Source of the DNA: Rhodovulum bhavnagarense
GTDB lineage: Bacteria; Pseudomonadota; Alphaproteobacteria; Rhodobacterales; Rhodobacteraceae
Assembly (NCBI RefSeq): GCF_004343505.1
Contig: NZ_SLXU01000001.1
Span: forward strand, 62,001-126,000
Direction: 5' to 3'
Length of the DNA: 64,000 bases
A model generated the notes under the pieces. The model saw nothing but the letters and a program-made list of their open reading frames with translations, did no database searches and was not told the DNA's origin. The translations under genes and the position numbers were made by a program. Below, piece by piece: positions 1 through 64,000 of the stretch (position 1 is the stretch's first letter; every line of letters starts with the position of its first letter).

Positions 1-65
1 GTGCAGGCGCTGAGCGCCAGCAGGCCGGCACTGGCCAGCAGGAGAATGCGGGGGACTCGGGTCAT
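1..65 (-). CDS. Lipoprotein N-terminus (partial, runs off left edge)
   Basis: Only 21 codons are inside the window. They read as a bacterial lipoprotein signal peptide: Met-Thr-Arg-Val-Pro-Arg, a Leu/Ala-rich core, then the lipobox L-S-A-C at residues 18-21, so the mature protein should begin at Cys21 and be lipid-anchored. The ATG is at 65-63. The gene is transcribed leftward, in the same direction as the methyltransferase gene upstream, after a 38-nt gap. Nothing of the mature domain is visible, so the function cannot be named. Confidence 0.7.
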   Translation of the reverse strand, partial: MTRVPRILLLASAGLLALSAC

Positions 66-103
66 GTCTGCCTCTTGGTCAGGGCCGGTTACCGGCATCA
101 TGT

Positions 104-1012
104 CTAGAATATAGTCCGCGCTGGAGCTGGCTGCGAGGGGGTATGGGCGCGATATTGCCGATGGGTTTGTTCGCAAGGGATCGCATCGGCGCGCGCCGCC
201 TCCCAGGCCAGCATGGCGCGCTTGACCGGAAGGCCCCAGTGATATCCGCCAAGCGCACCGCTCTTGCGCAGCGCCCGGTGGCAGGGGATCAGGTAGCCGA
301 TCGGGTTGCGGCCAACCGCCGTACCCACCGCGCGCACCGCGCGGGGATGGCCCACGGCGCGGGCGATCTCGGAATAGGTCGTCACATGACCTTGGGGAAT
401 CGCCATCAGAGCCTCCCAGACCTTGATCTGGAAAGGCGGGCCGATCAGGTGGAGCCGCGTCATGCCGTGGCGCGAAAGGGCCGTCGCGGCCAGCGCGCTC
501 GCCCTGTCAGGGGCGTGGAGGAACTCGGCCTCGGGCCAGCGGGCCATCATGTCGGCCAAAGCCGCGTCGCGCCCGGTTTCTTCGGTGAAGGCCAGCCCGC
601 ATAATCCCTTGTCGGTGACCATGGCCAGCGCCTCGCCAAATTGGCTTGGCAGGACACCGTAGCAAACCGTCAGGCCGGCGCCGCGGCGGGCATACTCGCC
701 CGGGGTCATGGCCTCCCAGCGCAGGAAAAGGTCGTGCAACCGGCCTGTGCCCGACAGCCCCAGCGCGTCCGCGGTCTCAAGCGTGGTGAATCGCGCGCGC
801 ATCAGTGAACGGGCGTGATCGAGGGTGAGGTATTGCTGATAGCGCTTGGGCGAGACGCCGACCCAGCGCGAGAACAGCCGCTGGAAATGCGCCGGGCTCA
901 TGTTCATTTCGGCGGCAAGTCGATCAAGCGTCAGCGCCTGTCCCCCGGCCGCGTCGATGCACTCGATCGCGCGGCGAATGACGGCATAATGATAATGCTC
1001 GTCCTGCTCCAT
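104..1012 (-). CDS. AraC-family domain fused to O6-methylguanine-DNA methyltransferase (Ada-like, no N-terminal zinc domain)
   Basis: The 302-aa protein combines an AraC-type helix-turn-helix domain (about residues 10-110) with a DNA suicide methyltransferase domain (about 185-275). The active site P-C-H-R is at 243-246, so Cys244 should accept the alkyl group from O6-alkylguanine. E. coli Ada carries an additional N-terminal Cys4-zinc phosphotriester-repair domain; here the AraC helices begin near residue 10, so that sensor is absent and methylation-switched activation of Ada type is not expected in the same form. The start at 1012 is chosen because a GGGGAG-like ribosome site lies just upstream; the open frame extends further to 1141 but that extension is Arg/Pro/Gly-rich and looks non-coding. 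Divergent from nth, another base-damage repair gene. Confidence 0.9.
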   Translation of the reverse strand: MEQDEHYHYAVIRRAIECIDAAGGQALTLDRLAAEMNMSPAHFQRLFSRWVGVSPKRYQQYLTLDHARSLMRARFTTLETADALGLSGTGRLHDLFLRWEAMTPGEYARRGAGLTVCYGVLPSQFGEALAMVTDKGLCGLAFTEETGRDAALADMMARWPEAEFLHAPDRASALAATALSRHGMTRLHLIGPPFQIKVWEALMAIPQGHVTTYSEIARAVGHPRAVRAVGTAVGRNPIGYLIPCHRALRKSGALGGYHWGLPVKRAMLAWEAARADAIPCEQTHRQYRAHTPSQPAPARTIF

Positions 1013-1139
1013 GCCTGGTCTCCCCTTGGGCTGTTGTCGCAAGATAACCCGACCGGGCCGACCGGGCGACCCGGAACCTGCGTGAAGCGGCATCCGCCAC
1101 GGCCTTGCCCCGGCCGCACCGACAGGGCATAGACGGCGC

Positions 1140-1784
1140 ATGGCAAAGCCGCTGGACTATCATACGATCAAGGCGATCTTCACCCGGTTTCACGGGGTCG
1201 AACCCGAACCCAAGGGCGAGCTTGAGCATGTCAACGCCTATACCCTGCTGGTCGCCGTGGCGCTGTCCGCGCAGGCGACGGATGCGGGGGTGAACAAGGC
1301 CACGCGGTCCCTGTTTGCCAAGGTCGACACGCCCGAGGCGATGCTGGCCCTGGGCGAGGAAGGCCTGATCGAGCATATCAAGACCATCGGTCTCTACCGC
1401 AACAAGGCAAAGAACGTCATCAAGCTCAGCCGCATCCTGGTGGAGGAGTATGGCGGCGAGGTGCCGTCCTCGCGCGCGGCGTTGCAGGCGTTGCCGGGGG
1501 TGGGGCGCAAGACGGCGAACGTGGTGCTGAACATGTGGTGGGGCCTGCCCGCGCAGGCGGTCGATACCCATATCTTCCGCGTCGGCAACCGCACCCGCAT
1601 CGCGCCGGGCAAGACGGTGGATATCGTGGAACGCGCCATCGAGGACAACGTGCCGGCCGAGTTCCAGCGCCACGCCCATCACTGGCTGATCCTGCACGGG
1701 CGCTATCACTGCAAGGCGCGCAAGCCGATGTGCCCCACCTGCCTGATCCGCGATCTCTGCCCCTATGAGGACAAGACAGAATGA
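1140..1784 (+). CDS. nth: Endonuclease III
   Basis: A bifunctional DNA glycosylase/AP lyase that removes oxidised pyrimidines in base excision repair. The 214-aa length is standard. The helix-hairpin-helix L-P-G-V-G-R-K-T-A-N-V is at 118-128 with the Schiff-base lysine K124, and the catalytic Asp is D142 in V-D-T-H. The C-terminal 4Fe-4S cluster motif C-x6-C-x2-C-x5-C is complete at C191, C198, C201 and C207. It is divergent from the alkylguanine methyltransferase and overlaps the next kinase gene by 4 nt (ATGA), so the two are probably co-transcribed. Confidence 0.97.
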   Translation: MAKPLDYHTIKAIFTRFHGVEPEPKGELEHVNAYTLLVAVALSAQATDAGVNKATRSLFAKVDTPEAMLALGEEGLIEHIKTIGLYRNKAKNVIKLSRILVEEYGGEVPSSRAALQALPGVGRKTANVVLNMWWGLPAQAVDTHIFRVGNRTRIAPGKTVDIVERAIEDNVPAEFQRHAHHWLILHGRYHCKARKPMCPTCLIRDLCPYEDKTE

Positions 1785-2776
1785 CCAAACCCTATCACGT
1801 CGTCGGCATCGGCAACGCCCTTGTCGACGTTCTGGCCCATGCCGACGAGTCCTTCCTGGACTCGCACAGCATCGAAAAAGGCATCATGCAGCTTATCGAC
1901 ATGGAGCGTGCGGTGCATCTTTACGGCCAGATCGGGCCGGCTCAGGAAATCTCGGGCGGCTCCGCGGCCAACACGATTGCCGGGATCGCCCATCTGGGCG
2001 GGCGGACGGCCTATGTCGGCAAGGTCAAGGACGACCAGCTAGGCGCGATCTTTGCCCATGACCTGCGTGCGCAGGGGGCCGATTACGACACGCCCCCCGC
2101 GCCGAAGGACACCGATGGCGAGACCGGGCGCTGCATCGTGCTGGTCACGCCCGATGGCGAGCGGTCGATGAACACCTATCTCGGCGTGACCGAGCATCTG
2201 ACGCCCGCCGATATCGACGAACGCCAGGTCGCCGGGGCGGAGTGGATCTATCTCGAAGGCTATCGTTTCGACGGCCCGGAAAGCCACGAGGCCTTTGCCA
2301 AGGCCATCGGGGCGGCCAAGGCTGCCGGGGGGCGCGTGTCGCTGACCCTGTCCGATCCGTTCTGCGTGGAACGCCACCGCGATGCGTTCCGCAAGATGAT
2401 CCGCGAGGATGTGGACATGCTGTTCGCCAACCGCGCCGAGATCCTGTCGATGTACGAAACCGACGATTTCCACGAGGCGCTGAGCCGCGCCGCGGCCGAG
2501 ATCGACATCGTCGCCTGCACCGATTCCGAGAACGGCGCGCATATCCTTTCCGGGGGCAACCACTGGCACGTCCCGGCGGTGCCCACGCAGATCGTGGACG
2601 CGACCGGGGCGGGCGACCTGTTCGCGGCGGCGTTCCTTTACGGCGTCACTCATGGGCATGACCTGGAAACCGCCGGCCGGATGGGCTGCGTCGCGGCCAG
2701 CGAGATCATCAGCCATATCGGCGCCCGGGCCGAGGCGGATCTGACCGCGCTGTTCAAGGACCACGGGCTGGTCTGA
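1781..2776 (+). CDS. PfkB-family kinase, probably adenosine kinase
   Basis: A 331-aa ribokinase-family sugar/nucleoside kinase. The substrate-side glycine motif (S-G-G-S-A-A-N-T) is near residue 58 and the PfkB signature D-A-T-G-A-G-D-L-F-A lies at 273-282, with the catalytic base Asp279. The N-terminal G-I-G-N-A-L-V-D-V is typical of the adenosine-kinase-like subgroup common in alphaproteobacteria. Phosphorylation of adenosine to AMP is the family expectation, but substrate cannot be proved from sequence; another nucleoside or sugar is possible. It is translationally coupled to nth through ATGA and is followed by a GC-rich hairpin at 2801-2820. Confidence 0.85.
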   Translation: MTKPYHVVGIGNALVDVLAHADESFLDSHSIEKGIMQLIDMERAVHLYGQIGPAQEISGGSAANTIAGIAHLGGRTAYVGKVKDDQLGAIFAHDLRAQGADYDTPPAPKDTDGETGRCIVLVTPDGERSMNTYLGVTEHLTPADIDERQVAGAEWIYLEGYRFDGPESHEAFAKAIGAAKAAGGRVSLTLSDPFCVERHRDAFRKMIREDVDMLFANRAEILSMYETDDFHEALSRAAAEIDIVACTDSENGAHILSGGNHWHVPAVPTQIVDATGAGDLFAAAFLYGVTHGHDLETAGRMGCVAASEIISHIGARAEADLTALFKDHGLV

Positions 2777-2800
2777 CGCGATTGGTTCAGGGGTGAACGT

Positions 2801-2820
2801 CCGGGCCGCTTGCGGCCCGG
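2801..2820 (+). terminator. GC-rich hairpin after the PfkB kinase gene
   Basis: Perfect 8-bp stem: CCGGGCCG at 2801-2808 and CGGCCCGG at 2813-2820, with a CTTG tetraloop, 25 nt after the kinase stop codon. No clear U-run follows, so it may work as a weak or Rho-assisted terminator. It sits between convergent genes and could serve both strands. The remaining 2821-3054 shows no convincing gene. Confidence 0.5.
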
Positions 2821-3054
2821 GCAGCGCCCGACCCACCGCCATGGGGCAGACGTTCTGCGGTGCCCATCATGGGCGGCCGCTGGCGCTTTTCGCGTTGCCG
2901 GCGGAAGGGATCTGTTCCGTGCAGCACGATCCGGGGCGTGTGCGTCCGGTCGGCGTTGGCCGGTTCGGCAGGCTGCGCCGACCTGCTGGCGCAACGGTCC
3001 TGTCTCAAGCCGCCGGGTGGCTGTTCCCCGTCGTGTGGGCCGTGTGCAGGCCGA

Positions 3055-3603
3055 TCACCCGTCCCGCCATTCCCCCGGCGGCAGATCCCCCAACTCCCAT
3101 TGTCCGATCCGCGCCCGGATCAGCCGCAAGGTGGGGTGGCCCACGGCCGCCGTCATCCGCCGTACCTGCCGGTTGCGGCCCTCGGTGATCGTCAGTTCGA
3201 TCCAGGTGTCGGGCACGGATTTGCGATAGCGCACCGGCGGGTCACGGGGCCACAGGCCCGGTGGTTCGTCGATACGGCGCACCCTGGCGGGCCGTGTCGG
3301 GCCGTCCTTCAGGCGCACGCCCCGGCGCAGCGCGTCCAGCGCGGCCGCGTCCGGCACCCCCTCGACCTGCGCCCAGTAGGTCTTGGGGCTCTTGTGCCTG
3401 GGGTTCGCGATCTTCGCCTGCAACCGCCCGTCATCGGTCAGGATCAGCAACCCTTCGCTATCGCGGTCCAGCCGTCCCGCCGGATAGACGCCGGGCACAT
3501 CTATGAACTCGGCCAGCACGCGCCGGTCGGGCCGGGGCGGGCCGTCATCGGTGAATTGCGACAACACCCCCCAGGGCTTGTTGAACAGGATCACCCGGCT
3601 CAC
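3055..3603 (-). CDS. rluE: rRNA pseudouridine synthase, RluE-like
   Basis: A 182-aa RsuA/RluB/E/F-family pseudouridine synthase. The catalytic motif G-R-L-D-R-D-S-E-G begins at residue 43 with Asp46 as nucleophile, followed by the family's L-L-I-L-T-D-D-G and, near the C-terminus, N-R-Q-V-R-R-M. There is no N-terminal S4 RNA-binding domain, which matches RluE rather than RsuA or RluB. The start is a GTG at 3603-3601: it overlaps the upstream ABC ATPase stop (GTGA) and the protein then begins [11 protein letters not shown], the usual N-terminus. The longer frame upstream is only the shadow of the ATPase gene. Likely modifies 23S rRNA; the exact uridine is inferred from the family. Confidence 0.9.
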
Positions 3604-4544
3604 GCCGCGCCTTTCTTCTCCGAGGTCAGTTCCACGAAGACGTCCTGCAGATCCGGTTCCTCGGTGCGGATGTCGCGGATCACGATGCCCGCCTTGCGCA
3701 CCGCCTCGACCACGGCGCCGGTGGCGATCTCGGACCGGCGGTAGGTGAAACAGAACGCCCCGTCGGCGCGCTGGCAGCTTTCCACGCCCGCCGGCATCTG
3801 CGGCAGCGCGACCTCTTCCTCGGGGTGGATGACCAGCGTCTTGGCATCCATCCGCCCGATCAGCGCCGACGTGCTGTCGCGCGCGATCACCTCGCCGTGG
3901 TTGATGATCGCGATCTCGTCGCACATCTCCTCGGCCTCTTCCAGGTAATGGGTGGTCAGGATGATCGTGGTGCCCTGTTCCTGGTTCAGACGCCGGATAT
4001 TGGCCCACAGCATCTGGCGCAGCTCGATATCCACGCCGGCCGTGGGTTCGTCCAGCACCAGCACATGGGGGCGATGGACCAGCGCCTTGCCCAAGAGCAG
4101 GCGCCGCCGCATGCCGCCCGACAGGTTGCGGGCATAGGCCTCGGCCTTGTCCTCCAGCCCGATGGCCTTGAGGATGCGGTCGGTCACGCGCCTGGACTTG
4201 GGCACACCATACAGACCCGCCTGCACCTCCAGCGCCGCACGCGGCGTGAAGAACGGGTCGATGTTCAGCTCTTGCGGCATGACGCCGATCGAGGCCCGGC
4301 TCTGGCGCGGGTTCACGTCCTGATCGAATCCCCAGATGCGCACCTTGCCCGATGTCTTGACCACCAGCCCGGCCAGGATGTTGATCAGGGTGGATTTACC
4401 CGCCCCGTTCGGTCCCAGCAGGCCAAAGATGGACCCTGCCGGAATCTCCAGGTCAACGCCCTTCAGGGCATGCTTGGGCGGCTGGCTGCCGCTGGCGGCA
4501 TAGGTCTTGGTCAGCCCCTCGATCTCGATCGCGTTCTCGCCCAT
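3600..4544 (-). CDS. ABC-2 type transporter ATP-binding protein
   Basis: A 314-aa ATPase with Walker [10 protein letters not shown] at 44-52, the signature L-S-G-G-M-R-R-R, Walker B with D-E-P-T-A-G-V-D and an H-loop T-T-H. The tail of about 90 residues after the nucleotide-binding domain is common in ABC-2 (drug, polysaccharide or Na+ export) ATPases such as YadG/NatA. No ABC-2 permease lies beside it: downstream is the pseudouridine synthase, overlapping by 4 nt, and upstream is a divergent small gene. The start at 4544 (M-G-E-N-A-I) is preferred over 4589 because the similarity begins there. Substrate unknown. Confidence 0.88.
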
Positions 4545-4641
4545 CCTGGCCCCCTTGCCGCTTGCCCAACCCTGCCCATTCGCTATCATGCCCCTTCAGT
4601 TAAGGCGACCCCGTCGCCCCGGCAACGAGGAGCGCAAGTTC

Positions 4642-4851
4642 ATGGCTGCGGAAACCGAAAAAGAACCCCAGACCATCGCCCCCCCCGAAACCGAAGTCGT
4701 CAGCGCATGGCGCGTATGCTGCGACGGCTCGGGTCCCGGCCTCGGCCACCCACGCGTCTGGCTGAGCATTCCGCATGACACCGGCTTTGTCGAATGCGGC
4801 TATTGCGACAAGCGGTTCGTGCATGAAAGTTTCGCCGACAAGGTGGGCTGA
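4642..4851 (+). CDS. zf-CHCC domain protein (NDUFS6-like)
   Basis: A 69-aa protein with a zf-CHCC pattern: C26-C27, G-H-P with His36, and E-C-G-Y-C-D-K-R-F with Cys52 and Cys55 before a short C-terminal tail. This zinc-binding domain is shared with the complex I accessory subunit NDUFS6/NUMM, so a role with NADH:quinone oxidoreductase is the family expectation rather than something visible here. The start at 4642 is backed by a GAGGAG ribosome site about 12 nt upstream. Single-gene unit between the divergent ABC ATPase and polA. Confidence 0.88.
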
Positions 4852-4934
4852 AATCCCGAACCCCCGGCAACCGTCTGGCACCGCGCGCCGCTTCGTGGCA
4901 AGAGCTGGGTAAGACGGCCAAGGGGGAAGCGATC

Positions 4935-7748
4935 ATGAGCGTCAATTTCGGCAAGGGCTGCCATCTGCATCTGATCGACGGATCGGCCTTCATATTCCGC
5001 GCCTTTCACGCGCTGCCCCCGCTGACGCGGAAATCCGACGGGCTGCCGGTAGGCGCGGTGTCCGGTTTCTGCAACATGATCCACAAATATGTCGAGGATA
5101 ATGCCGGCCCCGACGCGCCGACCCATGTGGCGGTGGTGTTCGACAAGGGCAGCCACACCTTCCGCAACGACCTTTACGATCAGTACAAGGCGAACCGGGA
5201 CGAGATGCCCGCTGATCTGCGCCCGCAGATCCCCCTGACCCGCGAGGCGACGCGCGCCTTCAACATCGCCTGCATCGAGAAGGAGAATTACGAGGCCGAC
5301 GACATCATCGCCACCCTGACCCGCCAGGCGGTCGAGGCCGGCGGCCGCGTGACGATCATCAGCTCGGACAAGGACCTGATGCAGCTGGTGGGCAATGGCG
5401 TCGAAATGCTGGACGCCATGAAGAACAAGCGCATCGGCGTCGAGGAGGTCGAGGAGAAATTCGGTGTGGGCCCGGATCGCGTGGTGGACGTGCAGGCCCT
5501 GGCCGGCGATTCCGTCGACAACATCCCCGGCGCGCCCGGCATCGGGATCAAGACCGCCGCCCTGCTGATCCAGGACTATGGCGACCTGGAAACCCTTCTG
5601 GACCGGGCCGAAGAGATCAAGCAGCCCAAGCGCCGCCAGACCCTGATCGAGAATCGCGCGCAGATCGAACTGTCGAAGAAACTGGTGACGCTCGACGCGG
5701 CCACACCGCTGGATTTCACGCTGGACGACCTCGAGGTGAAGGAGCCCGACGCGGAAACCCTGCTGGGCTTCCTGACGCAGATGGAATTCCGCACGCTCAC
5801 CAAGCGCATCGCGGATGGCCTGGGCGTCGAACCGCCCGTCATCGCCGATACCAACCCGGCCGGGGCCAACCCCGCCGATACCCCCTCTGCGCCGTCGAAC
5901 CTGCCCTTCACGCCTGACAATTACGAATGCGTCCGCGATGCCGGGGCCCTGCAGGCGTGGGTCGACCGCGCGAACGCCCGCGGTTGGGTCGCCGTCGACA
6001 CCGAAACCACCGGGTTGGACGAGATGCGCTGTGACCTCGTCGGCATTTCGCTGGCGGTGGAACCGGGCGCGGCCTGTTACATTCCGCTGGGCCATCGCGG
6101 CGCGGGGGACGACCTGTTCGGCAGCGACGCGCTGGCCGAGGGGCAGATGCCGCTGGACGACGCGCTGGCGATGCTGAAACCGCTCTTGCAAGACCCCGCG
6201 GTTATGAAGATCGGCCAGAACATGAAATACGACGCCAAGGTCCTGGCCCGCTACGGCATCGACATCGCCCCCATCGACGACACCATGCTGATGTCCTACG
6301 CGATGAACGCAGGGCTGCACGGCCATTCGATGGACGCGCTGTCCGAACGCTACCTGTCCCACGACCCGATCCCGATCAAGTCGCTGCTGGGGTCGGGCAA
6401 GGCGCAGATCACCTTTGACCGCGTGCCGATCGACGAGGCGGTGAAATATGCCGCCGAAGACGCCGACATCACCCTGCGGCTGGCGCACCTGTTCAAACCC
6501 CAGCTGCACCAGCGCAAGGTCACGACCGTCTACGAAACGCTGGAACGCCCGCTGGTCCCCGTGCTGGCGCAGATGGAAATGACCGGCATCAAGGTCGACC
6601 GCGACACGCTCAGCCGCATGTCCAACGCCTTCGCCCAGAAAATGGCGGGGCTGGAGGCCGAGATTCACGAACTTGCCGGGGAAACCTTCAATGTCGGCAG
6701 CCCCAAGCAGCTTGGCGAAATCCTGTTCGACAAGATGAGCCTGCCCGGCGGCAAGAAGGGCAAGACCGGCGCCTATGCCACCGGTGCCGACGTGCTGGAA
6801 GACCTGGCCGCCGAGGGCCACGACCTGCCCGCCCGCGTGCTCGACTGGCGCCAACTCAGCAAGCTGAAATCGACCTATACCGACGCGCTGCAGGACCACA
6901 TCAACCCCGAAACAGGCCGCGTGCACACGTCCTATGTCATCACCGGCGCGGTCACCGGGCGGCTGGCCTCGACCGACCCGAACCTGCAGAACATCCCCGT
7001 GCGCACCGAGGAAGGCCGCCGCATCCGCGAGGCCTTTGTCGCCGAAGACGGCAAGGTGCTGGTCTCCCTCGACTATTCCCAGATCGAGCTGCGCATCCTT
7101 GCCCATGTCGCGGATATCGACGCGCTGAAACAGGCGTTCCGCGACGGCCAGGACATCCACGCCATGACCGCCTCGGAAATGTTCGACGTGCCGATGGAGG
7201 ACATGACCCCCGAGATCCGCCGCCAAGCCAAGGCGATCAATTTCGGCGTGATCTACGGCATTTCCGGCTTCGGCCTCGCCCGCAACCTGCGCATTCCCCG
7301 GTCCGAGGCGCAGGGCTTCATCGACCGCTATTTCGAACGTTTCCCCGGCATCAAGGCCTACATGGACGACACCGTCGCCTTCGCCAAGGCGCACGGCTTC
7401 GTCCAGACCCTGTTCGGCCGCAAGATCCACACCCCCGAGATCGGCGCCAAGGGGCCGCAGGCGGGATTCGCGAAACGTGCCGCGATCAACGCGCCGATCC
7501 AGGGCACCGCGGCCGACATCATCCGCCGCGCGATGATCCGCATGCCCGACGCCATCGCCGACCTGCCGGCGAAGATGCTGTTGCAGGTGCATGATGAACT
7601 GATCTTCGAGGTGGACAAGGGCGCCGAAGAGTCCACCATAAAGGCCGTGCGCGAGGTCATGGAGGGCGCCGCGATGCCCGTGGTCAAGCTGGACGTGCCG
7701 CTGGAGGTCGATGCGGGGCAGGGGGCGAACTGGGCCGAGGCGCATTGA
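4935..7748 (+). CDS. polA: DNA polymerase I
   Basis: The 937-aa protein has all three Pol I domains. The 5'-3' flap exonuclease occupies about residues 1-290 (L-I-D-G-S-A-F-I-F-R at 13-22). The 3'-5' proofreading domain is about 340-530 and keeps D-T-E-T-T-G-L near 355, so it should be active. The polymerase domain is about 560-937, with motif A D-Y-S-Q-I-E-L-R near 713, motif B R-R-Q-A-K-A-I-N-F-G near 762 and motif C H-D-E-L near 886. It fills gaps in excision repair and removes Okazaki primers. The ATG at 4935 follows an AGGGGGAAG ribosome site. Monocistronic by spacing. Confidence 0.98.
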   Translation: MSVNFGKGCHLHLIDGSAFIFRAFHALPPLTRKSDGLPVGAVSGFCNMIHKYVEDNAGPDAPTHVAVVFDKGSHTFRNDLYDQYKANRDEMPADLRPQIPLTREATRAFNIACIEKENYEADDIIATLTRQAVEAGGRVTIISSDKDLMQLVGNGVEMLDAMKNKRIGVEEVEEKFGVGPDRVVDVQALAGDSVDNIPGAPGIGIKTAALLIQDYGDLETLLDRAEEIKQPKRRQTLIENRAQIELSKKLVTLDAATPLDFTLDDLEVKEPDAETLLGFLTQMEFRTLTKRIADGLGVEPPVIADTNPAGANPADTPSAPSNLPFTPDNYECVRDAGALQAWVDRANARGWVAVDTETTGLDEMRCDLVGISLAVEPGAACYIPLGHRGAGDDLFGSDALAEGQMPLDDALAMLKPLLQDPAVMKIGQNMKYDAKVLARYGIDIAPIDDTMLMSYAMNAGLHGHSMDALSERYLSHDPIPIKSLLGSGKAQITFDRVPIDEAVKYAAEDADITLRLAHLFKPQLHQRKVTTVYETLERPLVPVLAQMEMTGIKVDRDTLSRMSNAFAQKMAGLEAEIHELAGETFNVGSPKQLGEILFDKMSLPGGKKGKTGAYATGADVLEDLAAEGHDLPARVLDWRQLSKLKSTYTDALQDHINPETGRVHTSYVITGAVTGRLASTDPNLQNIPVRTEEGRRIREAFVAEDGKVLVSLDYSQIELRILAHVADIDALKQAFRDGQDIHAMTASEMFDVPMEDMTPEIRRQAKAINFGVIYGISGFGLARNLRIPRSEAQGFIDRYFERFPGIKAYMDDTVAFAKAHGFVQTLFGRKIHTPEIGAKGPQAGFAKRAAINAPIQGTAADIIRRAMIRMPDAIADLPAKMLLQVHDELIFEVDKGAEESTIKAVREVMEGAAMPVVKLDVPLEVDAGQGANWAEAH

Positions 7749-7782
7749 GCCGCGCCACGAATCGCCGGGTGGCATAGTTCGG

Positions 7783-8694
7783 ATGACAACCATGCCCCAT
7801 GCTCACCACCATCCCCACCTGGACCCCGCGGCAGGAGACCGCCGTGTAGCCTGGGCGGTGGCGGTTAACCTGGCGCTGACCGTTGCGCAGATCGCGGGAG
7901 GCGTGCTCTCGGGTTCGCTCGCGCTGGTTGCGGATGCGATCCACAATCTCTCCGACGCGGTGTCTCTGGTGATCGCGCTGTGCGCTCGCCGGATCGCGAG
8001 AAGACCGGCGGACGCGGCGATGACCTTCGGCTATGGCCGCGCCGAAGTGGTGGCCGCGCTGGTCAACTACACCGTGCTGATCGCGATCGCGCTGTATCTC
8101 GTGGCCGAGGCCGCGATGCGGCTGGCCGATCCGCCGGGCGTGAGCGGGTGGATCGTGGTGATCGTGGCCGGGATCGCACTGGTCGTGGACGTGATCACGG
8201 CCTTGCTGACATGGCGGATGGCAAAGGACAGTGTAAACATCCGCGCCGCCTTCCTGCACAATCTCGCTGACGCGTTCGGCTCGGTCGCGGTGATCGCGGC
8301 GGGAAGCCTGATCCTGCTTTATGATTGGCGGCTGGTCGACCCCTTGGCGACCTTCGGCATCGCGGCCTACATCCTGTTGCACGCTGCACGCGAGGTCGGT
8401 CCCGTCATGCGCATCCTGATGCTTGGCAGCCCCGATGCGCCCCCGCTGGAGGTTCTGCGCGCGCGCCTTGCGGAGGCTGAGGCGGTCAAGGACGTCCACC
8501 ATCTGCACCTGTGGCAGATCGATGAGCATCGCTGCGCGTTGCAGGCGCATCTCGTGGTGACACAAGGGGCCGACTTCCCGACCGAAATTACCCGTGCCAA
8601 GGCGTTACTGGCGCGTGAATTCGGCATCACCCACGCCACATTGGAACTTGAAACCCCGGTCTCGGGTTGCGCGGATCAGAAGGCCTGCCAATGA
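7783..8694 (+). CDS. Cation diffusion facilitator (CDF) family metal exporter
   Basis: A 303-aa membrane protein with about six transmembrane segments. Two H-x3-D metal-site motifs stand in segments II and V (A-I-H-N-L-S-D-A and F-L-H-N-L-A-D-A), the pattern of zinc-transporting CDFs, and a cytoplasmic ferredoxin-like domain ends the protein with D-V-H-H-L-H-L-W. The N-terminus is His-rich (H-A-H-H-H-P-H) and may bind metal. Expected function is Zn2+ (possibly Co2+/Cd2+)/H+ antiport out of the cytoplasm. The start at 7783 is uncertain; an ATG at 7792 is also possible. It follows polA by 34 nt and is followed by an inverted pair of dispersed repeats. Confidence 0.92.
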   Translation: MTTMPHAHHHPHLDPAAGDRRVAWAVAVNLALTVAQIAGGVLSGSLALVADAIHNLSDAVSLVIALCARRIARRPADAAMTFGYGRAEVVAALVNYTVLIAIALYLVAEAAMRLADPPGVSGWIVVIVAGIALVVDVITALLTWRMAKDSVNIRAAFLHNLADAFGSVAVIAAGSLILLYDWRLVDPLATFGIAAYILLHAAREVGPVMRILMLGSPDAPPLEVLRARLAEAEAVKDVHHLHLWQIDEHRCALQAHLVVTQGADFPTEITRAKALLAREFGITHATLELETPVSGCADQKACQ

Positions 8695-8729
8695 CCGATG
8701 ACGGCGCGCGCGCTGTCGCGTTTGGCCAT

Positions 8730-8791
8730 GGGTATTTTCACCAAGAAGAAGAGCAGGGCGCGCCTCCCCCTTCTTCTTGGTAAAAATACCC
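8730..8791. repeat. Head-to-head pair of the AAGAAGAA intergenic repeat (21-bp inverted repeat)
   Basis: Arms 8730-8750 and 8771-8791 are reverse complements at 20 of 21 positions and are separated by 20 nt. Each arm reads GGGTATTTT, a two-base variable part, CC, then AAGAAGAA. The same 21-mer recurs at 31229-31249 (identical to the right arm), and more loosely at 18653-18673 and 22776-22796. As RNA this is a strong hairpin, with a T-rich right arm, so it probably terminates the CDF transcript. The rest of 8695-9007 shows no convincing gene. Confidence 0.85.
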
Positions 8792-9007
8792 GGATCCTGC
8801 CTTTGTCTGCCCCGTACCTCCGCCGGGGGACGGGGGAGGTGACCACGCAAGGTTCGCCGGAGAAAGCCGTGATCCGGTCTTGCCCGTCTAGGTGCCCTGG
8901 AAAGTGTGGCGCATGGTCTTTTCCCGCCGCTCTGGTCCTGGGGCGACGATCGAGCAAGCTGGATCTGCAAATGTCAATTGGCGTTCGGTGCGCAAAAGCG
9001 ATCTTGT

Positions 9008-9574
9008 TCAGTCGAGATCTGAGGAAGGTATAAGCGGGAAAAACACTTCACCAGAGCGAATGCCGAACCAGGCGCGGCCCTCGAACTCGCCCGCTTCGCC
9101 GATGTCCACCAGCCGGTAAAAGCTCTTGCGGTCGATCAGCGCCTCCAGCCCGGCGCGGACATGGAGATAGGGCGCAGGTTCGCCCGTCTGCGGATCACGC
9201 TCCACCCGGATGGGATGATCGGGGCCGGCGGCGACCCGGTCGCCCACATTGGTGGTGAAGCTCAGGACGCCGTCCTCGCCGCGTTCGAAATCGACGGCGA
9301 CGAAGGGGGCGTCGTCGACCGTGATCCCGACCTTTTCGACCGGCGTGACAAGGAAATAGCGATCGCCCTCGCGTTTGAGGATGGTGGAGAACAGCCGCAC
9401 CAGCCCGGGCCGCCCGATCGGCGTGCCCTGGTAGAACCAGGTGCCATCCCGTGCGATGCGCATGTCCAGATCGCCGCAGAAGGGCGGGTTCCACTTGTGC
9501 ACCGGCGGCAACCCGTCCCCGGCTGCCGCGCGCGCCGCGTTTGCCAGCGCCTCGGCGTCGGGTTTCACGATCAT
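9008..9574 (-). CDS. DUF1285 domain-containing protein
   Basis: A 188-aa soluble protein that matches the DUF1285 family. The N-terminal half has L-P-P-V-H-K-W-N-P-P-F-C-G-D-L-D followed by R-I-A-R-D-G-T-W-F-Y and G-T-P-I-G-R, then a beta-rich C-terminal half. The family has no established biochemical function. I prefer the ATG at 9574, which has an AAAGGCAGA ribosome site; an in-frame ATG at 9598 would add eight residues but lacks one. It is divergent from the moxR operon with an 83-bp gap, so the two share a regulatory region. Confidence 0.85.
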   Translation of the reverse strand: MIVKPDAEALANAARAAAGDGLPPVHKWNPPFCGDLDMRIARDGTWFYQGTPIGRPGLVRLFSTILKREGDRYFLVTPVEKVGITVDDAPFVAVDFERGEDGVLSFTTNVGDRVAAGPDHPIRVERDPQTGEPAPYLHVRAGLEALIDRKSFYRLVDIGEAGEFEGRAWFGIRSGEVFFPLIPSSDLD

Positions 9575-9657
9575 TTGTCTGCCTTTGGTTTTTGCCATTT
9601 GTGCCGCGCGCGATATCTGCCTTTAATACCACATATATGGGAACAGGGAGTTTTGTC

Positions 9658-10665
9658 ATGTCCGACGACACCGCACTTGTGGCCGAGATCGAGGCACTGG
9701 GCGAACGTCTGGCCGAGGCCAAGGCCAGCATCACCCGGCGTTTCATCGGGCAGGAACGGGTGGTCGACCTGACCCTGTCGGCGCTGCTTTGCGGCGGGCA
9801 TGGCCTGCTGATCGGCCTGCCGGGGCTGGGCAAGACGCGGCTGGTGGACACGCTGTCCACCGTGATGGGGCTGAACGGGGCGCGGATCCAGTTCACCCCG
9901 GACCTGATGCCCGCCGATATCCTCGGCTCGGAGGTGCTGGAAACCGGCGCCGATGGCGCGCGCGCCTTCAAGTTCATCGAGGGGCCGATTTTCTGCCAGT
10001 TGCTGATGGCCGACGAGATCAACCGAGCCTCGCCCCGGACGCAATCGGCGCTGTTGCAGGCGATGCAGGAGAAAACGGTCACCATTGCCGGCGAGGTGCA
10101 TCCGCTGCCCCCGCCTTTCCACGTGCTGGCGACCCAGAACCCGATCGAACAGGAGGGCACTTATCCGTTGCCCGAGGCGCAACTTGACCGGTTTCTCGTG
10201 CAGATCGACGTACCCTATCCCGACCGCAAGACCGAGCGTGACATCGTCATGGCGACAACCGGGATTGCAGAAGGTGAGGCCCACGCGGTTTTCTGTGCCG
10301 CGGAATTGATCGCCGCGCAAAAGACCGTGCGCCGGATGCCGGTGGGCGAGGGCGTGGTCGAACTGATCCTTGACCTGGTGCGTGCCTGCCGTCCCGATCA
10401 ACCCGAGGCCGCCCCCATCGTGCGCGAGAATGTCGCCTGGGGGCCGGGGCCGCGCGCGGCGCAGGCCTTGATGATGACGGTGCGGGCGCAGGCATTGCTG
10501 GAGGGGCGGCTGGCGCCCTCGGCCGATGACGTGATCAAGATGGCCGGCCCCGTACTGACCCACCGCATGGCGCTGAGTTTCGCCGCGCGCGCGCGCGGCG
10601 AAACCCTGGCCGACCTGATCGAGGTGGTGGCGCGCGACACAATGCGGGTCAAGGCTGCGGCGTGA
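9658..10665 (+). CDS. MoxR-family AAA+ ATPase
   Basis: A 335-aa AAA_3 ATPase. Walker A G-L-P-G-L-G-K-T is at 53-60, Walker B with A-D-E-I-N-R-A near 117-123, then the MoxR signature T-Q-S-A-L-L-Q-A-M-Q-E and sensor A-T-Q-N-P-I-E-Q-E-G-T-Y-P-L-P-E-A-Q. MoxR proteins act as chaperone-like ATPases working with vWA-domain partners encoded next to them, exactly the arrangement here. The start at 9658 follows an AGGGAG site; the long upstream extension of the frame overlaps the divergent DUF1285 gene and is not coding. First gene of a four-gene coupled operon with 1-4 nt overlaps. Confidence 0.95.
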   Translation: MSDDTALVAEIEALGERLAEAKASITRRFIGQERVVDLTLSALLCGGHGLLIGLPGLGKTRLVDTLSTVMGLNGARIQFTPDLMPADILGSEVLETGADGARAFKFIEGPIFCQLLMADEINRASPRTQSALLQAMQEKTVTIAGEVHPLPPPFHVLATQNPIEQEGTYPLPEAQLDRFLVQIDVPYPDRKTERDIVMATTGIAEGEAHAVFCAAELIAAQKTVRRMPVGEGVVELILDLVRACRPDQPEAAPIVRENVAWGPGPRAAQALMMTVRAQALLEGRLAPSADDVIKMAGPVLTHRMALSFAARARGETLADLIEVVARDTMRVKAAA

Positions 10666-11534
10666 ACGATCCCGCCACGCTCCGCGCCCATGCGGAGGGC
10701 CTTGCCGAGGCCCTGCCGCCGCTGCTGGCCGAGGCCGAGCACCTGGCGCAGGCCGTCCTGCTGGGCGGGCATGGGCGACGGCGTGCGGGCATGGGCGACG
10801 AGTTCTGGCAATACCGGCCTGTCCATGCGGGAGACGAGGCACGGATGATCGACTGGCGCCGCTCGGCCCGGTCGGATTCGCATTTCGTGCGGGAAAAGGA
10901 ATGGCAGGCGGCGCAAAGCGTGCTTCTGTGGGTCGATGACGCGGCCTCCATGGGGTTTTCCGGGGAAAGGAACCATCCCACCAAGGCCGAACGCACCCGC
11001 GTGCTGGCGCTGGCCGTTGGCGTGTTGCTGATGCGCGGGGGCGAACGCGTGGGGCTGACGGGCACCGGGTTGCCGCCGCGCCGCGGGCCGCTGCAACTGC
11101 TGCGCCTGGCCGAGGCCCTGGGCGCGGGCGGCAGCGCCGATTACGGTGCGCCCGACGCAAAGGGAATGCCGCCCCATGCCCGCGCCGTTTTCCTGTCGGA
11201 TTTCCTGGGCGATCTCGCCCCGGTCGAGGCGGCCTTGACCGAGGCCGCCGACCGCGGCGTCAAGGGCGCGTTGCTGCAGATCCTGGACCCGGCGGAAGAG
11301 GCGTTTCCCTTCGACGGGCGCACGATTTTCGAAAGCATGGGCGGAACGCTGACCCATGAGACGTTGAAAGCCGGCGATCTGCGCGACCGCTATCTGGCCC
11401 GCCTGGCCGAGCGCAAGGCGCGGCTGGCCGACCTGGCCCGCCTGACCGGCTGGCATTATTCCACCCATCACACCGGCGAGGGCGCGCAAGGGGCGCTCTT
11501 GTGGCTCTATCGCGCGCTGGAGCGGAACCGCTGA
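10662..11534 (+). CDS. DUF58 domain-containing protein
   Basis: A 290-aa protein of the DUF58 family, the usual partner of MoxR ATPases. The hallmark is seen around residues 45-85: E-F-W-Q-Y-R-P-V-H-A-G-D, R-M-I-D-W-R-R-S-A-R and V-R-E-K-E. A von Willebrand A-like strand follows (L-L-W-V-D-D-A-A-S-M), with a degenerate metal-site motif. The start is a GTG at 10662 that overlaps the moxR stop (GTGA). It is cytoplasmic by lack of hydrophobic segments. Likely a substrate or adaptor for the MoxR ATPase in assembly or activation of an envelope complex; that role is a family inference. Confidence 0.92.
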   Translation: MNDPATLRAHAEGLAEALPPLLAEAEHLAQAVLLGGHGRRRAGMGDEFWQYRPVHAGDEARMIDWRRSARSDSHFVREKEWQAAQSVLLWVDDAASMGFSGERNHPTKAERTRVLALAVGVLLMRGGERVGLTGTGLPPRRGPLQLLRLAEALGAGGSADYGAPDAKGMPPHARAVFLSDFLGDLAPVEAALTEAADRGVKGALLQILDPAEEAFPFDGRTIFESMGGTLTHETLKAGDLRDRYLARLAERKARLADLARLTGWHYSTHHTGEGAQGALLWLYRALERNR

Positions 11535-14296
11535 TGTGGACCCTGGGCCCCATAGGATTTTCTGCGCCGCTCCTGCTCTGGGCGCTGGTGGCGCTGCCCG
11601 CGCTGTGGCTGATCCTGCGCGCGGTGCCGCCCGCGCCGATCCGGCGGCGGTTTCCCGGCGTGGCGCTGCTGCTGGGGCTGACCGATGACGAGACGCAGAC
11701 CGACAAGACGCCCTGGTGGCTGTTGTTGCTGCGGATGCTGGCGGTGGGCGCGCTGATCTTGGGTTTTGCGGGGCCTGTGCTGAACCCGCAGGATCGCGAG
11801 CCGGGGCGCGGGCCGCTGCTGGTCTTCATCGACGGGACGTGGGCGGATGCGCGCGACTGGGCGCGCCGCATGGACCGGGTCGGGGCTGCGCTGGACGAGG
11901 CTGCGCGCGATGGCCGGCCCGTGGCGGTGGTGCAGGCGACGGACCTGCCCGAAATGGGCCTGCCCTTCCAGGCGGCAGAGGTCTGGGCGGCGCGGCTGGC
12001 CGGGCTGACCCCGGCGCCCTGGTCGCCCGATCCGCAGGCTTTGAACGACTGGGCCGAGGGGCTGGAAGGCGGGTTCGACACGTTCTGGGTGTCGGGGGGC
12101 ATGGACTATCCGGGCCGGCGCGACGTGTTGTCGACCTTCGAGGCGTCGGGCGACGTGCGGGTGTTCGAAAGCCCGCGACCGCTTCTGGCGCTGCGCCCCG
12201 CCATTTTCGAGGACGGGGCCATCACGCTGACCGCCCTGCGCGCCCGCGCGGGCGAGGCGTCCGAGGTCACGCTGGCTGCCACCGGGCGCGACCCGGCGGG
12301 GGTCGAACGGGTGCTGGCCCGGGTGCCCGCCACTTTCGAGGCGGGCGCGACCCAGGCCGAGGCCGCGCTGGTGCTGCCCCCCGAGTTGCGCAACCGGATC
12401 AGCAGTTTCTCGCTCGAGGGCGTGCGCTCGGCCGGTGCGGTGGCCTTGACCGACGATAGCCTGAAACGGCGAGAGGTCGCGTTGATCGCGGGACGCGACA
12501 ACCGCGAGGGGCTGGAGCTTCTGTCGCCCTTGCATTACCTGCAAAAGGCGTTGGTGCCGACCGCCGATATCATCGACGGCGCGTTGGCCGACGTGATCCC
12601 GGCCAATCCCGATGTCATCGTTCTGGCCGATCTTGCAACGCTGTCGCAGGCCGAGGCGGAAGGTCTGCGTGCCTGGGTGGAAATGGGCGGCTTGTTGCTG
12701 CGCTTTGCCGGGCCGCGGCTGGCCGCATCCGACGTCAGCCGCACCGAGAAAGACCCCCTGATGCCCGTGCGCCTGCGCGCGGGAGGACGCACCGTTGGCG
12801 GCGCGATGAGCTGGGGAGAACCAAAGCGCCTGCGCCCCTTTGCCGAGACTTCGCCGTTTTTCGGCCTTGCCGTGCCGGACGATGTCCAGGTCAGCGCGCA
12901 GGTTCTGGCTCAGCCCGATCCCGATCTTGCCGAACGTTCCATTGCCGCGCTCAGCGATGGGACACCGCTTGTCACCCGCGTGCGGCTGGGGCAGGGACAG
13001 GTGGTGTTGTTCCATGTCACCGCGAATGCCGAATGGTCTACCCTGCCGTTGTCGGGCCTGTTCGTGCAGATGCTGGAACGGCTGGCCGTTTCCACCCGTC
13101 CCCAACGCCCCGAGGCGGAAGAACTGGCCGGGACGACCTGGATGGCCGAGGCGGTGCTGGATGGCTTTGGTGCGGTCGGCGAGGCGGGCAGTCGGCCCGG
13201 CGTGGCGGGTGAGACACTTGCCGAGGCCCGCCCCGGCCCCGACCTGCCGCCCGGCCTGTATGCGGGCGAGGATCGGCGCCTGGCACTGAACGTGATCGGT
13301 GCGGATGTTGCGCTTGCCCCGGCCGAATGGCCTGCCCGCATACCGGTCGAAGGGTTGTCCGTGGCGCGCGAAACGCTGTTGAAAGGGTGGCTGCTTGCCG
13401 GGACGCTGGTGCTGCTGGCGGGCGATATCCTGGCCTCGCTCTGGGTGTCGGGGCGATTGCGGGGTACGCGGCGGCCTGGTGTCGTGGCCGCACTGATCCT
13501 GGCGCTTCTGCTGCCGGTGGACGGGCAGGCGCAGGCCGACGACGATCTGGCGCTGCGCGCCACCTCCGAGGTGGTTCTGGCCCATGTGGTCACCGGCGAT
13601 GCGCAGGTGGACGCCATCGCGCAGGCGGGGATGCGCGGGCTGTCGCAGAAGCTGTTCCAGCGCACCTCGATCGAACCGGCCGATCCCATTGCGGTGGACC
13701 TGGAAAATGACGAGCTATCCTTCTTCCCCTTCCTCTACTGGCCCGTGACGGCGACCCAGCCGCTGCCCTCGGACGCGGCCTATGCCAAGCTGAACCGCTA
13801 TCTGCGCACCGGCGGCATGATCCTGTTCGACACGCGCGATGCCAATGTCGCGGGCTTCGGCGGCGGCTCGCCCGAGGGGCGGCGGCTGCAACAGATCGCC
13901 CGCCCGCTGGACATCCCGCCGCTGGAACCGGTGCCATCCGATCACGTTCTGACCCGAACCTTCTACCTGTTGCAGGACTTTCCTGGCCGTCACACCAGCC
14001 GCGATGTCTGGGTCGAGGCCGCGCCCCCCGAGACGGTTCGCGCCGAGGGGATGCCGTTTCGCGACCTCAATGACGGGGTGACGCCGGTTGTGATCGGCGG
14101 CAACGACTGGGCGGCGGCCTGGGCGGTGGATGACAGCGGCGGCGCGCTGTTTCCCGTTGGCCGCGGCTATGCCGGCGAACGGCAAAGGGAAATCGCGGTG
14201 CGTTTCGGGATCAACCTGCTGATGCATGTGCTGACCGGAAATTACAAATCCGACCAGGTCCATGTCCCCGCGCTGCTGGACAGGCTGGGCCAATGA
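11534..14296 (+). CDS. BatA-like / DUF4159 membrane protein
   Basis: A 920-aa protein. The N-terminus has two transmembrane helices (about 10-31 and 57-80) in the arrangement of the BatA aerotolerance N-terminal domain. A large periplasmic or cytoplasmic region follows, then two more hydrophobic segments near 620-675, the second ending L-P-V-D-G-Q-A-Q-A, which resembles a signal-peptide cleavage site. The last ~220 residues form a DUF4159 domain (F-F-P-F-L-Y-W-P-V, G-G-M-I-L-F-D-T-R-D). The internal signal-like segment suggests the DUF4159 part lies in the periplasm. The start (TGATG with the DUF58 stop) couples it to the operon. Bat operons are linked to stress tolerance; the function here is unproven. 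Confidence 0.88.
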   Translation: MWTLGPIGFSAPLLLWALVALPALWLILRAVPPAPIRRRFPGVALLLGLTDDETQTDKTPWWLLLLRMLAVGALILGFAGPVLNPQDREPGRGPLLVFIDGTWADARDWARRMDRVGAALDEAARDGRPVAVVQATDLPEMGLPFQAAEVWAARLAGLTPAPWSPDPQALNDWAEGLEGGFDTFWVSGGMDYPGRRDVLSTFEASGDVRVFESPRPLLALRPAIFEDGAITLTALRARAGEASEVTLAATGRDPAGVERVLARVPATFEAGATQAEAALVLPPELRNRISSFSLEGVRSAGAVALTDDSLKRREVALIAGRDNREGLELLSPLHYLQKALVPTADIIDGALADVIPANPDVIVLADLATLSQAEAEGLRAWVEMGGLLLRFAGPRLAASDVSRTEKDPLMPVRLRAGGRTVGGAMSWGEPKRLRPFAETSPFFGLAVPDDVQVSAQVLAQPDPDLAERSIAALSDGTPLVTRVRLGQGQVVLFHVTANAEWSTLPLSGLFVQMLERLAVSTRPQRPEAEELAGTTWMAEAVLDGFGAVGEAGSRPGVAGETLAEARPGPDLPPGLYAGEDRRLALNVIGADVALAPAEWPARIPVEGLSVARETLLKGWLLAGTLVLLAGDILASLWVSGRLRGTRRPGVVAALILALLLPVDGQAQADDDLALRATSEVVLAHVVTGDAQVDAIAQAGMRGLSQKLFQRTSIEPADPIAVDLENDELSFFPFLYWPVTATQPLPSDAAYAKLNRYLRTGGMILFDTRDANVAGFGGGSPEGRRLQQIARPLDIPPLEPVPSDHVLTRTFYLLQDFPGRHTSRDVWVEAAPPETVRAEGMPFRDLNDGVTPVVIGGNDWAAAWAVDDSGGALFPVGRGYAGERQREIAVRFGINLLMHVLTGNYKSDQVHVPALLDRLGQ

Positions 14297-16347
14297 GCGG
14301 TGCGGTGATCTTTGATCCGCTCTTGCCCTTGCCGGTTTTGTGGGGCGCTCTGGCGCTGGTCGTTGCGATGGTGGGGTTTGCATCTTGGCGGGGGCTGGCG
14401 GGCTGGTGGTTGCGCGGGCTGGCTGCGGGGGTGGTTCTGGCGGCGCTTGCCAACCCCTCGCTTCTGACCGAGGAGCGCACCCCCTTGTCGGATATTGTCG
14501 TTCTGGTCGTCGACGAAAGTGCCAGCCAGCGGCTGGCCGACCGCCCCGATCAGAACGCCGAGGCGATCGAACGCCTCCGGGCCGAAGTTGCGGCCCTCGA
14601 CAATACCGAATTACGCATCTTCAGGCTGGGCGATGGCGAGGGGGACGAGGGGACGGCCCTGATGACCACGCTGGCCGAGGCGCTGGCCGAAATCCCGCGC
14701 GCCCGGCTGGCGGGTGCGATCCTGCTGACCGACGGTCAGTTGCACGATCTTGACCGTGCCCCCGACATGTCCGCGCCCCTGCATGCTCTGCTGACCGGCC
14801 GCGAGCAGGATTGGGACCGCCGCCTGGTGATCCGCAATGCCCCGGCCTTTGCGATCCTGGGCGAGGAATTCACCCTGGCCCTGCGGATCGAGGATCAGGG
14901 TGCCGTGCCGCCCGGAACCGCCGCCACGACCCAGATCGCCATCGCCATCGACGGGGCCGAGCCGCAGACCTACACCGTGCCCCTGAACCGCGACCTGGAA
15001 TTGCCGCTGACGCTGGATCATGCCGGGCGCAACGTGATCCAGTTCTCGGTTGAGGCGCAGCCGGGCGAGCTGACCGACCGCAACAATGCTGCCGTGGTGC
15101 AGATCAACGGCGTGCGAGACCGGCTGCGCGTTCTGCTGGTCTCGGGCGAGCCCCATCCGGGGGAACGGACATGGCGTAACCTGCTGAAATCCGACAGTTC
15201 GGTGGACTTGGTGCATTTCACCATTCTGCGCCCGCCGGAAAAACAGGATGGCGTGCCGGTCAGCGAATTGTCCCTGATCGCCTTTCCCACGCGAGAGCTG
15301 TTTCTTGAAAAGATCGACGAGTTCGACCTGATCGTGTTCGACCGCTACAAGCGGCGCGGTATCCTGCCGATGCTCTATCTTGAAAACGTCCGCGATTATG
15401 TCCGGCGGGGCGGGGCGGTTCTGATTGCCGCGGGGCCCGATTTTGCGGGGGCGGATTCGATCTATCGTTCGCCCCTGTCCGAGATATTGCCGGCGAGGCC
15501 GACCGCGCGCGTGATCGAGGAAGGTTATGCACCCACGATTACCGAACTGGGCCAGCGCCACCCGGTGACCCAGGGCCTCAAGGCCGAGGCGGGTGGCGAT
15601 TGGGGCCGCTGGTTCCGCCTGATTGAACTGGAACCGCAGGGCGGACAGGTGGTGATGAGTGGGCCGGGCGAGCGTGCGCTTTTGGTGCTGGACCGGGTGG
15701 GAGAGGGGCGCGTTGCTCTTCTGGCCTCGGACCATGCCTGGTTGTGGAGCCGTGGCTTCGAGGGAGGTGGTCCGCAATTGGAATTGCTGCGCAGGCTGGC
15801 CCATTGGATGATGCGCGAACCCGAACTGGAGGAAGAGGCGCTCAGCGCCGAGGCCGAGGGCCAGACCATGACGATCACCCGCCGCTCGCTCGGGCGGGGT
15901 ACGCGCAGCGTGAGCGTGACACGGCCCGATGGTGAAACCGAAACCCTGGCGCTTGACGAGGTTACGCCGGGGCGATTCCAGGCAACCTACGATGGGCCGG
16001 AAATGGGGTTGTACCGTCTTTCGGACGACGACCTGGAAACGGTCATTGCGCTTGGTCCTGCCGCCCCGCGCGAGTTCGAGGAAACGATTGCCAGCGGCGA
16101 CCGGCTGGCCGGGCCGGTTGCCGCCACGCGCGGCGGCATCGTGCCGCTGTCGACAACAAGGGTGGACCTGCGCAGCGTTCGCGCGGGACGTATCGCCGCC
16201 GGGCGCGGCTGGATCGGGATCACGCCGCGCGGGGCCTACCTGACGTCGGACGTGCGGATCACGCCCCTGACGCCGGCCTGGGTGTTGCTCGCTCTGGCCG
16301 CAGCCTTGAGCCTGGGCGCCTGGCTGCGCGAAGGGCGGCGGCGTTAG
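14293..16347 (+). CDS. Membrane protein with vWA-like and glutamine-amidotransferase-like domains, operon end
   Basis: A 684-aa protein overlapping the previous gene by ATGA. Two transmembrane helices (about 11-32 and 38-55) are followed by a vWA-like strand V-L-V-V-D-E-S-A-S, a beta-sandwich-like middle, and a class-I-glutamine-amidotransferase-like fold at about 270-470 (R-V-L-L-V-S-G-E-P-H and G-G-A-V-L-I-A-A-G-P) without an evident catalytic Cys, so probably a structural relative. A last helix near 655-675 ends in a basic tail. The layout resembles the membrane vWA proteins that accompany MoxR/DUF58/BatA genes. It probably forms an inner-membrane complex with the DUF4159 protein. Confidence 0.85.
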   Translation: MSGAVIFDPLLPLPVLWGALALVVAMVGFASWRGLAGWWLRGLAAGVVLAALANPSLLTEERTPLSDIVVLVVDESASQRLADRPDQNAEAIERLRAEVAALDNTELRIFRLGDGEGDEGTALMTTLAEALAEIPRARLAGAILLTDGQLHDLDRAPDMSAPLHALLTGREQDWDRRLVIRNAPAFAILGEEFTLALRIEDQGAVPPGTAATTQIAIAIDGAEPQTYTVPLNRDLELPLTLDHAGRNVIQFSVEAQPGELTDRNNAAVVQINGVRDRLRVLLVSGEPHPGERTWRNLLKSDSSVDLVHFTILRPPEKQDGVPVSELSLIAFPTRELFLEKIDEFDLIVFDRYKRRGILPMLYLENVRDYVRRGGAVLIAAGPDFAGADSIYRSPLSEILPARPTARVIEEGYAPTITELGQRHPVTQGLKAEAGGDWGRWFRLIELEPQGGQVVMSGPGERALLVLDRVGEGRVALLASDHAWLWSRGFEGGGPQLELLRRLAHWMMREPELEEEALSAEAEGQTMTITRRSLGRGTRSVSVTRPDGETETLALDEVTPGRFQATYDGPEMGLYRLSDDDLETVIALGPAAPREFEETIASGDRLAGPVAATRGGIVPLSTTRVDLRSVRAGRIAAGRGWIGITPRGAYLTSDVRITPLTPAWVLLALAAALSLGAWLREGRRR

Positions 16348-16391
16348 GCGCGGCGCTTGGGAGAAGGGGGTGGGGGAACTGCCGGTCGCGA

Positions 16392-17093
16392 TCATCCCTC
16401 GGGATGGGTCATCAGTGCCATGCGCGAATTCGAGACGAATTCACGCCGCCACAAAACGAAAAGCGTGATGGCGGTCGCCACCATCAGGGGCACCGCGCCC
16501 AGTAGCCAGGCAAGACCTCCCAGTGCGAAATAAAGCGACCGCATCCCCCGGTTGAAGCTGCGCGCGGCGTTGATGTTGATCCTGGCGGCCTGCTCGGCAC
16601 GATGCTGCGCCTCCGGGCTGCGACCGTCATTGGGCACCGCCGCCATGATCACCGCGCAATAGCCGAACAGACGGTGCGACCAGACGAATTTCAGGAACGC
16701 GTTGGCGACCAGAACCAGCAGCGCCATGATCTTGAATTCCAACACGATCGCAGGCGAATCGGGCAGCGTCAGATCTTCGGCAATTCCCAACAGCCGCTCG
16801 GTATTGCCGATCAGTGCCAACCCGCCGCCAATGATGATCATCGAGGCCGAGGCAAAGAACGTGGTTCCCTGGCGCAGCGTCGAGAGAATGTTGGAATCGA
16901 AGATACGCGATTCGCGAGCCGCAAACTGGCGCATCCATTCCCGGCGGAATCGCGTCATCAGGATCGAGACCGAGGGCCTGCCCGCGGGGGGATGTTCGAT
17001 CAACCGACCGATGGCAACCCAGGCCGCCAACCACAGCGCAAGGGCCGCGGCATCCAGAGGCGTGAAAAGGGCGAGGCGTTCCAAAAGTTCCAT
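16392..17093 (-). CDS. DUF599 family membrane protein
   Basis: A 233-aa protein with about four transmembrane segments (near 12-30, 68-95, 117-140 and 195-220) and a conserved cytoplasmic stretch with R-E-S-R-I-F-D-S-N-I and G-T-T-F-F-A-S. It also has N-I-N-A-A-R-S-F-N-R-G-M-R-S-L-Y-F-A. This pattern is that of the DUF599 family, whose function is not known. The ATG at 17093 is preferred, with AGGG seven nt upstream; the frame extends by a TTG to 17111. It converges on the vWA operon and is divergent from glcD. Confidence 0.85.
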   Translation of the reverse strand: MELLERLALFTPLDAAALALWLAAWVAIGRLIEHPPAGRPSVSILMTRFRREWMRQFAARESRIFDSNILSTLRQGTTFFASASMIIIGGGLALIGNTERLLGIAEDLTLPDSPAIVLEFKIMALLVLVANAFLKFVWSHRLFGYCAVIMAAVPNDGRSPEAQHRAEQAARININAARSFNRGMRSLYFALGGLAWLLGAVPLMVATAITLFVLWRREFVSNSRMALMTHPEG

Positions 17094-17121
17094 GGCATGA
17101 CCCTGCCGCAAGGGAATTTCC

Positions 17122-17161
17122 TTGTCAGCGGGAAATATTGGTTATAATTATTTACCAATAT
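17122..17161 (+). promoter_or_regulatory. Candidate glcDEF promoter with perfect operator-like inverted repeat
   Basis: In an AT-rich island upstream of glcD, TTGTCA (17122-17127) and TATAAT (17143-17148) form a sigma-70-like pair with a 15-nt spacer, slightly short. A perfect inverted repeat, ATATTGGT (17135-17142) and ACCAATAT (17154-17161), has an 11-nt spacer that holds the whole -10. A repressor on this site would block the promoter. The TGGT...ACCA half-sites recall GntR/FadR-family operators, but their usual spacing is shorter. Confidence 0.6.
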
Positions 17162-17177
17162 GTACTGGAGTGCGTCG

Positions 17178-18611
17178 ATGGATATGCCCGCGCCCAATGC
17201 CGTCGTGATGGCCCGTAAACAAAAGATCGTCGCCCGACTGGCAAGTGTGCTGCCGCGCGACGCAGTGATCGACGATCCCGCCGAGACGAGGGCCTATGAA
17301 TGCGACGCGCTGACCGCCTATCGCTGTCCGCCGCTTGCCGTGGTGTTGCCATCCTCGACCGAGGAGGTGGCCGCGGTGCTGCGCATCTGCCACGAAGAGG
17401 GCGTGCCGGTGGTGCCGCGCGGGTCGGGCACGTCGCTCGCGGGCGGTGCGATGCCGACCGCCGACAGCGTGATTTTGGGTGTGTCGCGCCTGACCGAGGT
17501 GCTGGAGGTCGATTACGACAACCGCTTCATCCGGGTGCAGGCCGGGCGCACGAACCTCTCGGTCACCGGCGCGGTCGAGGAGGAGGGATTCTTCTATGCT
17601 CCCGACCCGTCCTCGCAACTGGCCTGCGCCATCGCGGGCAATATCGCGATGAACTCGGGCGGGGCGCATTGCCTGAAATACGGGGTGACGACGAACAATC
17701 TGCTGGGGGTGACCCTGGTGCAGATGGACGGCACCGTGGTCGAGATCGGCGGCGCCTACATGGATGCGGGCGGCTATGACTGGCTGGGGCTGATCTGCGG
17801 GTCCGAGGGCCAGCTGGGCGTGGTGACCGAGGCGACCCTGCGCATCCTGCCGAAACCCGAGGGCGCGCGGCCCGTTCTGATGGGGTTCGACAGCTCCGAG
17901 GTGGCCGGGGCCTGCGTCGCCGACATCATCAAGGCGGGCGTCCTGCCCGTGGCGATCGAGTTCATGGACCGCCCCTGCATCCGCGCGACCGAGGCCTTCG
18001 CCGGCGCCGGCTATCCCGATTGCGAGGCGTTGCTGATCGTCGAGGTCGAGGGCAGCGCGGCCGAGATCGACGAACAGCTGGGCGTGATCCTTCAGATCGC
18101 GCGCAAGCATGACCCGGTGGAATTGCGCGAAAGCGGGTCCGCCGAGGAAAGCGCGCGGATCTGGCTGGGCCGGAAATCGGCCTTTGGCGCGATGGGGCAG
18201 ATCAACGATTACATGTGCCTGGACGGCACGATCCCGGTCTCGGCCCTGCCGCTGGTGCTGCGCCGGATCGGCGAGATGTCGAAGGAATACGGGCTGGGGG
18301 TGGCCAACGTGTTCCACGCGGGCGACGGCAACATGCACCCGTTGATCCTGTTCGACGCGAACAAGCCCGGCGACCTGGAACGTTGCGAGGCGTTCGGGGC
18401 GGATATCCTGAAGCTGTGCGTCGAGGTGGGCGGCTGCCTGACCGGCGAGCATGGCGTGGGCATCGAGAAGCGCGACCTGATGAACGTGCAGTTCGACCCG
18501 GCCGATATCGAGGCGCAATTGCGGGTGAAGGACGTGTTCGATCCGAAATGGCTGTTGAACCCGGCCAAGGTGTTCCCGCTGGCGGCGACGGCGTCGCGGC
18601 GGGCGGGCTAG
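17178..18611 (+). CDS. glcD: Glycolate oxidase FAD-binding subunit
   Basis: A 477-aa FAD-linked oxidase of the D-lactate/glycolate dehydrogenase family. The PCMH-type FAD domain is at about 50-230 (P-R-G-S-G-T-S-L-A-G-G for the pyrophosphate, then N-S-G-G-A-H-C-L-K-Y-G). The C-terminal FAD-oxidase domain carries the substrate-side motifs N-V-F-H-A-G-D-G-N-M-H-P and G-E-H-G-V-G-I-E-K-R. With GlcE and GlcF it oxidises glycolate to glyoxylate and passes electrons to the quinone pool. The ATG at 17178 has a GGAG site 8 nt upstream; the frame extends to 17160. No glcC regulator gene lies beside the cluster. Confidence 0.95.
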   Translation: MDMPAPNAVVMARKQKIVARLASVLPRDAVIDDPAETRAYECDALTAYRCPPLAVVLPSSTEEVAAVLRICHEEGVPVVPRGSGTSLAGGAMPTADSVILGVSRLTEVLEVDYDNRFIRVQAGRTNLSVTGAVEEEGFFYAPDPSSQLACAIAGNIAMNSGGAHCLKYGVTTNNLLGVTLVQMDGTVVEIGGAYMDAGGYDWLGLICGSEGQLGVVTEATLRILPKPEGARPVLMGFDSSEVAGACVADIIKAGVLPVAIEFMDRPCIRATEAFAGAGYPDCEALLIVEVEGSAAEIDEQLGVILQIARKHDPVELRESGSAEESARIWLGRKSAFGAMGQINDYMCLDGTIPVSALPLVLRRIGEMSKEYGLGVANVFHAGDGNMHPLILFDANKPGDLERCEAFGADILKLCVEVGGCLTGEHGVGIEKRDLMNVQFDPADIEAQLRVKDVFDPKWLLNPAKVFPLAATASRRAG

Positions 18612-18672
18612 GGGGCGCTGCCCCCTCTTGTCCTGCGGACAATTCACCCCCGGGGTATTGGGACCAAGAAGA
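18611..18672 (+). repeat. Composite intergenic repeat between glcD and glcE (GC hairpin plus AAGAAGAA core)
   Basis: The spacer between glcD and glcE consists of a GC hairpin, GGGGGC-GCT-GCCCCC, starting at the last base of the glcD stop, and a core at 18653-18673 that matches the dispersed 21-mer at 18 of 21 positions. The reverse copy at 22776-22820 has the same two parts in the same relative order. The final A of the core is the A of the glcE start codon, so the repeat forms the glcE translation-initiation region. Confidence 0.75.
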
Positions 18673-19875
18673 ATGATCAGACTCGAGACAGAGGCCGACC
18701 TGGCCGAGGCGGTGGCGACGGCCGAGGGGCCGCTGCGCATCCTGGGAAGCGGCACGCGGCCCGTGGGCCGGCCGCTGGAGGGCACGGCGCTGTCGGTGGC
18801 GGGGCTGACGGGCGTGGAGCTTTACGAGCCGGGTGCGCTTACACTGGTGGTGCGGGCGGGCACGCCGCTGGCCGAGGTCGAGCGCGTGCTGGCCGCCGAG
18901 GGGCAGCGGCTGGCCTTTGAGGCGATGGATCACCGCGGGTTGCTGGGCACCGGGGGGGAGCCGACGATCGGCGGGGTGGTGGCGGCGAATGTTTCGGGGC
19001 CGCGACGCATCCAGGCCGGCGCCTGCCGCGACGCGCTGATCGGGGTGCGCTTCGTCGACGGGCGGGGGCAGGTGGTGCGAAATGGCGGGCGGGTGATGAA
19101 GAACGTTACCGGCTATGACCTGGTCAAGCTGATGGCGGGCAGCCGCGGCACGCTCGGCGTGTTGACCGAGGTGGCCTTCAAGGTGTTGCCCGTGCCCGAG
19201 GCGGTGGCGACGGTCACGCTGTATGGCGCGGGACGGGACGGGGCCTTTGACGCGATGACGCGCGCGCTGAAAAGCCCGTTCGAGGTATCGGGCGCGGCGT
19301 GGGTGCCTGGCGCGGCGGCGGTGCATCTGCGGCTGGAGGGCTTTGCCGGGTCTGTGGCCTATCGCGCAGAACGGCTGACAGCGCTTCTGTCGGATCTGGG
19401 TGAGATCGCGGTCGAGACCGGAACGGAGGCCAATGCTGCCCTTTGGCGGACGATCCGCGATGTCGAGGCACTGGCCGACCTGCCCTATGTCTGGCGGGTG
19501 TCTATGGCGCCCGGGGCGCTGCGGGCCGGTATCCGGGGCGATCTGGACCGCACAGCGCGGGTCGAGCGGCTCTACGACTGGGCGGGCGGCCTGTGCTGGA
19601 TCGGGATGAGCGCGGAACAGGCCGCCGAATATGCGCCGCTTTATGGCGCCGATGACGCGGCGTCGGGGGCGATCCGATTCCACCGCGACCTGCAAGAGGC
19701 GATGGCCGATCCCGAGTTCGGCGGCGGGCACGCGACACTGGTAAAGGCGCCGGAAGAGGTGCGTGCGCAGGTCTCGGTGTTCCAGCCCGAGCCCGCGCCG
19801 CAGGCCGCGCTGGCCCGTGGCCTGCGCGCGCAGTTCGACCCGCGCGGTATCCTGAACCCCGGGCTTATGGGCTGA
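18673..19875 (+). CDS. glcE: Glycolate oxidase subunit, FAD-binding
   Basis: A 400-aa protein with the PCMH-type FAD-binding domain (about 1-175), including G-S-G-T-R-P, G-T-G-G-E-P-T-I-G-G-V-V-A-A-N and K-N-V-T-G-Y-D-L-V-K-L. It lacks the full C-terminal oxidase domain of GlcD, as usual for GlcE. It pairs with GlcD in the membrane-associated glycolate dehydrogenase. The ATG at 18673 directly follows A-AGAAG of the repeat, which is too close to be an optimal ribosome site; no better in-frame start is seen (only a TTG at 18628). glcF follows after 4 nt. Confidence 0.95.
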   Translation: MIRLETEADLAEAVATAEGPLRILGSGTRPVGRPLEGTALSVAGLTGVELYEPGALTLVVRAGTPLAEVERVLAAEGQRLAFEAMDHRGLLGTGGEPTIGGVVAANVSGPRRIQAGACRDALIGVRFVDGRGQVVRNGGRVMKNVTGYDLVKLMAGSRGTLGVLTEVAFKVLPVPEAVATVTLYGAGRDGAFDAMTRALKSPFEVSGAAWVPGAAAVHLRLEGFAGSVAYRAERLTALLSDLGEIAVETGTEANAALWRTIRDVEALADLPYVWRVSMAPGALRAGIRGDLDRTARVERLYDWAGGLCWIGMSAEQAAEYAPLYGADDAASGAIRFHRDLQEAMADPEFGGGHATLVKAPEEVRAQVSVFQPEPAPQAALARGLRAQFDPRGILNPGLMG

Positions 19876-19879
19876 GATC

Positions 19880-21172
19880 ATGCAGACGAATTTTTCCCAG
19901 GAACAACTGGACGATCCCGGCATCGCACGCGCGAACGAGATCCTGCGCGCCTGTGTCCATTGCGGGTTCTGCACCGCGACCTGCCCGACCTACCAGGTGC
20001 TGGGCGACGAACTCGATTCCCCGCGCGGCCGGATCTACCTGATCAAGGACATGCTGGAAAACGACCGGCCCGCGGACGAAAAGACCGTCAAGCATATCGA
20101 CCGCTGCCTGTCCTGCCTGGCCTGCATGACCACCTGCCCCTCGGGGGTGCATTACATGCACCTGGTCGACCACGCCCGCGCCCATATCGAAAAGACCTAC
20201 AAGCGGCCCTTTACCGACCGGGCGCTGCGCTGGGTGCTGGCGCATGTGCTGCCCTATCCGGCGCGGTTCCGGCTGGCGATGCGGCTGGCGAAGATCGGCA
20301 AGCCCGTCGCCGCGCTGCTGCCCGATGCGCGGATCAAGGCGATGATGGCGATGGTGCCAGAGACCCTGCCGAAGCCCAGCCCGAACGACGCGCCGCAGGT
20401 CTTCCCGGCGCAGGGCGCGCGCAAGATGCGGGTGGCGCTGTTGACCGGCTGCGCGCAGCGGGCGCTCGATACCGATATCAACGACGCCACCATTCGGCTG
20501 CTGCGGCGGCTGGGCTGCGAAGTGGTGATCGCGCGCGGCATGGGCTGCTGCGGGGCGCTGACCCATCACATGGGGCGTGAACAGGACAGTCACGCCATGG
20601 CCGCCCGCAACATCCGCGCCTGGGGGGCCGAGATCGCGGGCGAGGGGCTGGACGCCATCGTCATCAACACCAGCGGTTGCGGCACCACGGTCAAGGATTA
20701 CGGCCACATGTTCGCGGGTGATCCGCTGGCCGACCAGGCGCAGGCGGTGGCGGATCGCGCGATGGATGTGTCCGAACTGCTGGCCCGGCTGGACCTGCCG
20801 GCAGGCGCGGGCGGCCTGCGCGTCGCCTATCACGCCGCCTGTTCGCTGCAGCATGGCCAGCAGGTCAAGACCGCGCCCAAGGACTTGTTGAAACGCGCGG
20901 GCTTCGAGGTCGTGGAGCCTGCCGACAGCCACCTGTGCTGCGGCTCGGCCGGCACCTACAACCTGCTGCAGCCGGAGATTTCGGCGAAGCTCAAGGATCG
21001 CAAGATCCGTACCCTGGAGGCCCGCGCGCCCGAGGTGATCGCGACAGGCAATATCGGGTGCCTGATGCAAATCGGTTCGGGCACCGAGGTTCCGGTGGTC
21101 CATACCGTGCAATTGCTGGACTGGGCGACCGGCGGGCCGTGGCCGCGTGCGCTGGAACTGACGCCGACCTGA
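19880..21172 (+). CDS. glcF: Glycolate oxidase iron-sulfur subunit
   Basis: A 430-aa electron-transfer subunit. Two ferredoxin-type 4Fe-4S motifs are complete: C25, C28, C31, C35 and C76, C79, C82, C86, each ending Cys-Pro. Two CCG domains follow (G-C-C-G-A-L-T-H-H and L-C-C-G-S-A-G-T-Y), as in heterodisulfide-reductase-like proteins. It passes electrons from GlcD/GlcE to quinone. The start is 4 nt after glcE, so it is the third gene of the glcDEF operon. It supports growth on glycolate, a common product of marine phytoplankton. Confidence 0.96.
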   Translation: MQTNFSQEQLDDPGIARANEILRACVHCGFCTATCPTYQVLGDELDSPRGRIYLIKDMLENDRPADEKTVKHIDRCLSCLACMTTCPSGVHYMHLVDHARAHIEKTYKRPFTDRALRWVLAHVLPYPARFRLAMRLAKIGKPVAALLPDARIKAMMAMVPETLPKPSPNDAPQVFPAQGARKMRVALLTGCAQRALDTDINDATIRLLRRLGCEVVIARGMGCCGALTHHMGREQDSHAMAARNIRAWGAEIAGEGLDAIVINTSGCGTTVKDYGHMFAGDPLADQAQAVADRAMDVSELLARLDLPAGAGGLRVAYHAACSLQHGQQVKTAPKDLLKRAGFEVVEPADSHLCCGSAGTYNLLQPEISAKLKDRKIRTLEARAPEVIATGNIGCLMQIGSGTEVPVVHTVQLLDWATGGPWPRALELTPT

Positions 21173-21232
21173 GGCCGCGCCATAATATTGCTCCGTCCCG
21201 CCGCTAGCGTGGCACTGACCAGGAGGTTGGCG

Positions 21233-22054
21233 ATGCCGCGCAAGACGGTGATGTTCTCGATACTTTGGCTCTTGTTGCTCTGGGTGTCCCCGGCGGCGGC
21301 AGGGTCCACCTTGCAGGTCTTGCAGACCGGCGACGATGCGCGCGGGTGGCAAGCGGTCGGACGGCTGGAACTGGGTGGCGGCGGGTTTTGCACCGGAACG
21401 CTGATCGCCCCCGACCTGGTTCTGACCGCGGCGCATTGTCTTTACGACACCGATAGCGCGAAGGCGATTGATCTGGGCCGGGTCCGGTTCCTGGCGGGGC
21501 TGCGCAATGGCCGGGCCGAGGCCTACCGTGACATCCGGCGCGCGGTCGTGCATCCGCGCTATCAAGATCTTGACGCCGACCGGATGACACGGGTCGCCAA
21601 TGACCTCGCGTTGTTGCAGCTGCAACACCCGATCCGCCTGCCTGGCCTGGTCCCTTTTGCTACCGTTTCCGACATCTCTGCGGGAGACCCGGTCGACGTG
21701 GTGTCCTATGCGCGTGAACGCGAAGAGGCGCCATCTCTGGAACAGTCCTGTCGCGTGATGGCCCGGCGCACGGCGATTCTCGTCCTGTCGTGCAGCGTGG
21801 ATTTCGGGGCCTCGGGGGCTCCGGTTTTCCATGTTGACGGCGGGGTGGCACGTATCGTCTCGGTGGTTTCGGCCAAGGCCGACAGCAACGGCCAGCCGGT
21901 CGCCCTGGGTGCGCGGGTGCGCGACGAGGTGGCGGTGTTGCAGGCCCGTCTGGCGGCGGATGAGGGCGTGATCGGCCCCGGCGTGCCGCCGCTGCGCCGT
22001 TTTGGCCAAGGTACGGCGCGAGGAACGGGCGGGGCGAAGTTCGTCACGCCCTGA
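21233..22054 (+). CDS. Secreted trypsin-like serine protease
   Basis: A 273-aa protein with a signal peptide (residues 1-23, hydrophobic core I-L-W-L-L-L-L-W-V, A-A-A-G cleavage). The chymotrypsin-fold triad is His68 in T-A-A-H-C, Asp124 in N-D-L-A-L-L and Ser194 in F-G-A-S-G-A-P-V. The consensus G-D-S-G-G-P is altered to G-A-S-G-A-P, as in V8/glutamyl-endopeptidase-like relatives, but the nucleophile remains. It should act in the periplasm or outside; substrates unknown. The ATG at 21233 is fixed by an AGGAGG ribosome site at the right spacing; upstream codons are not coding. Confidence 0.9.
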   Translation: MPRKTVMFSILWLLLLWVSPAAAGSTLQVLQTGDDARGWQAVGRLELGGGGFCTGTLIAPDLVLTAAHCLYDTDSAKAIDLGRVRFLAGLRNGRAEAYRDIRRAVVHPRYQDLDADRMTRVANDLALLQLQHPIRLPGLVPFATVSDISAGDPVDVVSYAREREEAPSLEQSCRVMARRTAILVLSCSVDFGASGAPVFHVDGGVARIVSVVSAKADSNGQPVALGARVRDEVAVLQARLAADEGVIGPGVPPLRRFGQGTARGTGGAKFVTP

Positions 22055-22187
22055 CTCGCCTTGAAAGCTCGCGAACCCATTCCCAGATCGAGTCCGCGGG
22101 TGCCGAAACGGGCCCGCTTGGTCCCAATCGGCCCATCCCGAAAGGGCAGGCTTGGCAGGACCTTCATCGCTCAAGAGAGGATGTAAC

Positions 22188-22679
22188 ATGCGACATTACG
22201 ATTTCGGCCCGCTCTACCGGGCAACAGTCGGCTTTGACCGTGTGGCCGACATGATGGACCGGGTGCTGTCCAGCGACATGACCCAGCCCAGCTATCCCCC
22301 CTACAATATCGAGAAGACCTCTGAGGACAGCTATCGCATCTCGATTGCCGTGGCAGGCTTTGCCGCCGAAGAGCTTTCGGTCGAGGTCAAGGAGGGCGCG
22401 CTGGTGATCGCCGCACGCAAACACCCCGAAGACTGCGAACGCACCTACCTGCATCGCGGCATCGGCACCCGCGCCTTCGAGCGCCGCTTCGCACTGGCCG
22501 ACCACGTGCGGGTCAGTGGCGCGGCCCATGCCGACGGCATGTTGCATGTCGAACTGGGGCTCGAGATGCCAGAGGCGCTCAAGCCGCGCAGGATCGAAAT
22601 CGTCAGCGGCCCGGCGCGTGTGCTCGACGCCAGGCAGGACATGGCCGATCCCCCCGCGGGGGATGGTGCGCCGGTCTGA
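22188..22679 (+). CDS. Small heat-shock protein, Hsp20/IbpA family
   Basis: A 163-aa alpha-crystallin-domain chaperone that holds unfolding proteins during stress. The N-terminal R-A-T-V-G-F-D-R-V and Y-P-P-Y-N-I-E-K are typical of the IbpA class, and the alpha-crystallin domain spans about 40-130 with Y-R-I-S-I-A-V-A-G-F and G-M-L-H-V-E-L. Position-wise this equals other alphaproteobacterial IbpA proteins. The ATG at 22188 has GAGAGGA upstream. A sigma-32-like CTTGAAA is seen at 22060-22066 but no convincing partner -10, so heat regulation is likely from the family, not proved. A U-tailed hairpin lies at 22804-22827. Confidence 0.93.
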   Translation: MRHYDFGPLYRATVGFDRVADMMDRVLSSDMTQPSYPPYNIEKTSEDSYRISIAVAGFAAEELSVEVKEGALVIAARKHPEDCERTYLHRGIGTRAFERRFALADHVRVSGAAHADGMLHVELGLEMPEALKPRRIEIVSGPARVLDARQDMADPPAGDGAPV

Positions 22680-22775
22680 GGCCGCACTCGGACCGGTCCG
22701 TCCGCAGGCGTTGGTTTGCGCGCGGCCTCGCACGCGTCTCAAGGCGCAGTCCGGGCGCTTTTCCGGTCCCCCGTC

Positions 22776-22822
22776 TTCTTCTTGGGTCAAATACCCCGGG
22801 GGTCCGGGGGCAGCGCCCCCGG
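22776..22822 (-). repeat. Composite intergenic repeat, reverse copy
   Basis: On the minus strand this reads as a GC hairpin, a short C/G spacer, then the AAGAAGAA-ending core (plus-strand 22776-22796, 18 of 21 positions identical to the 31229 copy). Hairpin and core occur in the same order as at 18611-18672, showing a two-part mobile or conserved unit. It lies between the convergent hsp20 and gpgS genes. Confidence 0.75.
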
Positions 22823-22827
22823 TTTTT
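22804..22827 (+). terminator. Rho-independent terminator after hsp20
   Basis: Stem CCGGGGGC (22804-22811) pairs perfectly with GCCCCCGG (22815-22822) around an AGC loop and is followed by TTTTT (22823-22827). This is the best intrinsic terminator in the window. It is formed by the hairpin part of the reverse repeat copy, so the repeat supplies transcription termination for hsp20. Confidence 0.8.
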
Positions 22828-22890
22828 CGTTCTGCCCGTCGGGCTGCGTGATCTGTCGCTGCGCGGGGCCGGCCCCGCTGGCATGCAATT

Positions 22891-24123
22891 TCAGTCCGGC
22901 GGCTGGCTGAATTCCGCGGTATCCGCGGCGACCGCCAGAAGCATGTCATCCATCAGGGTTGGATCGGCGGCGTGGACCCTGCTCCATGTCGGTATGAAGG
23001 GCATCTCGGCGGGACTGTCTAGAAAGACCTGGCCGGCCTGCATGATGTTCGTCGCGAACAACTCTATTATCTTTTCTTCGCGGTGCCGGTCCAGGTTCAG
23101 CCCGTTCATCGCGGCATCGTTGTAATAGCCCTCCAGCATGTCCAGCGCGACGCGGTAATAGGTGGCCTTGAGCGTGCGAAAGATCTCTTCGCTAAAGACC
23201 GTGCCATCTGCGGCCAGCTTTCGAAAGATCGACTTGCAGATGTCGATGGACATGCGCGACAGGCCCTTGGCGGTGTCTTCTTCCGATACCGGTTGATGCT
23301 TGTGGTCGTAGGTGTCGGCGATCTCAACCTGGCAGACCGATTGCGGCGCGAGGTTGCGCCAGGCCTCGGACAGGACGCCGATTTCCAGCCCCCAGTCCGA
23401 GGGGATGCGCAGATCGGGCAGCGGCGCGGTGCGCATCGCGAATTCGCCCGATAGCGGATAACGGAAAGACCGCAGGTAATCGAGGTAATCGCGATCTCCG
23501 ATCACCTTTTTCAAGGCGATCAGGATCGGGCTGACCAAGAGGCGGCTGACGCGCCCGCCCAGCTTTCCATCGGCGATGCGGGGATAATATCCCTTGGCCA
23601 GTTGGTAGGGGAAATTGGGATTGGCCACGGGATAGACAAGCCTTGCCAGCATCTCTCGCGAGTAGGTCAGGATATCGCAATCGTGCAGGGCAACCACCGC
23701 GCTGTCCTTGCAGGCCATGACATAGCCAAGGCAGAACCAGACATTGCGGCCCTTGCCCGGTTCGCCTGCATTCAGGCTGAGCGCCTCCAGCCGGGCGTGA
23801 ATGTCGCGCATCCGCGGACTGTCGTTCCAGATCACCACATGGTCCTGTGGTAACCGGCCGAAAAATTTCAGCGCATGCGCGTATTGATCGCCATCCGCGC
23901 GGTCCAGCCCGATGACGATGCGGTGCAGGTAGGGCACCTGGGCCAGTTCGTTCAGGATCTCGGGCAGCGCGTCGCCTTCGAGTTCGGAAAACAGCGAGGG
24001 CAGGATAAGCGTGATCTTGCGGCTTTGGGAAAAGGTGGTCAGCGCATGGGTCAGCGCCTCGGGCGTGGTCGATCGCAGGTTGTGCAGTGTCGTCACGTTG
24101 CCGTTCTGATGAAAATCCGCCAC
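22891..24123 (-). CDS. gpgS: Glycosyltransferase, probable glucosyl-3-phosphoglycerate synthase
   Basis: A 410-aa GT-A-fold glycosyltransferase. The metal-binding D-x-D is D-C-D at 148-150 in A-L-H-D-C-D-I, and the N-terminal nucleotide-sugar part has I-V-I-G-L-D-R-A-D. The family makes glucosyl-3-phosphoglycerate (or the mannosyl analogue) from NDP-sugar and 3-phosphoglycerate. The gene directly upstream encodes a matching HAD phosphatase, so together they would make glucosylglycerate or a derivative, a compatible solute. The start is GTG at 24123 with GGAGG 7 nt before it; the gap from the phosphatase stop is 18 nt. The sugar donor is inferred. Confidence 0.82.
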   Translation of the reverse strand: MADFHQNGNVTTLHNLRSTTPEALTHALTTFSQSRKITLILPSLFSELEGDALPEILNELAQVPYLHRIVIGLDRADGDQYAHALKFFGRLPQDHVVIWNDSPRMRDIHARLEALSLNAGEPGKGRNVWFCLGYVMACKDSAVVALHDCDILTYSREMLARLVYPVANPNFPYQLAKGYYPRIADGKLGGRVSRLLVSPILIALKKVIGDRDYLDYLRSFRYPLSGEFAMRTAPLPDLRIPSDWGLEIGVLSEAWRNLAPQSVCQVEIADTYDHKHQPVSEEDTAKGLSRMSIDICKSIFRKLAADGTVFSEEIFRTLKATYYRVALDMLEGYYNDAAMNGLNLDRHREEKIIELFATNIMQAGQVFLDSPAEMPFIPTWSRVHAADPTLMDDMLLAVAADTAEFSQPPD

Positions 24124-24141
24124 ACGCTTGCCTCCGCTGCC

Positions 24142-24927
24142 TCACATGCCGAATTCAGTCATAACGCGTTCGATCGCCGCGTTCCAACCTTTCGGGCCGG
24201 GCGTGTCGATACGGTGGATATGGCCATGCGGTTCGCCCCTGAGCATGGGCAGGGGCGGGTGCGCCGGATTGGCGATCACAAAGCCCATATCGGCCTGTTC
24301 CAGCATCTCGGCATCGTTGGCCGCGTCGCCAAGGGCAACGATAAAGGGCGTACGGTGGCGCGCGGCGATCTCTGCCATGCGCCCGGCCTTGGTTCCGCCG
24401 AAAGACAGCGTCAGGAACCGTCCGCCCTCGCGCGCGGTCACGCCCTGGGCGCGCAACGCGGCGACAAAGGCAGCCTTGCCCGTATCGTCGCCCGACCACA
24501 GGCCCGGCTCGGAATGCTGGCGCCGGGCGGCGCGGGCGGCATGGGTTTCGGGCAGGCCGGTGCGGCGTGCGATCTCGGCCACGTCCCAATCTCCGAAGCC
24601 CCGGTACTGGGCACGCAGTGCGGCGGGCACCCGGTCCAGCGCGGCGCGCAATTCCGCGTAACGGCCACCGCCTTGCGGCGGTTCGGCCCTGCCGGGCTCC
24701 AGGATGCCTGCCCCGTTTTCCACGATGGCTGGAAAGGCGCATAGCCCCAGTTCGCACCGCAGCGGCGCGATTTCGGCGGCGGTTTTCGACGAGGCGAGGA
24801 TGACCGGTATGGCCGCGGCCCTGAGCCGGTCCAAGGCCGGGCGCGCGGGGGCGTGAGAATAGGTGTCGTGGTCCAGCAGGGTGCCGTCGAGGTCGGTAAA
24901 GATCAGCAGGGCGGGGCGGGGCATCAT
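24142..24927 (-). CDS. HAD phosphatase, mannosyl-/glucosyl-3-phosphoglycerate phosphatase
   Basis: A 261-aa HAD-superfamily (class IIB) phosphatase. Motif I is [10 protein letters not shown] at 10-19 with nucleophile Asp12. Motif II is A-S-S-K-T and the last motif is [12 protein letters not shown]. These and the length match the MpgP/GpgP family that dephosphorylates the phosphorylated glycosylglycerate made by the downstream transferase. First gene of the two-gene unit. The divergent ABC exporter lies about 120 nt away across an AT-rich stretch near 24945-24980 that probably holds promoters. Start 24927 or the adjacent ATG at 24924. Confidence 0.85.
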
Positions 24928-25046
24928 TTGTCTCGGATCGTCTATCGTCTTGCCAGATTATGTATTTTTTAACAAAGTGCCACCCTTCGCGCTTGCCCCT
25001 TGCCCTGTTCGCGCGCCGATGCCTTACTGGGGTCAAGGGGGGCGCG

Positions 25047-25754
25047 ATGGACCGGCCGATCTTCCGCATGCAAGCCGTCACCAAGGTCTATGATACCGGC
25101 GGCACCAAGGTGCATGCGCTGGCAGGCGTCGATCTGGACCTGTTCGGCGGTGAACTGGCGGTGCTGCTGGGCCCCTCGGGGTCGGGCAAGTCGACGCTTC
25201 TGAACATACTCGGGGGGCTGGACCATGCGACAAGCGGGCATGTCTGGTTCCGCGATCTCGATCTGAGCGTTCTGAAAGAGAGCGCCCTGACGCGTTATCG
25301 CCGCGATCACGTGGGATTCGTGTTCCAGTTCTACAACCTCGTGCCATCGCTGAGCGCGCGCGAGAATGTCCAGCTTGTCACCGATGTGGCGCGTCATCCG
25401 ATGCCGCCTGACGAGGCGCTGGCACTGGTGGGCCTCGATCACCGGCTTGACCATTTCCCGGCGGAATTGTCGGGCGGCGAACAACAACGCGTCGCGATCG
25501 CCCGCGCCATCGCCAAGCGGCCCGAGGTGCTGTTATGCGACGAACCGACCGGCGCGCTGGATAGCAAGACCGGCGTGCAGGTGCTTGAGGCGATCAGGGA
25601 TATCAACGAGCGTTTCGGGACCACGACCATCGTCATCACCCATAATGCGGCAATCCGAAAGATGGCCCATCGGGTGGTGCGTTTCCATGACGGACGGATC
25701 ACCGGGGTCGAGGTCAACCAGACCCGCCTTGCCCCCCGTGACATCTCGTGGTGA
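25047..25754 (+). CDS. ABC transporter ATP-binding protein, MacB/LolD type
   Basis: A 235-aa ATPase with Walker [11 protein letters not shown]-loop F-Q-F-Y-N-L-V-P, signature L-S-G-G-E-Q-Q-R, Walker B with D-E-P-T-G-A-L-D and H-loop I-T-H. The sequence is of the MacB/LolD/FtsE group, whose permeases have FtsX folds and act by mechanotransmission. The start at 25047 has AAGGGG upstream; the open frame continues further to 24960 but without conserved sequence. It overlaps the permease start by 4 nt (GTGA), and a membrane fusion protein follows, making a three-part exporter. Confidence 0.95.
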
Positions 25755-28123
25755 GCGGAATGCAGGCGCTGGACAAGAAGCTGTTTCGCGATTTCCGGCG
25801 GCTCTGGGCGCAGGTGCTGGCGATCGCGCTGGTTCTGGGCTGTGGGGTGGCGATCTTTCTGACCTCGTTCGGAATGTACCGCGCGCTGGAGGATACACGC
25901 GCGGCCTATTACGAACGAAATCGTTTTGCCGATGTCTTTGCCGAGATGCGTCGCGCGCCCGCGATGCTGGTCGGCGAAATCGCCGCGATCCCCGGCGTTG
26001 CAGCCGTCGAGAAGCGGGTGACGGGCACGGTTGTGCTGGACATTCCGGGGCGGGTGGAAACCGCCATGGGGCGGGTGATCTCGATCCCCGATACAGGCCT
26101 GCCCCTGCTCAACCGTCCCGTCTTGCGCGCGGGGCGCCTGCCGGACCCGTCCAGCAATACCCAGGTCGCGGTGAACGAACCTTTTGCCAAGGCGCACGGG
26201 TTTCGTCCTGGCGACGGTTTTGCCGCCATGATCAATGGGCAGAAACGGCAATTGACCATCACCGGCACGATGCTGTCGCCCGAATTCATCTACACGATCG
26301 GGCCAGGCCAATTGATGCCGGACAACAAGGGGTATGGCATCTTGTGGATGCCGGAACGCGCGGCCGCTGCGGCCTTTGACATGACGGGGGCGTTCAATTC
26401 GGTCAGCTTGAAAACCGCCCGCGCGACGAACGAGGCAGAGGTGATCGACCGCCTCGACAATTTGCTCGAGTCCTATGGCGGGTTCGGGGCCCATGGCCGC
26501 GATATCCAGCTTTCCAACAGTTTCATCGACGCCGAGATCGCCTCGCTTAGGGCGACGGCGGCGGTTTTGCCTCCTGTTTTCTTCGGCATCTCGGCATTTC
26601 TCGTGAACATGGTTCTGGGCCGGATCGTCGCGTTGGAGCGCGCGCAGATCGGCCTGATGAAAGCGGTGGGCTATACCAACCGCGAGGTGGCGACGCATTA
26701 CCTGATGCTGGCTGGGCTGGTGGGGCTGGCAGGTGTCGTGATCGGCTGGGCCGCGGGCAGTTGGCTCAGCCATGCGCTGGCGGTTCTATACGCCGATTTC
26801 TTTGACTTTCCCTACCTGGTCTACCGCGTATCGCCCGATGTTTATGCCATCTCGGCGGCAATCGCGTTCGCGGCGGCGGGCCTGGGGGCATTGCGCGCGG
26901 CCCTCTCGGCGACGCGCCTGTCGCCCGCGGTGGCGATGGCCCCGGCCGCGCCACCGCAATTTTCGCGCGGGGGGATCGACCGGCTGTTGGGGGCGTTGCG
27001 CCTGTCGCAGCCGGCGATGATGGTCCTGCGCGGCATCCTGCGCTGGCCGTTGCGTTCGGGGCTGACGGTGGTGGGCCTGGCGCTGGCGGTGGCGGTGATG
27101 ATGGCCGCGACCTTTACCGACGATTCTATGGATGAGATCATTGACGGCTTTTTCTACCAGTCGAACCGACAGGACGCATTGTTGCTGTTTTCCGAGGACA
27201 GGCCCGCCTCGGTGCTGGAAGAGGTGCGCCGCCTGCCGGGTGTTCTGGCCGTAGAGGGGCACCTTTATCTTGCCGCGGAGTTGCGCCACGGCCACTTGTC
27301 AAAACGTACCCCGGTCGAGGCTCGTCGTCCCGACAGCGACCTGTCGCGCGCGGTGGATACGGCCGGCAAGGGGGTCGTGCCGCCGCCCGGCGGGCTGGTG
27401 CTGTCGCGGCGGCTCGCGGCCGCGCTGAAGGTGGAGCCCGGCGACCTTCTGGAGGTGGAATTCCTCGGTTCCCGACGCCAGACCCATCTTTTGCCGGTGA
27501 GCGGGCTGGCTGTGCAGTATCTCGGCCTTGGCGCCTACATGGATTACGATACCGCCAACCGTCTGTTCGGCCAGGCCCCGCAGGTCAGCACTGCCTCGAT
27601 CCTGGTCGATTTCGCGCAACAGGATGCGTTGCATGCCCGGCTCAAGGATCTGCCGGGGCTGACAGGGACGATCATGCTGACCGATGCGCGCCGCTCGTTT
27701 CGGGACACGCTGGCCGAGAACGTACTGATCATGATGGCGGTTTACGCCACCATCGCGGTGCTGATCACGGTGGGCGTGGCCTATAACGGGGCGCGGGTGC
27801 AATTGTCCGAACGCGCGCGCGAACTTGCCAGCCTGCGCATCCTGGGGTTCAGCAAGGCAGAAGTTTCCGCCATCCTGATCGGTGAGACCATGCTGTTGGC
27901 GTTGCTGGCCCAGCCCTTGGGATGGATGCTGGGTTGGGGGATCGCGCTGGCGATCACGGCGGGGTTCTCGTCAGACCTTTACGCCGTGCCGTTGGTGTTG
28001 CGCGCGTCCTGTTTCGCCACGGCCAGCCTGGTGGTTCTGGGCGCAAGCCTGGGCGCGGTGCTGATCGTGCGGCGGCGGGTGGACGGGCTGGACCTTGTCG
28101 CGGTGATGAAAACGCGGGAGTAA
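25751..28123 (+). CDS. ABC transporter permease, FtsX-like, two-repeat type
   Basis: A 790-aa permease with two FtsX/MacB-type halves. Each half has transmembrane helices flanking a large extracytoplasmic domain: one near residues 20-40, three around 275-390, another near 430-455 and three around 650-780. The double-length form resembles permeases that act as single subunits, here paired with one ATPase. The GTG at 25751 overlaps the ATPase stop; GTG at 25748 or ATG at 25760 are alternatives. Likely extracts or exports a hydrophobic or peptide substrate across the envelope; substrate unknown. Confidence 0.9.
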
Positions 28124-28126
28124 GCG

Positions 28127-29347
28127 ATGAAACTGTCTGCGCGAAACCTGGTCACGGGCGCGGTGTTGGCGGCTTTGCTGGGCGGGCTGGTCTACACTGC
28201 ACTTCGCAGCCCGCCGGTGCCCGTTGACCTGCATGTCGTGACACGTGGCCCGATGCAGGTCACGGTGAATGCCGATGGCAAGACGCGCATCCGCGACATA
28301 TACGAGGTGGCCGCCCCTATCGCCGGCACCGCGCGCCGATCCCCGGTGGAACCAGGCGACCGGGTGGTCGCAGGTGAAACGGTCGTTGCGGTCGTGGAAC
28401 CGGCGGCGCCGACACTGCTGGACAGTCGCGCGAGGCGCGAGGCCGAGGCCGCCGTGAACGAGGCGCGGGCTGCACTGCACCTGTCCGAAACCGACCTGCG
28501 CAAGGCCGAAGAGGATCTCGCATATGCCCAAGGTCAGTTCGAGCGGGCTCAGGCCCTGGTCGAAAGGGGCGTTTCGTCGATAACCCGCCTGGAAGATGCC
28601 GGCCAACAGCTTGCCATCGCGAGGGCGGCCCGCGATGCCGCGGCCTCGGGCCTGGACATGGCCGAAAGTTCGCTCGAACGCGCCCGCGCCGCGCTGAGCC
28701 CGCCCCGGGAGGATGCGTCGGGTTCGTTCAACGGGGAGTGTTGCGTGCAGATCCACGCGCCTATCGACGGCACGGTTCTCGAGGTTGACGTGATCTCGCA
28801 ACGCCCCGTCGGCATCGGGACGCGGCTTTTGGCGATCGGCAAGCCTGACGACCTGGAAATCGTCGCGGACCTTTTATCCGCCGACGCGGTGCGCCTGCCG
28901 CCCGGGGCGCAGGCCAGGGTAGAACGCTGGGGCGGCGCGGGTGTTCTTGATGTGCGCCTGCGCCGGGTTGAACCGGTGGCGTACACCAAGGTCTCGGCCC
29001 TGGGAATCGAGGAACAACGCGTTGATGCGCTGTTCGATATCCTGACCCCGCCTGCCGAGCGCCCCGGCCTGGGCGAGGGGTTCTACGTCTTTTTACGCAT
29101 CGTCGAATGGGAAACGGACGATGCCTTGCAGGTACCGCTTTCGGCGCTGTTCCGGCATGCCGGGGGCTGGGCGGTCTTTGCCGTGCAGGACGGCATCGCC
29201 ACCCTCGCCCCTGTCGAGATCGGGCGGCGCGGCGAAACCATGGCAGAACTGCGATCGGGTCTTGCAGAGGGCACCCGCGTCGTCACCCACCCCTCGGATG
29301 CGATCGTCGATGGCGGTGCGGTACTCGATCGCGCCAGGCTTCAGTAA
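28127..29347 (+). CDS. HlyD/MacA-family membrane fusion protein
   Basis: A 406-aa periplasmic adaptor. One N-terminal transmembrane anchor (about 9-27) is followed by a lipoyl-like half-motif (V-A-A-P-I-A-G-T), a coiled-coil hairpin at about 100-200 rich in Ala/Glu/Arg, the second lipoyl half (I-H-A-P-I-D-G-T-V-L-E-V) and beta-barrel domains. It completes the ATPase-permease-adaptor set with a 3-nt gap after the permease. Its last 7 nt overlap the convergent ppk2 gene. No outer-membrane channel gene is in the cluster. Confidence 0.92.
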   Translation: MKLSARNLVTGAVLAALLGGLVYTALRSPPVPVDLHVVTRGPMQVTVNADGKTRIRDIYEVAAPIAGTARRSPVEPGDRVVAGETVVAVVEPAAPTLLDSRARREAEAAVNEARAALHLSETDLRKAEEDLAYAQGQFERAQALVERGVSSITRLEDAGQQLAIARAARDAAASGLDMAESSLERARAALSPPREDASGSFNGECCVQIHAPIDGTVLEVDVISQRPVGIGTRLLAIGKPDDLEIVADLLSADAVRLPPGAQARVERWGGAGVLDVRLRRVEPVAYTKVSALGIEEQRVDALFDILTPPAERPGLGEGFYVFLRIVEWETDDALQVPLSALFRHAGGWAVFAVQDGIATLAPVEIGRRGETMAELRSGLAEGTRVVTHPSDAIVDGGAVLDRARLQ

Positions 29348-30264
29348 CGCTGGGGCACATACAGGTCGTCAGGCAGCACCTTGCGCTCGTAATCGGGGTT
29401 GAACACCCGCTCCGGCAATTCGACCCTTTCGCCGGGCACCTCGGCATAGGGTATCTGGTCAAGAAGGTGCGCGATACAGTTCAGCCGCGCGCGTTTCTTG
29501 TCGTTGCCGGGCACGATGTACCAGGGCGCCTCGGGGATGTTGGTGCGCGCCAGCATTTCCTCCTTGGCCTTGGTGTAGTCTTCCCAGCGGACGCGGGATT
29601 GCAGGTCCATCGGCGACAGCTTCCACTGTTTGAGCGGGTCGTGAATGCGCATCAAGAACCGCAGCTGCTGTTCCTCGTCGGTGATCGAGAACCAGTACTT
29701 GATCAGGATGATGCCCGAGCGCACCAGCATCCGTTCGAAATCTGGCACGTCGTCGAAGAACTGCTCGACCTGATCCTCATCGGCAAAGCCCATCACCCGT
29801 TCGACGCCCGCGCGGTTGTACCAGGATCGGTCGAAAAGAACCATCTCGCCGCCCGCGGGCAGGTGTTCGACGTAGCGCTGGAAATACCACTGTGTCTTTT
29901 GCCGGTCCGATGGTGCGGGTAGGGCGACCACGCGGCAGACGCGCGGGTTCAGCCGCTGGGTGATCCGCTTGATCGTGCCGCCCTTGCCGGCGGCATCGCG
30001 CCCTTCGAACAGGACGACGACCTTGGCCTTGCTGGCCTGGACCCAGTCGTGCAGCTTGATCAGCTCGGCCTGAAGCCTGAGAAGTTCAAGCATGTAATCC
30101 CGACGCGGCATCGTGTCGGGGTGCTTGAACTTGTAGAGCTTTTTCAATTCCAGCGTCGGCAGCGTGTCCTCGAGATCGATTTCGAGATCTTCGATCAGCG
30201 TGTCCTCGAGTTCGGAAGAGACCCAATCGTCGTAGAGTTGGGCCAAGTCGTCGGATCTGGTCAT
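29341..30264 (-). CDS. ppk2: Polyphosphate kinase 2
   Basis: A 307-aa PPK2-family enzyme. The P-loop G-R-D-A-A-G-K-G-G is at 88-96, and the Walker B/lid region D-R-S-W-Y-N-R-A-G-V-E at 145-155 continues to R-V-M-G-F. Single-domain length and these motifs fit class I PPK2, which uses polyphosphate to phosphorylate nucleoside diphosphates, or runs the reverse reaction. The acidic N-terminus (about 17-35) is typical. The ATG at 30264 (M-T-R-S-D-D-L) is preferred; the frame extends to 30585 but is basic and Pro-rich. The 3' end overlaps the convergent adaptor gene. Confidence 0.93.
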   Translation of the reverse strand: MTRSDDLAQLYDDWVSSELEDTLIEDLEIDLEDTLPTLELKKLYKFKHPDTMPRRDYMLELLRLQAELIKLHDWVQASKAKVVVLFEGRDAAGKGGTIKRITQRLNPRVCRVVALPAPSDRQKTQWYFQRYVEHLPAGGEMVLFDRSWYNRAGVERVMGFADEDQVEQFFDDVPDFERMLVRSGIILIKYWFSITDEEQQLRFLMRIHDPLKQWKLSPMDLQSRVRWEDYTKAKEEMLARTNIPEAPWYIVPGNDKKRARLNCIAHLLDQIPYAEVPGERVELPERVFNPDYERKVLPDDLYVPQRY

Positions 30265-30416
30265 GTCAAAACCTCGCGCGTGCCTGGCCGCAGCCACACA
30301 CGCAAAGATGACAGGCGTTTGACAATCGGGGAAAATCCCGCGGTCGCATTGCCGCGCGGTCGCGCGTCTCAGGTGAAACCATTTTCCTGACCGGTTCGAT
30401 CTGGTATTGCTCTGCC

Positions 30417-31193
30417 ATGCGAGACGATACCCGATACCGCGATCTTCCCACCACCGATTGGCCCGTTGCCCGGTCCGACGACCTGCTGGACGCGTTGCAG
30501 GCAGATTACTTGCCCGATCTGGATCATGTCGACATGCGCGGCCTGTTGGTCGATCCGCGGCTGGGCCGGGTGGCGCTGGTGTCATCGTTCGGCGCGGAAA
30601 GCGCGGTGCTGTTGCATTACGTGACGCAGGTCTTTCCCGACATTCCGGTCCTGTTCATCGACACCGGCACCCATTTCCCCGAAACGCTGGAGTATCGTGA
30701 CCGGCTTGCCGCGCGGCTGAAGTTGAACCTGGTCAACCTGCGCCCCGACCCGTCGCTGATCGCCGGGGAAGATCCCGCAGGCGACCTGGCGCGGCGCGAT
30801 CCCAACATGTGCTGTACCCTGCGCAAGACCTTTCCGCTGGCCGATGCGCTGGAGGGCTTCGATACGTGGATCTCGGGGCGCAAGCGATACCAGGGTCAGA
30901 CCCGCGCCGCCCTCCCGGCGCTGGAGCGCGATGGCGGTCACGTCAAGGTGAACCCGCTGGTGTTCTGGTCGCCCGACGAGATCGCCGCCTATTTCCGCAA
31001 GCATGAGTTGCCGCGCCATCCGCTCGTCGACAAGGGATATGTCTCGATCGGATGCGCCCCCTGCACCCGGCCGGTCCGGGCCGGCGAGGACCTGCGCGCG
31101 GGCCGCTGGGCGGATAACCCTGACAAGACAGAATGCGGTATCCACCTTGGGCCGGACGGGCGGTTCGTGCGCGGATGGGCAAGGCGGGATTGA
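30417..31193 (+). CDS. cysH: Assimilatory adenylyl-sulfate (APS) reductase
   Basis: A 258-aa reductase that converts activated sulfate to sulfite. The PP-loop is S-S-F-G-A-E-S near 56-62. The iron-sulfur ligands C132-C133 and C213-x2-C216 are all present, and the mobile catalytic cysteine is Cys240 in K-T-E-C-G-I-H. The CC-and-CxxC set marks the APS-using, thioredoxin-dependent type, rather than the cluster-free PAPS reductase of E. coli. It stands alone here, without other cys genes. Translation start is as in the first ATG; no strong ribosome site is seen. Confidence 0.93.
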   Translation: MRDDTRYRDLPTTDWPVARSDDLLDALQADYLPDLDHVDMRGLLVDPRLGRVALVSSFGAESAVLLHYVTQVFPDIPVLFIDTGTHFPETLEYRDRLAARLKLNLVNLRPDPSLIAGEDPAGDLARRDPNMCCTLRKTFPLADALEGFDTWISGRKRYQGQTRAALPALERDGGHVKVNPLVFWSPDEIAAYFRKHELPRHPLVDKGYVSIGCAPCTRPVRAGEDLRAGRWADNPDKTECGIHLGPDGRFVRGWARRD

Positions 31194-31228
31194 CCGTTTT
31201 TCGTTTCGCTGCACGCCGCGATCGAAAA

Positions 31229-31249
31229 GGGTATTTTTACCAAGAAGAA
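31229..31249 (+). repeat. AAGAAGAA intergenic repeat, single copy
   Basis: The 21-mer is identical to the right arm (reverse complement) at 8771-8791. It sits 36 nt after the cysH stop between convergent cysH and livF. The GGTATTTTTACC part could fold as a tiny 4-bp hairpin. No GC hairpin is attached to this copy. Confidence 0.8.
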
Positions 31250-31311
31250 AACAGGGGTTGGGACAGAGGCGGGACAGGAGCGCGAGTCTGTCAGAGCCAC
31301 CGCGCCGGCCC

Positions 31312-32001
31312 TCATACCCCCAGATAACGGTCTGCCAGATCCTGGGTCACATCCGCCATCGGCCCGGCCCAGGCGGTGCGCCCCTTTTCCAGGATGACCG
31401 CGCGGTCGGCGACCTGGGCCAGTTCCTTGAGCGACTTGTCGACGACCAGGATCGAGAGCCCGGTTTCATCCTTCAGCCGGTGGATCGCTGCCCAGATCTC
31501 GGCCCGGATCAGGGGGGCGAGGCCCTCTGTCGCCTCGTCGAGGATCAGCAGGCGGGGATTGGTCATCAGCGCGCGCCCGATCGCCAGCATCTGCTGTTCG
31601 CCGCCCGAGAGCGAGCCGGCGCGCTGGGCCCGCCTTTCGCCCAGCCGCGGAAACAGCGCGGTGACGCGGGCCATGTCCCAAGGACCCGGCCTTGCGGCGG
31701 CGATCAGGTTTTCCTCCACGCTGAGGGGGGCAAAGACGCGCCGCCCCTCGGGGACCAGCCCCAGCCCCAGCCGGGCGGCGCGGTGGGGCGGCAGCCCGGC
31801 AAGGGCGTGCCCGTCAAAGCGGATGGCGCCGTCCCGGTGGGGCAGAAGCCGCGTCAAGGTGCGGATCGTCGTGGTCTTTCCCATGCCGTTGCGGCCCATC
31901 AGGGCCAGGACTTCGCCCTCGGCCAGGGTCAGATCGACGCCGAACAGCGCCTGTGAATGCCCGTAAAAGGCGGTGATGCCCTCCATGGTGAGCAGCGTCA
32001 T
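31312..32001 (-). CDS. livF: Branched-chain amino acid-type ABC transporter ATPase (LivF)
   Basis: A 229-aa ATPase with Walker A G-R-N-G-M-G-K-T-T, signature L-S-G-G-E-Q-Q-M, Walker B with D-E-A-T-E-G-L-A-P and the LivF-type G-Y-V-P-E-G-R-equivalent L-V-P-E-G-R-R-V-F. It is one of two nucleotide-binding subunits of a HAAT-family importer. Note that the switch histidine of the H-loop appears as V-V-D-K-S rather than V-E-Q, which is a mild departure. Last gene of the livKHMGF operon; it overlaps livG by 4 nt. Substrate may be branched-chain amino acids, urea or short amides. Confidence 0.92.
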   Translation of the reverse strand: MTLLTMEGITAFYGHSQALFGVDLTLAEGEVLALMGRNGMGKTTTIRTLTRLLPHRDGAIRFDGHALAGLPPHRAARLGLGLVPEGRRVFAPLSVEENLIAAARPGPWDMARVTALFPRLGERRAQRAGSLSGGEQQMLAIGRALMTNPRLLILDEATEGLAPLIRAEIWAAIHRLKDETGLSILVVDKSLKELAQVADRAVILEKGRTAWAGPMADVTQDLADRYLGV

Positions 32002-32753
32002 GGCAGCCGCTCCTCGCCCAGATAGGCGGTCTGGACCTGGTCGTCGGCGCGGATCTGGTCCACCGTGCCGCTGGCGATGATCCGGCCCGCGACCAGCACG
32101 CTGATCCGGTCGGCCAGCCGGAATACCGCGTCCATGTCATGTTCGACCAGCAGGATCGGGGCTTCGTGGCGCAAGTCGTCCAGCAGCACCGTCATCTCGC
32201 GCGCGCCGTCCGGGCCCATGCCCGCCATCGGTTCGTCAAGCACGAAGGCGCGGGGGCGCTGGGCCAGCGCCATCGCCAGTTCCAGCCGCCGCCGCTGGCC
32301 ATGGGCCAGGTCGCCCGCAGGGATGGCGCGGCAGGGCGCAAGGCCGACGCGGTCGATCTGGGCCGTTGCGGTCTCGGTCAGGGACCGGTCCGACAGGGCG
32401 CGGCGGAGAAAGCGGTAGCTGCCGCCCCGCGCCCCCTGGACCGCCAGCACAACGTTCTGCAGCACGGTCAGGTCGGGGGCGACCGCCGAGACCTGGAAGC
32501 TGCGGGCAAGCCCCGCGCGGGCGCGGGCGGCGACATCCTGGCCGGTCACGTCCTGCCCGTTCATCCGGACCTGCCCCGCATCGGGGGACAGGCTGCCGGC
32601 GATCAGCCCGATCAGGGTCGATTTGCCCGCCCCGTTGGGCCCGATCAGGGCGTGGATCTCGCCCGCGCGCAGGGTCAGCGAGACGCCGTCCGTGGCCTTC
32701 AGCGCGCCGAAGGCGATATGCAACTCGCGGACCTCCAGCACCGGTTCAGTCAT
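31998..32753 (-). CDS. livG: Branched-chain amino acid-type ABC transporter ATPase (LivG)
   Basis: A 251-aa ATPase with Walker [10 protein letters not shown] near 37-45, a LivG-like G-L-A-R-S-F-Q insertion, signature region L-A-H-G-Q-R-R-R-L-E and Walker B with L-D-E-P-M-A-G-M. The H-loop is V-E-H-D-M-D. The pattern L-x-H-G-Q-x-R and the M-D after the switch His are characteristic of LivG subunits. It overlaps livF (ATGA) and livM by 8 nt, so expression is translationally coupled. Confidence 0.93.
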   Translation of the reverse strand: MTEPVLEVRELHIAFGALKATDGVSLTLRAGEIHALIGPNGAGKSTLIGLIAGSLSPDAGQVRMNGQDVTGQDVAARARAGLARSFQVSAVAPDLTVLQNVVLAVQGARGGSYRFLRRALSDRSLTETATAQIDRVGLAPCRAIPAGDLAHGQRRRLELAMALAQRPRAFVLDEPMAGMGPDGAREMTVLLDDLRHEAPILLVEHDMDAVFRLADRISVLVAGRIIASGTVDQIRADDQVQTAYLGEERLP

Positions 32754-33729
32754 GGGCCACCTCGCGGCCGGCCAGCGTGCCGATCAGCCCGCCACGGGCA
32801 AACAGCACGATACCCAGCAGGATCAGTCCGAGGAAGAATTGCCAATGCTCGCTGATGCCACCCAGCAGGTGTTCCAGAAGGATGTAAAGCGCTGCGCCCG
32901 CCACAGGTCCGAACAGCCGCCCGACCCCGCCCAGGATCACCAGCACCATGATCTCGCCCGAGGTGTGCCAGCTGAGCATCGAGGGCGAGACGAAGCGGTT
33001 GAGATCGGCGTAAAGCGCACCCGCCAGCGCCGTAACAGCGCCCGAGAGGACAAAGGCGGTGAGTTTCAGCGAATAGGGACGGATGCCCAGGGCAGCCACC
33101 CGCGCGGGCGCCTGCCGAGCCCCGGCCAGTGCCAGCCCGAAGGGCGAGGCGCCCAGCCGATGGGCCAGCAGAAGCGCCAGCAGAAGCACCGCGTAGGCGA
33201 GGGCGAAGAATTGCAGCGGGTCCAGCGTGTTCAGCCCCGGAAAGCCGTTGCGCACGTAGATCGCGATCCCGTCCTCGCCGCCGTAGGCGGGCCAGGAGAT
33301 CGCGAAGTAATACAGCATCTGGCCGAAGGCGAGCGTGATCATGATGAAATAGACCCCGCTGGTGCGTAGTGACAGCGCCCCGATGGCCAGCGCCCCCAAC
33401 GCCCCCGCGATCACCGCGCCCAGCCAGATCAGCGGCATCGACTTGGTGCCGGCAAGCTCGATAGGCCATGTCATCAGCGGCTCATAGGCCTGCACCGGGG
33501 CGGCCAGCACCGCCATCATGTAGCCGCCGATGCCGAAGAACGCCGCGTGGCCCAGCGAGACCATGCCGCCCAGACCCAGCGCGATGTTCAGCCCCACACC
33601 GGCCAGGGCGAGGATCGCAACCTTGGTGGCCAGCGTGACGATGAACGGTTCGTCCATCGCCTGCGCCGTGAGCGGTACCGCCAGCAGCAGAAGGATGATG
33701 ACGAGGTTGATCAGGGGTTCGCGCCGCAT
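32746..33729 (-). CDS. livM: Branched-chain amino acid-type ABC transporter permease (LivM)
   Basis: A 327-aa integral membrane protein with about eight to nine transmembrane segments. The family's LivM motifs are present: L-N-I-A-L-G-L-G-G-M-V-S-L-G-H-A-A-F-F near residues 50-68 and, near the end, G-G-V-G-R-L-F-G-P-V-A-G-A. It forms the membrane channel with LivH. The start codon follows the livH stop by one nucleotide, and its end overlaps livG. Confidence 0.93.
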   Translation of the reverse strand: MRREPLINLVIILLLLAVPLTAQAMDEPFIVTLATKVAILALAGVGLNIALGLGGMVSLGHAAFFGIGGYMMAVLAAPVQAYEPLMTWPIELAGTKSMPLIWLGAVIAGALGALAIGALSLRTSGVYFIMITLAFGQMLYYFAISWPAYGGEDGIAIYVRNGFPGLNTLDPLQFFALAYAVLLLALLLAHRLGASPFGLALAGARQAPARVAALGIRPYSLKLTAFVLSGAVTALAGALYADLNRFVSPSMLSWHTSGEIMVLVILGGVGRLFGPVAGAALYILLEHLLGGISEHWQFFLGLILLGIVLFARGGLIGTLAGREVAHD

Positions 33730-33730
33730 C

Positions 33731-34648
33731 TTACACCCGCCCGTACAGGCCGCCGGGGCGGATCACCAGGATCGCCGCCATCAGGATGTAGATCAGCATC
33801 GAGGCCAGCGCCGCGCCGATGGACGTGGCCTCGGACGGGGGCAGAAAGGTGCCGAAGGCCGCGGGCAGCAGGAACCGGCCCAGCGTGTCGGTCAGCCCCA
33901 CCAGGATCGCGCCCACCAGCGCCCCCTTGATCGACCCGATCCCGCCGATCACGATCACCACGAAGGCGAGGATCAGCACGGGTTCGCCCATGCCGACCTG
34001 TACCGATTGCAGCGCGCCGACCAGCGCCCCGGCCAGTCCCGCCAGCGCCGCGCCAAGGGCGAAAACGATGGTGTAGAGCCGCGAGATATCGACGCCGAGG
34101 GCGGCGATCATCTCGCGATCCGCCTCGCCCGCGCGGATGCGAACGCCCAGCCGGGTTGCCCCGATCAGCCAGAACAGGCCCGCCGCCACCGCCAGCCCGA
34201 TGCCGATCAGCACAAGGCGGTACAGCGGATACTCGATCCCCCCGGGCAGGGTGATCGGCCCGGCCAGCGCGGCGGGAATGTCGAGATACAGCGGAAAAGA
34301 GCCGAACAGCCAGCGCGTGCCCTCGGAAAACACCAGGATCAGGGCGAAGGTGGCCAGTACCTGGTCCAGGTGGTCGCGCGCGTACAGCCGGCGGATCACC
34401 GTCAGTTCCACGATGGCACCCGCGGCGGCGGCGGCGGCCAGGCTGGCCGCGAGGCCAAGCCAGAAACTGCCCGTGGCTGCCGCAACGCCTGCGCAGGCAA
34501 AGGCGCCGACCATGTAAAGCGACCCGTGCGCGAGGTTGATCAGTCCCATCACGCCGAATACCAGCGTCAGCCCCGCCGCCATCAGGAACAGCATGACGCC
34601 GTATTGCAGGCCGTTCAGGGCCTGCTCGATCAAGAGCATCGCGGACAA
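33731..34648 (-). CDS. livH: Branched-chain amino acid-type ABC transporter permease (LivH)
   Basis: A 305-aa permease with about eight transmembrane helices and LivH motifs: N-G-L-Q-Y-G-V-M-L-F-L near 12-22, G-L-I-N-L-A-H-G-S-L-Y-M near 35-46, and G-G-I-G-S-I-K-G-A near 230. The start is a TTG at 34648: an AGGAG site ends seven nt before it, whereas the first ATG (34639) would be too far from that site. It follows livK after a 51-nt gap that holds a 10-bp-stem hairpin. Confidence 0.92.
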   Translation of the reverse strand: MSAMLLIEQALNGLQYGVMLFLMAAGLTLVFGVMGLINLAHGSLYMVGAFACAGVAAATGSFWLGLAASLAAAAAAGAIVELTVIRRLYARDHLDQVLATFALILVFSEGTRWLFGSFPLYLDIPAALAGPITLPGGIEYPLYRLVLIGIGLAVAAGLFWLIGATRLGVRIRAGEADREMIAALGVDISRLYTIVFALGAALAGLAGALVGALQSVQVGMGEPVLILAFVVIVIGGIGSIKGALVGAILVGLTDTLGRFLLPAAFGTFLPPSEATSIGAALASMLIYILMAAILVIRPGGLYGRV

Positions 34649-34665
34649 GGGGGGACTCCTTGGAG

Positions 34666-34692
34666 GCGCGGGCGGGTCAGGGCCGCCCGCGC
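34666..34692 (-). terminator. Intercistronic hairpin between livK and livH (attenuator or mRNA stabiliser)
   Basis: GCGCGGGCGG (34666-34675) and CCGCCCGCGC (34683-34692) form a perfect 10-bp stem with a 7-nt loop, eight nt past the livK stop on the minus strand. No U-run follows. Such structures after a binding-protein gene usually lower downstream expression or protect the 3' end of the binding-protein mRNA. Confidence 0.65.
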
Positions 34693-34699
34693 GGGGGGC

Positions 34700-35839
34700 T
34701 TACATCTTGCACTCGCCCTCATAGGCGTTGCCGCGATCCTCCATCGCGGTGCCCACGATGCGGTTGGTCAGGATGTCGCCGTCGCGGACCACTTCGCGCA
34801 CGTAGAGATCCTGCACCGGGTGGTTGCTGGGGCCGAAGGCGAACTTGCCGCGGACCGAATCGAAATCGGCCTCTTTCAGCGCGGCGCGGAAGGCGTCGGC
34901 ATCCGCGACGCTGGCCTTGGCCATGGCCGAGAGCAGCAGGTTCGCCGTGTCATAGCCGTAAGAGGCATAGACCGATGGCAGGCGGCCATATTCGGCGCTG
35001 AACGTCTCGACAAAGGTGGCGTTGGCGGCGTTGTCCAGGTCGGGCGACCAGTTGGCCCCGTTCAGTACGCCGAGAGCGGAATCGCCCATCGCCTGGATGA
35101 TCGATTGGTCAAAGGAAAACGCCGGGCCGATCAGCGGCAGGCCGACGCCGGAATCGGCATATTGCTTGACGAAGGAAATCCCCATGCCGCCGGGCAGGAA
35201 GATGAACACGCCATCGGCGCCAGAGGCGCGGATCTGGGCGATCTCGCCCGCGTAATCGGTCTGGCCCAGCTTGGTATAGACCTCGCCCACGACCTCGCCC
35301 TCGTAGAACCGTTTGAACCCGGTAAGAGAGTCCTTACCCGCCGGGTAGTTCGGCGCCATGATGAAGGCCTTGGTGATGCCGGCGGTGGCGGCATAGGCGC
35401 CCGCAGCCTCGTGCAAATTGTCGTTCTGGTAGCTGACCGAGAAATAATTGGGGTTGCACCCCTTGCCCGCCAGCGCCGAGGGCGCGGCGTTGGTGGAGAG
35501 GTAGAACTTGCCCTGGGCGGTTGCCGCCGGCACCACGGCCATGGCCAGGTTGGACCACACGATGCCGGTCAGCACATCGACCTTGTCGGACTGGATCATC
35601 TTGTCGGCCAGTTGCACCGCGATATCCGGCTTGCGCTGGTCGTCCTCGATCACGACCTCCAGGTCGGGGTTGTTCGCCTGCTTGACCGCCAGCATGAACC
35701 CGTCGCGGGTGTCGAGCCCGAGGCTCGCGCCGCCGCCCGACAGGGTGGTGATCATGCCGACCTTGACCGGTTCGGCCAGGGCGGCCCCGGCTGTGACAAG
35801 CGCCGCGGCGGCGGCCAGAAGGGTTTTCGTCGCGTTCAT
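34700..35839 (-). CDS. livK: ABC transporter substrate-binding protein (LivK-type)
   Basis: A 379-aa periplasmic binding protein with a Sec signal peptide (residues 1-22, cut after A-A-L-A). The mature part begins E-P-V-K-V-G-M-I-T-T-L-S-G-G, the type-1 periplasmic fold of branched-chain amino acid/urea/amide binders. G-L-D-T-R-D-G-F-M and a Cys pair (about 149 and the C-terminal C near 377) are visible. First gene of the livKHMGF operon, with a GGGGAG ribosome site before ATG 35839. The 336-nt region upstream contains several hairpins and presumably the promoter. The ligand cannot be read from sequence. Confidence 0.92.
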   Translation of the reverse strand: MNATKTLLAAAAALVTAGAALAEPVKVGMITTLSGGGASLGLDTRDGFMLAVKQANNPDLEVVIEDDQRKPDIAVQLADKMIQSDKVDVLTGIVWSNLAMAVVPAATAQGKFYLSTNAAPSALAGKGCNPNYFSVSYQNDNLHEAAGAYAATAGITKAFIMAPNYPAGKDSLTGFKRFYEGEVVGEVYTKLGQTDYAGEIAQIRASGADGVFIFLPGGMGISFVKQYADSGVGLPLIGPAFSFDQSIIQAMGDSALGVLNGANWSPDLDNAANATFVETFSAEYGRLPSVYASYGYDTANLLLSAMAKASVADADAFRAALKEADFDSVRGKFAFGPSNHPVQDLYVREVVRDGDILTNRIVGTAMEDRGNAYEGECKM

Positions 35840-36175
35840 CTCTACACTCCCCAGATGCGTTGTTCTTGCCGCCCGGCCGGGCGGATTGCCAGCGGCATGC
35901 TATGCCGCGCATGCGGCGGGTCGCAAGCGGGGAGTGTTGCGGGACGTAGATTGCCAGAAGGGTGACGTTTGGCGGGATGAGCCGCGCCTACCACCCGCCT
36001 TGGTCCGGGCGACCAGCCCGGGCCGCGCCCGACCCTCCCCACGGGAGGGCGCATTGCAGCGTTGCAAATCGCGACAAGCAGAGGAAGGCTTGCAACATAA
36101 AGCAAGCAGATCAGGCCGGACAAAGCGCCCTCCCAAGGTCGGACGCGGCCCTTCTCAAGTCGATCGAATGGGCGA
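35840..36175 (-). promoter_or_regulatory. Structured leader/intergenic region between moaE and livK
   Basis: No credible gene is seen. Between 36002 and 36134 there are four local hairpins: GGTCCGGGC/GCCCGGGCC (36002-36024, one G-U), CCCTCCC/GGGAGGG (36033-36049), TTGCA/TGCAA (about 36055-36067) and GCTTGC/GCAAGC (36088-36107). A perfect 10-bp inverted repeat (36043-36052 with 36125-36134) could replace the second as an alternative fold. It may be the moaE terminator, the livK leader, a small RNA or an intergenic repeat. Confidence 0.5.
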
Positions 36176-36622
36176 CTAGTCCCCATCCCACCGGCCCAAT
36201 GCCGCCTCGTCCGCATCCTTCGCGGCGACCCAGTCCTCGGCGCCCTCGCGGTATTCCTTCTTCCAGAAGGGCGCGCGGGATTTCAGGTAGTCCATCAGGA
36301 ATTCCGCCGCGGCAAAGGCGTCGGCGCGGTGGCGGGCGGCGGTGGCGACCATCATGATCGCCTCGCCCGGCACCATGGGGCCGTGGCGGTGGATCACAAG
36401 GCAATCGGCAAGCGCCCAGCGGTCCATCGCCTGGCCTGCGATCTTTTCCAGCGCGCGTTCGGTCATGCCGGGGTAATGCTCGATCTCCATCCGTGTCAGG
36501 CTGTCGTCGCCGCGCACCACGCCGGTAAAGGTCACGATGGCCCCGGCCTGGGTATGCCCCTCGGCAAAGGCCCCGGCCTCGGCGCCGAAATCGAAGGGGG
36601 CGGCTTGCACGCGGATGTCCAT
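36176..36622 (-). CDS. moaE: Molybdopterin synthase catalytic subunit
   Basis: A 148-aa MoaE protein. With MoaD it adds two sulfurs to precursor Z (cPMP) to give molybdopterin. Family features are visible: the F-T-G-V-V-R-G-D loop near 32-39, the H-R-H-G-P-M motif near 78-83, and a K-S-R-A-P-F-W-K-K-E segment near 114-123 carrying the active-site lysines. It starts 4 nt after the moaD stop, so it is the last gene of uvrC-pgsA-moaD-moaE. Confidence 0.95.
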   Translation of the reverse strand: MDIRVQAAPFDFGAEAGAFAEGHTQAGAIVTFTGVVRGDDSLTRMEIEHYPGMTERALEKIAGQAMDRWALADCLVIHRHGPMVPGEAIMMVATAARHRADAFAAAEFLMDYLKSRAPFWKKEYREGAEDWVAAKDADEAALGRWDGD

Positions 36623-36626
36623 GGGC

Positions 36627-36875
36627 TCAGCCCCCGGTCATCGGCGGGAAGAACGCCACCTCGCGCGCGCCCGCCAGCGGGGCGTCGAAATCGGTCAGGT
36701 CCTGGTCCACGGCAACGCGCAGGGCCGAGAGGTCGGAAAACGCCAGCGCATAGCGCTCTTCGCGGGCCTTCAGTTCCTCGACCAGGTCGGCCACGGTCGC
36801 GGCCTGCGTCTCGATCCGCTCTTTCGGCAGGCCGATGCGTTCGCGCACCCAGGCGAAGTAGAGCACATCGATCAT
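36627..36875 (-). CDS. moaD: Molybdopterin synthase sulfur-carrier subunit
   Basis: An 82-aa ubiquitin-like sulfur carrier. The C-terminus F-F-P-P-M-T-G-G ends in the di-glycine that is thiocarboxylated and inserted into MoaE. The N-terminus M-I-D-V-L-Y-F-A-W-V-R-E-R is typical of MoaD. The ATG at 36875 overlaps the pgsA stop (ATGA). A much longer open frame upstream in this phase is the shadow of pgsA and is not coding. Confidence 0.95.
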   Translation of the reverse strand: MIDVLYFAWVRERIGLPKERIETQAATVADLVEELKAREERYALAFSDLSALRVAVDQDLTDFDAPLAGAREVAFFPPMTGG

Positions 36876-37438
36876 GTCGCCTTCTCCTCGCGCAGGAAGG
36901 GCCAGGCCTTGATGAAGTAATCCGCCCCGGTGATCAGCGTCAGCACCGCCGCGACGGCCAACAGCCCACTGCCCAGCATCGCCACGGCCCCCGAGGCCAC
37001 CAGGCCCTGGGCCAGCAGCACGGTCAGGGCCACCATCTGGACGGTGGTCTTCCACTTGGCCAGTTTCGTCACCTTCAGCTTGCCCGCATCGGCGCCCAGG
37101 AATTCCCGCAGACCCGAAACGAACACCTCGCGGAACACGATCACCCCGGCGGACACGGCCAGCACCGGGTTGAACCCGATCTGCGCGACCACCGCGACCA
37201 GCGCGATCAGCACCATGGCCTTGTCCGCGATCGGGTCCACCATCGCGCCGAACCGGCTGGTCTGGTTGAACTTGCGCGCGATATATCCGTCCACCCAGTC
37301 GGTGGCCGAGGCACCGACGAACACCGCCAGCGCCACCGCATGGGCCGTGGTCCCGTCCCAGATGACGTAGATCAGCGGGAACAGCAGCGCCAGGATCAGG
37401 CGCGCGACCGACAGGATATTGGGGATCGTCCATCTCAT
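36872..37438 (-). CDS. pgsA: CDP-diacylglycerol-glycerol-3-phosphate 3-phosphatidyltransferase
   Basis: A 188-aa inner-membrane enzyme of the CDP-alcohol phosphotransferase family that makes phosphatidylglycerol phosphate. The catalytic motif D-G-x2-A-R-x8-G-x3-D-x3-D is complete, reading D-G-Y-I-A-R ... G-A-M-V-D-P-I-A-D near residues 50-72. Four to five hydrophobic helices follow, ending with K-A-W-P-F-L-R-E-E-K. It lies 17 nt after uvrC and overlaps moaD by 4 nt; the uvrC-pgsA pairing is common in proteobacteria. Confidence 0.96.
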   Translation of the reverse strand: MRWTIPNILSVARLILALLFPLIYVIWDGTTAHAVALAVFVGASATDWVDGYIARKFNQTSRFGAMVDPIADKAMVLIALVAVVAQIGFNPVLAVSAGVIVFREVFVSGLREFLGADAGKLKVTKLAKWKTTVQMVALTVLLAQGLVASGAVAMLGSGLLAVAAVLTLITGADYFIKAWPFLREEKAT

Positions 37439-37455
37439 GGGGGCGTCATAGCGCG

Positions 37456-39333
37456 TCAGCCGCGCTCATGGAAGAAGCCGTAGATGGTTTCGGCCAGGCT
37501 GTCGGAAATGCCGTCCACGGCCTTCAGATCCGCCAGCCCCGCGCGGGATACCGCCTTGGCGCTGCCGAAATGGGTCAGCAGGGCGCGTTTGCGGGTGGCG
37601 CCGACGCCGGGGATCTCGTCCAGCGGCGTGGCGCCGACCGCCTTGGCCCGTTTCGCGCGGTGGGTGCCGATGGCAAAGCGGTGCGCCTCGTCCCGCAGGC
37701 GCTGGATGAAATAAAGCACGGGATCGGTGTGGCGCAGGGCAAAGGGGCGCTGACCGGGGCGGTGAAATTCCTCTTTCCCGGCATCGCGGTCGATGCCCTT
37801 GGCCACGCCGACGATGGGGATGTCCGTAACCCCCAGATCGCCCATGATCTGCGCCACGGCCCCAACCTGCCCCGCGCCGCCGTCGATCAGCAGCAGGTCC
37901 GGCCATGTGTCGCCCTGGCGGTCCGGGTCTTCTTTCAGCAGGCGCTTGAACCGGCGGGTCAGCACCTCTTTCATCATGCCGAAATCGTCGCCCGGCGTCA
38001 GGTCGTCGCCGCGGATGTTGAACTTGCGGTACTGGCTTTTGACGAACCCCTCTGGCCCCGCCACCACCATGGCGCCGACAGCGTTGGTGCCCTGGATGTG
38101 GGAGTTGTCGTAGATTTCCACCCGGTTCGGCGGGGCCTCCAGCCCAAAGGCTTCGGCCAGCCCTTTCAGCAATTTGCCCTGCGCCGCACTCTCGGCCATC
38201 TTGCGGCCCAGGCTTTCCTTGGCGTTGCGCAGGGCGCCTGCCACCAGCTCCGTCTTTTCGCCGCGCTGGGGAAAGGCGATCTCCACCTTGCGGCCCGCGC
38301 GTTCGGACAGGGCGGCTGCCATCAGTTCCCGATCCTCGATGTCGTGGGAGGTCAGGATCAGGCGGGGCGGCTCCTTGTTCTCGTAGAACTGGCCAAGAAA
38401 GCCCTGCAGCACCTCCTCGGGCCCCGCACCGGCCCCTGTGCGCGGGTAGTAGTCCCGGTTGCCCCAGTTCTGGTTGGCGCGGATGAAGAAGACCTGCACG
38501 CAGGCCTGCCCGCCCTCCATGTGCAGGGCCACGATATCGGCCTCGGCCACGCCGCGCGGGTTGATGCCCTGCACCGATTGCACTTGGGTCAGCGCCCGGA
38601 TGCGGTCGCGCAGGGCGGCGGCACGTTCGAATTCCAGCGCCTCCGATGCGGCCTCCATCTCGGCGGCCAGCGCCTCTTGCACGCCGGTGGACTTGCCTTG
38701 CAGGAAGCGTTCGGCATCGCGCACAGCGGCGGCATAATCCGCCGCGCTGATCTTGCCCACGCAGGGGCCGCTGCACCGCTTTATCTGGTACAGCAGGCAG
38801 GGCCGCGTGCGGCTGTCGAACATGGAATCCGAGCAGTTGCGCAGCAGGAATACCTTTTGCAACTGGTTCAGCGTCCGGTTCACCGCGCCCGCGCTGGCAA
38901 ACGGGCCGAAATAGGCGCCCTTGCGGGTCTTGGCGCCGCGATGCTTGGTGATCTGGGGAAAGGCGTGGTCCCTGGTGATCAGGATGTTCGGAAAGCTTTT
39001 GTCGTCGCGCAGCAGCACGTTGTAGCGCGGCTTGAGTTGCTTGATGAGGTTCTGTTCCAGAAGCAGCGCCTCGGTTTCCGTGCGCGTGGTCAGGAACATC
39101 ATCGAGGCGGTTTCGGAAATCATCCGCGCGATACGGGGGGAATGCCCCGAGGGCTTGGCGTAATTCGCGACCCGCTTCTTCAGGCTCTTGGCCTTGCCGA
39201 CGTACAGAACCCGGCTTTCGGCATCCAGCATCCGGTACACGCCGGGCGAGTTGTCCAGCGTCGCCAGATAGGACTGGATACAGGCATGGCCAGTGGGATG
39301 CTCGGCGGTATTGTCGGCGGGGGGCTGGGTCAT
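37456..39333 (-). CDS. uvrC: Excinuclease ABC subunit C
   Basis: A 625-aa nuclease of nucleotide excision repair. The N-terminal GIY-YIG domain (about 25-105) has S-P-G-V-Y-R-M and L-Y-V-G-K-A-K-S-L for the 3' incision, and the UVR domain that contacts UvrB lies near 215-250. The C-terminal RNase-H-like domain performs the 5' incision (I-Y-D-N-S-H-I-Q-G and L-L-I-D-G-G-A-G-Q). A tandem helix-hairpin-helix ends the protein, with I-P-G-V-G-A-T-R-K. Upstream is an AT-rich region with a DnaA box. No LexA-type site was found there. Confidence 0.97.
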
Positions 39334-39409
39334 CGCGCGCAGGTCATGATTCCGCCGCGGGCTGCATCACATGCGACGGATGGGCAAGCGGAAACCTGTC
39401 CACGAATTC

Positions 39410-39418
39410 TGTGGATAA
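39410..39418 (-). promoter_or_regulatory. DnaA box (TTATCCACA)
   Basis: The minus strand reads TTATCCACA, the perfect 9-mer DnaA consensus. A partial second site, CTGTCCACG, is at 39396-39404 on the plus strand, giving a short inverted TCCAC/GTGGA pair around GAATTCT. It lies 77 nt upstream of the uvrC start. A single box is not an origin; DnaA-dependent control is possible. Confidence 0.6.
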
Positions 39419-39480
39419 GTCTGACGATAACTTGGGGGAGCAGGGAATTTTTCATTTGATCCTGACGTGTTCCTTGCTTT

Positions 39481-39495
39481 GCCTAAAATTTAGGC
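39481..39495. promoter_or_regulatory. 15-bp palindrome, operator-like
   Basis: GCCTAAA-A-TTTAGGC is a perfect 7-bp inverted repeat around a single central base. The symmetry suits a dimeric DNA-binding protein better than an RNA hairpin. It lies 148 nt upstream of the uvrC start in the AT-rich gap. The bound regulator is unknown. Confidence 0.4.
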
Positions 39496-39630
39496 CATCA
39501 TGTAAGTAGCTGTTTTGGATTGATAAAAAAATAGTGGTAGTCAACTGTCTGAAATTTCTAAAGAATGGCTGAAGGTTTTGTGACTGACTTGTCCTTGGTG
39601 GAAAACTTGCGGCACCTGATCGACGCGGGC

Positions 39631-40413
39631 CTATTCCACACCCAGGACATCGGGGGTCTGCCAGCCCAGGTGCTGGCCCCCGTCCACGCTGATCATCTGC
39701 CCTGTGACGGCGGGGGCAGCCAGCAGGTAATCCAGCGCTGCGCAGATATCCTCTGCATGCGCGCCACGGCCCAGAACGGTCGCCGCGCGCTGGCGGGTGA
39801 AATGATCCTCGGACTGTCGGCCGCCGCGCAAGGTGGGGCCCGGCCCGATCGCATTGACCCGGATGCCCGGTGCCAGTGCCTGGGCCGCGGTCCGGGTAAA
39901 GGCCCATAACCCCATCTTGGCGATGGTATAGGTCATGAATTCGGGTGTGGGTTTGAGAACCCGCTGATCGATCATGTTCACCACCAGCCCGGTTGCGCGC
40001 GGTTCGCCGTTTTCGTCGGCTTCAGCGCCGGGCGCCTGGGCGGCGAAGGCTTGCGTCAGCACGAAAGGCGCGCGCAGGTTGGACCCGATATGCCGGTGCC
40101 AGCTATCGCGGGTGGCGCTATGGATCGTGTCATATTCGAAGATCGAGGCATTGTTGACCAGCACCGTCAACGGCCCGCCAAGGGCTGCGGCCGCGCGCGG
40201 GACCAGGTCAGCGGCCTGTTCCTCGTCCAGCAAGTCGGCGCCAAGCGCCACGGCCTGCCTGCCCATTGCCCGCAACTCGGCTACCACCTTGTCGGCATCC
40301 GTGGTGCCGCTGGCATAGTGAACAGCCACGTCGATCCCCTGTTTGCCCAGGTGCAGCGCCATCGCGCGGCCCAGTCTCCGCGCCCCCCCGGTGACCAATG
40401 CGCGTTTCGTCAT
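39631..40413 (-). CDS. SDR-family oxidoreductase, pteridine-reductase-like
   Basis: A 260-aa classical short-chain dehydrogenase/reductase. The dinucleotide motif is T-G-G-A-R-R-L-G at 8-15, N-N-A-S is near 88-91 and the catalytic Y-x3-K is Y-T-I-A-K near 165. The T-G-x3-R-x-G form with Arg and the V-N-N-A-S-I-F-E segment are features of pteridine/dihydromonapterin reductases (FolM/PTR1), which prefer NADPH. This is inference; other substrates are possible. The ATG at 40413 overlaps the antiporter stop (ATGA), so the two are co-translated. Confidence 0.85.
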   Translation of the reverse strand: MTKRALVTGGARRLGRAMALHLGKQGIDVAVHYASGTTDADKVVAELRAMGRQAVALGADLLDEEQAADLVPRAAAALGGPLTVLVNNASIFEYDTIHSATRDSWHRHIGSNLRAPFVLTQAFAAQAPGAEADENGEPRATGLVVNMIDQRVLKPTPEFMTYTIAKMGLWAFTRTAAQALAPGIRVNAIGPGPTLRGGRQSEDHFTRQRAATVLGRGAHAEDICAALDYLLAAPAVTGQMISVDGGQHLGWQTPDVLGVE

Positions 40414-41384
40414 GTCAGAAGAACCCCCAGATAGCCCGCATATCCCGCAAGAAAGGCCGCGCCCCAGGCCCTGTTCAAAGGCCAGCGGAAAAAGACGAAG
40501 GGCGCCAGCAGCGCCGAGGCTGCAAGCATCACCCACAGATCGAGGCGCAGTATTTCGGGCGGAACCGGGATGTCGCCCACCACGCCGGCAATGCCGATGA
40601 TGGCAAGCAGGTTGAACATGTTCGACCCGATCACGTTACCTAGCACGACATCCGCCTGCCGGCGCAGCGCGGCCATGACCGTGGTCGCCAGTTCCGGCAG
40701 TGAGGTGCCCACCGCGACCAGCGTCAGGCCGATCACGGTTTGCGAAATGCCGATCTCCGTGGCGATGTCGACCGCGCCATCGACGAGCAGATCGGCGCCC
40801 AGCGGCAGGCCCATCAGGCCAAGGGCGATGAACATTGCGATCTTGAACCAAGACAGGGTCGGGTCCACGCCCTCCAGCTCGGTCAGCGGGTCTTCTTCCG
40901 GGGCGAGCGTGTCGGCCTCGGCATTGTCACGCCGGTGTTTGCGCGCGGACAGGAAAGCGTCGAAAAGGATCAGGCAAAGGGCGAATAACAGCACCAGGCC
41001 ATGCATCCAGGTCACGGGGCCGAGCAGGCAGACCATCAGAAACAGCAGGCTGGCCCCGATCATCATCAAGAAGGTACGCCGCGTGTCGCTGTCGCGGGTG
41101 TCCAGCCCCACGATCAGTGCCGGCAGGCCCAGCACCAGCAGCACGTTCGCCGTGTTGGAGCCCACCACGTTGCCCATCGCGATGCCCGGCGCGTTATCCA
41201 GCACCGCCTTGATCGCGATCAGCAATTCAGGCGCCGAGGTGCCGAAGGCCACGATGGTCAGGCTGACGATCAGCGCGGGTACGCCTAGCCGCAGCGACAG
41301 GTTCACCGCGCCTTTCACCAGGCTGTCACCGGCAAACAGCAGCAGGGAAAGGCCCAGCGCGACATAAAGGAGGTCCATCGCCAT
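40410..41384 (-). CDS. Calcium/sodium antiporter, CaCA family (YrbG-like)
   Basis: A 324-aa inner-membrane protein with about ten transmembrane segments and two inverted alpha repeats. These are A-F-G-T-S-A-P-E-L with G-N-V-V-G-S-N-T near 46-80, and A-V-G-T-S-L-P-E-L with G-N-V-I-G-S-N-M-F-N near 222-260. The acidic residues in each repeat are the cation site. An acidic cytoplasmic loop (about 145-170) separates the halves. It exchanges Na+ or H+ for Ca2+. Start 41384 has an AAGGG site; the stop of the upstream 60-aa gene is 6 nt away. Confidence 0.93.
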   Translation of the reverse strand: MAMDLLYVALGLSLLLFAGDSLVKGAVNLSLRLGVPALIVSLTIVAFGTSAPELLIAIKAVLDNAPGIAMGNVVGSNTANVLLVLGLPALIVGLDTRDSDTRRTFLMMIGASLLFLMVCLLGPVTWMHGLVLLFALCLILFDAFLSARKHRRDNAEADTLAPEEDPLTELEGVDPTLSWFKIAMFIALGLMGLPLGADLLVDGAVDIATEIGISQTVIGLTLVAVGTSLPELATTVMAALRRQADVVLGNVIGSNMFNLLAIIGIAGVVGDIPVPPEILRLDLWVMLAASALLAPFVFFRWPLNRAWGAAFLAGYAGYLGVLLT

Positions 41385-41390
41385 GAGCGA

Positions 41391-41573
41391 TCAGCCCTTT
41401 TCGCAGGGGCACCGCCCCCGGCCGATGCGATGGCGCCCGCAATTGGGGCATTTTTCGGGGCGGCGGCGGTGCAGGGAAAGCGGGGGAGTGCCCGGCCGGG
41501 GTAGGCGCAGCCGTCCGAACATGGCCAGCACGGCCATGCCGATCAGGAAGACTGTGACGATCTTTATGATCAT
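41391..41573 (-). CDS. Small membrane protein with a C-terminal zinc-ribbon-like tail
   Basis: A 60-aa protein: one N-terminal transmembrane helix (I-I-K-I-V-T-V-F-L-I-G-M-A-V-L-A-M-F), then a Pro/Arg-rich linker and C-P-N-C-G-R-H-R-I-G-R-G-R-C-P-C, which offers four cysteines in a CxxC...CxC arrangement. This resembles a minimal zinc knuckle on the cytoplasmic or periplasmic face. It starts 3 nt after the S49 peptidase stop and ends 6 nt before the antiporter, so it belongs to their operon. Function unknown. Confidence 0.75.
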   Translation of the reverse strand: MIIKIVTVFLIGMAVLAMFGRLRLPRPGTPPLSLHRRRPEKCPNCGRHRIGRGRCPCEKG

Positions 41574-41576
41574 GAC

Positions 41577-42380
41577 CTAAAGCCCGTAGCGCGCCCAGAG
41601 CGCGCGTGTTTCCAACTCGTCGGCAAGGGTCGCAACCGCCTGTCCGCCAAGTCGGGACAAAAGACCCTTGCGCGGGGCATGCAGTGAAAACCGGGTCTTG
41701 TCGCCAAAACGCGTTTTCATTGTCGGCACGAGGTGCCCGATACCATCGGCCAGCCCCAGATCGACGGCCTGCTGGCCGGTCCAGACATCGCCGGTGAACA
41801 GATCGGCATCCTGTTTCAGCTTTGCCCCGCGCCGGGCGCGGACATGGGCCTTGAACGTCTCGTGGATCGGCGTCTGAAGCGCCATCAGCCGTTCCACATC
41901 CTCGGGTTTCTCAGGCTGGAACGGATCCATGAAGCTCTTGCTTTCGCCGGCAGTATGCACGCGCCGCTCCACCCCCTGGCGGGTCAGCAACTCGTGGAAG
42001 CCGAAGCTGGCATAGATCACCCCGATCGAGCCGACCAGAGAGGCGGCGTCGGCATAGATCTCATCCGCCGCGCAAGCCAGCCAGTAGCCGCCCGAGGCCG
42101 CCACATCCTCGACGAAGGCGATCACGGGGGTTTCGGTTTCCTCTGACAGCCGGCGGATGCGGGCGGCGATCAGGGCGCTTTGCACCGGCGAGCCGCCCGG
42201 AGAGTTGAGCTGCAGCGCGACCGCGTCGGGCCTGGCCTTGCGAAAGGCCCGCTCGATGATCGGGGCCAGGGCCGCATCCGACAGGCCCGAGCCCGCCCGG
42301 GGATTGGCCACAATGGTTCCGGCCAGGCGAAGCACCGCCACATGCGGATCGGGTTTGACGAAAGGAAGCCAGCGTTTCAT
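41577..42380 (-). CDS. S49 family peptidase (SohB/SppA-like)
   Basis: A 267-aa Clp-fold serine protease of the signal-peptide-peptidase group. The nucleophile is in A-A-S-G-G-Y-W (Ser at about 106) and the catalytic lysine in G-E-S-K-S-F-M-D-P-F (about 160), the Ser/Lys dyad of S49. A N-S-P-G-G-S-P motif is near 60. No strong signal anchor is evident at the N-terminus, so it may be cytoplasmic or peripherally attached. The start at 42380 (M-K-R-W-L-P-F) is favoured; a TTG extension to 42416 is less likely. First gene of a four-gene run to the SDR. Confidence 0.9.
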   Translation of the reverse strand: MKRWLPFVKPDPHVAVLRLAGTIVANPRAGSGLSDAALAPIIERAFRKARPDAVALQLNSPGGSPVQSALIAARIRRLSEETETPVIAFVEDVAASGGYWLACAADEIYADAASLVGSIGVIYASFGFHELLTRQGVERRVHTAGESKSFMDPFQPEKPEDVERLMALQTPIHETFKAHVRARRGAKLKQDADLFTGDVWTGQQAVDLGLADGIGHLVPTMKTRFGDKTRFSLHAPRKGLLSRLGGQAVATLADELETRALWARYGL

Positions 42381-42457
42381 GGCAACGCATGTAGAGTGCC
42401 GGGCGCAGGCGAACAAGGCGGGCCGTGAAATGGCCGCGCCCTGTTGCGCCGCTGCCC

Positions 42458-45400
42458 TCAGGTCCGCCGCAGGTCCAGCGTGTAGGGGAAGGCCCGATTG
42501 ACCCCGCGCCAGCCGGGCGTGGTGGCGCCGGCGCTGTGCCCGCCGGTCTCGAACCGGGCCAGGCGGCGGCCTTCGGCCTCCAGCGCGTTGATCGGGCGGG
42601 TTTCGTGGGCGCGGCCGCCCGGATGGGCGACATGGTAGGTGCAGCCGCCCTGCGACCGTCCCGCATGGCGGTCATACAGGTCGAAGACCAGCGGCCCATG
42701 GGCGGGGATCGTGGGGTGCATCGCCGACCAGGGCTGCCAAGCGCGGTAGCGGATGCCGGCGATGTGGCTGCCATCGGCCTGGGCCTGCAGCGGCACCGCC
42801 AGCCCGTTGCAGGTCAGGGTGAACCGGTCGGGGTCATGGCCGGTCAGTTTCACCTGCACCCGCTCTACCGAGCTGTCGACATAGCGCGCGGTCCCGCCCG
42901 CGCCGGCCTCTTCGCCCAGGGTCAGCCAGGGCTCGATCGCGTTGCGCAATTCGATATCGACGCCCGCGACCCGGGTCCGACCGACGATGGGGAAGCGGAA
43001 TTCGCGCTGGGCCTGGAACCAGTCGGGCGCGAAGGCAAAGCCGTGGGCGCGCGAAAGATCCTCCAGCACCTGGCCGAAATCGGCCCAGACCGGGTCGGGC
43101 AACAGGAACCTGTCGTGCAGATCCGTGCCCCAGTCGCGCATCTCGCCGCGCCAGGGCGTGTCCCAGAACCACGCGATCAGCCCGCGCAGCACCAGCGCCT
43201 GCGCCAGGCTCATCTGCCAGTGGGGCGGCATCTCGAAGCCGCGGAATTCCACCAGTCCCAGCCGGCCGGTCGGGCCGTCGGGCGAAAACAGCTTGTCGAT
43301 GCAGATTTCGGACCTGTGGGTGTTCCCGGTCATGTCGGTCAGAAGGTGCCGGAACAGCCGGTCCACCAGCCAGGGCGCGGCATGGCCCTGTCCGGCCAGC
43401 CGGTCCAGTTCCGACATCGCGATCTCCATCTCGTAGATCGCCTCTGGCCGGCCCTCGTCAAATCGCGGCGCCTGGCTGGTCGGGCCGATGAAGGTGCCCG
43501 AGAACAGGTAGGACAGCGAGGGATGCGCCTGCCAGTAGCGGATGATCGAGGCCAGCAGATCGGGGCGGCGCAGGAACGGGCTGTCAGACGGCGTCGCGCC
43601 GCCCACCACGATATGGTTGCCCCCGCCCGAGCCCACGATGCGCCCGTCCACCATGAAGCTGACGCTGTCCAGCCCGCATTGGCGGGCCTCCTCGTACAGG
43701 GCGGCGGTGATTTCTCGCAACGCGTCCCAGCCGTGGGCGGGGTGGATGTTGACCTCGATCACGCCGGGATCGGGGGTCACGCGGATCACGTTCACCCGCG
43801 GATCGCGCGGCGGCTCATACCCCTCGTTGCGGATCGGCAGGCCCAGTTCGGTCGCGGTTTCCTGCACCGCGTCCAGCAGGTCGAGATATTCCTCGACCGA
43901 CCCGGTCGGCGGGTAGAACACATGCAGGATGCCGTCGCGCGGTTCCACCGTCAGGGCGGTGCGGATCGGCGTGCCCGGTTCCCAGACCTTCGCGCCGTCC
44001 GTCAGCCAGTCGCCGGACGGACCCGGCTTGTGCAACGCGGTGTCCGCGTCCCTCCGGTCGGCGGGCGCAGGCGCGGCGTCGCTGGCCGACTGGCGCACGG
44101 TCTGGGGCCGCAGGCTGCCCGCATCGGCCATCGGGTCGCGCTGGAAGGGGCGGGGGGCCTCGTCGCCGATCCAGTTGAGCGAGGCCAGCGGCAGCCGGAA
44201 TCCCACCGGGCTGTCGCCGGGGATGGAAAACAGCCGCCCGCGCCGGGTTTCCCATTTCTCGGACGCCCAGCGATAGCGCCGGCCATCGCCCACGGCCTGC
44301 GCCTGGGCCAGTTGCAGCGGCAGCACATAGCCCGAGGGCGTGGTGAACCCGGTCGAGAACACGCGCGCCAGCCGGGCGCGTTCCTGCGGGTCGTCCAGCT
44401 TGCTGTCCTCGGGGGTGACATTGGCGGGCAACAGGGTTTCGCGGCCCAGGAATTCCATCGGGTCCTCGTAGACCGGCTGGGCGAATTCCGATGGCAGCCC
44501 CAGCTTTCCGGCCAGCGTCGCGCCAAAGGCCCGCGCGGCCTCGGCATCGGCGCCTTTCGCGCCCTCGGGGGCGATCAGGTCGGGTTCGGACCACAGCGGC
44601 GCCCCATCGCCGCGCCAGATCAGGGAATAGGCCCAGCGCGGCAATTGCTCGCCCGGGTACCACTTGCCCTGCCCGTGGTGCAGCACGCCATGGGGCGCAA
44701 ACCGGGCCTGCAGGCGGCGGATCAGCGCGTCGGCCTTGTCGCGCTTGGTGGGGCCCACGGCCTCGACCGTCCATTCGCCGGCATCGCGGTCGGTGGCGGA
44801 CACGAAGGTCGGCTCGCCGCCCATGGTCAGGCGCACGTCGCGGTCGGCCAGCGCCTTGTCAACGGCCTGGCCCGCGCGGTCGATTTCCGCCCATTGGGCG
44901 GGGGTCAGCGGGCGGGTGATGCGCGGCGGCTCTTTCAGGCGCATCACCTGCATGTCAAAGCCGAACGTGACCTCCGCCGGTTCATGCGCGCCGGTGATCG
45001 GTGCGGCGCTGCCCGGTTCCGGCGTGCAGGCCAGCGGGATATGCCCCTCGCCCGCGAACAGGCCCGAGGTCGGGTCCAGCCCGACCCAGCCCGCGCCGGG
45101 CAGGTAGACCTCGGTCCAGGCGTGCAGGTCGGTGAAATCGGCCTCGGGGCCAGAGGGGCCATCCACGGCCTTCTGGTCGGCGGCCAGCTGGATCAGGTAG
45201 CCGGACACGAACCGCGCGGCATAGCCGAATTCGCGCAGCATCGCCGCCAGCAGCCAGCCGGAGTCGCGGCATGACCCCAGCGCACGCTGGATGGTTTCGG
45301 TCGGCGTCTGCACGCCCGGTTCCATCCGCACCGTGTAGGCGATGGCCTGCTGCACATACTGGTTCAGCGCGACCATCCAGTCATTGGTGGACCCGGCCGG

Positions 45401-45808
45401 CTGCGGTGCCGCGGCGACGAAGGCGCGGAAGGTCTCGCTGTCGTCGATGCGCTTCAGATACGGGATCAGATCGTGGGCCAGCCCCGCATCGTAGGCAAAG
45501 GGCACCTCTTCGCAGCCCTCTTCGAGGAAGAAGTCGAACGGGTTGATCGCCACCATGTCGGCGACGACATCGACCGTGACCTCCAGCTTCTGCACCCGCT
45601 CGGGAAAGACCAGCCGCGCCTGCCAGTTGGCAAAGGCATCCTGTTGCCAGTTCATGAAATGCCCCGGCGGGTCGATCCTCAGGCTGTAGCTGCGGACTGG
45701 CGTGCGCGCATGCGGCGCGGGGCGCAGGCGCACGACATGGGGGGCAAGACCGACTGGGCGGTCATAGGCATAGGTTGTGCGATGGGTGAGGGCGATGGTG
45801 ATGCTCAT
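42458..45808 (-). CDS. Transglutaminase-like domain fused to DUF2126 (1116 aa)
   Basis: A fusion protein. The N-terminal ~290 residues are a transglutaminase-like domain: L-G-S-C-R-D-S-G-W carries the catalytic Cys, D-L-H-A-W-T-E-V the His, and G-L-D-P-T the Asp. The remaining ~800 residues are DUF2126, with G-G-E-P-T-F-V near 330, G-K-W-Y-P-G-E-Q-L-P and a C-terminal region resembling ATP-grasp/GCS-type cores (V-E-F-R-G-F-E-M-P-P). The ATG at 45808 (M-S-I-T-I-A-L-T-H-R-T) is the family start. The frame continues open beyond it, over the opposite gene, which is a shadow. It is divergent from the ATP-grasp/alpha-E/Anbu genes and probably part of the same pathway. Confidence 0.92.
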   Translation of the reverse strand: MSITIALTHRTTYAYDRPVGLAPHVVRLRPAPHARTPVRSYSLRIDPPGHFMNWQQDAFANWQARLVFPERVQKLEVTVDVVADMVAINPFDFFLEEGCEEVPFAYDAGLAHDLIPYLKRIDDSETFRAFVAAAPQPAGSTNDWMVALNQYVQQAIAYTVRMEPGVQTPTETIQRALGSCRDSGWLLAAMLREFGYAARFVSGYLIQLAADQKAVDGPSGPEADFTDLHAWTEVYLPGAGWVGLDPTSGLFAGEGHIPLACTPEPGSAAPITGAHEPAEVTFGFDMQVMRLKEPPRITRPLTPAQWAEIDRAGQAVDKALADRDVRLTMGGEPTFVSATDRDAGEWTVEAVGPTKRDKADALIRRLQARFAPHGVLHHGQGKWYPGEQLPRWAYSLIWRGDGAPLWSEPDLIAPEGAKGADAEAARAFGATLAGKLGLPSEFAQPVYEDPMEFLGRETLLPANVTPEDSKLDDPQERARLARVFSTGFTTPSGYVLPLQLAQAQAVGDGRRYRWASEKWETRRGRLFSIPGDSPVGFRLPLASLNWIGDEAPRPFQRDPMADAGSLRPQTVRQSASDAAPAPADRRDADTALHKPGPSGDWLTDGAKVWEPGTPIRTALTVEPRDGILHVFYPPTGSVEEYLDLLDAVQETATELGLPIRNEGYEPPRDPRVNVIRVTPDPGVIEVNIHPAHGWDALREITAALYEEARQCGLDSVSFMVDGRIVGSGGGNHIVVGGATPSDSPFLRRPDLLASIIRYWQAHPSLSYLFSGTFIGPTSQAPRFDEGRPEAIYEMEIAMSELDRLAGQGHAAPWLVDRLFRHLLTDMTGNTHRSEICIDKLFSPDGPTGRLGLVEFRGFEMPPHWQMSLAQALVLRGLIAWFWDTPWRGEMRDWGTDLHDRFLLPDPVWADFGQVLEDLSRAHGFAFAPDWFQAQREFRFPIVGRTRVAGVDIELRNAIEPWLTLGEEAGAGGTARYVDSSVERVQVKLTGHDPDRFTLTCNGLAVPLQAQADGSHIAGIRYRAWQPWSAMHPTIPAHGPLVFDLYDRHAGRSQGGCTYHVAHPGGRAHETRPINALEAEGRRLARFETGGHSAGATTPGWRGVNRAFPYTLDLRRT

Positions 45809-45955
45809 CGGTTCAAAGCCTGCCGATTCCTTGTGCAACCGGCGCAGGATCGCGCCAGTTGTGTTCAATCTATTCAGATCGCGGGCGAAAACGGCAGCGC
45901 CGATTGCGCGTATCTCGGGCTGGCGGCAGTCTGATAAGGCCCAAGAGGTGAAATA

Positions 45956-47374
45956 ATGTTCGACGAAATGTACGATGGCGCGAAAACGCGCAGAGAATAC
46001 AAGATCATCGAGGAATGGGTCGCGCGCCAGGGGATCGAGGCGCTGTTGACCAAGCGCGACGAGGCGGAATCCCTGTTCCGCCGCATCGGGATTACCTTTG
46101 CCGTTTATGGCGAGGGCGGCGATCCCGACAGGCTTATCCCCTTTGACATGGTGCCGCGGATCTTTGGCGCCTCGGAATGGGAGAGGATCGAGCGGGGTTC
46201 GATCCAGCGGGCCGATGCGCTGAACGCCTTCCTGCGCGACATCTACAGCGACCGCGAGATCATCAAGGCGGGCAAGGTGCCCGAGGCGATGATCACCGGC
46301 AACGAGGCCTATGAGCCGGTGGTCGCGGGCTATTGTCCGCCGCTGGGCATCTACTCCCATGTTGTGGGGGTCGATCTGGTGCGGGTCTCGGCCGACGAGA
46401 TCTACGTGCTGGAGGACAATTGCCGCACGCCCTCGGGCATCTCCTACGTGCTGCAGAACCGCGAGGTGATGTCGCGGATGTTCCCCGAGCTGTTCCAGAG
46501 CAACATGATCCGTCCCGTCGACGGCTATGGCGACATGCTGGCCGAGGCGATGCAGGCAGTGGCCCCGCCCATGTGCGAGGGCGAGCCGACACTCGCCCTG
46601 CTGACGCCAGGTCACTACAACTCGGCCTATTTCGAGCATTCCTTTCTGGCCGACCAGATGGGGATCGAACTGGTCGAGGGGGGCGATCTGTTCGTCAAGG
46701 ACAACCGGGTCTACATGCGCACCACCCAGGGGCCGGAACGGGTCGACGTGCTGTATCGCCGGATCGACGATGCCTTTCTCGACCCCAGGGCGTTCCGCCC
46801 CGACAGCATGCTGGGCGTGCCGGGCATCATCGACGCGATGAAGGCAGGCGGCGTGACCATCGTGAACGCCCCCGGCGCGGGCGTGGCCGATGATAAGGCG
46901 ATCTATACATACGTGCCCGACATGATCCGGTTCTACCTGGGCGAAGAACCGATCCTGCCCAACGTGCCGACCTGGCGCTGTGCCGATGACGAGGATTACA
47001 AATACGTCATGGCGCACCTGCCGGAACTGGTGGTGAAAGAGGTGCATGGCTCGGGCGGGTACGGGATGCTGATCGGCCCGGCCGCGACGCAAGAGGAAAT
47101 CGCCACCTACGCCAAGCGGATCGAGGCCGACCCCGACGGTTTCATCGCGCAGCCCACGCTGGCGCTCTCGACCGCGCCGGTGCTGACCGAACACGGGCTG
47201 GCGCCGCGGCATGTCGACCTGCGCCCCTTCGTGATCTCGGGCAAGACCACGCGGCTGATCCCCTCGGGGCTGACGCGGGTGGCCCTGCGCGAAGGGTCCC
47301 TGGTGGTCAATTCCAGCCAGGGCGGCGGCGTAAAGGATACCTGGGTTCTGAACGCGGAGGCTTCCGATGCTTAG
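45956..47374 (+). CDS. Circularly permuted ATP-grasp type 2 protein
   Basis: A 472-aa protein of the CP_ATPgrasp_2 family. Recognisable blocks are E-D-N-C-R-T-P-S-G-I-S-Y near 143-154, V-K-E-V-H-G-S-G-G-Y-G-M near 360-371 and R-P-F-V-I-S-G near 418. ATP-grasp enzymes form amide or peptide bonds through acyl-phosphates; this group is always found with alpha-E, transglutaminase and Anbu-like genes. The ATG at 45956 has AGAGGTGA upstream. It overlaps the alpha-E gene by 8 nt. A substrate has not been assigned to the family as far as I know. Confidence 0.95.
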   Translation: MFDEMYDGAKTRREYKIIEEWVARQGIEALLTKRDEAESLFRRIGITFAVYGEGGDPDRLIPFDMVPRIFGASEWERIERGSIQRADALNAFLRDIYSDREIIKAGKVPEAMITGNEAYEPVVAGYCPPLGIYSHVVGVDLVRVSADEIYVLEDNCRTPSGISYVLQNREVMSRMFPELFQSNMIRPVDGYGDMLAEAMQAVAPPMCEGEPTLALLTPGHYNSAYFEHSFLADQMGIELVEGGDLFVKDNRVYMRTTQGPERVDVLYRRIDDAFLDPRAFRPDSMLGVPGIIDAMKAGGVTIVNAPGAGVADDKAIYTYVPDMIRFYLGEEPILPNVPTWRCADDEDYKYVMAHLPELVVKEVHGSGGYGMLIGPAATQEEIATYAKRIEADPDGFIAQPTLALSTAPVLTEHGLAPRHVDLRPFVISGKTTRLIPSGLTRVALREGSLVVNSSQGGGVKDTWVLNAEASDA

Positions 47375-48347
47375 CCGGACCGCCAACGGGCTGTTCTGGA
47401 TGTCGCGCTATGTCGAGCGGATGGAAAACGTTGCCCGCCTGCTGGATGCGGGCCACAGGATGGAAAACCTGCCACAGCTTCAGGGGGCCAAATCCACCGA
47501 ATGGCGGTCGATCGTGATCGCCTCGGGCTGTCGGACGACCTTTCCCCAGCCGTTGGAACAGGCCAGTCGGAACACCGTCCCGCACCATCTTGTGTTTGAC
47601 GATGCCAATCCCTCGTCGATCCGCCAATGCGCTCGCGCCGCACGCGAGAATGCGCGCGCCATGCGCACCGCGCTGACCTCTGAGGTGTGGGATACGCTCA
47701 ACCAGAGCTGGGCCGATCTTCGTCATCGCCGTCCCGAGGATACGCTGGGCGGGCGCGAGCTGACCGAGTTCCTGGATTGGGTTAAATCCCGTGGTGCACT
47801 GGTGCGCGGTCATATCGACGCGACGATTTTGCGTGACGAGGGATATGCCTTTATCGAGCTGGGCAAGTGGATCGAACGGGCCGATGCGACAGCGCGCATT
47901 CTCGATGTCAAATACCATGTCCTGCTGCCCAAAAGCAGCGATGTGGGCGGGGGCCTGGATTATCTGCAATGGCTCCAGGTTTTGCGCGCGGCCAATTCAG
48001 CGACCGCCTATCGCCATCTCTACCGCCGTACCATCGATCCCGAGGGGGTTGTCGACCTGTTGGTGCTGAATGCCCGCAGCCCGCGTTCGCTCGTGACCGG
48101 TGTGCAGGGGATTTGCGCGGCGCTTGTGGCGATCGGGGTCCATACCGGGGCACAGCGCGCCACCCATGCCCGCGCGGTGGCCCTGCGCGAGGATCTGCGC
48201 TCGACCGGGGTCGACGCGATCATCATGGCGGGGCTGCATGAATGGCTCACGGGCTTCATCTCGGAAATCAACGCCCTGGCGACAGAGCTCGGCGCGGCCT
48301 ATGGCTTTGATGGGCACGAGGTGACGCCGGGCGAGTCGCTGCAATAG
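47367..48347 (+). CDS. Alpha-E domain-containing protein
   Basis: A 326-aa, mostly alpha-helical protein with the alpha-E family's N-terminus L-S-R-T-A-N-G-L-F-W-M-S-R-Y-V-E-R (residues 2-18). Glu and Arg are conserved along helices: E-R-M-E-N-V-A-R near 17-24 and W-I-E-R-A-D-A-T-A-R-I-L-D near 168-180. It always pairs with the permuted ATP-grasp and may bind its product or act as a helical scaffold. It overlaps the ATP-grasp gene by 8 nt. Function unproven. Confidence 0.95.
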   Translation: MLSRTANGLFWMSRYVERMENVARLLDAGHRMENLPQLQGAKSTEWRSIVIASGCRTTFPQPLEQASRNTVPHHLVFDDANPSSIRQCARAARENARAMRTALTSEVWDTLNQSWADLRHRRPEDTLGGRELTEFLDWVKSRGALVRGHIDATILRDEGYAFIELGKWIERADATARILDVKYHVLLPKSSDVGGGLDYLQWLQVLRAANSATAYRHLYRRTIDPEGVVDLLVLNARSPRSLVTGVQGICAALVAIGVHTGAQRATHARAVALREDLRSTGVDAIIMAGLHEWLTGFISEINALATELGAAYGFDGHEVTPGESLQ

Positions 48348-48438
48348 GCAAAGGTTGCGCCGACCCGCATTGCTTTCACTTGAACCGCGGTATTCTCCGG
48401 ACATAGATGGAGCGTTCATCGCGGAGTCGGATCTGACC

Positions 48439-49170
48439 ATGACCTATTGCCTTGCGCTGAAACTGACCGAGGGGCTGGTCTGCCTCTCCGACACGCGCAC
48501 CAACGCGGGTGTCGACAATATCGCGAAATATCGCAAGACCTTCACCTGGTCGGTGCCCGGCGACCGCGCGATCGTGATGATGACCGCAGGCAACCTGGCG
48601 GTCACGCAGGCGGTGATGAGCCTCTTGCAGGAAAACATCGACCACCCCGAATCGGGAATCGAGACATTGTTCACCGCACCCTCGATGTTCCGCGTGGCCG
48701 AGATCGTGGGCGATGCGATGCGCGTTGTGCAAAACCGCTATGGGCCCGGACTGTCGGCAATGGGCGAAAGCGCGGTCAGTTCCATCATCCTTGCCGGTCA
48801 GCGCGCGGGTGGGAAGGGGCGGCTGTTCCACGTCTATTCAGCGGGCAATTTCATCGAGGCGACAGAGGATACGCCCTATTTCCAGATCGGCGAACACAAG
48901 TATGGCAAGCCGATCCTCGACCGGGTGATTACCCCCGAAACCCCGCTCGAAACCGGCATCACCGCCGCGTTGTTGTCGATGGATTCGACCCTGCGATCGA
49001 ACCTGTCAGTGGGGATGCCGCTGGACCTGTCGGTGATCAAGGCCAGCGAGATCGGAATCGTGCATGAACGTCGCATCGAGGAAAACGATGCCAATTTCCT
49101 TCACCTGTCCGACAGCTGGTCTGCCGCCCTGCGCAGCGCCTTTGCCGATATGACCGGCATCCGGGTCTGA
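48439..49170 (+). CDS. Proteasome-type protease (Anbu/BPH-like)
   Basis: A 243-aa Ntn-hydrolase of the ancestral-beta-subunit (Anbu) family. The N-terminus M-T-Y-C-L-A-L-K-L matches the family; removal of Met1 would expose Thr2 as nucleophile. L-S-D-T-R-T-N-A-G near 18-26 and the M-M-T-A-G-N-L-A-V-T-Q segment are also typical. It should form a self-compartmentalised protease resembling HslV/proteasome beta rings. The start at 48439 is preferred over the longer open frame (48355) because the conserved N-terminus begins there. It follows alpha-E by 91 nt; no second transglutaminase gene lies between, as is often seen elsewhere. Confidence 0.93.
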   Translation: MTYCLALKLTEGLVCLSDTRTNAGVDNIAKYRKTFTWSVPGDRAIVMMTAGNLAVTQAVMSLLQENIDHPESGIETLFTAPSMFRVAEIVGDAMRVVQNRYGPGLSAMGESAVSSIILAGQRAGGKGRLFHVYSAGNFIEATEDTPYFQIGEHKYGKPILDRVITPETPLETGITAALLSMDSTLRSNLSVGMPLDLSVIKASEIGIVHERRIEENDANFLHLSDSWSAALRSAFADMTGIRV

Positions 49171-49183
49171 GCCTCGCCTCGCC

Positions 49184-49510
49184 CTACTGGGCGTTCGTCC
49201 GCTCGATATAGCTGCGCAGTTCCTCGGCGTCTTGACGCGCATCGCGCAACCCGTCCATCGCCGCGCGCAGTTCCGCCTCTGCCTGCTGTAATTGGCTGGT
49301 CAGTTCCTGTTCGCGTTCGTGCAGGTAGGAAAGCGCCTGGTCGCGGGCCTCTTCGGCCTCGTGCAGGGCATGGGCCATCTGGTCCAGTTCGCTCATGTCG
49401 GACTGGGTAACGCGCGCGACGCGGTGGATCAGCCAAGAGGCAAACCAGCCCAGCAGGAAGGCCACGAACAGGATCAGCGTAGTCACGATCACGAATTCAG
49501 TCCTGTCCAT
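49184..49510 (-). CDS. Small membrane protein with a coiled coil
   Basis: A 108-aa protein. One transmembrane helix (about 7-29: V-I-V-T-T-L-I-L-F-V-A-F-L-L-G-W-F) is followed by a charged coiled coil of heptads rich in Glu/Gln/Ala (about 38-105). It overlaps the upstream OmpA-family gene by 14 nt and so is translationally coupled to it. It probably spans the inner membrane, with the coil reaching toward the periplasm or cytoplasm. No named family recognised. Confidence 0.8.
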   Translation of the reverse strand: MDRTEFVIVTTLILFVAFLLGWFASWLIHRVARVTQSDMSELDQMAHALHEAEEARDQALSYLHEREQELTSQLQQAEAELRAAMDGLRDARQDAEELRSYIERTNAQ

Positions 49511-51491
49511 CGCTGGTCTCCTGTGTTTTGTCTGAATCCGCTTGGCTTGGCATGTCGGGCCGGGCTTCGGGGGGAGCGGCGTTGTCGTCCGGGTCCGCGT
49601 CATCACCGGCGGTTTTTGCGCCGGTTTCGGGCGTGTCGTCCGTTTCTGTGTCGCCTTCGTCGTGACGGGCCGGTTCGGGCGCGATCAGTCTGAATGCAAT
49701 TCGCCGGTTGGCCTCGCGCCCATCTTCGGTATCGTTATCCGCGATCGGCTGGCTTTCGCCATAGCCCTTGGCTGTCAGGTTGGATGTCAACACCCGCCGC
49801 GCCATCAGCGCGTCCAGGACAGCCTCGGCGCGTTGTTGGCTGAGGGCCTCGTTCATTTCCTCGCGGCCTTGGCTGTCAGTATGGCCGCCAATTTCGATCC
49901 GCGCGTCCGGGCAGGTTCTCAGAACGTCCGCGATCTTGTCGACAACCCGCACCGCCGCACCCTCGATCCTGGTCGCACCGGGGGCAAAGTTGATCTTTTG
50001 CTCGGCAAGGATCGTTTCGATCTGGGCAACGCAAAGCTCGGGGGCGGGGGCGGTATCGGGGATGGTCTCGGGTTCGCGATAGGTGATGTCGATCTGGAAA
50101 TGCTCGGTCTCGCCCAGGCGGTCGGTCAGGATGCGGGTTGCCCGCGCGGTGGCGTCCTCATCCTCGGTCAGGCCGCGCAACGTGATGCGGTCGCTCTGGA
50201 CCAGGACTGATCCGTTGCGAAGCTGCGACAGCGCCTCGAGCCCGGTCAGAACGCGCAACGACCAGCCCTCGGGCAGGGCGGGGTCGATCCGCATCGCGGC
50301 ATAGACCTGCTGCTGTCCGAAACGCGATCGCGCATAGCTTTCGGCGGCTTCGCGCAACAGGGCATCGGGCACGCGGCCGCGCAATTGAACCAAGCCCTCG
50401 GGGGACAGCGTGGCAACGAATTCGTTCGGCCCCCGATCGGCCTTTGCCCCCTGTTCGAGATCGGGCAACACCGCCCTGAGCGCGAAGACGTCCGGCAGGT
50501 CGGCCTCCAACGCGCCTGCGACGTGATCGAAAAGCCGCGGCTCGGTGCCCTCGGGGGCGATCAACGACACATCGGCATCCGAAAAGGTCAGCGTGCCGCC
50601 CCCCAGTTCACCCACCGCCGCGATGCCGCGGGCCACGGCCATTCCCCAGCCCGGCGCAGGCACGCCAAGCCCCAGGGTGCAACGGCCCGTGCCGGGCATT
50701 CCCGCCTTGTGCGCCGCATCGAGGATCAACTCGGCCGCCTCCTCGGTGTCGGCGGTGCAGGCATCGAACCGTGCGCCCTCGTCATCCATGCGGAAGCGCA
50801 GGGTAAAGGGCGTGATCACCGGTCGCGGCGCAGAGATGTCCAGAATGACCTCAAGCCCATCGGGCACGGCGCGGTGCAGGTCGCGCTCTATCCGCGCCTT
50901 TTGCGTGGCGCTGTCCGAGACCGCGATGACCGATACGCGGTCCTTGCTGACAGAGACCTTCGATCTCTCGAGCAGGTCCAGCGCCTTCATGCCGAAGCTC
51001 ATCGCGTCCTGCCAGCCCTGGGGTATGTCGTGATTGGCGATTTGCAGCATCTCGGTCACGGGCAGATCGTCGGAAATCTTTTCCAGCTCTGCCACGATGG
51101 TTTCCCGCCCGATGCCGAGAGGCACGAGCCCGATCACGGATATCCCGGCCTCGTTGCGCAACAGCTCGATCGAGAAACGCGGTGCGTTCAACGGCTCCGA
51201 GGGGGGGACGTCGATTTCGTCAAGCACATGTGCGCTGTCCAGAACGCGCCCGGCCGCTGAAAGGGCGCGGAATCGTCCGGCTTCGTCCGGGGCGGTGCCA
51301 GAAAGGTGGACCTGTGTTCCATCCGCGCGGACCGTCGCCCAGGTAAGGCCATCCTCCAAAAGCGCGGTGCGCACCTCTTGCGCGGTGCGTTTTTCCAGCA
51401 AGCCGACAGAAAGAACCGACGTTGCGAGTGCCAGCGCGGCGGCAGCGATCAGTGTCGCGGCGGTCAGGATCCTGGGAAATGTGAGTGTCAT
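49497..51491 (-). CDS. OmpA-family peptidoglycan-binding protein with repeats upstream
   Basis: A 664-aa protein with an N-terminal signal or membrane anchor (about 8-30) and a C-terminal OmpA domain (about 490-610). The peptidoglycan motif is G-G-H-T-D-S-Q-G with N-E-A-L-S-Q-Q-R-A: the Asp and Arg that contact diaminopimelate are both present. The middle (about 35-470) contains BON-like beta-alpha units (for example around W-A-T-V-R-A-D-G-T-Q-V-H-L-S-G-T-A). The last ~55 residues are acidic, disordered and rich in Asp/Glu/Thr/Pro. Likely a periplasmic linker from inner membrane to cell wall. Confidence 0.88.
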   Translation of the reverse strand: MTLTFPRILTAATLIAAAALALATSVLSVGLLEKRTAQEVRTALLEDGLTWATVRADGTQVHLSGTAPDEAGRFRALSAAGRVLDSAHVLDEIDVPPSEPLNAPRFSIELLRNEAGISVIGLVPLGIGRETIVAELEKISDDLPVTEMLQIANHDIPQGWQDAMSFGMKALDLLERSKVSVSKDRVSVIAVSDSATQKARIERDLHRAVPDGLEVILDISAPRPVITPFTLRFRMDDEGARFDACTADTEEAAELILDAAHKAGMPGTGRCTLGLGVPAPGWGMAVARGIAAVGELGGGTLTFSDADVSLIAPEGTEPRLFDHVAGALEADLPDVFALRAVLPDLEQGAKADRGPNEFVATLSPEGLVQLRGRVPDALLREAAESYARSRFGQQQVYAAMRIDPALPEGWSLRVLTGLEALSQLRNGSVLVQSDRITLRGLTEDEDATARATRILTDRLGETEHFQIDITYREPETIPDTAPAPELCVAQIETILAEQKINFAPGATRIEGAAVRVVDKIADVLRTCPDARIEIGGHTDSQGREEMNEALSQQRAEAVLDALMARRVLTSNLTAKGYGESQPIADNDTEDGREANRRIAFRLIAPEPARHDEGDTETDDTPETGAKTAGDDADPDDNAAPPEARPDMPSQADSDKTQETSDGQD

Positions 51492-51556
51492 GCGCCCTGT
51501 CCGGCGTTGCGGATCATCGGATGACCCTCCTTAGAGCGGTGGCTGGCCCGTTTCAA

Positions 51557-52522
51557 TCAGGCAAGAATGGCAAGCCCGAAGAACAGGACCGGGATCAGCC
51601 CCGCATCCCGGTTGGCGCGGAACAGGCGCAGGCAGGTTTCGCCGTCATCGGGATCAAGCTGGGAAAGTTGCCAGTAGAGATGCCCGGCAAAGCCAGCAAC
51701 GCCCAGCAGCCCCACGAACAGACCAGCGCCTGACCCATGCCCGACCAGCGCCGTCATAACCGCAAGGACCATCAGTGCAACCGATAGCAAAAGGAACTGG
51801 TGCAGCCGCAGGTCTGTCAACTCGCCAAACAACAGGGCGGTCGATTTGACCCCGATCAGGGTGTCGTCGTCCTTGTCCTGATGGGCGTAGATCGTGTCGT
51901 AAAAGATCGTCCAGGCAATGCCGGAAGCGTAAAGCAGCAGCGCCGGCCAACCCAGGCTTCCGGTATGCGCAACCCAAAGCAACAGCGCCCCCCAGTTGAA
52001 CGCAAGCCCGAGGAAGACTTGCGGCCAATAGGTAAAACGCTTGGCGAACGGGTAAATCGCCACCAGCGCCAGTGACCCGACGCCCATCGCGATCGCGTTG
52101 GCGTTGAAGGTCAGCAGGATGCCGAGGGCCACCAGCGACTGGATAACCAGCCATGCGATTGCGCCCCGCACACTCACCTGACCCGAGGGAATCGGACGTG
52201 ACCGGGTGCGCGCGACCTTGGCATCGAACTCGCGGTCGGTGATGTCGTTCCAGGTACAGCCTGCCCCCCGCATCAGGAAGGCCCCCGCGGCGGTACCCAC
52301 GATCAACCACAGGTCCAGCCAGAGAAACCCGCTGCTGGCCGCGGCCAGCGTGATCGACCACCAGCAGGGCAACAGCAACAGCCATGTTCCGATCGGCCGG
52401 TCGGCACGGGAAAGCCGCAGGTAGGGGCGTGCCCAGGCGGGCGCGTCGCGGTCTACCCAGTTGCCTTCGTATGCGTCGAAGACCTGGCCTTGCGGCTCTG
52501 GTGTTTCGCCGTTCGCAGGCAT
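51557..52522 (-). CDS. ubiA: 4-hydroxybenzoate polyprenyltransferase
   Basis: A 321-aa integral membrane prenyltransferase for ubiquinone synthesis with about eight helices. Both Asp-rich motifs are intact: N-D-I-T-D-R-E-F-D (prenyl diphosphate/Mg2+) near 93-101 and Y-A-H-Q-D-K-D-D-D near 212-220. R-S-R-P-I-P-S-G follows the first motif. The start at 52522 follows a GGGGGTCAG site; a start at 52537 would overlap the divergent rsmE ATG. The two genes begin 13 bp apart, so each promoter must lie within the other coding region or very near it. Confidence 0.95.
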   Translation of the reverse strand: MPANGETPEPQGQVFDAYEGNWVDRDAPAWARPYLRLSRADRPIGTWLLLLPCWWSITLAAASSGFLWLDLWLIVGTAAGAFLMRGAGCTWNDITDREFDAKVARTRSRPIPSGQVSVRGAIAWLVIQSLVALGILLTFNANAIAMGVGSLALVAIYPFAKRFTYWPQVFLGLAFNWGALLLWVAHTGSLGWPALLLYASGIAWTIFYDTIYAHQDKDDDTLIGVKSTALLFGELTDLRLHQFLLLSVALMVLAVMTALVGHGSGAGLFVGLLGVAGFAGHLYWQLSQLDPDDGETCLRLFRANRDAGLIPVLFFGLAILA

Positions 52523-52535
52523 AAAACTGACCCCC

Positions 52536-53273
52536 ATGAGCGATGTTCGTTTTACAAAAGTCCGGCTCTATGTAGAGCAGCCCTTGGGGGAGGGGCAATC
52601 CGTTCATCTCGCGCGCGAACAGGCGCATTATCTCTTTTCCGTGATGCGGCTTGTGCCGGACGATACGCTGTTGCTGTTCGATGGGCTTAGCGGCGAGTGG
52701 CTGGCCAGGGTGGCAGAGGCCGGTAAACGGAGCGGAACCTTGATCTGTGTCTCGCGGACCCGCCCGCTCCGACCGCCGCCCGATCTTTGGCTCTTTTTCG
52801 CGCCCATCAAAAAGGCGCGTACCGATTTCATCGTGGAAAAGGCCGCCGAACTGGGCGCGGCACGCATCTGCCCGGTTCAGACCGATTTCACCAATGCCGA
52901 GCGCATCCGCCGTGACCGTTTGCAGGCTCATGCGGTCGAGGCGGCGGAACAATGCGGCGGCACCTACGTGCCCGAAGTCGACGACCTGCGACGGCTCGAC
53001 GATGTGCTGGTCCGCTGGCCCGAAGGGCGACAGTTGATGTTCTGTGACGAGACACTGGCGGGCGCGGGCCAAGGTCTGGGCGAGGCACCCGAGGGGGCGC
53101 CCTGGGCGATCCTGATCGGCCCCGAGGGCGGGTTTTCCCCGACTGAAAGGGCACGGCTGCGCGGGTTGCCCTTTGCTCATCCGGTCAGCCTCGGGCCGCG
53201 CGTTTTGCGGGCGGATACCGCAGCGGTGGCCGCGCTGACACTGTGGCAACTGGCATTGGGAGATTGGACATGA
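52536..53273 (+). CDS. rsmE: 16S rRNA m3U1498 methyltransferase
   Basis: A 245-aa SPOUT-class methyltransferase. The C-terminal knot carries G-P-E-G-G-F-S-P-T-E near 190-199 and L-G-P-R-V-L-R-A-D-T-A near 217-227, the S-adenosylmethionine site, and the N-terminal PUA-like part has R-E-Q-A-H-Y-L-F-S-V-M-R. It modifies U1498 in the decoding centre. No ribosome site is visible before the ATG, which fits a leaderless or divergent-promoter start. It overlaps the next gene by ATGA. Confidence 0.95.
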   Translation: MSDVRFTKVRLYVEQPLGEGQSVHLAREQAHYLFSVMRLVPDDTLLLFDGLSGEWLARVAEAGKRSGTLICVSRTRPLRPPPDLWLFFAPIKKARTDFIVEKAAELGAARICPVQTDFTNAERIRRDRLQAHAVEAAEQCGGTYVPEVDDLRRLDDVLVRWPEGRQLMFCDETLAGAGQGLGEAPEGAPWAILIGPEGGFSPTERARLRGLPFAHPVSLGPRVLRADTAAVAALTLWQLALGDWT

Positions 53274-53791
53274 ACCTGATCCGCCCCGAGGCGATGATGG
53301 CGATCATGCGGATGCGCGAATTGCTGGGTGCGCTGGCGATGGTAATCGTGGGGTTGTGGCTTTTCAGCGCCGGTGGCGCCTTTTTCAAGGCGCTGGGGGT
53401 CGGCGTGATCGGCGGAGCGGCCGCAATCGCCTGGGTCGGTTTGCAGCGCATGCGGTTCCGTACCCTCGATGACGGGCCGGGATTCGTGCGCCTCGACGAG
53501 GGGCAGGTGGCCTATTACGGACCGGACAAGGGTGGTTTCGTCGCCCTGAGCGAACTGAACGAAATCACGCTGGTCTTCGACGAGGCCGGCCATCGTTACT
53601 GGCGGCTGGTCCAGTCGCCCCGCGAAAGTGTGACGATCCCGGTCAATGCGCATGGGGCGGCCGCGCTTTACGACGTTTTTGTATCCCTGCCGGGCGCGCG
53701 TGCGGGGGCCTTCCTGACCGCGCTTGACCGCAGGCCGGGGGACGGGGCGATCACGCTATGGCGACGAGAGGCTCGCCTGGCCTTGACTTGA
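53270..53791 (+). CDS. Hypothetical protein with two N-terminal membrane segments
   Basis: A 173-aa protein with two hydrophobic segments (about 16-35 and 41-58). A soluble beta-rich C-terminal part follows, with R-T-L-D-D-G-P-G-F-V-R-L-D-E-G-Q-V and W-R-L-V-Q. It looks like a small PH/bPH-type membrane protein, but I did not recognise a named family. The ATGA overlap with rsmE and the 60-nt gap to gshA place it in an rsmE-x-gshA operon. Confidence 0.8.
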   Translation: MNLIRPEAMMAIMRMRELLGALAMVIVGLWLFSAGGAFFKALGVGVIGGAAAIAWVGLQRMRFRTLDDGPGFVRLDEGQVAYYGPDKGGFVALSELNEITLVFDEAGHRYWRLVQSPRESVTIPVNAHGAAALYDVFVSLPGARAGAFLTALDRRPGDGAITLWRREARLALT

Positions 53792-53851
53792 TCGACCGCC
53801 CGGCGCACCTGTTGCCCCCGACGAGCAGGAACCAAGCGGAGGCCGCGGCCC

Positions 53852-55222
53852 ATGTCCATTCCCCAATCCGGTGGCGGCCCGATCGAGGATCGCGCCCAAC
53901 TGGCCGAGTATCTTGAGGCGGGTTGCAAGCCCAAGGATGATTGGCGCATCGGCACCGAGCACGAGAAATTCGGCTATGACAAGAAGACGTTGCAGCCTAT
54001 CCCCTATGCGGGAGAACGGTCCGTGCTGGCAGTGCTGGAGGGGCTGCGCGTGCGCCATGGCTGGTCACCCGTCCTGGAGGGCGACCACCTGATCGGGCTG
54101 GAAAAGGACGGCGCCAATATCAGCCTTGAACCGGGTGGCCAGTTGGAACTGTCCGGCGCGCCGCTTGAGACGATTCACCAGACCTGCAACGAGGTGAACG
54201 AGCACCTGCGCGAGGTTAAGGATGTGGCCGACGAGATCGGCGTGGGTTTCATCGGGCTGGGGGCCGCGCCGATCTGGGAACACGAGGACATGCCGGTGAT
54301 GCCGAAAGGGCGCTATCGGCTGATGACCGATTACATGGACCGGGTCGGCACCATGGGCAAGACGATGATGTACCGCACCTGCACGGTGCAGGTGAATCTC
54401 GACTTCTCGTCCGAGGCGGACATGGTGAAAAAGCTGCGGGTGGCGCTGGCGCTGCAACCCGTGGCAACCGCGCTGTTCGCCAACTCGCCCTTTTTGGAAG
54501 GAAAGCCTAACGGCCACAAATCCTGGCGAAGCCGCGTTTGGCGCGACCTGGACCCGGCGCGCACGGGCATGTTGCCCTTCGTCTTCGAGGACGGGTTCGG
54601 CTTCGAGCGGTGGGTGGATTACGCGCTCGATGTGCCGATGTATTTCGTCTACCGGGACGGCAGGTATATCGACGCGCTGGGCCAGTCTTTCCGCGATTTC
54701 ATGGCCGGGAAACTGCCCGCGCTGCCGGGCGAGACGCCGACACTGTCGGACTGGGCCGACCACCTGACCACCATCTTCCCCGAGGCGCGGATCAAGAAAT
54801 TCATCGAGATGCGCGGCGCTGATGGCGGGCCGTGGCGGCGGTTGTGCGCGTTGCCGGCCTTCTGGGTGGGGTTGACCTATGACCAGGACGCGCTGGATGC
54901 GGCCTGGGATCTGGTCAAGGGCTGGGATGCCGAAACCCGCGAGCAATGGCGCGTTGCCGCCTCGCGCGACGGTTTGCAGGCCAATGTGGATGGGCGGTCG
55001 ATGCTGTCGCTGGCCGCCGAGGTGGTTTTGATCGCGCGGTCCGGTTTGCGCGCACGGGCGCGTCCCGGCCTGGGCGGCATGGTGCAGGACGAGCGCCATT
55101 TCCTTCACGCGCTGGAGGATTCGATCGAGACCGGCAAGGCCCCCGCTGACGAGTTGCTGGAACAGTACCACGGCGCGTGGGGGGGCGACCTCAGCCGGAT
55201 CTACGAAGAGTTCTGTTACTGA
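53852..55222 (+). CDS. gshA: Glutamate-cysteine ligase
   Basis: A 456-aa enzyme for the first step of glutathione synthesis, of the alphaproteobacterial/plant-type (class 3) group rather than the E. coli type. Visible features: R-I-G-T-E-H-E-K-F near 32-40 for the glutamate/metal site, L-E-P-G-G-Q-L-E-L-S-G near 92-102, M-Y-R-T-C-T-V-Q-V-N-L-D near 174-185 and I-E-M-R-G-A-D-G-G-P-W-R near 318-329. The ATG follows GCGGAGG. Redox/thiol homeostasis next to ubiquinone synthesis and rRNA modification is just gene order, not a shared pathway. Confidence 0.94.
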   Translation: MSIPQSGGGPIEDRAQLAEYLEAGCKPKDDWRIGTEHEKFGYDKKTLQPIPYAGERSVLAVLEGLRVRHGWSPVLEGDHLIGLEKDGANISLEPGGQLELSGAPLETIHQTCNEVNEHLREVKDVADEIGVGFIGLGAAPIWEHEDMPVMPKGRYRLMTDYMDRVGTMGKTMMYRTCTVQVNLDFSSEADMVKKLRVALALQPVATALFANSPFLEGKPNGHKSWRSRVWRDLDPARTGMLPFVFEDGFGFERWVDYALDVPMYFVYRDGRYIDALGQSFRDFMAGKLPALPGETPTLSDWADHLTTIFPEARIKKFIEMRGADGGPWRRLCALPAFWVGLTYDQDALDAAWDLVKGWDAETREQWRVAASRDGLQANVDGRSMLSLAAEVVLIARSGLRARARPGLGGMVQDERHFLHALEDSIETGKAPADELLEQYHGAWGGDLSRIYEEFCY

Positions 55223-55253
55223 ACCCGTTTTGCTTGACGCATGCAGGAAAAGG

Positions 55254-55277
55254 CGGCGGGCAGGGTGCTGCTCGCCG
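55254..55277 (-). terminator. Terminator of the pyrB-plsY operon
   Basis: CGGCGGGCAG (55254-55263) and CTGCTCGCCG (55268-55277) form a 10-bp stem with one G-U pair and a GGTG loop. On the minus strand it is followed by CCTTTTCC, a short U-run. It lies 21 nt past the 58-aa gene and 31 nt past the convergent gshA stop. Confidence 0.65.
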
Positions 55278-55297
55278 TGATGAACGATCTCCGGCCG

Positions 55298-55474
55298 TCA
55301 GCGGAACACGCGGGTTTCGTTGATCCAGTCTACCATCGCCACGTCGAGCCGGCGCAGGATTTCGACCGCCGTTTCGGGGTCGTTGCGATTGACCAGCGCA
55401 TCCAACGCGATCTGGACGCCACGGTGCATTTGCTGGATGCCGTCGCGCGCCTCGCGATTGGCGGAAGGTTTCAT
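55298..55474 (-). CDS. 58-aa conserved-looking small protein after plsY
   Basis: A short gene of 58 codons. It begins M-K-P-S-A-N-R-E-A-R-D-G-I-Q-Q, continues with an acidic/hydrophobic helical part (N-D-P-E-T-A-V-E-I-L-R-R-L-D-V-A-M-V-D-W) and ends N-E-T-R-V-F-R. AGGAACAGGCGAG precedes the ATG, and the ATG overlaps the plsY stop (ATGA), strong evidence for real translation. The product looks soluble and mostly helical. No family recognised. A terminator follows. Confidence 0.75.
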   Translation of the reverse strand: MKPSANREARDGIQQMHRGVQIALDALVNRNDPETAVEILRRLDVAMVDWINETRVFR

Positions 55475-56088
55475 CTCGCCTGTTCCTTTTTGCCGATTTT
55501 CGGTTCGGTCCCGGCGATGAGGCGTCGGATATTGCCGGCATGCCGGATATAGATGAGTACTGCCAGCACCATAGCCAGACCGGCCATCTGGCCATATCCC
55601 AGCACCATCGCCCAGACCGGGGTCAGCGCGGCGGCGACCAGCGCCGATAGCGACGAATACCGCAGTGCCAGCGCCACTGCCAGCCAGGTGCCACAGGCCG
55701 CCAGCCCAACGGGCCAGGCCAACGCCAATGCCGTGCCGAGAAAGGTCGCCACCCCCTTGCCGCCCCGAAATCCTAGGTAGACCGGAAAGAGGTGGCCTAG
55801 AAAGGCCGCCAAACCAGCCAGTTGCGCGGCATCGTCGCCCACCGCGGCACGGGCAATCAGAACCGCGAAACCGCCTTTGCCCGCGTCGAGGATCAGCGTC
55901 AGCAAGGCCGCCGGCTTGTTGCCTGTGCGCAGCACGTTGGTCGCCCCGATATTACCCGACCCGACCTTGCGCAGATCCCCCAGCCCGAAGGCCCGCGCCA
56001 TCACGATGCCGAAAGGCACCGCACCGAGCAGGTAGGCCAGGATCGCCACAAGGCCGAGGATCAGCGGGGAGGTTTCGATCACGGGCAT
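55471..56088 (-). CDS. plsY: Glycerol-3-phosphate acyltransferase (acyl-phosphate dependent)
   Basis: A 205-aa inner-membrane enzyme for the first acylation of glycerol-3-phosphate from acyl-phosphate. The motifs are present: G-S-G-N-I-G-A-T-N-V-L-R near 42-53, G-H-L-F-P-V-Y-L-G-F-R-G-G-K-G-V-A-T near 97-114 and H-A-G-N-I-R-R-L near 183-190. About five to six helices. It starts 3 nt after pyrC and overlaps the 58-aa gene. Confidence 0.96.
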   Translation of the reverse strand: MPVIETSPLILGLVAILAYLLGAVPFGIVMARAFGLGDLRKVGSGNIGATNVLRTGNKPAALLTLILDAGKGGFAVLIARAAVGDDAAQLAGLAAFLGHLFPVYLGFRGGKGVATFLGTALALAWPVGLAACGTWLAVALALRYSSLSALVAAALTPVWAMVLGYGQMAGLAMVLAVLIYIRHAGNIRRLIAGTEPKIGKKEQAR

Positions 56089-56091
56089 GGC

Positions 56092-57369
56092 TCAGCCTTT
56101 CTCGAAGACGGGTTTTCCAGCCACCCAGGTGCCCAGCACATGGCCTTGCATCCTTGCGCCGTCGAAGGGTGTGTTCTTGGATTTCGAACGCAGGCCAAAG
56201 CGGTCCAGCACGAAGGGTGCGTCGGGGTCGAACCAGACCAGATCGGCCGGTGCGCCCGGCGCCAGCCGCCCCGTCGCAAGCCCCAGCCGCCGCGACGGGT
56301 TCAGTGACAGTGCCCGCCACAGACGGGGCAGGGCGATCGCGCCAGCATGGTAAAGCCGCATCGCGGCGGGCAAGAGCGTTTCGAGTGCCACGGCCCCGCT
56401 GGCGGCCTCTTCGTAGGGCAGGCGTTTGGACTCTTCGTCTTGCGGCGTATGCATGGACGAGATCACGTCTATGAGGCCCGAGCCCACCGCCTCGACCATC
56501 GCGAGGCGATCATCCTCGGACCGCAGGGGCGGTTTTACCTTGAAAAAGGTGCGATAATCGCCGACGTCCAGCTCGTTCAGTGTCAGGTGATGGATCGACA
56601 CACCCGCAGTCACGTCGCGCCCGTTCTGCTTGGCGCGTTCCAGCGCGGGCAGGGCGCGCGCCGTGGTGATCTGGTCTGCATGGTATTTCGCACCCGTCAT
56701 TTCCACCAGTGCAAGATCGCGGTCAAGCGCCATGCGCTCGGCCATGGGCGCAACCGCTGGCAACCCGCGCAGCGAGGCGAACTTGCCCGAGGTGGTGCAG
56801 GCCCCCTTGGATAGGCCGGGGTCTTGGGGATGGGCGATCACCAGCGCGCCAAGGCTGCGCGCATAGGTCATCGCGCGGCTCAGAACCTTGGTGTTTTCCA
56901 CCACCCTGTCGCCATCGGTAAAGGCCACGGCCCCCGCGTCCAGCAGGAATCCGATTTCCACCATCTCGCGCCCTTCGCGGCCCTTGGTCAGGGTGGCCAT
57001 GGGCTTGATTCGGACCGGGCTGGCCTCGCGCCCGCGGCGAGTGACGAATTCCAGAACCTCGGGCGTGTCGATGGCGGGGCAGGTATCGGGGCGTGTGACC
57101 ATCGTGGTCACGCCGCCGGCCGCCGCCGCCGCACCTGCCGAGCCAAAGCTTTCCTTGTGCCGCTCGCCCGGCTCGCAGACCTTTACGCCGATATCGACAA
57201 TTCCGGGGGCAAGGCATTTTCCGGCGCAATCGATCTTTGTTTCGGCGGGCGGCGCCTCGCCCGTTCCGATTGCAAGGATTGTCTCGCCCTCTACCAAGAG
57301 CCAGCCGAGCGCGTCGGTTTCGGCCTCGGGGTCGATCAGTCGGGCATTCGTGAAAAGGGTTTTCATCAT
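56092..57369 (-). CDS. pyrC: Dihydroorotase-like protein, metal-ligand-deficient (pseudo-dihydroorotase)
   Basis: A 425-aa amidohydrolase-fold protein of the PyrC/dihydroorotase family. The metal-site D-x-H-x-H after P-G is changed to D59-I-G61-V-K63, so both histidines are lost. Where catalytic dihydroorotases have T-D-H-A-P-H it has S-M-H-T-P-Q, losing the catalytic Asp, and the H-x-E/D ligand region reads I-A-H-P-Q-D. Some aspartate transcarbamoylases need an inactive dihydroorotase partner for assembly; the PyrB gene two positions upstream makes that role likely. A real dihydroorotase would then be elsewhere in the genome. It overlaps the PH-like gene by ATGA. Confidence 0.9.
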   Translation of the reverse strand: MMKTLFTNARLIDPEAETDALGWLLVEGETILAIGTGEAPPAETKIDCAGKCLAPGIVDIGVKVCEPGERHKESFGSAGAAAAAGGVTTMVTRPDTCPAIDTPEVLEFVTRRGREASPVRIKPMATLTKGREGREMVEIGFLLDAGAVAFTDGDRVVENTKVLSRAMTYARSLGALVIAHPQDPGLSKGACTTSGKFASLRGLPAVAPMAERMALDRDLALVEMTGAKYHADQITTARALPALERAKQNGRDVTAGVSIHHLTLNELDVGDYRTFFKVKPPLRSEDDRLAMVEAVGSGLIDVISSMHTPQDEESKRLPYEEAASGAVALETLLPAAMRLYHAGAIALPRLWRALSLNPSRRLGLATGRLAPGAPADLVWFDPDAPFVLDRFGLRSKSKNTPFDGARMQGHVLGTWVAGKPVFEKG

Positions 57370-57797
57370 GCGGTTCCCCGGCTTGTCTCGATCCGTGCGC
57401 GCACTGTCTCGGGATCGGCAAGAAACTTGACCAGGTGCTTGTCACCCGTCAGCGTCACCACCTGCACCGCGCTGCCCAGCTTCCGGGTAAGGCGGATCTT
57501 GTCCAGCGCCACGCGGCGCCCGCCGGGGCCCAGAAGGGCGCGGTCGGTCAGCGTCCAGACCACGGCCAGTTCCTCTTTCATCAGGTAGGCCCCGCGCAGG
57601 CCCACGCCCAGAACCGCGGCCACGATCCCCACCCAGGGATGGGGATTGCCGGTCAGGGCCAGGATGGCGCTGGCCGCCAGGCCGCCGACAAAGGCCAGCA
57701 GGATATGTGCCCTGACATACGTCGCGCGGTCGGGGAAAAAGCGGACGAGGGCGGCTTCGCCCGGTTCGGGGGGCGTCTGCGTCGCAGGATCAAACAT
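57366..57797 (-). CDS. Small two-helix membrane protein with PH-like domain
   Basis: A 143-aa protein: two hydrophobic segments (about 29-48 and 52-70, [12 protein letters not shown] and [11 protein letters not shown]) and a C-terminal ~70 residues of alternating strands ([18 protein letters not shown]) resembling a bacterial PH fold. It sits between pyrB (8-nt overlap) and pyrC (4-nt overlap), so it is co-translated with pyrimidine genes though nothing suggests a pyrimidine role. No family name assigned. Confidence 0.82.
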
Positions 57798-58749
57798 TCA
57801 GGCTCTCCCGCCCCGCGCGCGCGGTTCGCAGGTTACGGGCCAGCAGGTCCATCGCGGCCATGCGCACCGCCACGCCCATTTCCACCTGTTCCTGGATCAC
57901 GCTGCGGTTGATGTCATCGGCGAGCGTACCGTCGATTTCCACGCCCCGGTTCATCGGGCCGGGATGCATCACGATCGCGTCGTCCGCGGCATGGGCCAGT
58001 TTTTCGGCATCCAGCCCGTAGCGATGGAAATACTCCCGCTCCGAGGGGATGAAGCCGCCATCCATCCGTTCCTTTTGCAGGCGCAGCATCATCACCACGT
58101 CGGCGCCGGCCAAGCCCTCTTTCATGTCGTCATAGACTTCGACACCGAATTCTGTCGCCTTGGCCGGGATCAGCGTGGGCGGACCGACCAGGCGCACCCG
58201 GTTCTCCATCTTGCCCAGAAGAAGGATGTTCGACCGCGCCACGCGCGAATGCGCAATGTCGCCGCATATCGCGATGGTCAGCCGGTGCAGCCGTCCCTTG
58301 GCCCGGCGGATTGTCAGCGCATCCAGCAGTGCCTGGGTGGGATGCTCATGCCGCCCGTCGCCCGCGTTCAGAACCGCGCAATTGACCTTTTGCGCCAAGA
58401 GGTCCACCGCCCCCGAATTCGGATGCCGCACAACCAACAGGTCGGGGTGCATCGCGTTCAGCGTCAGCGCGGTGTCGATCAGCGTCTCACCCTTTTTTAT
58501 GCTGGACGCCTGCATCGCCATGTTCATCACATCCGCGCCCAACCGCTTGCCCGCGATTTCGAAACTGGCCTGCGTGCGGGTAGAGGCCTCGAAGAACATG
58601 TTGATCTGGGTCATGCCCGCCAGCACGTCGCTGTGCTTTTGCGGGCTGCGGTTAAGGTCGACATACTCGTCGGCCAGATCCAGGATGGTAAGGATTTCGT
58701 CGGGCTTCAGCGGTTCGATGCCCAGCAGATGGCGCGCGCGGAATGTCAT
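57790..58749 (-). CDS. pyrB: Aspartate carbamoyltransferase catalytic subunit
   Basis: A 319-aa enzyme that condenses carbamoyl phosphate and aspartate in pyrimidine synthesis. The carbamoyl-phosphate motif F-F-E-A-S-T-R-T near 51-58 and H-P-T-Q-A-L-L-D near 136-143 are intact, along with L-Q-K-E-R near 230 and H-P-G-P-M-N-R-G near 266. The ATG at 58749 has GGAGG 4 nt upstream; the extension to 58854 is not coding. No pyrI is present. First gene of pyrB - PH-like - pyrC - plsY - small gene. It is divergent from the uracil-DNA glycosylase gene. Confidence 0.96.
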
Positions 58750-58852
58750 GGGGCCTCCGACCTGATCGCCCCGCTTATAGAAAGCGGGCCGGTCGCGGGC
58801 AAGGGAGCGTTGGCCATTGCCGTGCCCGGCCGCGCGGCCTAGCCTGTGCGGC

Positions 58853-59689
58853 ATGGAGTCGGTACTGGATCATCACGATGCGCTGGCGCTTTTGACGTGG
58901 CAGGTCGAACTTGGCGCGACCGAGGCGATTTGTGATGCGCCGGTCAACCGCTACGAGATGGCAACGGAATCCTCCGCGGCCATGGCGCCCGACCGGCCTG
59001 CCGCCCCCCCCGCTGTTCCCCCCCGTCCTGTCGCAGCCCCTGTAACGCCGCCCGCCGCCCCCGGCATCGATCCCGTTGCGGTGGCTCGCCAGGCCGCCGC
59101 CGCGGCCAGGGATCTCGGCGAGTTGCGAGAGGCGATGGCGGCATTCGAATTCTGCGATCTCAGGCTAGGCGCGCGCAACCTGGTCTTTGCCGATGGAAAC
59201 CCGCGCGCGCGCGTTATGGTGATCGGCGAGGCGCCCGGGCGCGACGAGGACATTCAAGGCAAGCCTTTCGTCGGTCGCGCGGGGCAGTTGCTTGACCGGA
59301 TGTTCGCGGCCATCGGTATGGGCCGGGCCATGTCCGATGGTGCGCGCGCGGATGGTGCGCGCGCGATTTATATTACCAACGTCCTGCCCTGGCGCCCACC
59401 GCAGAACCGCGATCCAAAGCCCGACGAAGTGGCGATGCTCTTGCCTTTCGTGCAGCGTCATGTCGAACTGGCAAGCCCCGATATCCTGGTGCTTATGGGT
59501 AATATTTCCTGCAATGCGCTGCTGGGGCGCAAGGGCATCACCCGTTTGCGCGGCCAGTGGGCCGAGGTGCTGGGCAGGCCGGCGCTGCCGATGTTCCACC
59601 CGGCATACCTGTTGCGCAATCCCCATGCCAAGCGCGAGGCTTGGCATGATCTCTTGATGTTGCAGGCCAGGTTGCGAGAACTCGCATGA
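58853..59689 (+). CDS. Uracil-DNA glycosylase, family-4-like, without Fe-S cysteines
   Basis: A 278-aa glycosylase of the UDG superfamily. Motif [10 protein letters not shown] with G-K-P-F-V-G-R-A-G is at 125-144 and motif [10 protein letters not shown] at 249-256. Family-4 enzymes normally bind a 4Fe-4S cluster through a C-x2-C near the start of the domain, a Cys in K-C-R-P-P and a Cys about 15 later. Here the first region has one Cys (C101), the second reads W-R-P-P-Q-N-R and the third is L-L-P-F, so the cluster is probably absent. Residues 40-75 are a Pro/Ala-rich linker. A 15-bp tandem duplication encodes D-G-A-R-A twice at 162-171. Confidence 0.88.
59336..59365 (+). repeat. 15-bp tandem duplication inside the uracil-DNA glycosylase gene
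   Basis: GATGGTGCGCGCGCG occurs twice in direct succession (59336-59350 and 59351-59365). It keeps the reading frame and adds five residues (D-G-A-R-A) in the loop before the strand I-Y-I-T-N. The alternating GC tract is a plausible slippage site. Confidence 0.85.
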
Positions 59690-59943
59690 GCAGACCGGCA
59701 AGGGCGTTGCGCGTGCCACCGGGGGCGGCGGGGTGCGGTGTTACACGCCCCGGACGGGTTGGATGAGGTCACCCCGATCGCCCGTTCGGCAGGGGATGTT
59801 TGATCGGACAGCCCGTCTTTCGCGTCCGGCCGCGGCTTGCTGTTCGCGGTCATTTCCATGATAGCTGGGGCTGGGGTCGGCTTTGAAACGGCCGAGTCGC
59901 CGCCATGCCCCGTTATCCACCGGGGCGAGATCGGGGAGGACAG

Positions 59944-60486
59944 ATGAGCCGCATCGACGAATCCAAGGACTTCATCCCCGTTCGCATCGCGGTCCTGACG
60001 GTGTCGGACAGCCGCAGCATGGCAGAGGACCGTTCGGGCCAGATCCTGGCCGACCGGATCGAGGCCGCGGGGCACAGGCTGGCCGCCCGCGAGATTTTGC
60101 CGGATGAACGCGATTTGATTTCCGCGCAATTGCGCGTCTGGTGTTCCGACCCCACCATCGACGTGGTGATTTCCACCGGCGGCACGGGGCTGACCGGCCG
60201 CGATGTGACCGTCGAGGCGCACCGTGATGTCTATGAAAAGGAAATCGAGGCCTTTGCCACGGTGTTTACCATCGTATCGATGAACAAGATCGGCACCTCC
60301 GCGGTGCAAAGCCGCGCCACGGGCGGCGTGGCGCAGGGGACCTACCTGTTCGCGCTGCCCGGCAGCCCGGGCGCTTGCAAGGACGCCTGGGATGAAATTC
60401 TCGCTCCGCAGTTCGATTATCGACATCGGCCTTGCAATTTCGTCGAGATATTTCCGCGGCTCGACGAACACCGGCGACGGAAATAG
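59944..60486 (+). CDS. moaB: Molybdenum cofactor biosynthesis protein B
   Basis: A 180-aa MogA/MoaB-fold protein that adenylylates molybdopterin before metal insertion (MoaB role) or assists it. The active-site loop S-T-G-G-T-G-L-T-G-R-D-V-T is near 75-87, and T-V-S-D-S-R-S near 22-28 and P-G-S-P-G-A near 140-145 are also family motifs. The ATG at 59944 is set by GGGGAGGACAG. It is far from moaD/moaE in the window, though the pathway is the same. The 254-nt gap before it contains no clear gene. Confidence 0.94.
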   Translation: MSRIDESKDFIPVRIAVLTVSDSRSMAEDRSGQILADRIEAAGHRLAAREILPDERDLISAQLRVWCSDPTIDVVISTGGTGLTGRDVTVEAHRDVYEKEIEAFATVFTIVSMNKIGTSAVQSRATGGVAQGTYLFALPGSPGACKDAWDEILAPQFDYRHRPCNFVEIFPRLDEHRRRK

Positions 60487-60586
60487 CCGGTTCGCGCGTA
60501 ACGGTGTTGTTGCTTGGCGGATGCGCGTCCGGCGCCTATCTAGCGGCTGCGCGCGATAGCTTGCCTGCCGGGAAAGGAATTTGACT

Positions 60587-62047
60587 ATGCGTTTTCTTCG
60601 CCGCAGCCTCGTGGGGCTGTTCCTGGTTGCCGTGACGGTGGGCATCCTGGCCTATGCGGGCAATTCCGTGCTGTCCGCTGTCAAGGCGCGCCTTGCACAG
60701 GAACCGGTCGAGCGTCCCGCCCGCGAGCGGGTCTTTGCCGTCAACGTGCTGGCCTATCAGTCGCAGGACATCGCCCCGGTGATGACGGCCTTTGGCGAGG
60801 TGCGTGCCCAGCGCACGCTTGAGGTGCGGGCACAGGCGGGCGGCGAGGTGGTCTACCTGCATCCGCATTTCGAAGAGGGCGGCGCGGTCGAGAAGGGCGA
60901 ATTGGTGCTGCGCGTCGATCCGGCCAATGCGCAATCGGCACTGGACATGGCGCGTGCCGACCTGGCAGAGGCAGAGGCCGATCTGCGCGATGCCCGGCGT
61001 ACGCTGGACCTGGCGCATCAGGAACTTGCCGCGACCGACGAACAGGCCCGCCTGCGCCTGCGGGCGCTGGAACGCCAAAAGGATCTGCGCGCGCGCGGCG
61101 TTGGCACCGATTCGGCGGTCGAAGAGGCCGAGTTGACGGTGGCATCCGCCAATCAGGCGGTGGTGTCGCGCCGCCAGTCGGTTGCCCAGGCTGAGGCCTC
61201 GGTGGAAACCGCCAACACCCGGTTGCAGCGTGCCCGCATAACCCTTGCCGAGGCGGAGCGCGATCTGGCTGACACGGAAGTTTTCGCCGCCTTTTCCGGC
61301 CAGTTGAGCAATGTGAGCCTGACCGAGGGGGGGCTGGTCTCTGCCAATGAACGGGTGGCCGACCTGATCGACGCCTCGGCGCTGGAGGTCTCTTTTCGGC
61401 TCTCGACGGTGCAGCATGGCCACCTTCTGGACGATGCCGGCCGCTTGCGCCCCGCGCCGGTGACCGCGGTTCTGGACGTGTTCGGCGCCGACCTGGTGAC
61501 CGGGGGACATATCACGCGCGAGAGCGCGGCCGTCGGTGAGGGCCAGGTGGGGCGGTTGCTATTCGCACGGCTTGACGTTGCGCCCGGCTTTCGCCCCGGC
61601 GATTTCGTGACTGTGCGCATCGAGGAACCCGTGCTGAAAGGCGTCGCGCGCCTGCCCTCATCGGCTCTGAACGCCGCCGCAGAGGTACTGGTTCTGGGCG
61701 AGGATGACAGGCTCGAGGCGGTCGAGGTCACGCTTCTTCGGCGCGAGGGCGACAGTGTAATCGTGCGCGCGCCGGGGCTCTCAGGGCGCGAGGTCGTGGC
61801 CGAACGCTCGCCACTTCTGGGGGCGGGGATCAAGGTTCGCCCGATCCGGCGCGGCGTCGATGCCGCGGCACAGGATACGCCTGAAATGGTCGTGTTGACC
61901 CCCGAGCGACGCGCCGCCCTGATCGCTTTCGTCGACCGCAACCCGATGATGCCAGAGGATGCCAAGGCCCGCGTCAAGGCTCAGCTTGAACAGGAGCGTG
62001 TGCCGATGAAGATGATCGAACGGCTCGAAAGCCGGATGGGAGGCTGA
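60587..62047 (+). CDS. RND efflux periplasmic adaptor (HlyD/AcrA family)
   Basis: A 486-aa membrane fusion protein. A membrane anchor or signal segment (about 7-25) is followed by the first lipoyl half (V-R-A-Q-A-G-G-E-V), a long coiled-coil hairpin (about 110-225, rich in Ala/Glu/Arg), the second lipoyl half (F-A-A-F-S-G-Q-L-S-N-V) and beta-barrel parts. The C-terminus is basic. The ATG at 60587 with AAAGGAA eight nt upstream is preferred over the TTG at 60581. It is 3 nt before the RND pump gene, with which it forms one unit. Confidence 0.93.
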   Translation: MRFLRRSLVGLFLVAVTVGILAYAGNSVLSAVKARLAQEPVERPARERVFAVNVLAYQSQDIAPVMTAFGEVRAQRTLEVRAQAGGEVVYLHPHFEEGGAVEKGELVLRVDPANAQSALDMARADLAEAEADLRDARRTLDLAHQELAATDEQARLRLRALERQKDLRARGVGTDSAVEEAELTVASANQAVVSRRQSVAQAEASVETANTRLQRARITLAEAERDLADTEVFAAFSGQLSNVSLTEGGLVSANERVADLIDASALEVSFRLSTVQHGHLLDDAGRLRPAPVTAVLDVFGADLVTGGHITRESAAVGEGQVGRLLFARLDVAPGFRPGDFVTVRIEEPVLKGVARLPSSALNAAAEVLVLGEDDRLEAVEVTLLRREGDSVIVRAPGLSGREVVAERSPLLGAGIKVRPIRRGVDAAAQDTPEMVVLTPERRAALIAFVDRNPMMPEDAKARVKAQLEQERVPMKMIERLESRMGG

Positions 62048-62050
62048 TCC

Positions 62051-64000
62051 ATGTCCCGCTTTCCCAGCGCCGCGGGCGGTTTGCTATCTTATTTCACGCG
62101 CCACCGGACGGCGGCGAACCTGTTGTTGGTGATCCTGATCGTGGCAGGCCTCGTGGCCGCACCGCGGATGCGGGCACAGTTTTTCCCCGACGTGGTGATC
62201 GACGATATTTCTGTCGCGATCCAGTGGGAAGGCGCGGGTGCCGAGGATGTGGATGCAGGCATCGTGCAAGTGCTGGAGCCTGTCTTGCTGGCCGTCGAGG
62301 GTGTCGAGGGAAGCAGTTCGCGCTCTTCCGAGGGCAGCGCGATGATTACGCTGGAATTCGAACCCGGCTGGGATATGGGGCGGGCCGCCGACGAGGTGCA
62401 GGCCGCCGTCGACGGTGTGACGACCCTGCCCGATGAGGCCGAGGAACCAGAAGTGCGCCGCGGCGCATGGCGCGACCGGGTAACCGACGTGGTCATCACC
62501 GGGCCCGTAGCGCCGGACCAGTTGGGCCGCTTTGCCGATGAATTGGTGACGCGGCTTTTCGCGGTCGGTGTAACGCGCACGACCATCCAGGGCCTTGCTG
62601 CCTCCGAAACGGTGATCGAGGTTCCTTCGGGGGAACTCATCCGCCATGACGTGACCATGGCCCAGATTGCCGAGGCCATCGCCGCCGAGGTCGACACGGC
62701 CCCGGCCGGCGACGTCGCGGGCGGTAGCGCGCGGGTGCGCACCGGCGTGGAAAAGCGCGCCGCCGACCGGATCGCGGAAATCGTGCTGCGTTCCAACGCG
62801 GACGGCTCGAAACTGACCGTGGGCGATGTCGCCACGATCCGGCTTGAAGGCGTGGATCGCGCAAGGGCCTATTTCGTGGATGAAAATCCAGCAATCAGCG
62901 TGCGGGTCGATCGATCGGCGCAGGGCGATGCCATTGCCTTGCAACACCGGGTCGAAGAAGTGGCGGCCGAGTTGCAGGCGACCCTCCCCCCCGGCGTGTC
63001 GGTCGACCTGATCCGCACGCGGGCGGATTACATCCAGGGGCGGCTGGATATCCTGCTCGATAACGGGCTGATGGGGCTGGGGCTGGTGCTGGTGCTGTTG
63101 TTCCTGTTTCTCAATGCGCGCACGGCCTTCTGGGTGGCCGCGGGCATCCCGGTGGCGATGCTGGCCACGGTCGCGCTGATGTATGTGTCGGGCCTGACGA
63201 TCAACATGATCTCGCTGTTCGCGCTGATCATCACGCTGGGCATCGTGGTCGATGACGCGATCGTGGTCGGCGAACATGCCGATTTCCGCGCCCGCCGACT
63301 GGGCGAGGGGCCTGTAGAGGCCGCAGAAAATGCCGCGCGCCGCATGGCTGCACCGGTCTTTTCATCGACCTTGACCACGGTGATCGCGTTTTTCGGGCTG
63401 GTTCTGATCGGTGGCCGGTTCGGTGACATGATTGCCGACATTCCCTTCACGGTGATCGTGGTGCTGTTGGCCTCTCTGGTCGAATGTTTTCTGATCCTGC
63501 CCAACCACATGGCCCATGCCCTCGCCCATTCGGCGAAACAGCATTGGTACGATGCACCCTCCAGGGTGGTCAATCGCGGGTTTGGCTGGTTTCGGCGCAG
63601 CCTTTTTCGTCCCTTCATGGCCGGTGTGGTCTGGGCGCGTTACCCGGTGATGGCCCTGACCATCCTGTTGCTTGCCAGCCAGGTGTCGCTCTTGATCCGG
63701 GGCGATGTGCCGTGGCGCTTTTTCAACGCGCCCGAGCAAAGCTCGGTCACCGGGAATTTTGCCATGCTTCCGGGGGCAACCCGCGAGGACACGCTGGAAA
63801 TGATGCGTGAGATGCAGCGCGCAACCGAAGAGGTCGCCGCGAGATATGAGGCAGAGCATGGCGTTAACCCGCTGGATTACGTGCTGGCCCAGGTTGGGGG
63901 CACGACCGGGCGCGGGCTTGCCGGGGCGGATACCAAGGATGAGGATCTGCTGGGCTCGATCGCAATCGAACTTATCGACGCCGATCTGCGCTCCTATTCC
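62051..64000 (+). CDS. RND efflux transporter permease (AcrB/MMPL-type), partial at right edge
   Basis: The first 650 codons of an inner-membrane RND pump are in the window. The N-terminus M-S-R-F-P-S-A-A-G-G-L is followed by TM1 (about 20-35: N-L-L-L-V-I-L-I-V-A-G-L-V-A-A). The porter domain includes F-F-P-D-V and a D-D-A-I-V-V-G-E-H segment near 402-410, the usual RND motif in TM4, then about six helices up to residue 540 and the start of the second periplasmic half. Substrate is probably hydrophobic drugs or lipids. It is encoded with its adaptor; no outer-membrane channel gene is visible before the edge. Confidence 0.92.
   Translation, partial: MSRFPSAAGGLLSYFTRHRTAANLLLVILIVAGLVAAPRMRAQFFPDVVIDDISVAIQWEGAGAEDVDAGIVQVLEPVLLAVEGVEGSSSRSSEGSAMITLEFEPGWDMGRAADEVQAAVDGVTTLPDEAEEPEVRRGAWRDRVTDVVITGPVAPDQLGRFADELVTRLFAVGVTRTTIQGLAASETVIEVPSGELIRHDVTMAQIAEAIAAEVDTAPAGDVAGGSARVRTGVEKRAADRIAEIVLRSNADGSKLTVGDVATIRLEGVDRARAYFVDENPAISVRVDRSAQGDAIALQHRVEEVAAELQATLPPGVSVDLIRTRADYIQGRLDILLDNGLMGLGLVLVLLFLFLNARTAFWVAAGIPVAMLATVALMYVSGLTINMISLFALIITLGIVVDDAIVVGEHADFRARRLGEGPVEAAENAARRMAAPVFSSTLTTVIAFFGLVLIGGRFGDMIADIPFTVIVVLLASLVECFLILPNHMAHALAHSAKQHWYDAPSRVVNRGFGWFRRSLFRPFMAGVVWARYPVMALTILLLASQVSLLIRGDVPWRFFNAPEQSSVTGNFAMLPGATREDTLEMMREMQRATEEVAARYEAEHGVNPLDYVLAQVGGTTGRGLAGADTKDEDLLGSIAIELIDADLRSYS

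Follow-up and report, generated by a model that had tools for sequence, protein, structure and literature searches.

The locus under study lies in a window, i.e., the whole stretch of 64,000 nucleotides of Rhodovulum bhavnagarense DNA that was analyzed, and comprises four genes whose coordinates and directions were confirmed from the open reading frames of the window (Table 1). The genes, their orientations, and the 91-nt gap between alphaE and Anbu were all as given in a preliminary description of this DNA. A gene for a transglutaminase (TG) fused to DUF2126 is divergent from the genes for ATPg, alphaE, and Anbu, which are adjacent and run in one direction as in the canonical Anbu operon, with an 8-nt overlap between ATPg and alphaE. 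The listed open frame of the fusion (1642 aa) extends upstream of the likely ATG. The set is the known Anbu/ATP-grasp/alpha-E/TG system; the naming or prediction of Anbu and of its operon dates from 2008–2009, and the idea of an amide-linked peptide or tag that is made and degraded was reportedly raised by Iyer in 2009. No NCBIfam match was obtained for any of the four proteins at E ≤ 0.01.

Table 1. Genes and other features of the locus, in window positions.
Feature	Position	Strand	Details
TG-DUF2126 fusion	42458-45808	-	1116 aa; likely ATG at 45808
Transglutaminase (papain-like) part, aa 1-275	44984-45808	-	Bact_transglu_N + Transglut_core, triad
DUF2126 part, aa 276-1116, putative GS-like amidoligase	42458-44983	-	PF09899
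Divergent intergenic region, fusion/ATPg	45809-45955	.	147 nt
ATPg, circularly permuted ATP-grasp ligase	45956-47374	+	472 aa; CP_ATPgrasp_2, PDB 3n6x
alphaE, helical protein	47367-48347	+	326 aa; PF04168
Promoter-like element CTTG-N20-ATAG	48379-48406	+	inside 91-nt alphaE-Anbu gap
Anbu, proteasome-like N-terminal-threonine hydrolase	48439-49170	+	243 aa from likely ATG

A Pfam search of the fusion protein matched Bact_transglu_N to aa 6–83 (E = 3.7e-26), Transglut_core to aa 143–246 (E = 1.8e-16), and DUF2126 (PF09899) to aa 276–1114, the last with E = 0 and 1202.7 bits against a gathering score of 27 and spanning the full model (positions 1–826 of 826). The catalytic triad of the fused TG (C180/H229/D245) is present and was invariant in 49 fused proteins; in a set with some duplicate loci, the Cys-His-Asp triad was found in 19/19 rows of type C, the arrangement of the window described below, and in 102/102 other fused rows. 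The conserved stretches of DUF2126 in 49 proteins were GGEPTF, GQGKWYPGE, GGGNH, GNTHR, and EFRGFEMPP. A model of the whole fusion resembled the 3isr fold (E = 9.1e-13). The best GS-like chain in Foldseek was YbdK (1r8g), which the model resembled weakly, with a probability of 0.99 but an E of 0.017; GS and GmaS chains appeared at E 0.03–0.5, a range that contains unrelated chains with very low probabilities as well. No match between DUF2126 and the GCS2 protein of the window was detected by hhalign, and the DUF2126–GS relation is weak. No second TG, whose presence with this context elsewhere in the genome the preliminary description had taken as speaking against its reading, was found: the single Transglut_core match and the single Bact_transglu_N match in the genome (3.15 Mb, 99.8% complete) both lie within the fusion.

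ATPg matched CP_ATPgrasp_2 in Pfam over model positions 1–374 of 374 (E = 2.5e-162, 540.5 bits) and, in the PDB, 3n6x (E = 1.9e-188), which is titled “putative glutathionylspermidine synthase”; for one ATP-grasp homologue from another genus, the release of phosphate from ATP has been published. alphaE matched Alpha-E (E = 9e-88), and its AlphaFold model (pLDDT 88.4) is wholly helical; a search for a fold relative gave no PDB match at E ≤ 0.001. Anbu matched Proteasome in Pfam (E = 2.2e-07) and the PDB Anbu entries 5loy (3.9e-81), 5nyj (6.3e-74), and 5nyf (2.3e-73) in a sequence search. Alignment showed T1, D17, and K32 of the mature protein all to be present, with the Thr directly after the assumed Met1 and no propeptide; the available part of PMC6376114 likewise lists Thr1, Asp17, and Lys32 as the catalytic residues of Anbu. 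A strict consensus scan found no promoter. In 8/21 type C loci, a CTTG/ATAG element (spacer 20–21), a pattern picked after inspecting the sequences, lies at −59 to −65 relative to the start of Anbu, as against a mean of 0.087 and a maximum of 2 in first-order shuffles, and it is possible that Anbu has its own promoter in the gap.

Comparison with relatives revealed three arrangements. Type A has the order ATPg–alphaE–TG–Anbu. Type B consists of TG-DUF2126, an ATPg::alphaE gene, and a second TG, and has no Anbu of its own; its TG-DUF2126 (e.g., G107/L025) is 55–58% identical to that of the window, and its ATPg, fused to alphaE, only 27–31%. An A-type Anbu and TG stood beside a B locus in 1/30 fetched (L009). 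In type C, represented by the window, TG-DUF2126 is divergent from ATPg–alphaE–Anbu, and the lone TG is lacking. At least 21 C loci were found, two of which, L049 and L019, are near each other in sequence (95% over 3000 bases); C types are over-represented, because the scan for related loci retained the 80 of 568 relatives most similar to the window. In 20/21 C genomes, no Bact_transglu_N protein other than the fused TG was found, and an extra TG is present in R. robiginosum; TGs in other genomes were counted by Bact_transglu_N alone, and the genomes reached through named loci come without stated completeness, several being metagenome bins.

The preliminary description had stated that many alphaproteobacteria carry a separate TG between alphaE and Anbu, and this TG was kept in 25/25 fetched A loci, a chosen, non-random set from which L009 (alphaE off contig) and L122 (no Anbu) were excluded. 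No DUF2126 gene was found on these 25 stretches (5–17 kb). The order sample has 71 genomes with Anbu in an arrangement other than C; a non-fused TG match lies within 4 kb of Anbu in 70 of them, the single exception being G052, and within 2 kb in 67; in G044 the nearest such TG is the second TG of B. Within the genus, 10 of 16 genomes carry A and B, 4 C only, 1 A only, and 1 none, and A and B occur together in 20/101 genomes of the order sample. In Nioella (L064), one place holds an A-type ATPg-alphaE-TG without Anbu, and another a C-type fusion and Anbu without ATPg-alphaE; the locus parts look interchangeable because A-type and C-type parts are split over two places in this genome. Outside the C clade, three metagenome bins (L117, L112, and L088) have Anbu with a fused TG only.

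Whether DUF2126 always needs Anbu depends on the scale considered. In the order sample the rule holds, with Anbu in 25/25 fusion genomes and the fusion in 0/27 Anbu-less genomes. The rule fails class-wide, as 10/34 DUF2126 genomes had no Anbu match, G236 and G264 among them being 84% and 74% complete; 13/63 class Anbu genomes were assigned on weak matches (E 1e-31 to 1e-40), including 5 among the 24 with DUF2126. The association gave Fisher p values, uncorrected for kinship, of 1.5e-4 (order) and 4.5e-9 (class). Several other candidates were set aside. No clearly conserved regulatory site was seen in the divergent region of 19 aligned C loci. A link with the neighboring GCS2 gene was rejected, as L033 (R. 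adriaticum) is the only locus seen with this gene close by; L066 is the same place as L033, on a stretch that ends before the GCS2 position. A role for the additional genes that separate TG from Anbu at some A loci was dropped, L154 and L156 carrying unrelated genes as judged by eye. L155 has a 243-aa frame between TG and Anbu.

We then turned to the ancestry of the parts. In the Anbu and ATPg trees, C is nearest the A loci L144/L145, and in the TG tree its TG falls among the fused TGs, outside the clades of lone TGs. The trees for TG and ATPg were built by a quick method and carry no bootstrap values, and the trees omit L049 and duplicate places; in the ATPg tree, the L009 row bears the label A but shows the B gene of this locus, and the linked_other rows L008, L025, and L036 are B genes. 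From this gene content and these trees, type C therefore has the appearance of a hybrid whose fusion replaces the lone TG. Judged from sequence, the locus combines parts from two separate kinds of locus, a point absent from the preliminary description. An origin of C inside the genus, by fusing of its own A and B loci, was rejected, since the ATPg/Anbu clade of C is separate from the A genes of the genus. What is new here is the three arrangements in relatives, with C as an apparent hybrid; the gene set itself was already known.

The ATPg, alphaE, and Anbu genes of the window keep the order and direction that their homologues have in type A relatives and in the Anbu operon of Yersinia bercovieri, Pseudomonas aeruginosa (PA1733), and P. 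putida (PP_2685-2688), according to excerpts of PMC6376114 and PMC5666114. Unlike that operon, the window has no lone TG and carries a divergent TG-DUF2126 instead, with Anbu behind the gap. The Burkholderia cenocepacia genes I35_5080-5083 (BCAM1233-1236) have consecutive tags and encode DUF404/407, DUF403, a TG, and a “large TG”; they are NtrC-dependent, being down by log2 6.0–9.4 in an ntrC mutant (PMC5491218, in the part available). That cluster has a lone TG too.

Published expression data, again from the accessible parts of the articles, come from other genera. In P. putida, PP_2686-2688 were up 11–15-fold in the wild type under nitrogen limitation, Anbu itself being only 1.1-fold up, and the induction persisted in an rpoN mutant (14–20-fold), which speaks against strict sigma54/NtrC control there (PMC7801951). 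PP_2685 and PP_2688 were up on nitrate versus ammonium (PMC8050072), and PP2685-2687 were also reported as up (PMC3325844). PMC5666114 cites work in which expression of the operon was unchanged under various conditions. The open PMC literature searched yielded neither a product nor a tested function for the gene set, nor the term “DUF2126”.

Given the observed gene content, catalytic residues, mixed ancestry, and lack of another TG, we slightly favor, at somewhat better than even chances, a compact self-contained system in which a B-kind TG-DUF2126 gene became linked to a type A Anbu cassette, standing in for its lone TG, and the products run a nitrogen-linked amide cycle. Under nitrogen limitation, ATPg, with alphaE as a putative helper, and DUF2126 would use ATP to join a carboxylate and an amine by an amide; the fused papain-like TG domain would cut or transfer such amides, and hydrolysis of the product by the Anbu ring would close a cycle that captures or releases nitrogen. 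This chemistry, its substrate, and the takeover of the lone TG's job by the fused TG are inferred. Against the proposal stand the negative peptidase and amidase assays published for Anbu (PMC6376114), the DUF2126 genomes of the class without an Anbu match, and the weak DUF2126–GS relation. Glutathionylspermidine synthetase/amidase offers a parallel, combining a thiol amidase domain and an amide ligase in one protein; its ligase is ATP-grasp, whereas the fused ligase in the window would be DUF2126. A more specific version seems to us rather unlikely: the fusion would be a ligase and an amidase in one chain that can plug into an Anbu cassette and replace its TG, and the four single-copy genes of the window would be the smallest joined form, an undescribed nitrogen-linked amide cycle that elsewhere takes two loci and up to three TGs.

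A reading without substitution, in which the cassette can do without any lone TG and the adjacent fusion runs a separate pathway sharing a promoter region, is improbable in our estimate. The lone TG was kept in all the A loci fetched and is missing in the 21 C loci and in L117, L112, and L105, each with a linked fusion; members of a clade are not independent here, and the true number of events is perhaps three or four. On the side of a separate pathway, part of the class has DUF2126 genes but no Anbu match, L101, L104, and L152 (outside type C) retain further TGs beside the linked fusion, and the fused TGs of C have not converged on lone TGs, their mean identity to lone TGs being 0.246 versus 0.267 for B-type, with 1 diagnostic column distinguishing C from B fused TGs. 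The earlier suggestion that the fused TG may do both jobs finds support in gene content, C genomes mostly having a single TG and A loci having the lone TG without DUF2126; TG sequence similarity and the three loci with further TGs speak against it.

Between a protein tag and an ATP-driven amide cycle that scavenges nitrogen, we favor the cycle. A tagging system, in which ATPg (and DUF2126) adds a non-ribosomal peptide tag to proteins, the TG shortens or moves this tag, and Anbu either destroys the tagged protein or detaches the tag, would account for two predicted ligases accompanying a protease-like protein; it is a published hypothesis (PMC5666114, PMC6376114), and a made-and-degraded peptide or tag was also the view of the preliminary description. 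We regard it as improbable too: a scan of the four genes and of ten flanking ones found no AAA+ unfoldase, PMC5666114, in the part available, judges a peptide-synthesis or tag role less likely than protein degradation, and PMC6376114, likewise in excerpt, states that no hypothesis on Anbu is experimentally confirmed. The induction under nitrogen limitation would fit scavenging at least as well as the tag idea. Least probable is protein turnover in nitrogen starvation, with Anbu and TG proteases recycling protein nitrogen under regulation by ATPg/alphaE: the binding of proteasome inhibitors by Anbu, with degradation favored by the authors (PMC5666114), and the nitrogen induction in P. putida agree with it, but excerpts of PMC6376114 report Anbu preparations inactive on proteasome peptides, and it leaves two ligases and the DUF2126 genomes without an Anbu match unexplained.

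The compact variant may help to find the purpose of the gene set. Single knock-outs could be masked in many relatives because A and B loci overlap; A-only genomes have each part once too, but without DUF2126. Of the forms seen, type C is the smallest in which DUF2126 is joined to the Anbu set, and by record titles its hosts include cultured species (Rhodovulum adriaticum, Donghicola, Yoonia, and Octadecabacter); therefore the role of DUF2126 and the TG exchange are directly testable.

The four genes of the locus were confirmed at the positions given for them in a preliminary description of this DNA. They encode a transglutaminase (TG) fused to DUF2126 (the fusion), a circularly permuted ATP-grasp enzyme (ATPg), an alpha-E helical protein (alphaE) and the proteasome-like hydrolase Anbu. 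The Pfam matches on them comprised PF09899 (DUF2126; 1202.7 bits), Bact_transglu_N, Transglut_core, CP_ATPgrasp_2, Alpha-E and Proteasome. ATPg matched 3n6x ("putative glutathionylspermidine synthase"; 1.9e-188), Anbu matched the solved Anbu chains (best match, 3.9e-81), and the catalytic residues of the TG and Anbu are kept. The alphaE-Anbu spacing of 91 nt, described as a gap in the usual place of a TG not fused to DUF2126 (lone TG), was likewise found. A second TG elsewhere in the genome, named in that description as contrary evidence, was looked for, and the only Transglut_core and Bact_transglu_N matches each fell within the fusion. A GCS2-type gene was also close to the locus in R. adriaticum (L033) and was absent from all other stretches examined.

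Features of the locus and its surroundings in the window
Feature	Position (nt)	Strand	Remark
TG-DUF2126 fusion	45808 (likely ATG)	minus	1116 aa
ATPg, alphaE, Anbu		plus	ATPg/alphaE overlap 8 nt
GCS2-type glutamate-cysteine ligase gene	53852-55222		4.7 kb past Anbu

Three arrangements were distinguished: A, ATPg-alphaE-TG-Anbu; B, the fusion followed by a single ATPg::alphaE gene and a second TG, all in the same direction; and C, including the window, the fusion divergent from ATPg-alphaE-Anbu, without a lone TG. The single ATP-grasp/alpha-E gene (about 770 aa) of 30 type B loci (L002-L017, L022-L031, L035-L038) suggests that the two proteins act together. One type B locus (L009:9205-17486, G044) adjoins convergent Anbu and TG genes, i.e., A beside B, interrupted by a contig end. 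Among the 16 genomes of the genus, 10 carried A and B (the A locus was examined in eight and deduced from match positions in G112 and G114), four C alone, one A alone and one none. Of the 101 genomes of the order sample, 75 had Bact_transglu_N, 74 had Anbu and 25 had the fusion; the loci examined in these 25 were B in 20, C in three and the fusion alone on the stretch in two. Anbu was present somewhere in all 25 fusion genomes of this sample, and the fusion in none of its 27 Anbu-less genomes. In the class sample, 10 of 34 DUF2126 genomes had no Anbu match. One DUF2126 reading frame (G261:C319:3970-6459) contained two stop codons and is likely a decayed or misassembled copy.

Type C comprised 21 loci: the window, L019, L150 and 18 among the best 80 of 568 relatives by likeness to the window (L042-L047, L049-L051, L053-L057, L063, L066, L067, L074; L042, L043, L066 and L067 coincide with L032, L034, L033 and L020, respectively). 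The fused TG was the sole Bact_transglu_N protein in 20 of the 21 genomes, the exception being R. robiginosum, which has an additional TG without ATPg or alphaE beside it. Two TG-like genes lie close together in that species (L128:7232-9878, G104), without ATP-grasp or alpha-E. In all 25 A loci examined and tallied, alphaE and Anbu flanked a lone TG, as the preliminary description had claimed of relatives, and DUF2126 was absent from every one of these stretches; a TG was present in L154-L156 too. In some A loci (L154:3661-5697, L156:5590-7008), TG and Anbu were separated by unrelated genes, whose products, judged by eye, are a 5'-nucleotidase-like protein and a cation/proton antiporter. Of the 71 non-C Anbu genomes in the order sample, 70 had a non-fused TG match within 4 kb of Anbu.

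Outside the C clade, the fused TG was the only TG found in L117 (beta), L112 and L088 (both gamma), all metagenome bins with Anbu; a single gammaproteobacterial locus (L088:6218-16462) has two Anbu genes. L105, from a Chelatococcus bin, had ATPg-alphaE-Anbu without a lone TG, adjoining a full B set. Counter-cases were L101, L104 and L152, where further TGs stood beside a linked fusion; L153:7043-7759 (G052) held an Anbu gene with no ATP-grasp, alpha-E or TG match on the 14-kb stretch. The earlier suggestion that the fused TG may do both jobs agreed with its being the sole TG in nearly all C genomes, but not with its sequence, as C-type fused TGs were no nearer to lone TGs than B-type ones (mean identity, 0.246 vs 0.267). 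As most C loci fall into a single clade, independent replacements number perhaps three or four. We consider the identity of the set and the replacement of the lone TG by the fusion probable.

In the Anbu tree, 19 C rows and two split rows grouped (91/80), their nearest kin being L144 and L145 (99/90), A loci of G039 and G024; 24 other A rows formed a separate group (100/98). The ATPg tree likewise placed C with L144/L145 (98), far from B, although there, unlike in the Anbu tree, L144/L145 were nested within C. The 92 fused TGs formed a single clade (99), separate from the lone TGs of A and the second TGs of B; those of C lay within it, yet were not monophyletic, L056 grouping with two B-type Albimonas (83). 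Judged from these trees, C therefore appears to join ATPg and Anbu of the A lineage to a gene otherwise mostly of B loci; the trees are compatible both with loss of the lone TG in C and with its regain in L144/L145. Nioella (L064) had a C-type fusion with Anbu in one place, without ATPg-alphaE, and an A-type ATPg-alphaE-TG, without Anbu, in a second. Ruegeria sp. 2205SS24-7 (L048) had a complete A plus a C-type fusion with Anbu, Aliiruegeria (L052) had A, B and a C-type fusion standing alone, and G296 had the fusion with Anbu at L151 and a full A at L156. As none of these four genomes lacks ATPg, alphaE, TG or Anbu, the A and C parts seem interchangeable.

The predicted structure of the fusion (pLDDT 81.9) best matched 3isr (E 9.1e-13), the structure of a putative Cytophaga hutchinsonii cysteine protease. 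Matches to other transglutaminases were weaker, and those to YbdK (E 0.017, prob 0.99) and to numerous glutamine synthetases were weak. From these whole-model matches we infer which half corresponds to which structure; the weak ones would fit, and do not prove, Pfam's "putative amidoligase". Glutamine synthetase-like ligases acting on amines in nitrogen use include PuuA and GmaS. The alphaE model was confident (pLDDT 88.4) and all-helical; no PDB structure matched it at E<=0.001.

Published expression data point to nitrogen. In a B. cenocepacia ntrC mutant, DUF404/407, DUF403, TG and "large TG" fell by 8.2, 9.4, 9.4 and 6.0 log2 units (PMC5491218). In wild-type P. putida under nitrogen limitation, PP_2686, PP_2687 and PP_2688 rose 12.6-, 11.0- and 14.7-fold and PP_2685 only 1.1-fold, and in an rpoN mutant the first three still rose 14.2-, 16.0- and 19.6-fold (PMC7801951), which does not fit strict sigma54 control. 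PP_2685 was also up in other P. putida studies (PMC8050072, PMC3325844). Because of these data, the reported grouping of the domains with urea metabolism in marine metagenomes (PMC3597751) and phosphate release from ATP by the Y. bercovieri ATP-grasp (PMC6376114), we favour a reading in which the locus would run an ATP-driven amide cycle serving nitrogen scavenging; the chemistry proposed for the set is tentative. The set may instead serve protein turnover, degradation being favoured in PMC5666114, or tagging.

In C loci, 94-345 nt separated the alphaE and Anbu matches; in A loci, the median separation of the TG and Anbu matches was 36 nt. The pattern CTTG-N20/21-ATAG, picked after viewing the sequences, occurred in the gap at -59 to -65 in eight of 21 C loci (shuffled mean, 0.087), those of Rhodovulum and Yoonia/Loktanella kin. 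Because of this post hoc choice, and because a strict consensus scan gave no promoter, the candidate element is only a lead towards separate transcription of Anbu. For P. putida, PMC8050072 reports a nitrogen-agnostic promoter for PP_2685 (Anbu) and a responsive one (3.7-fold) for PP_2688.
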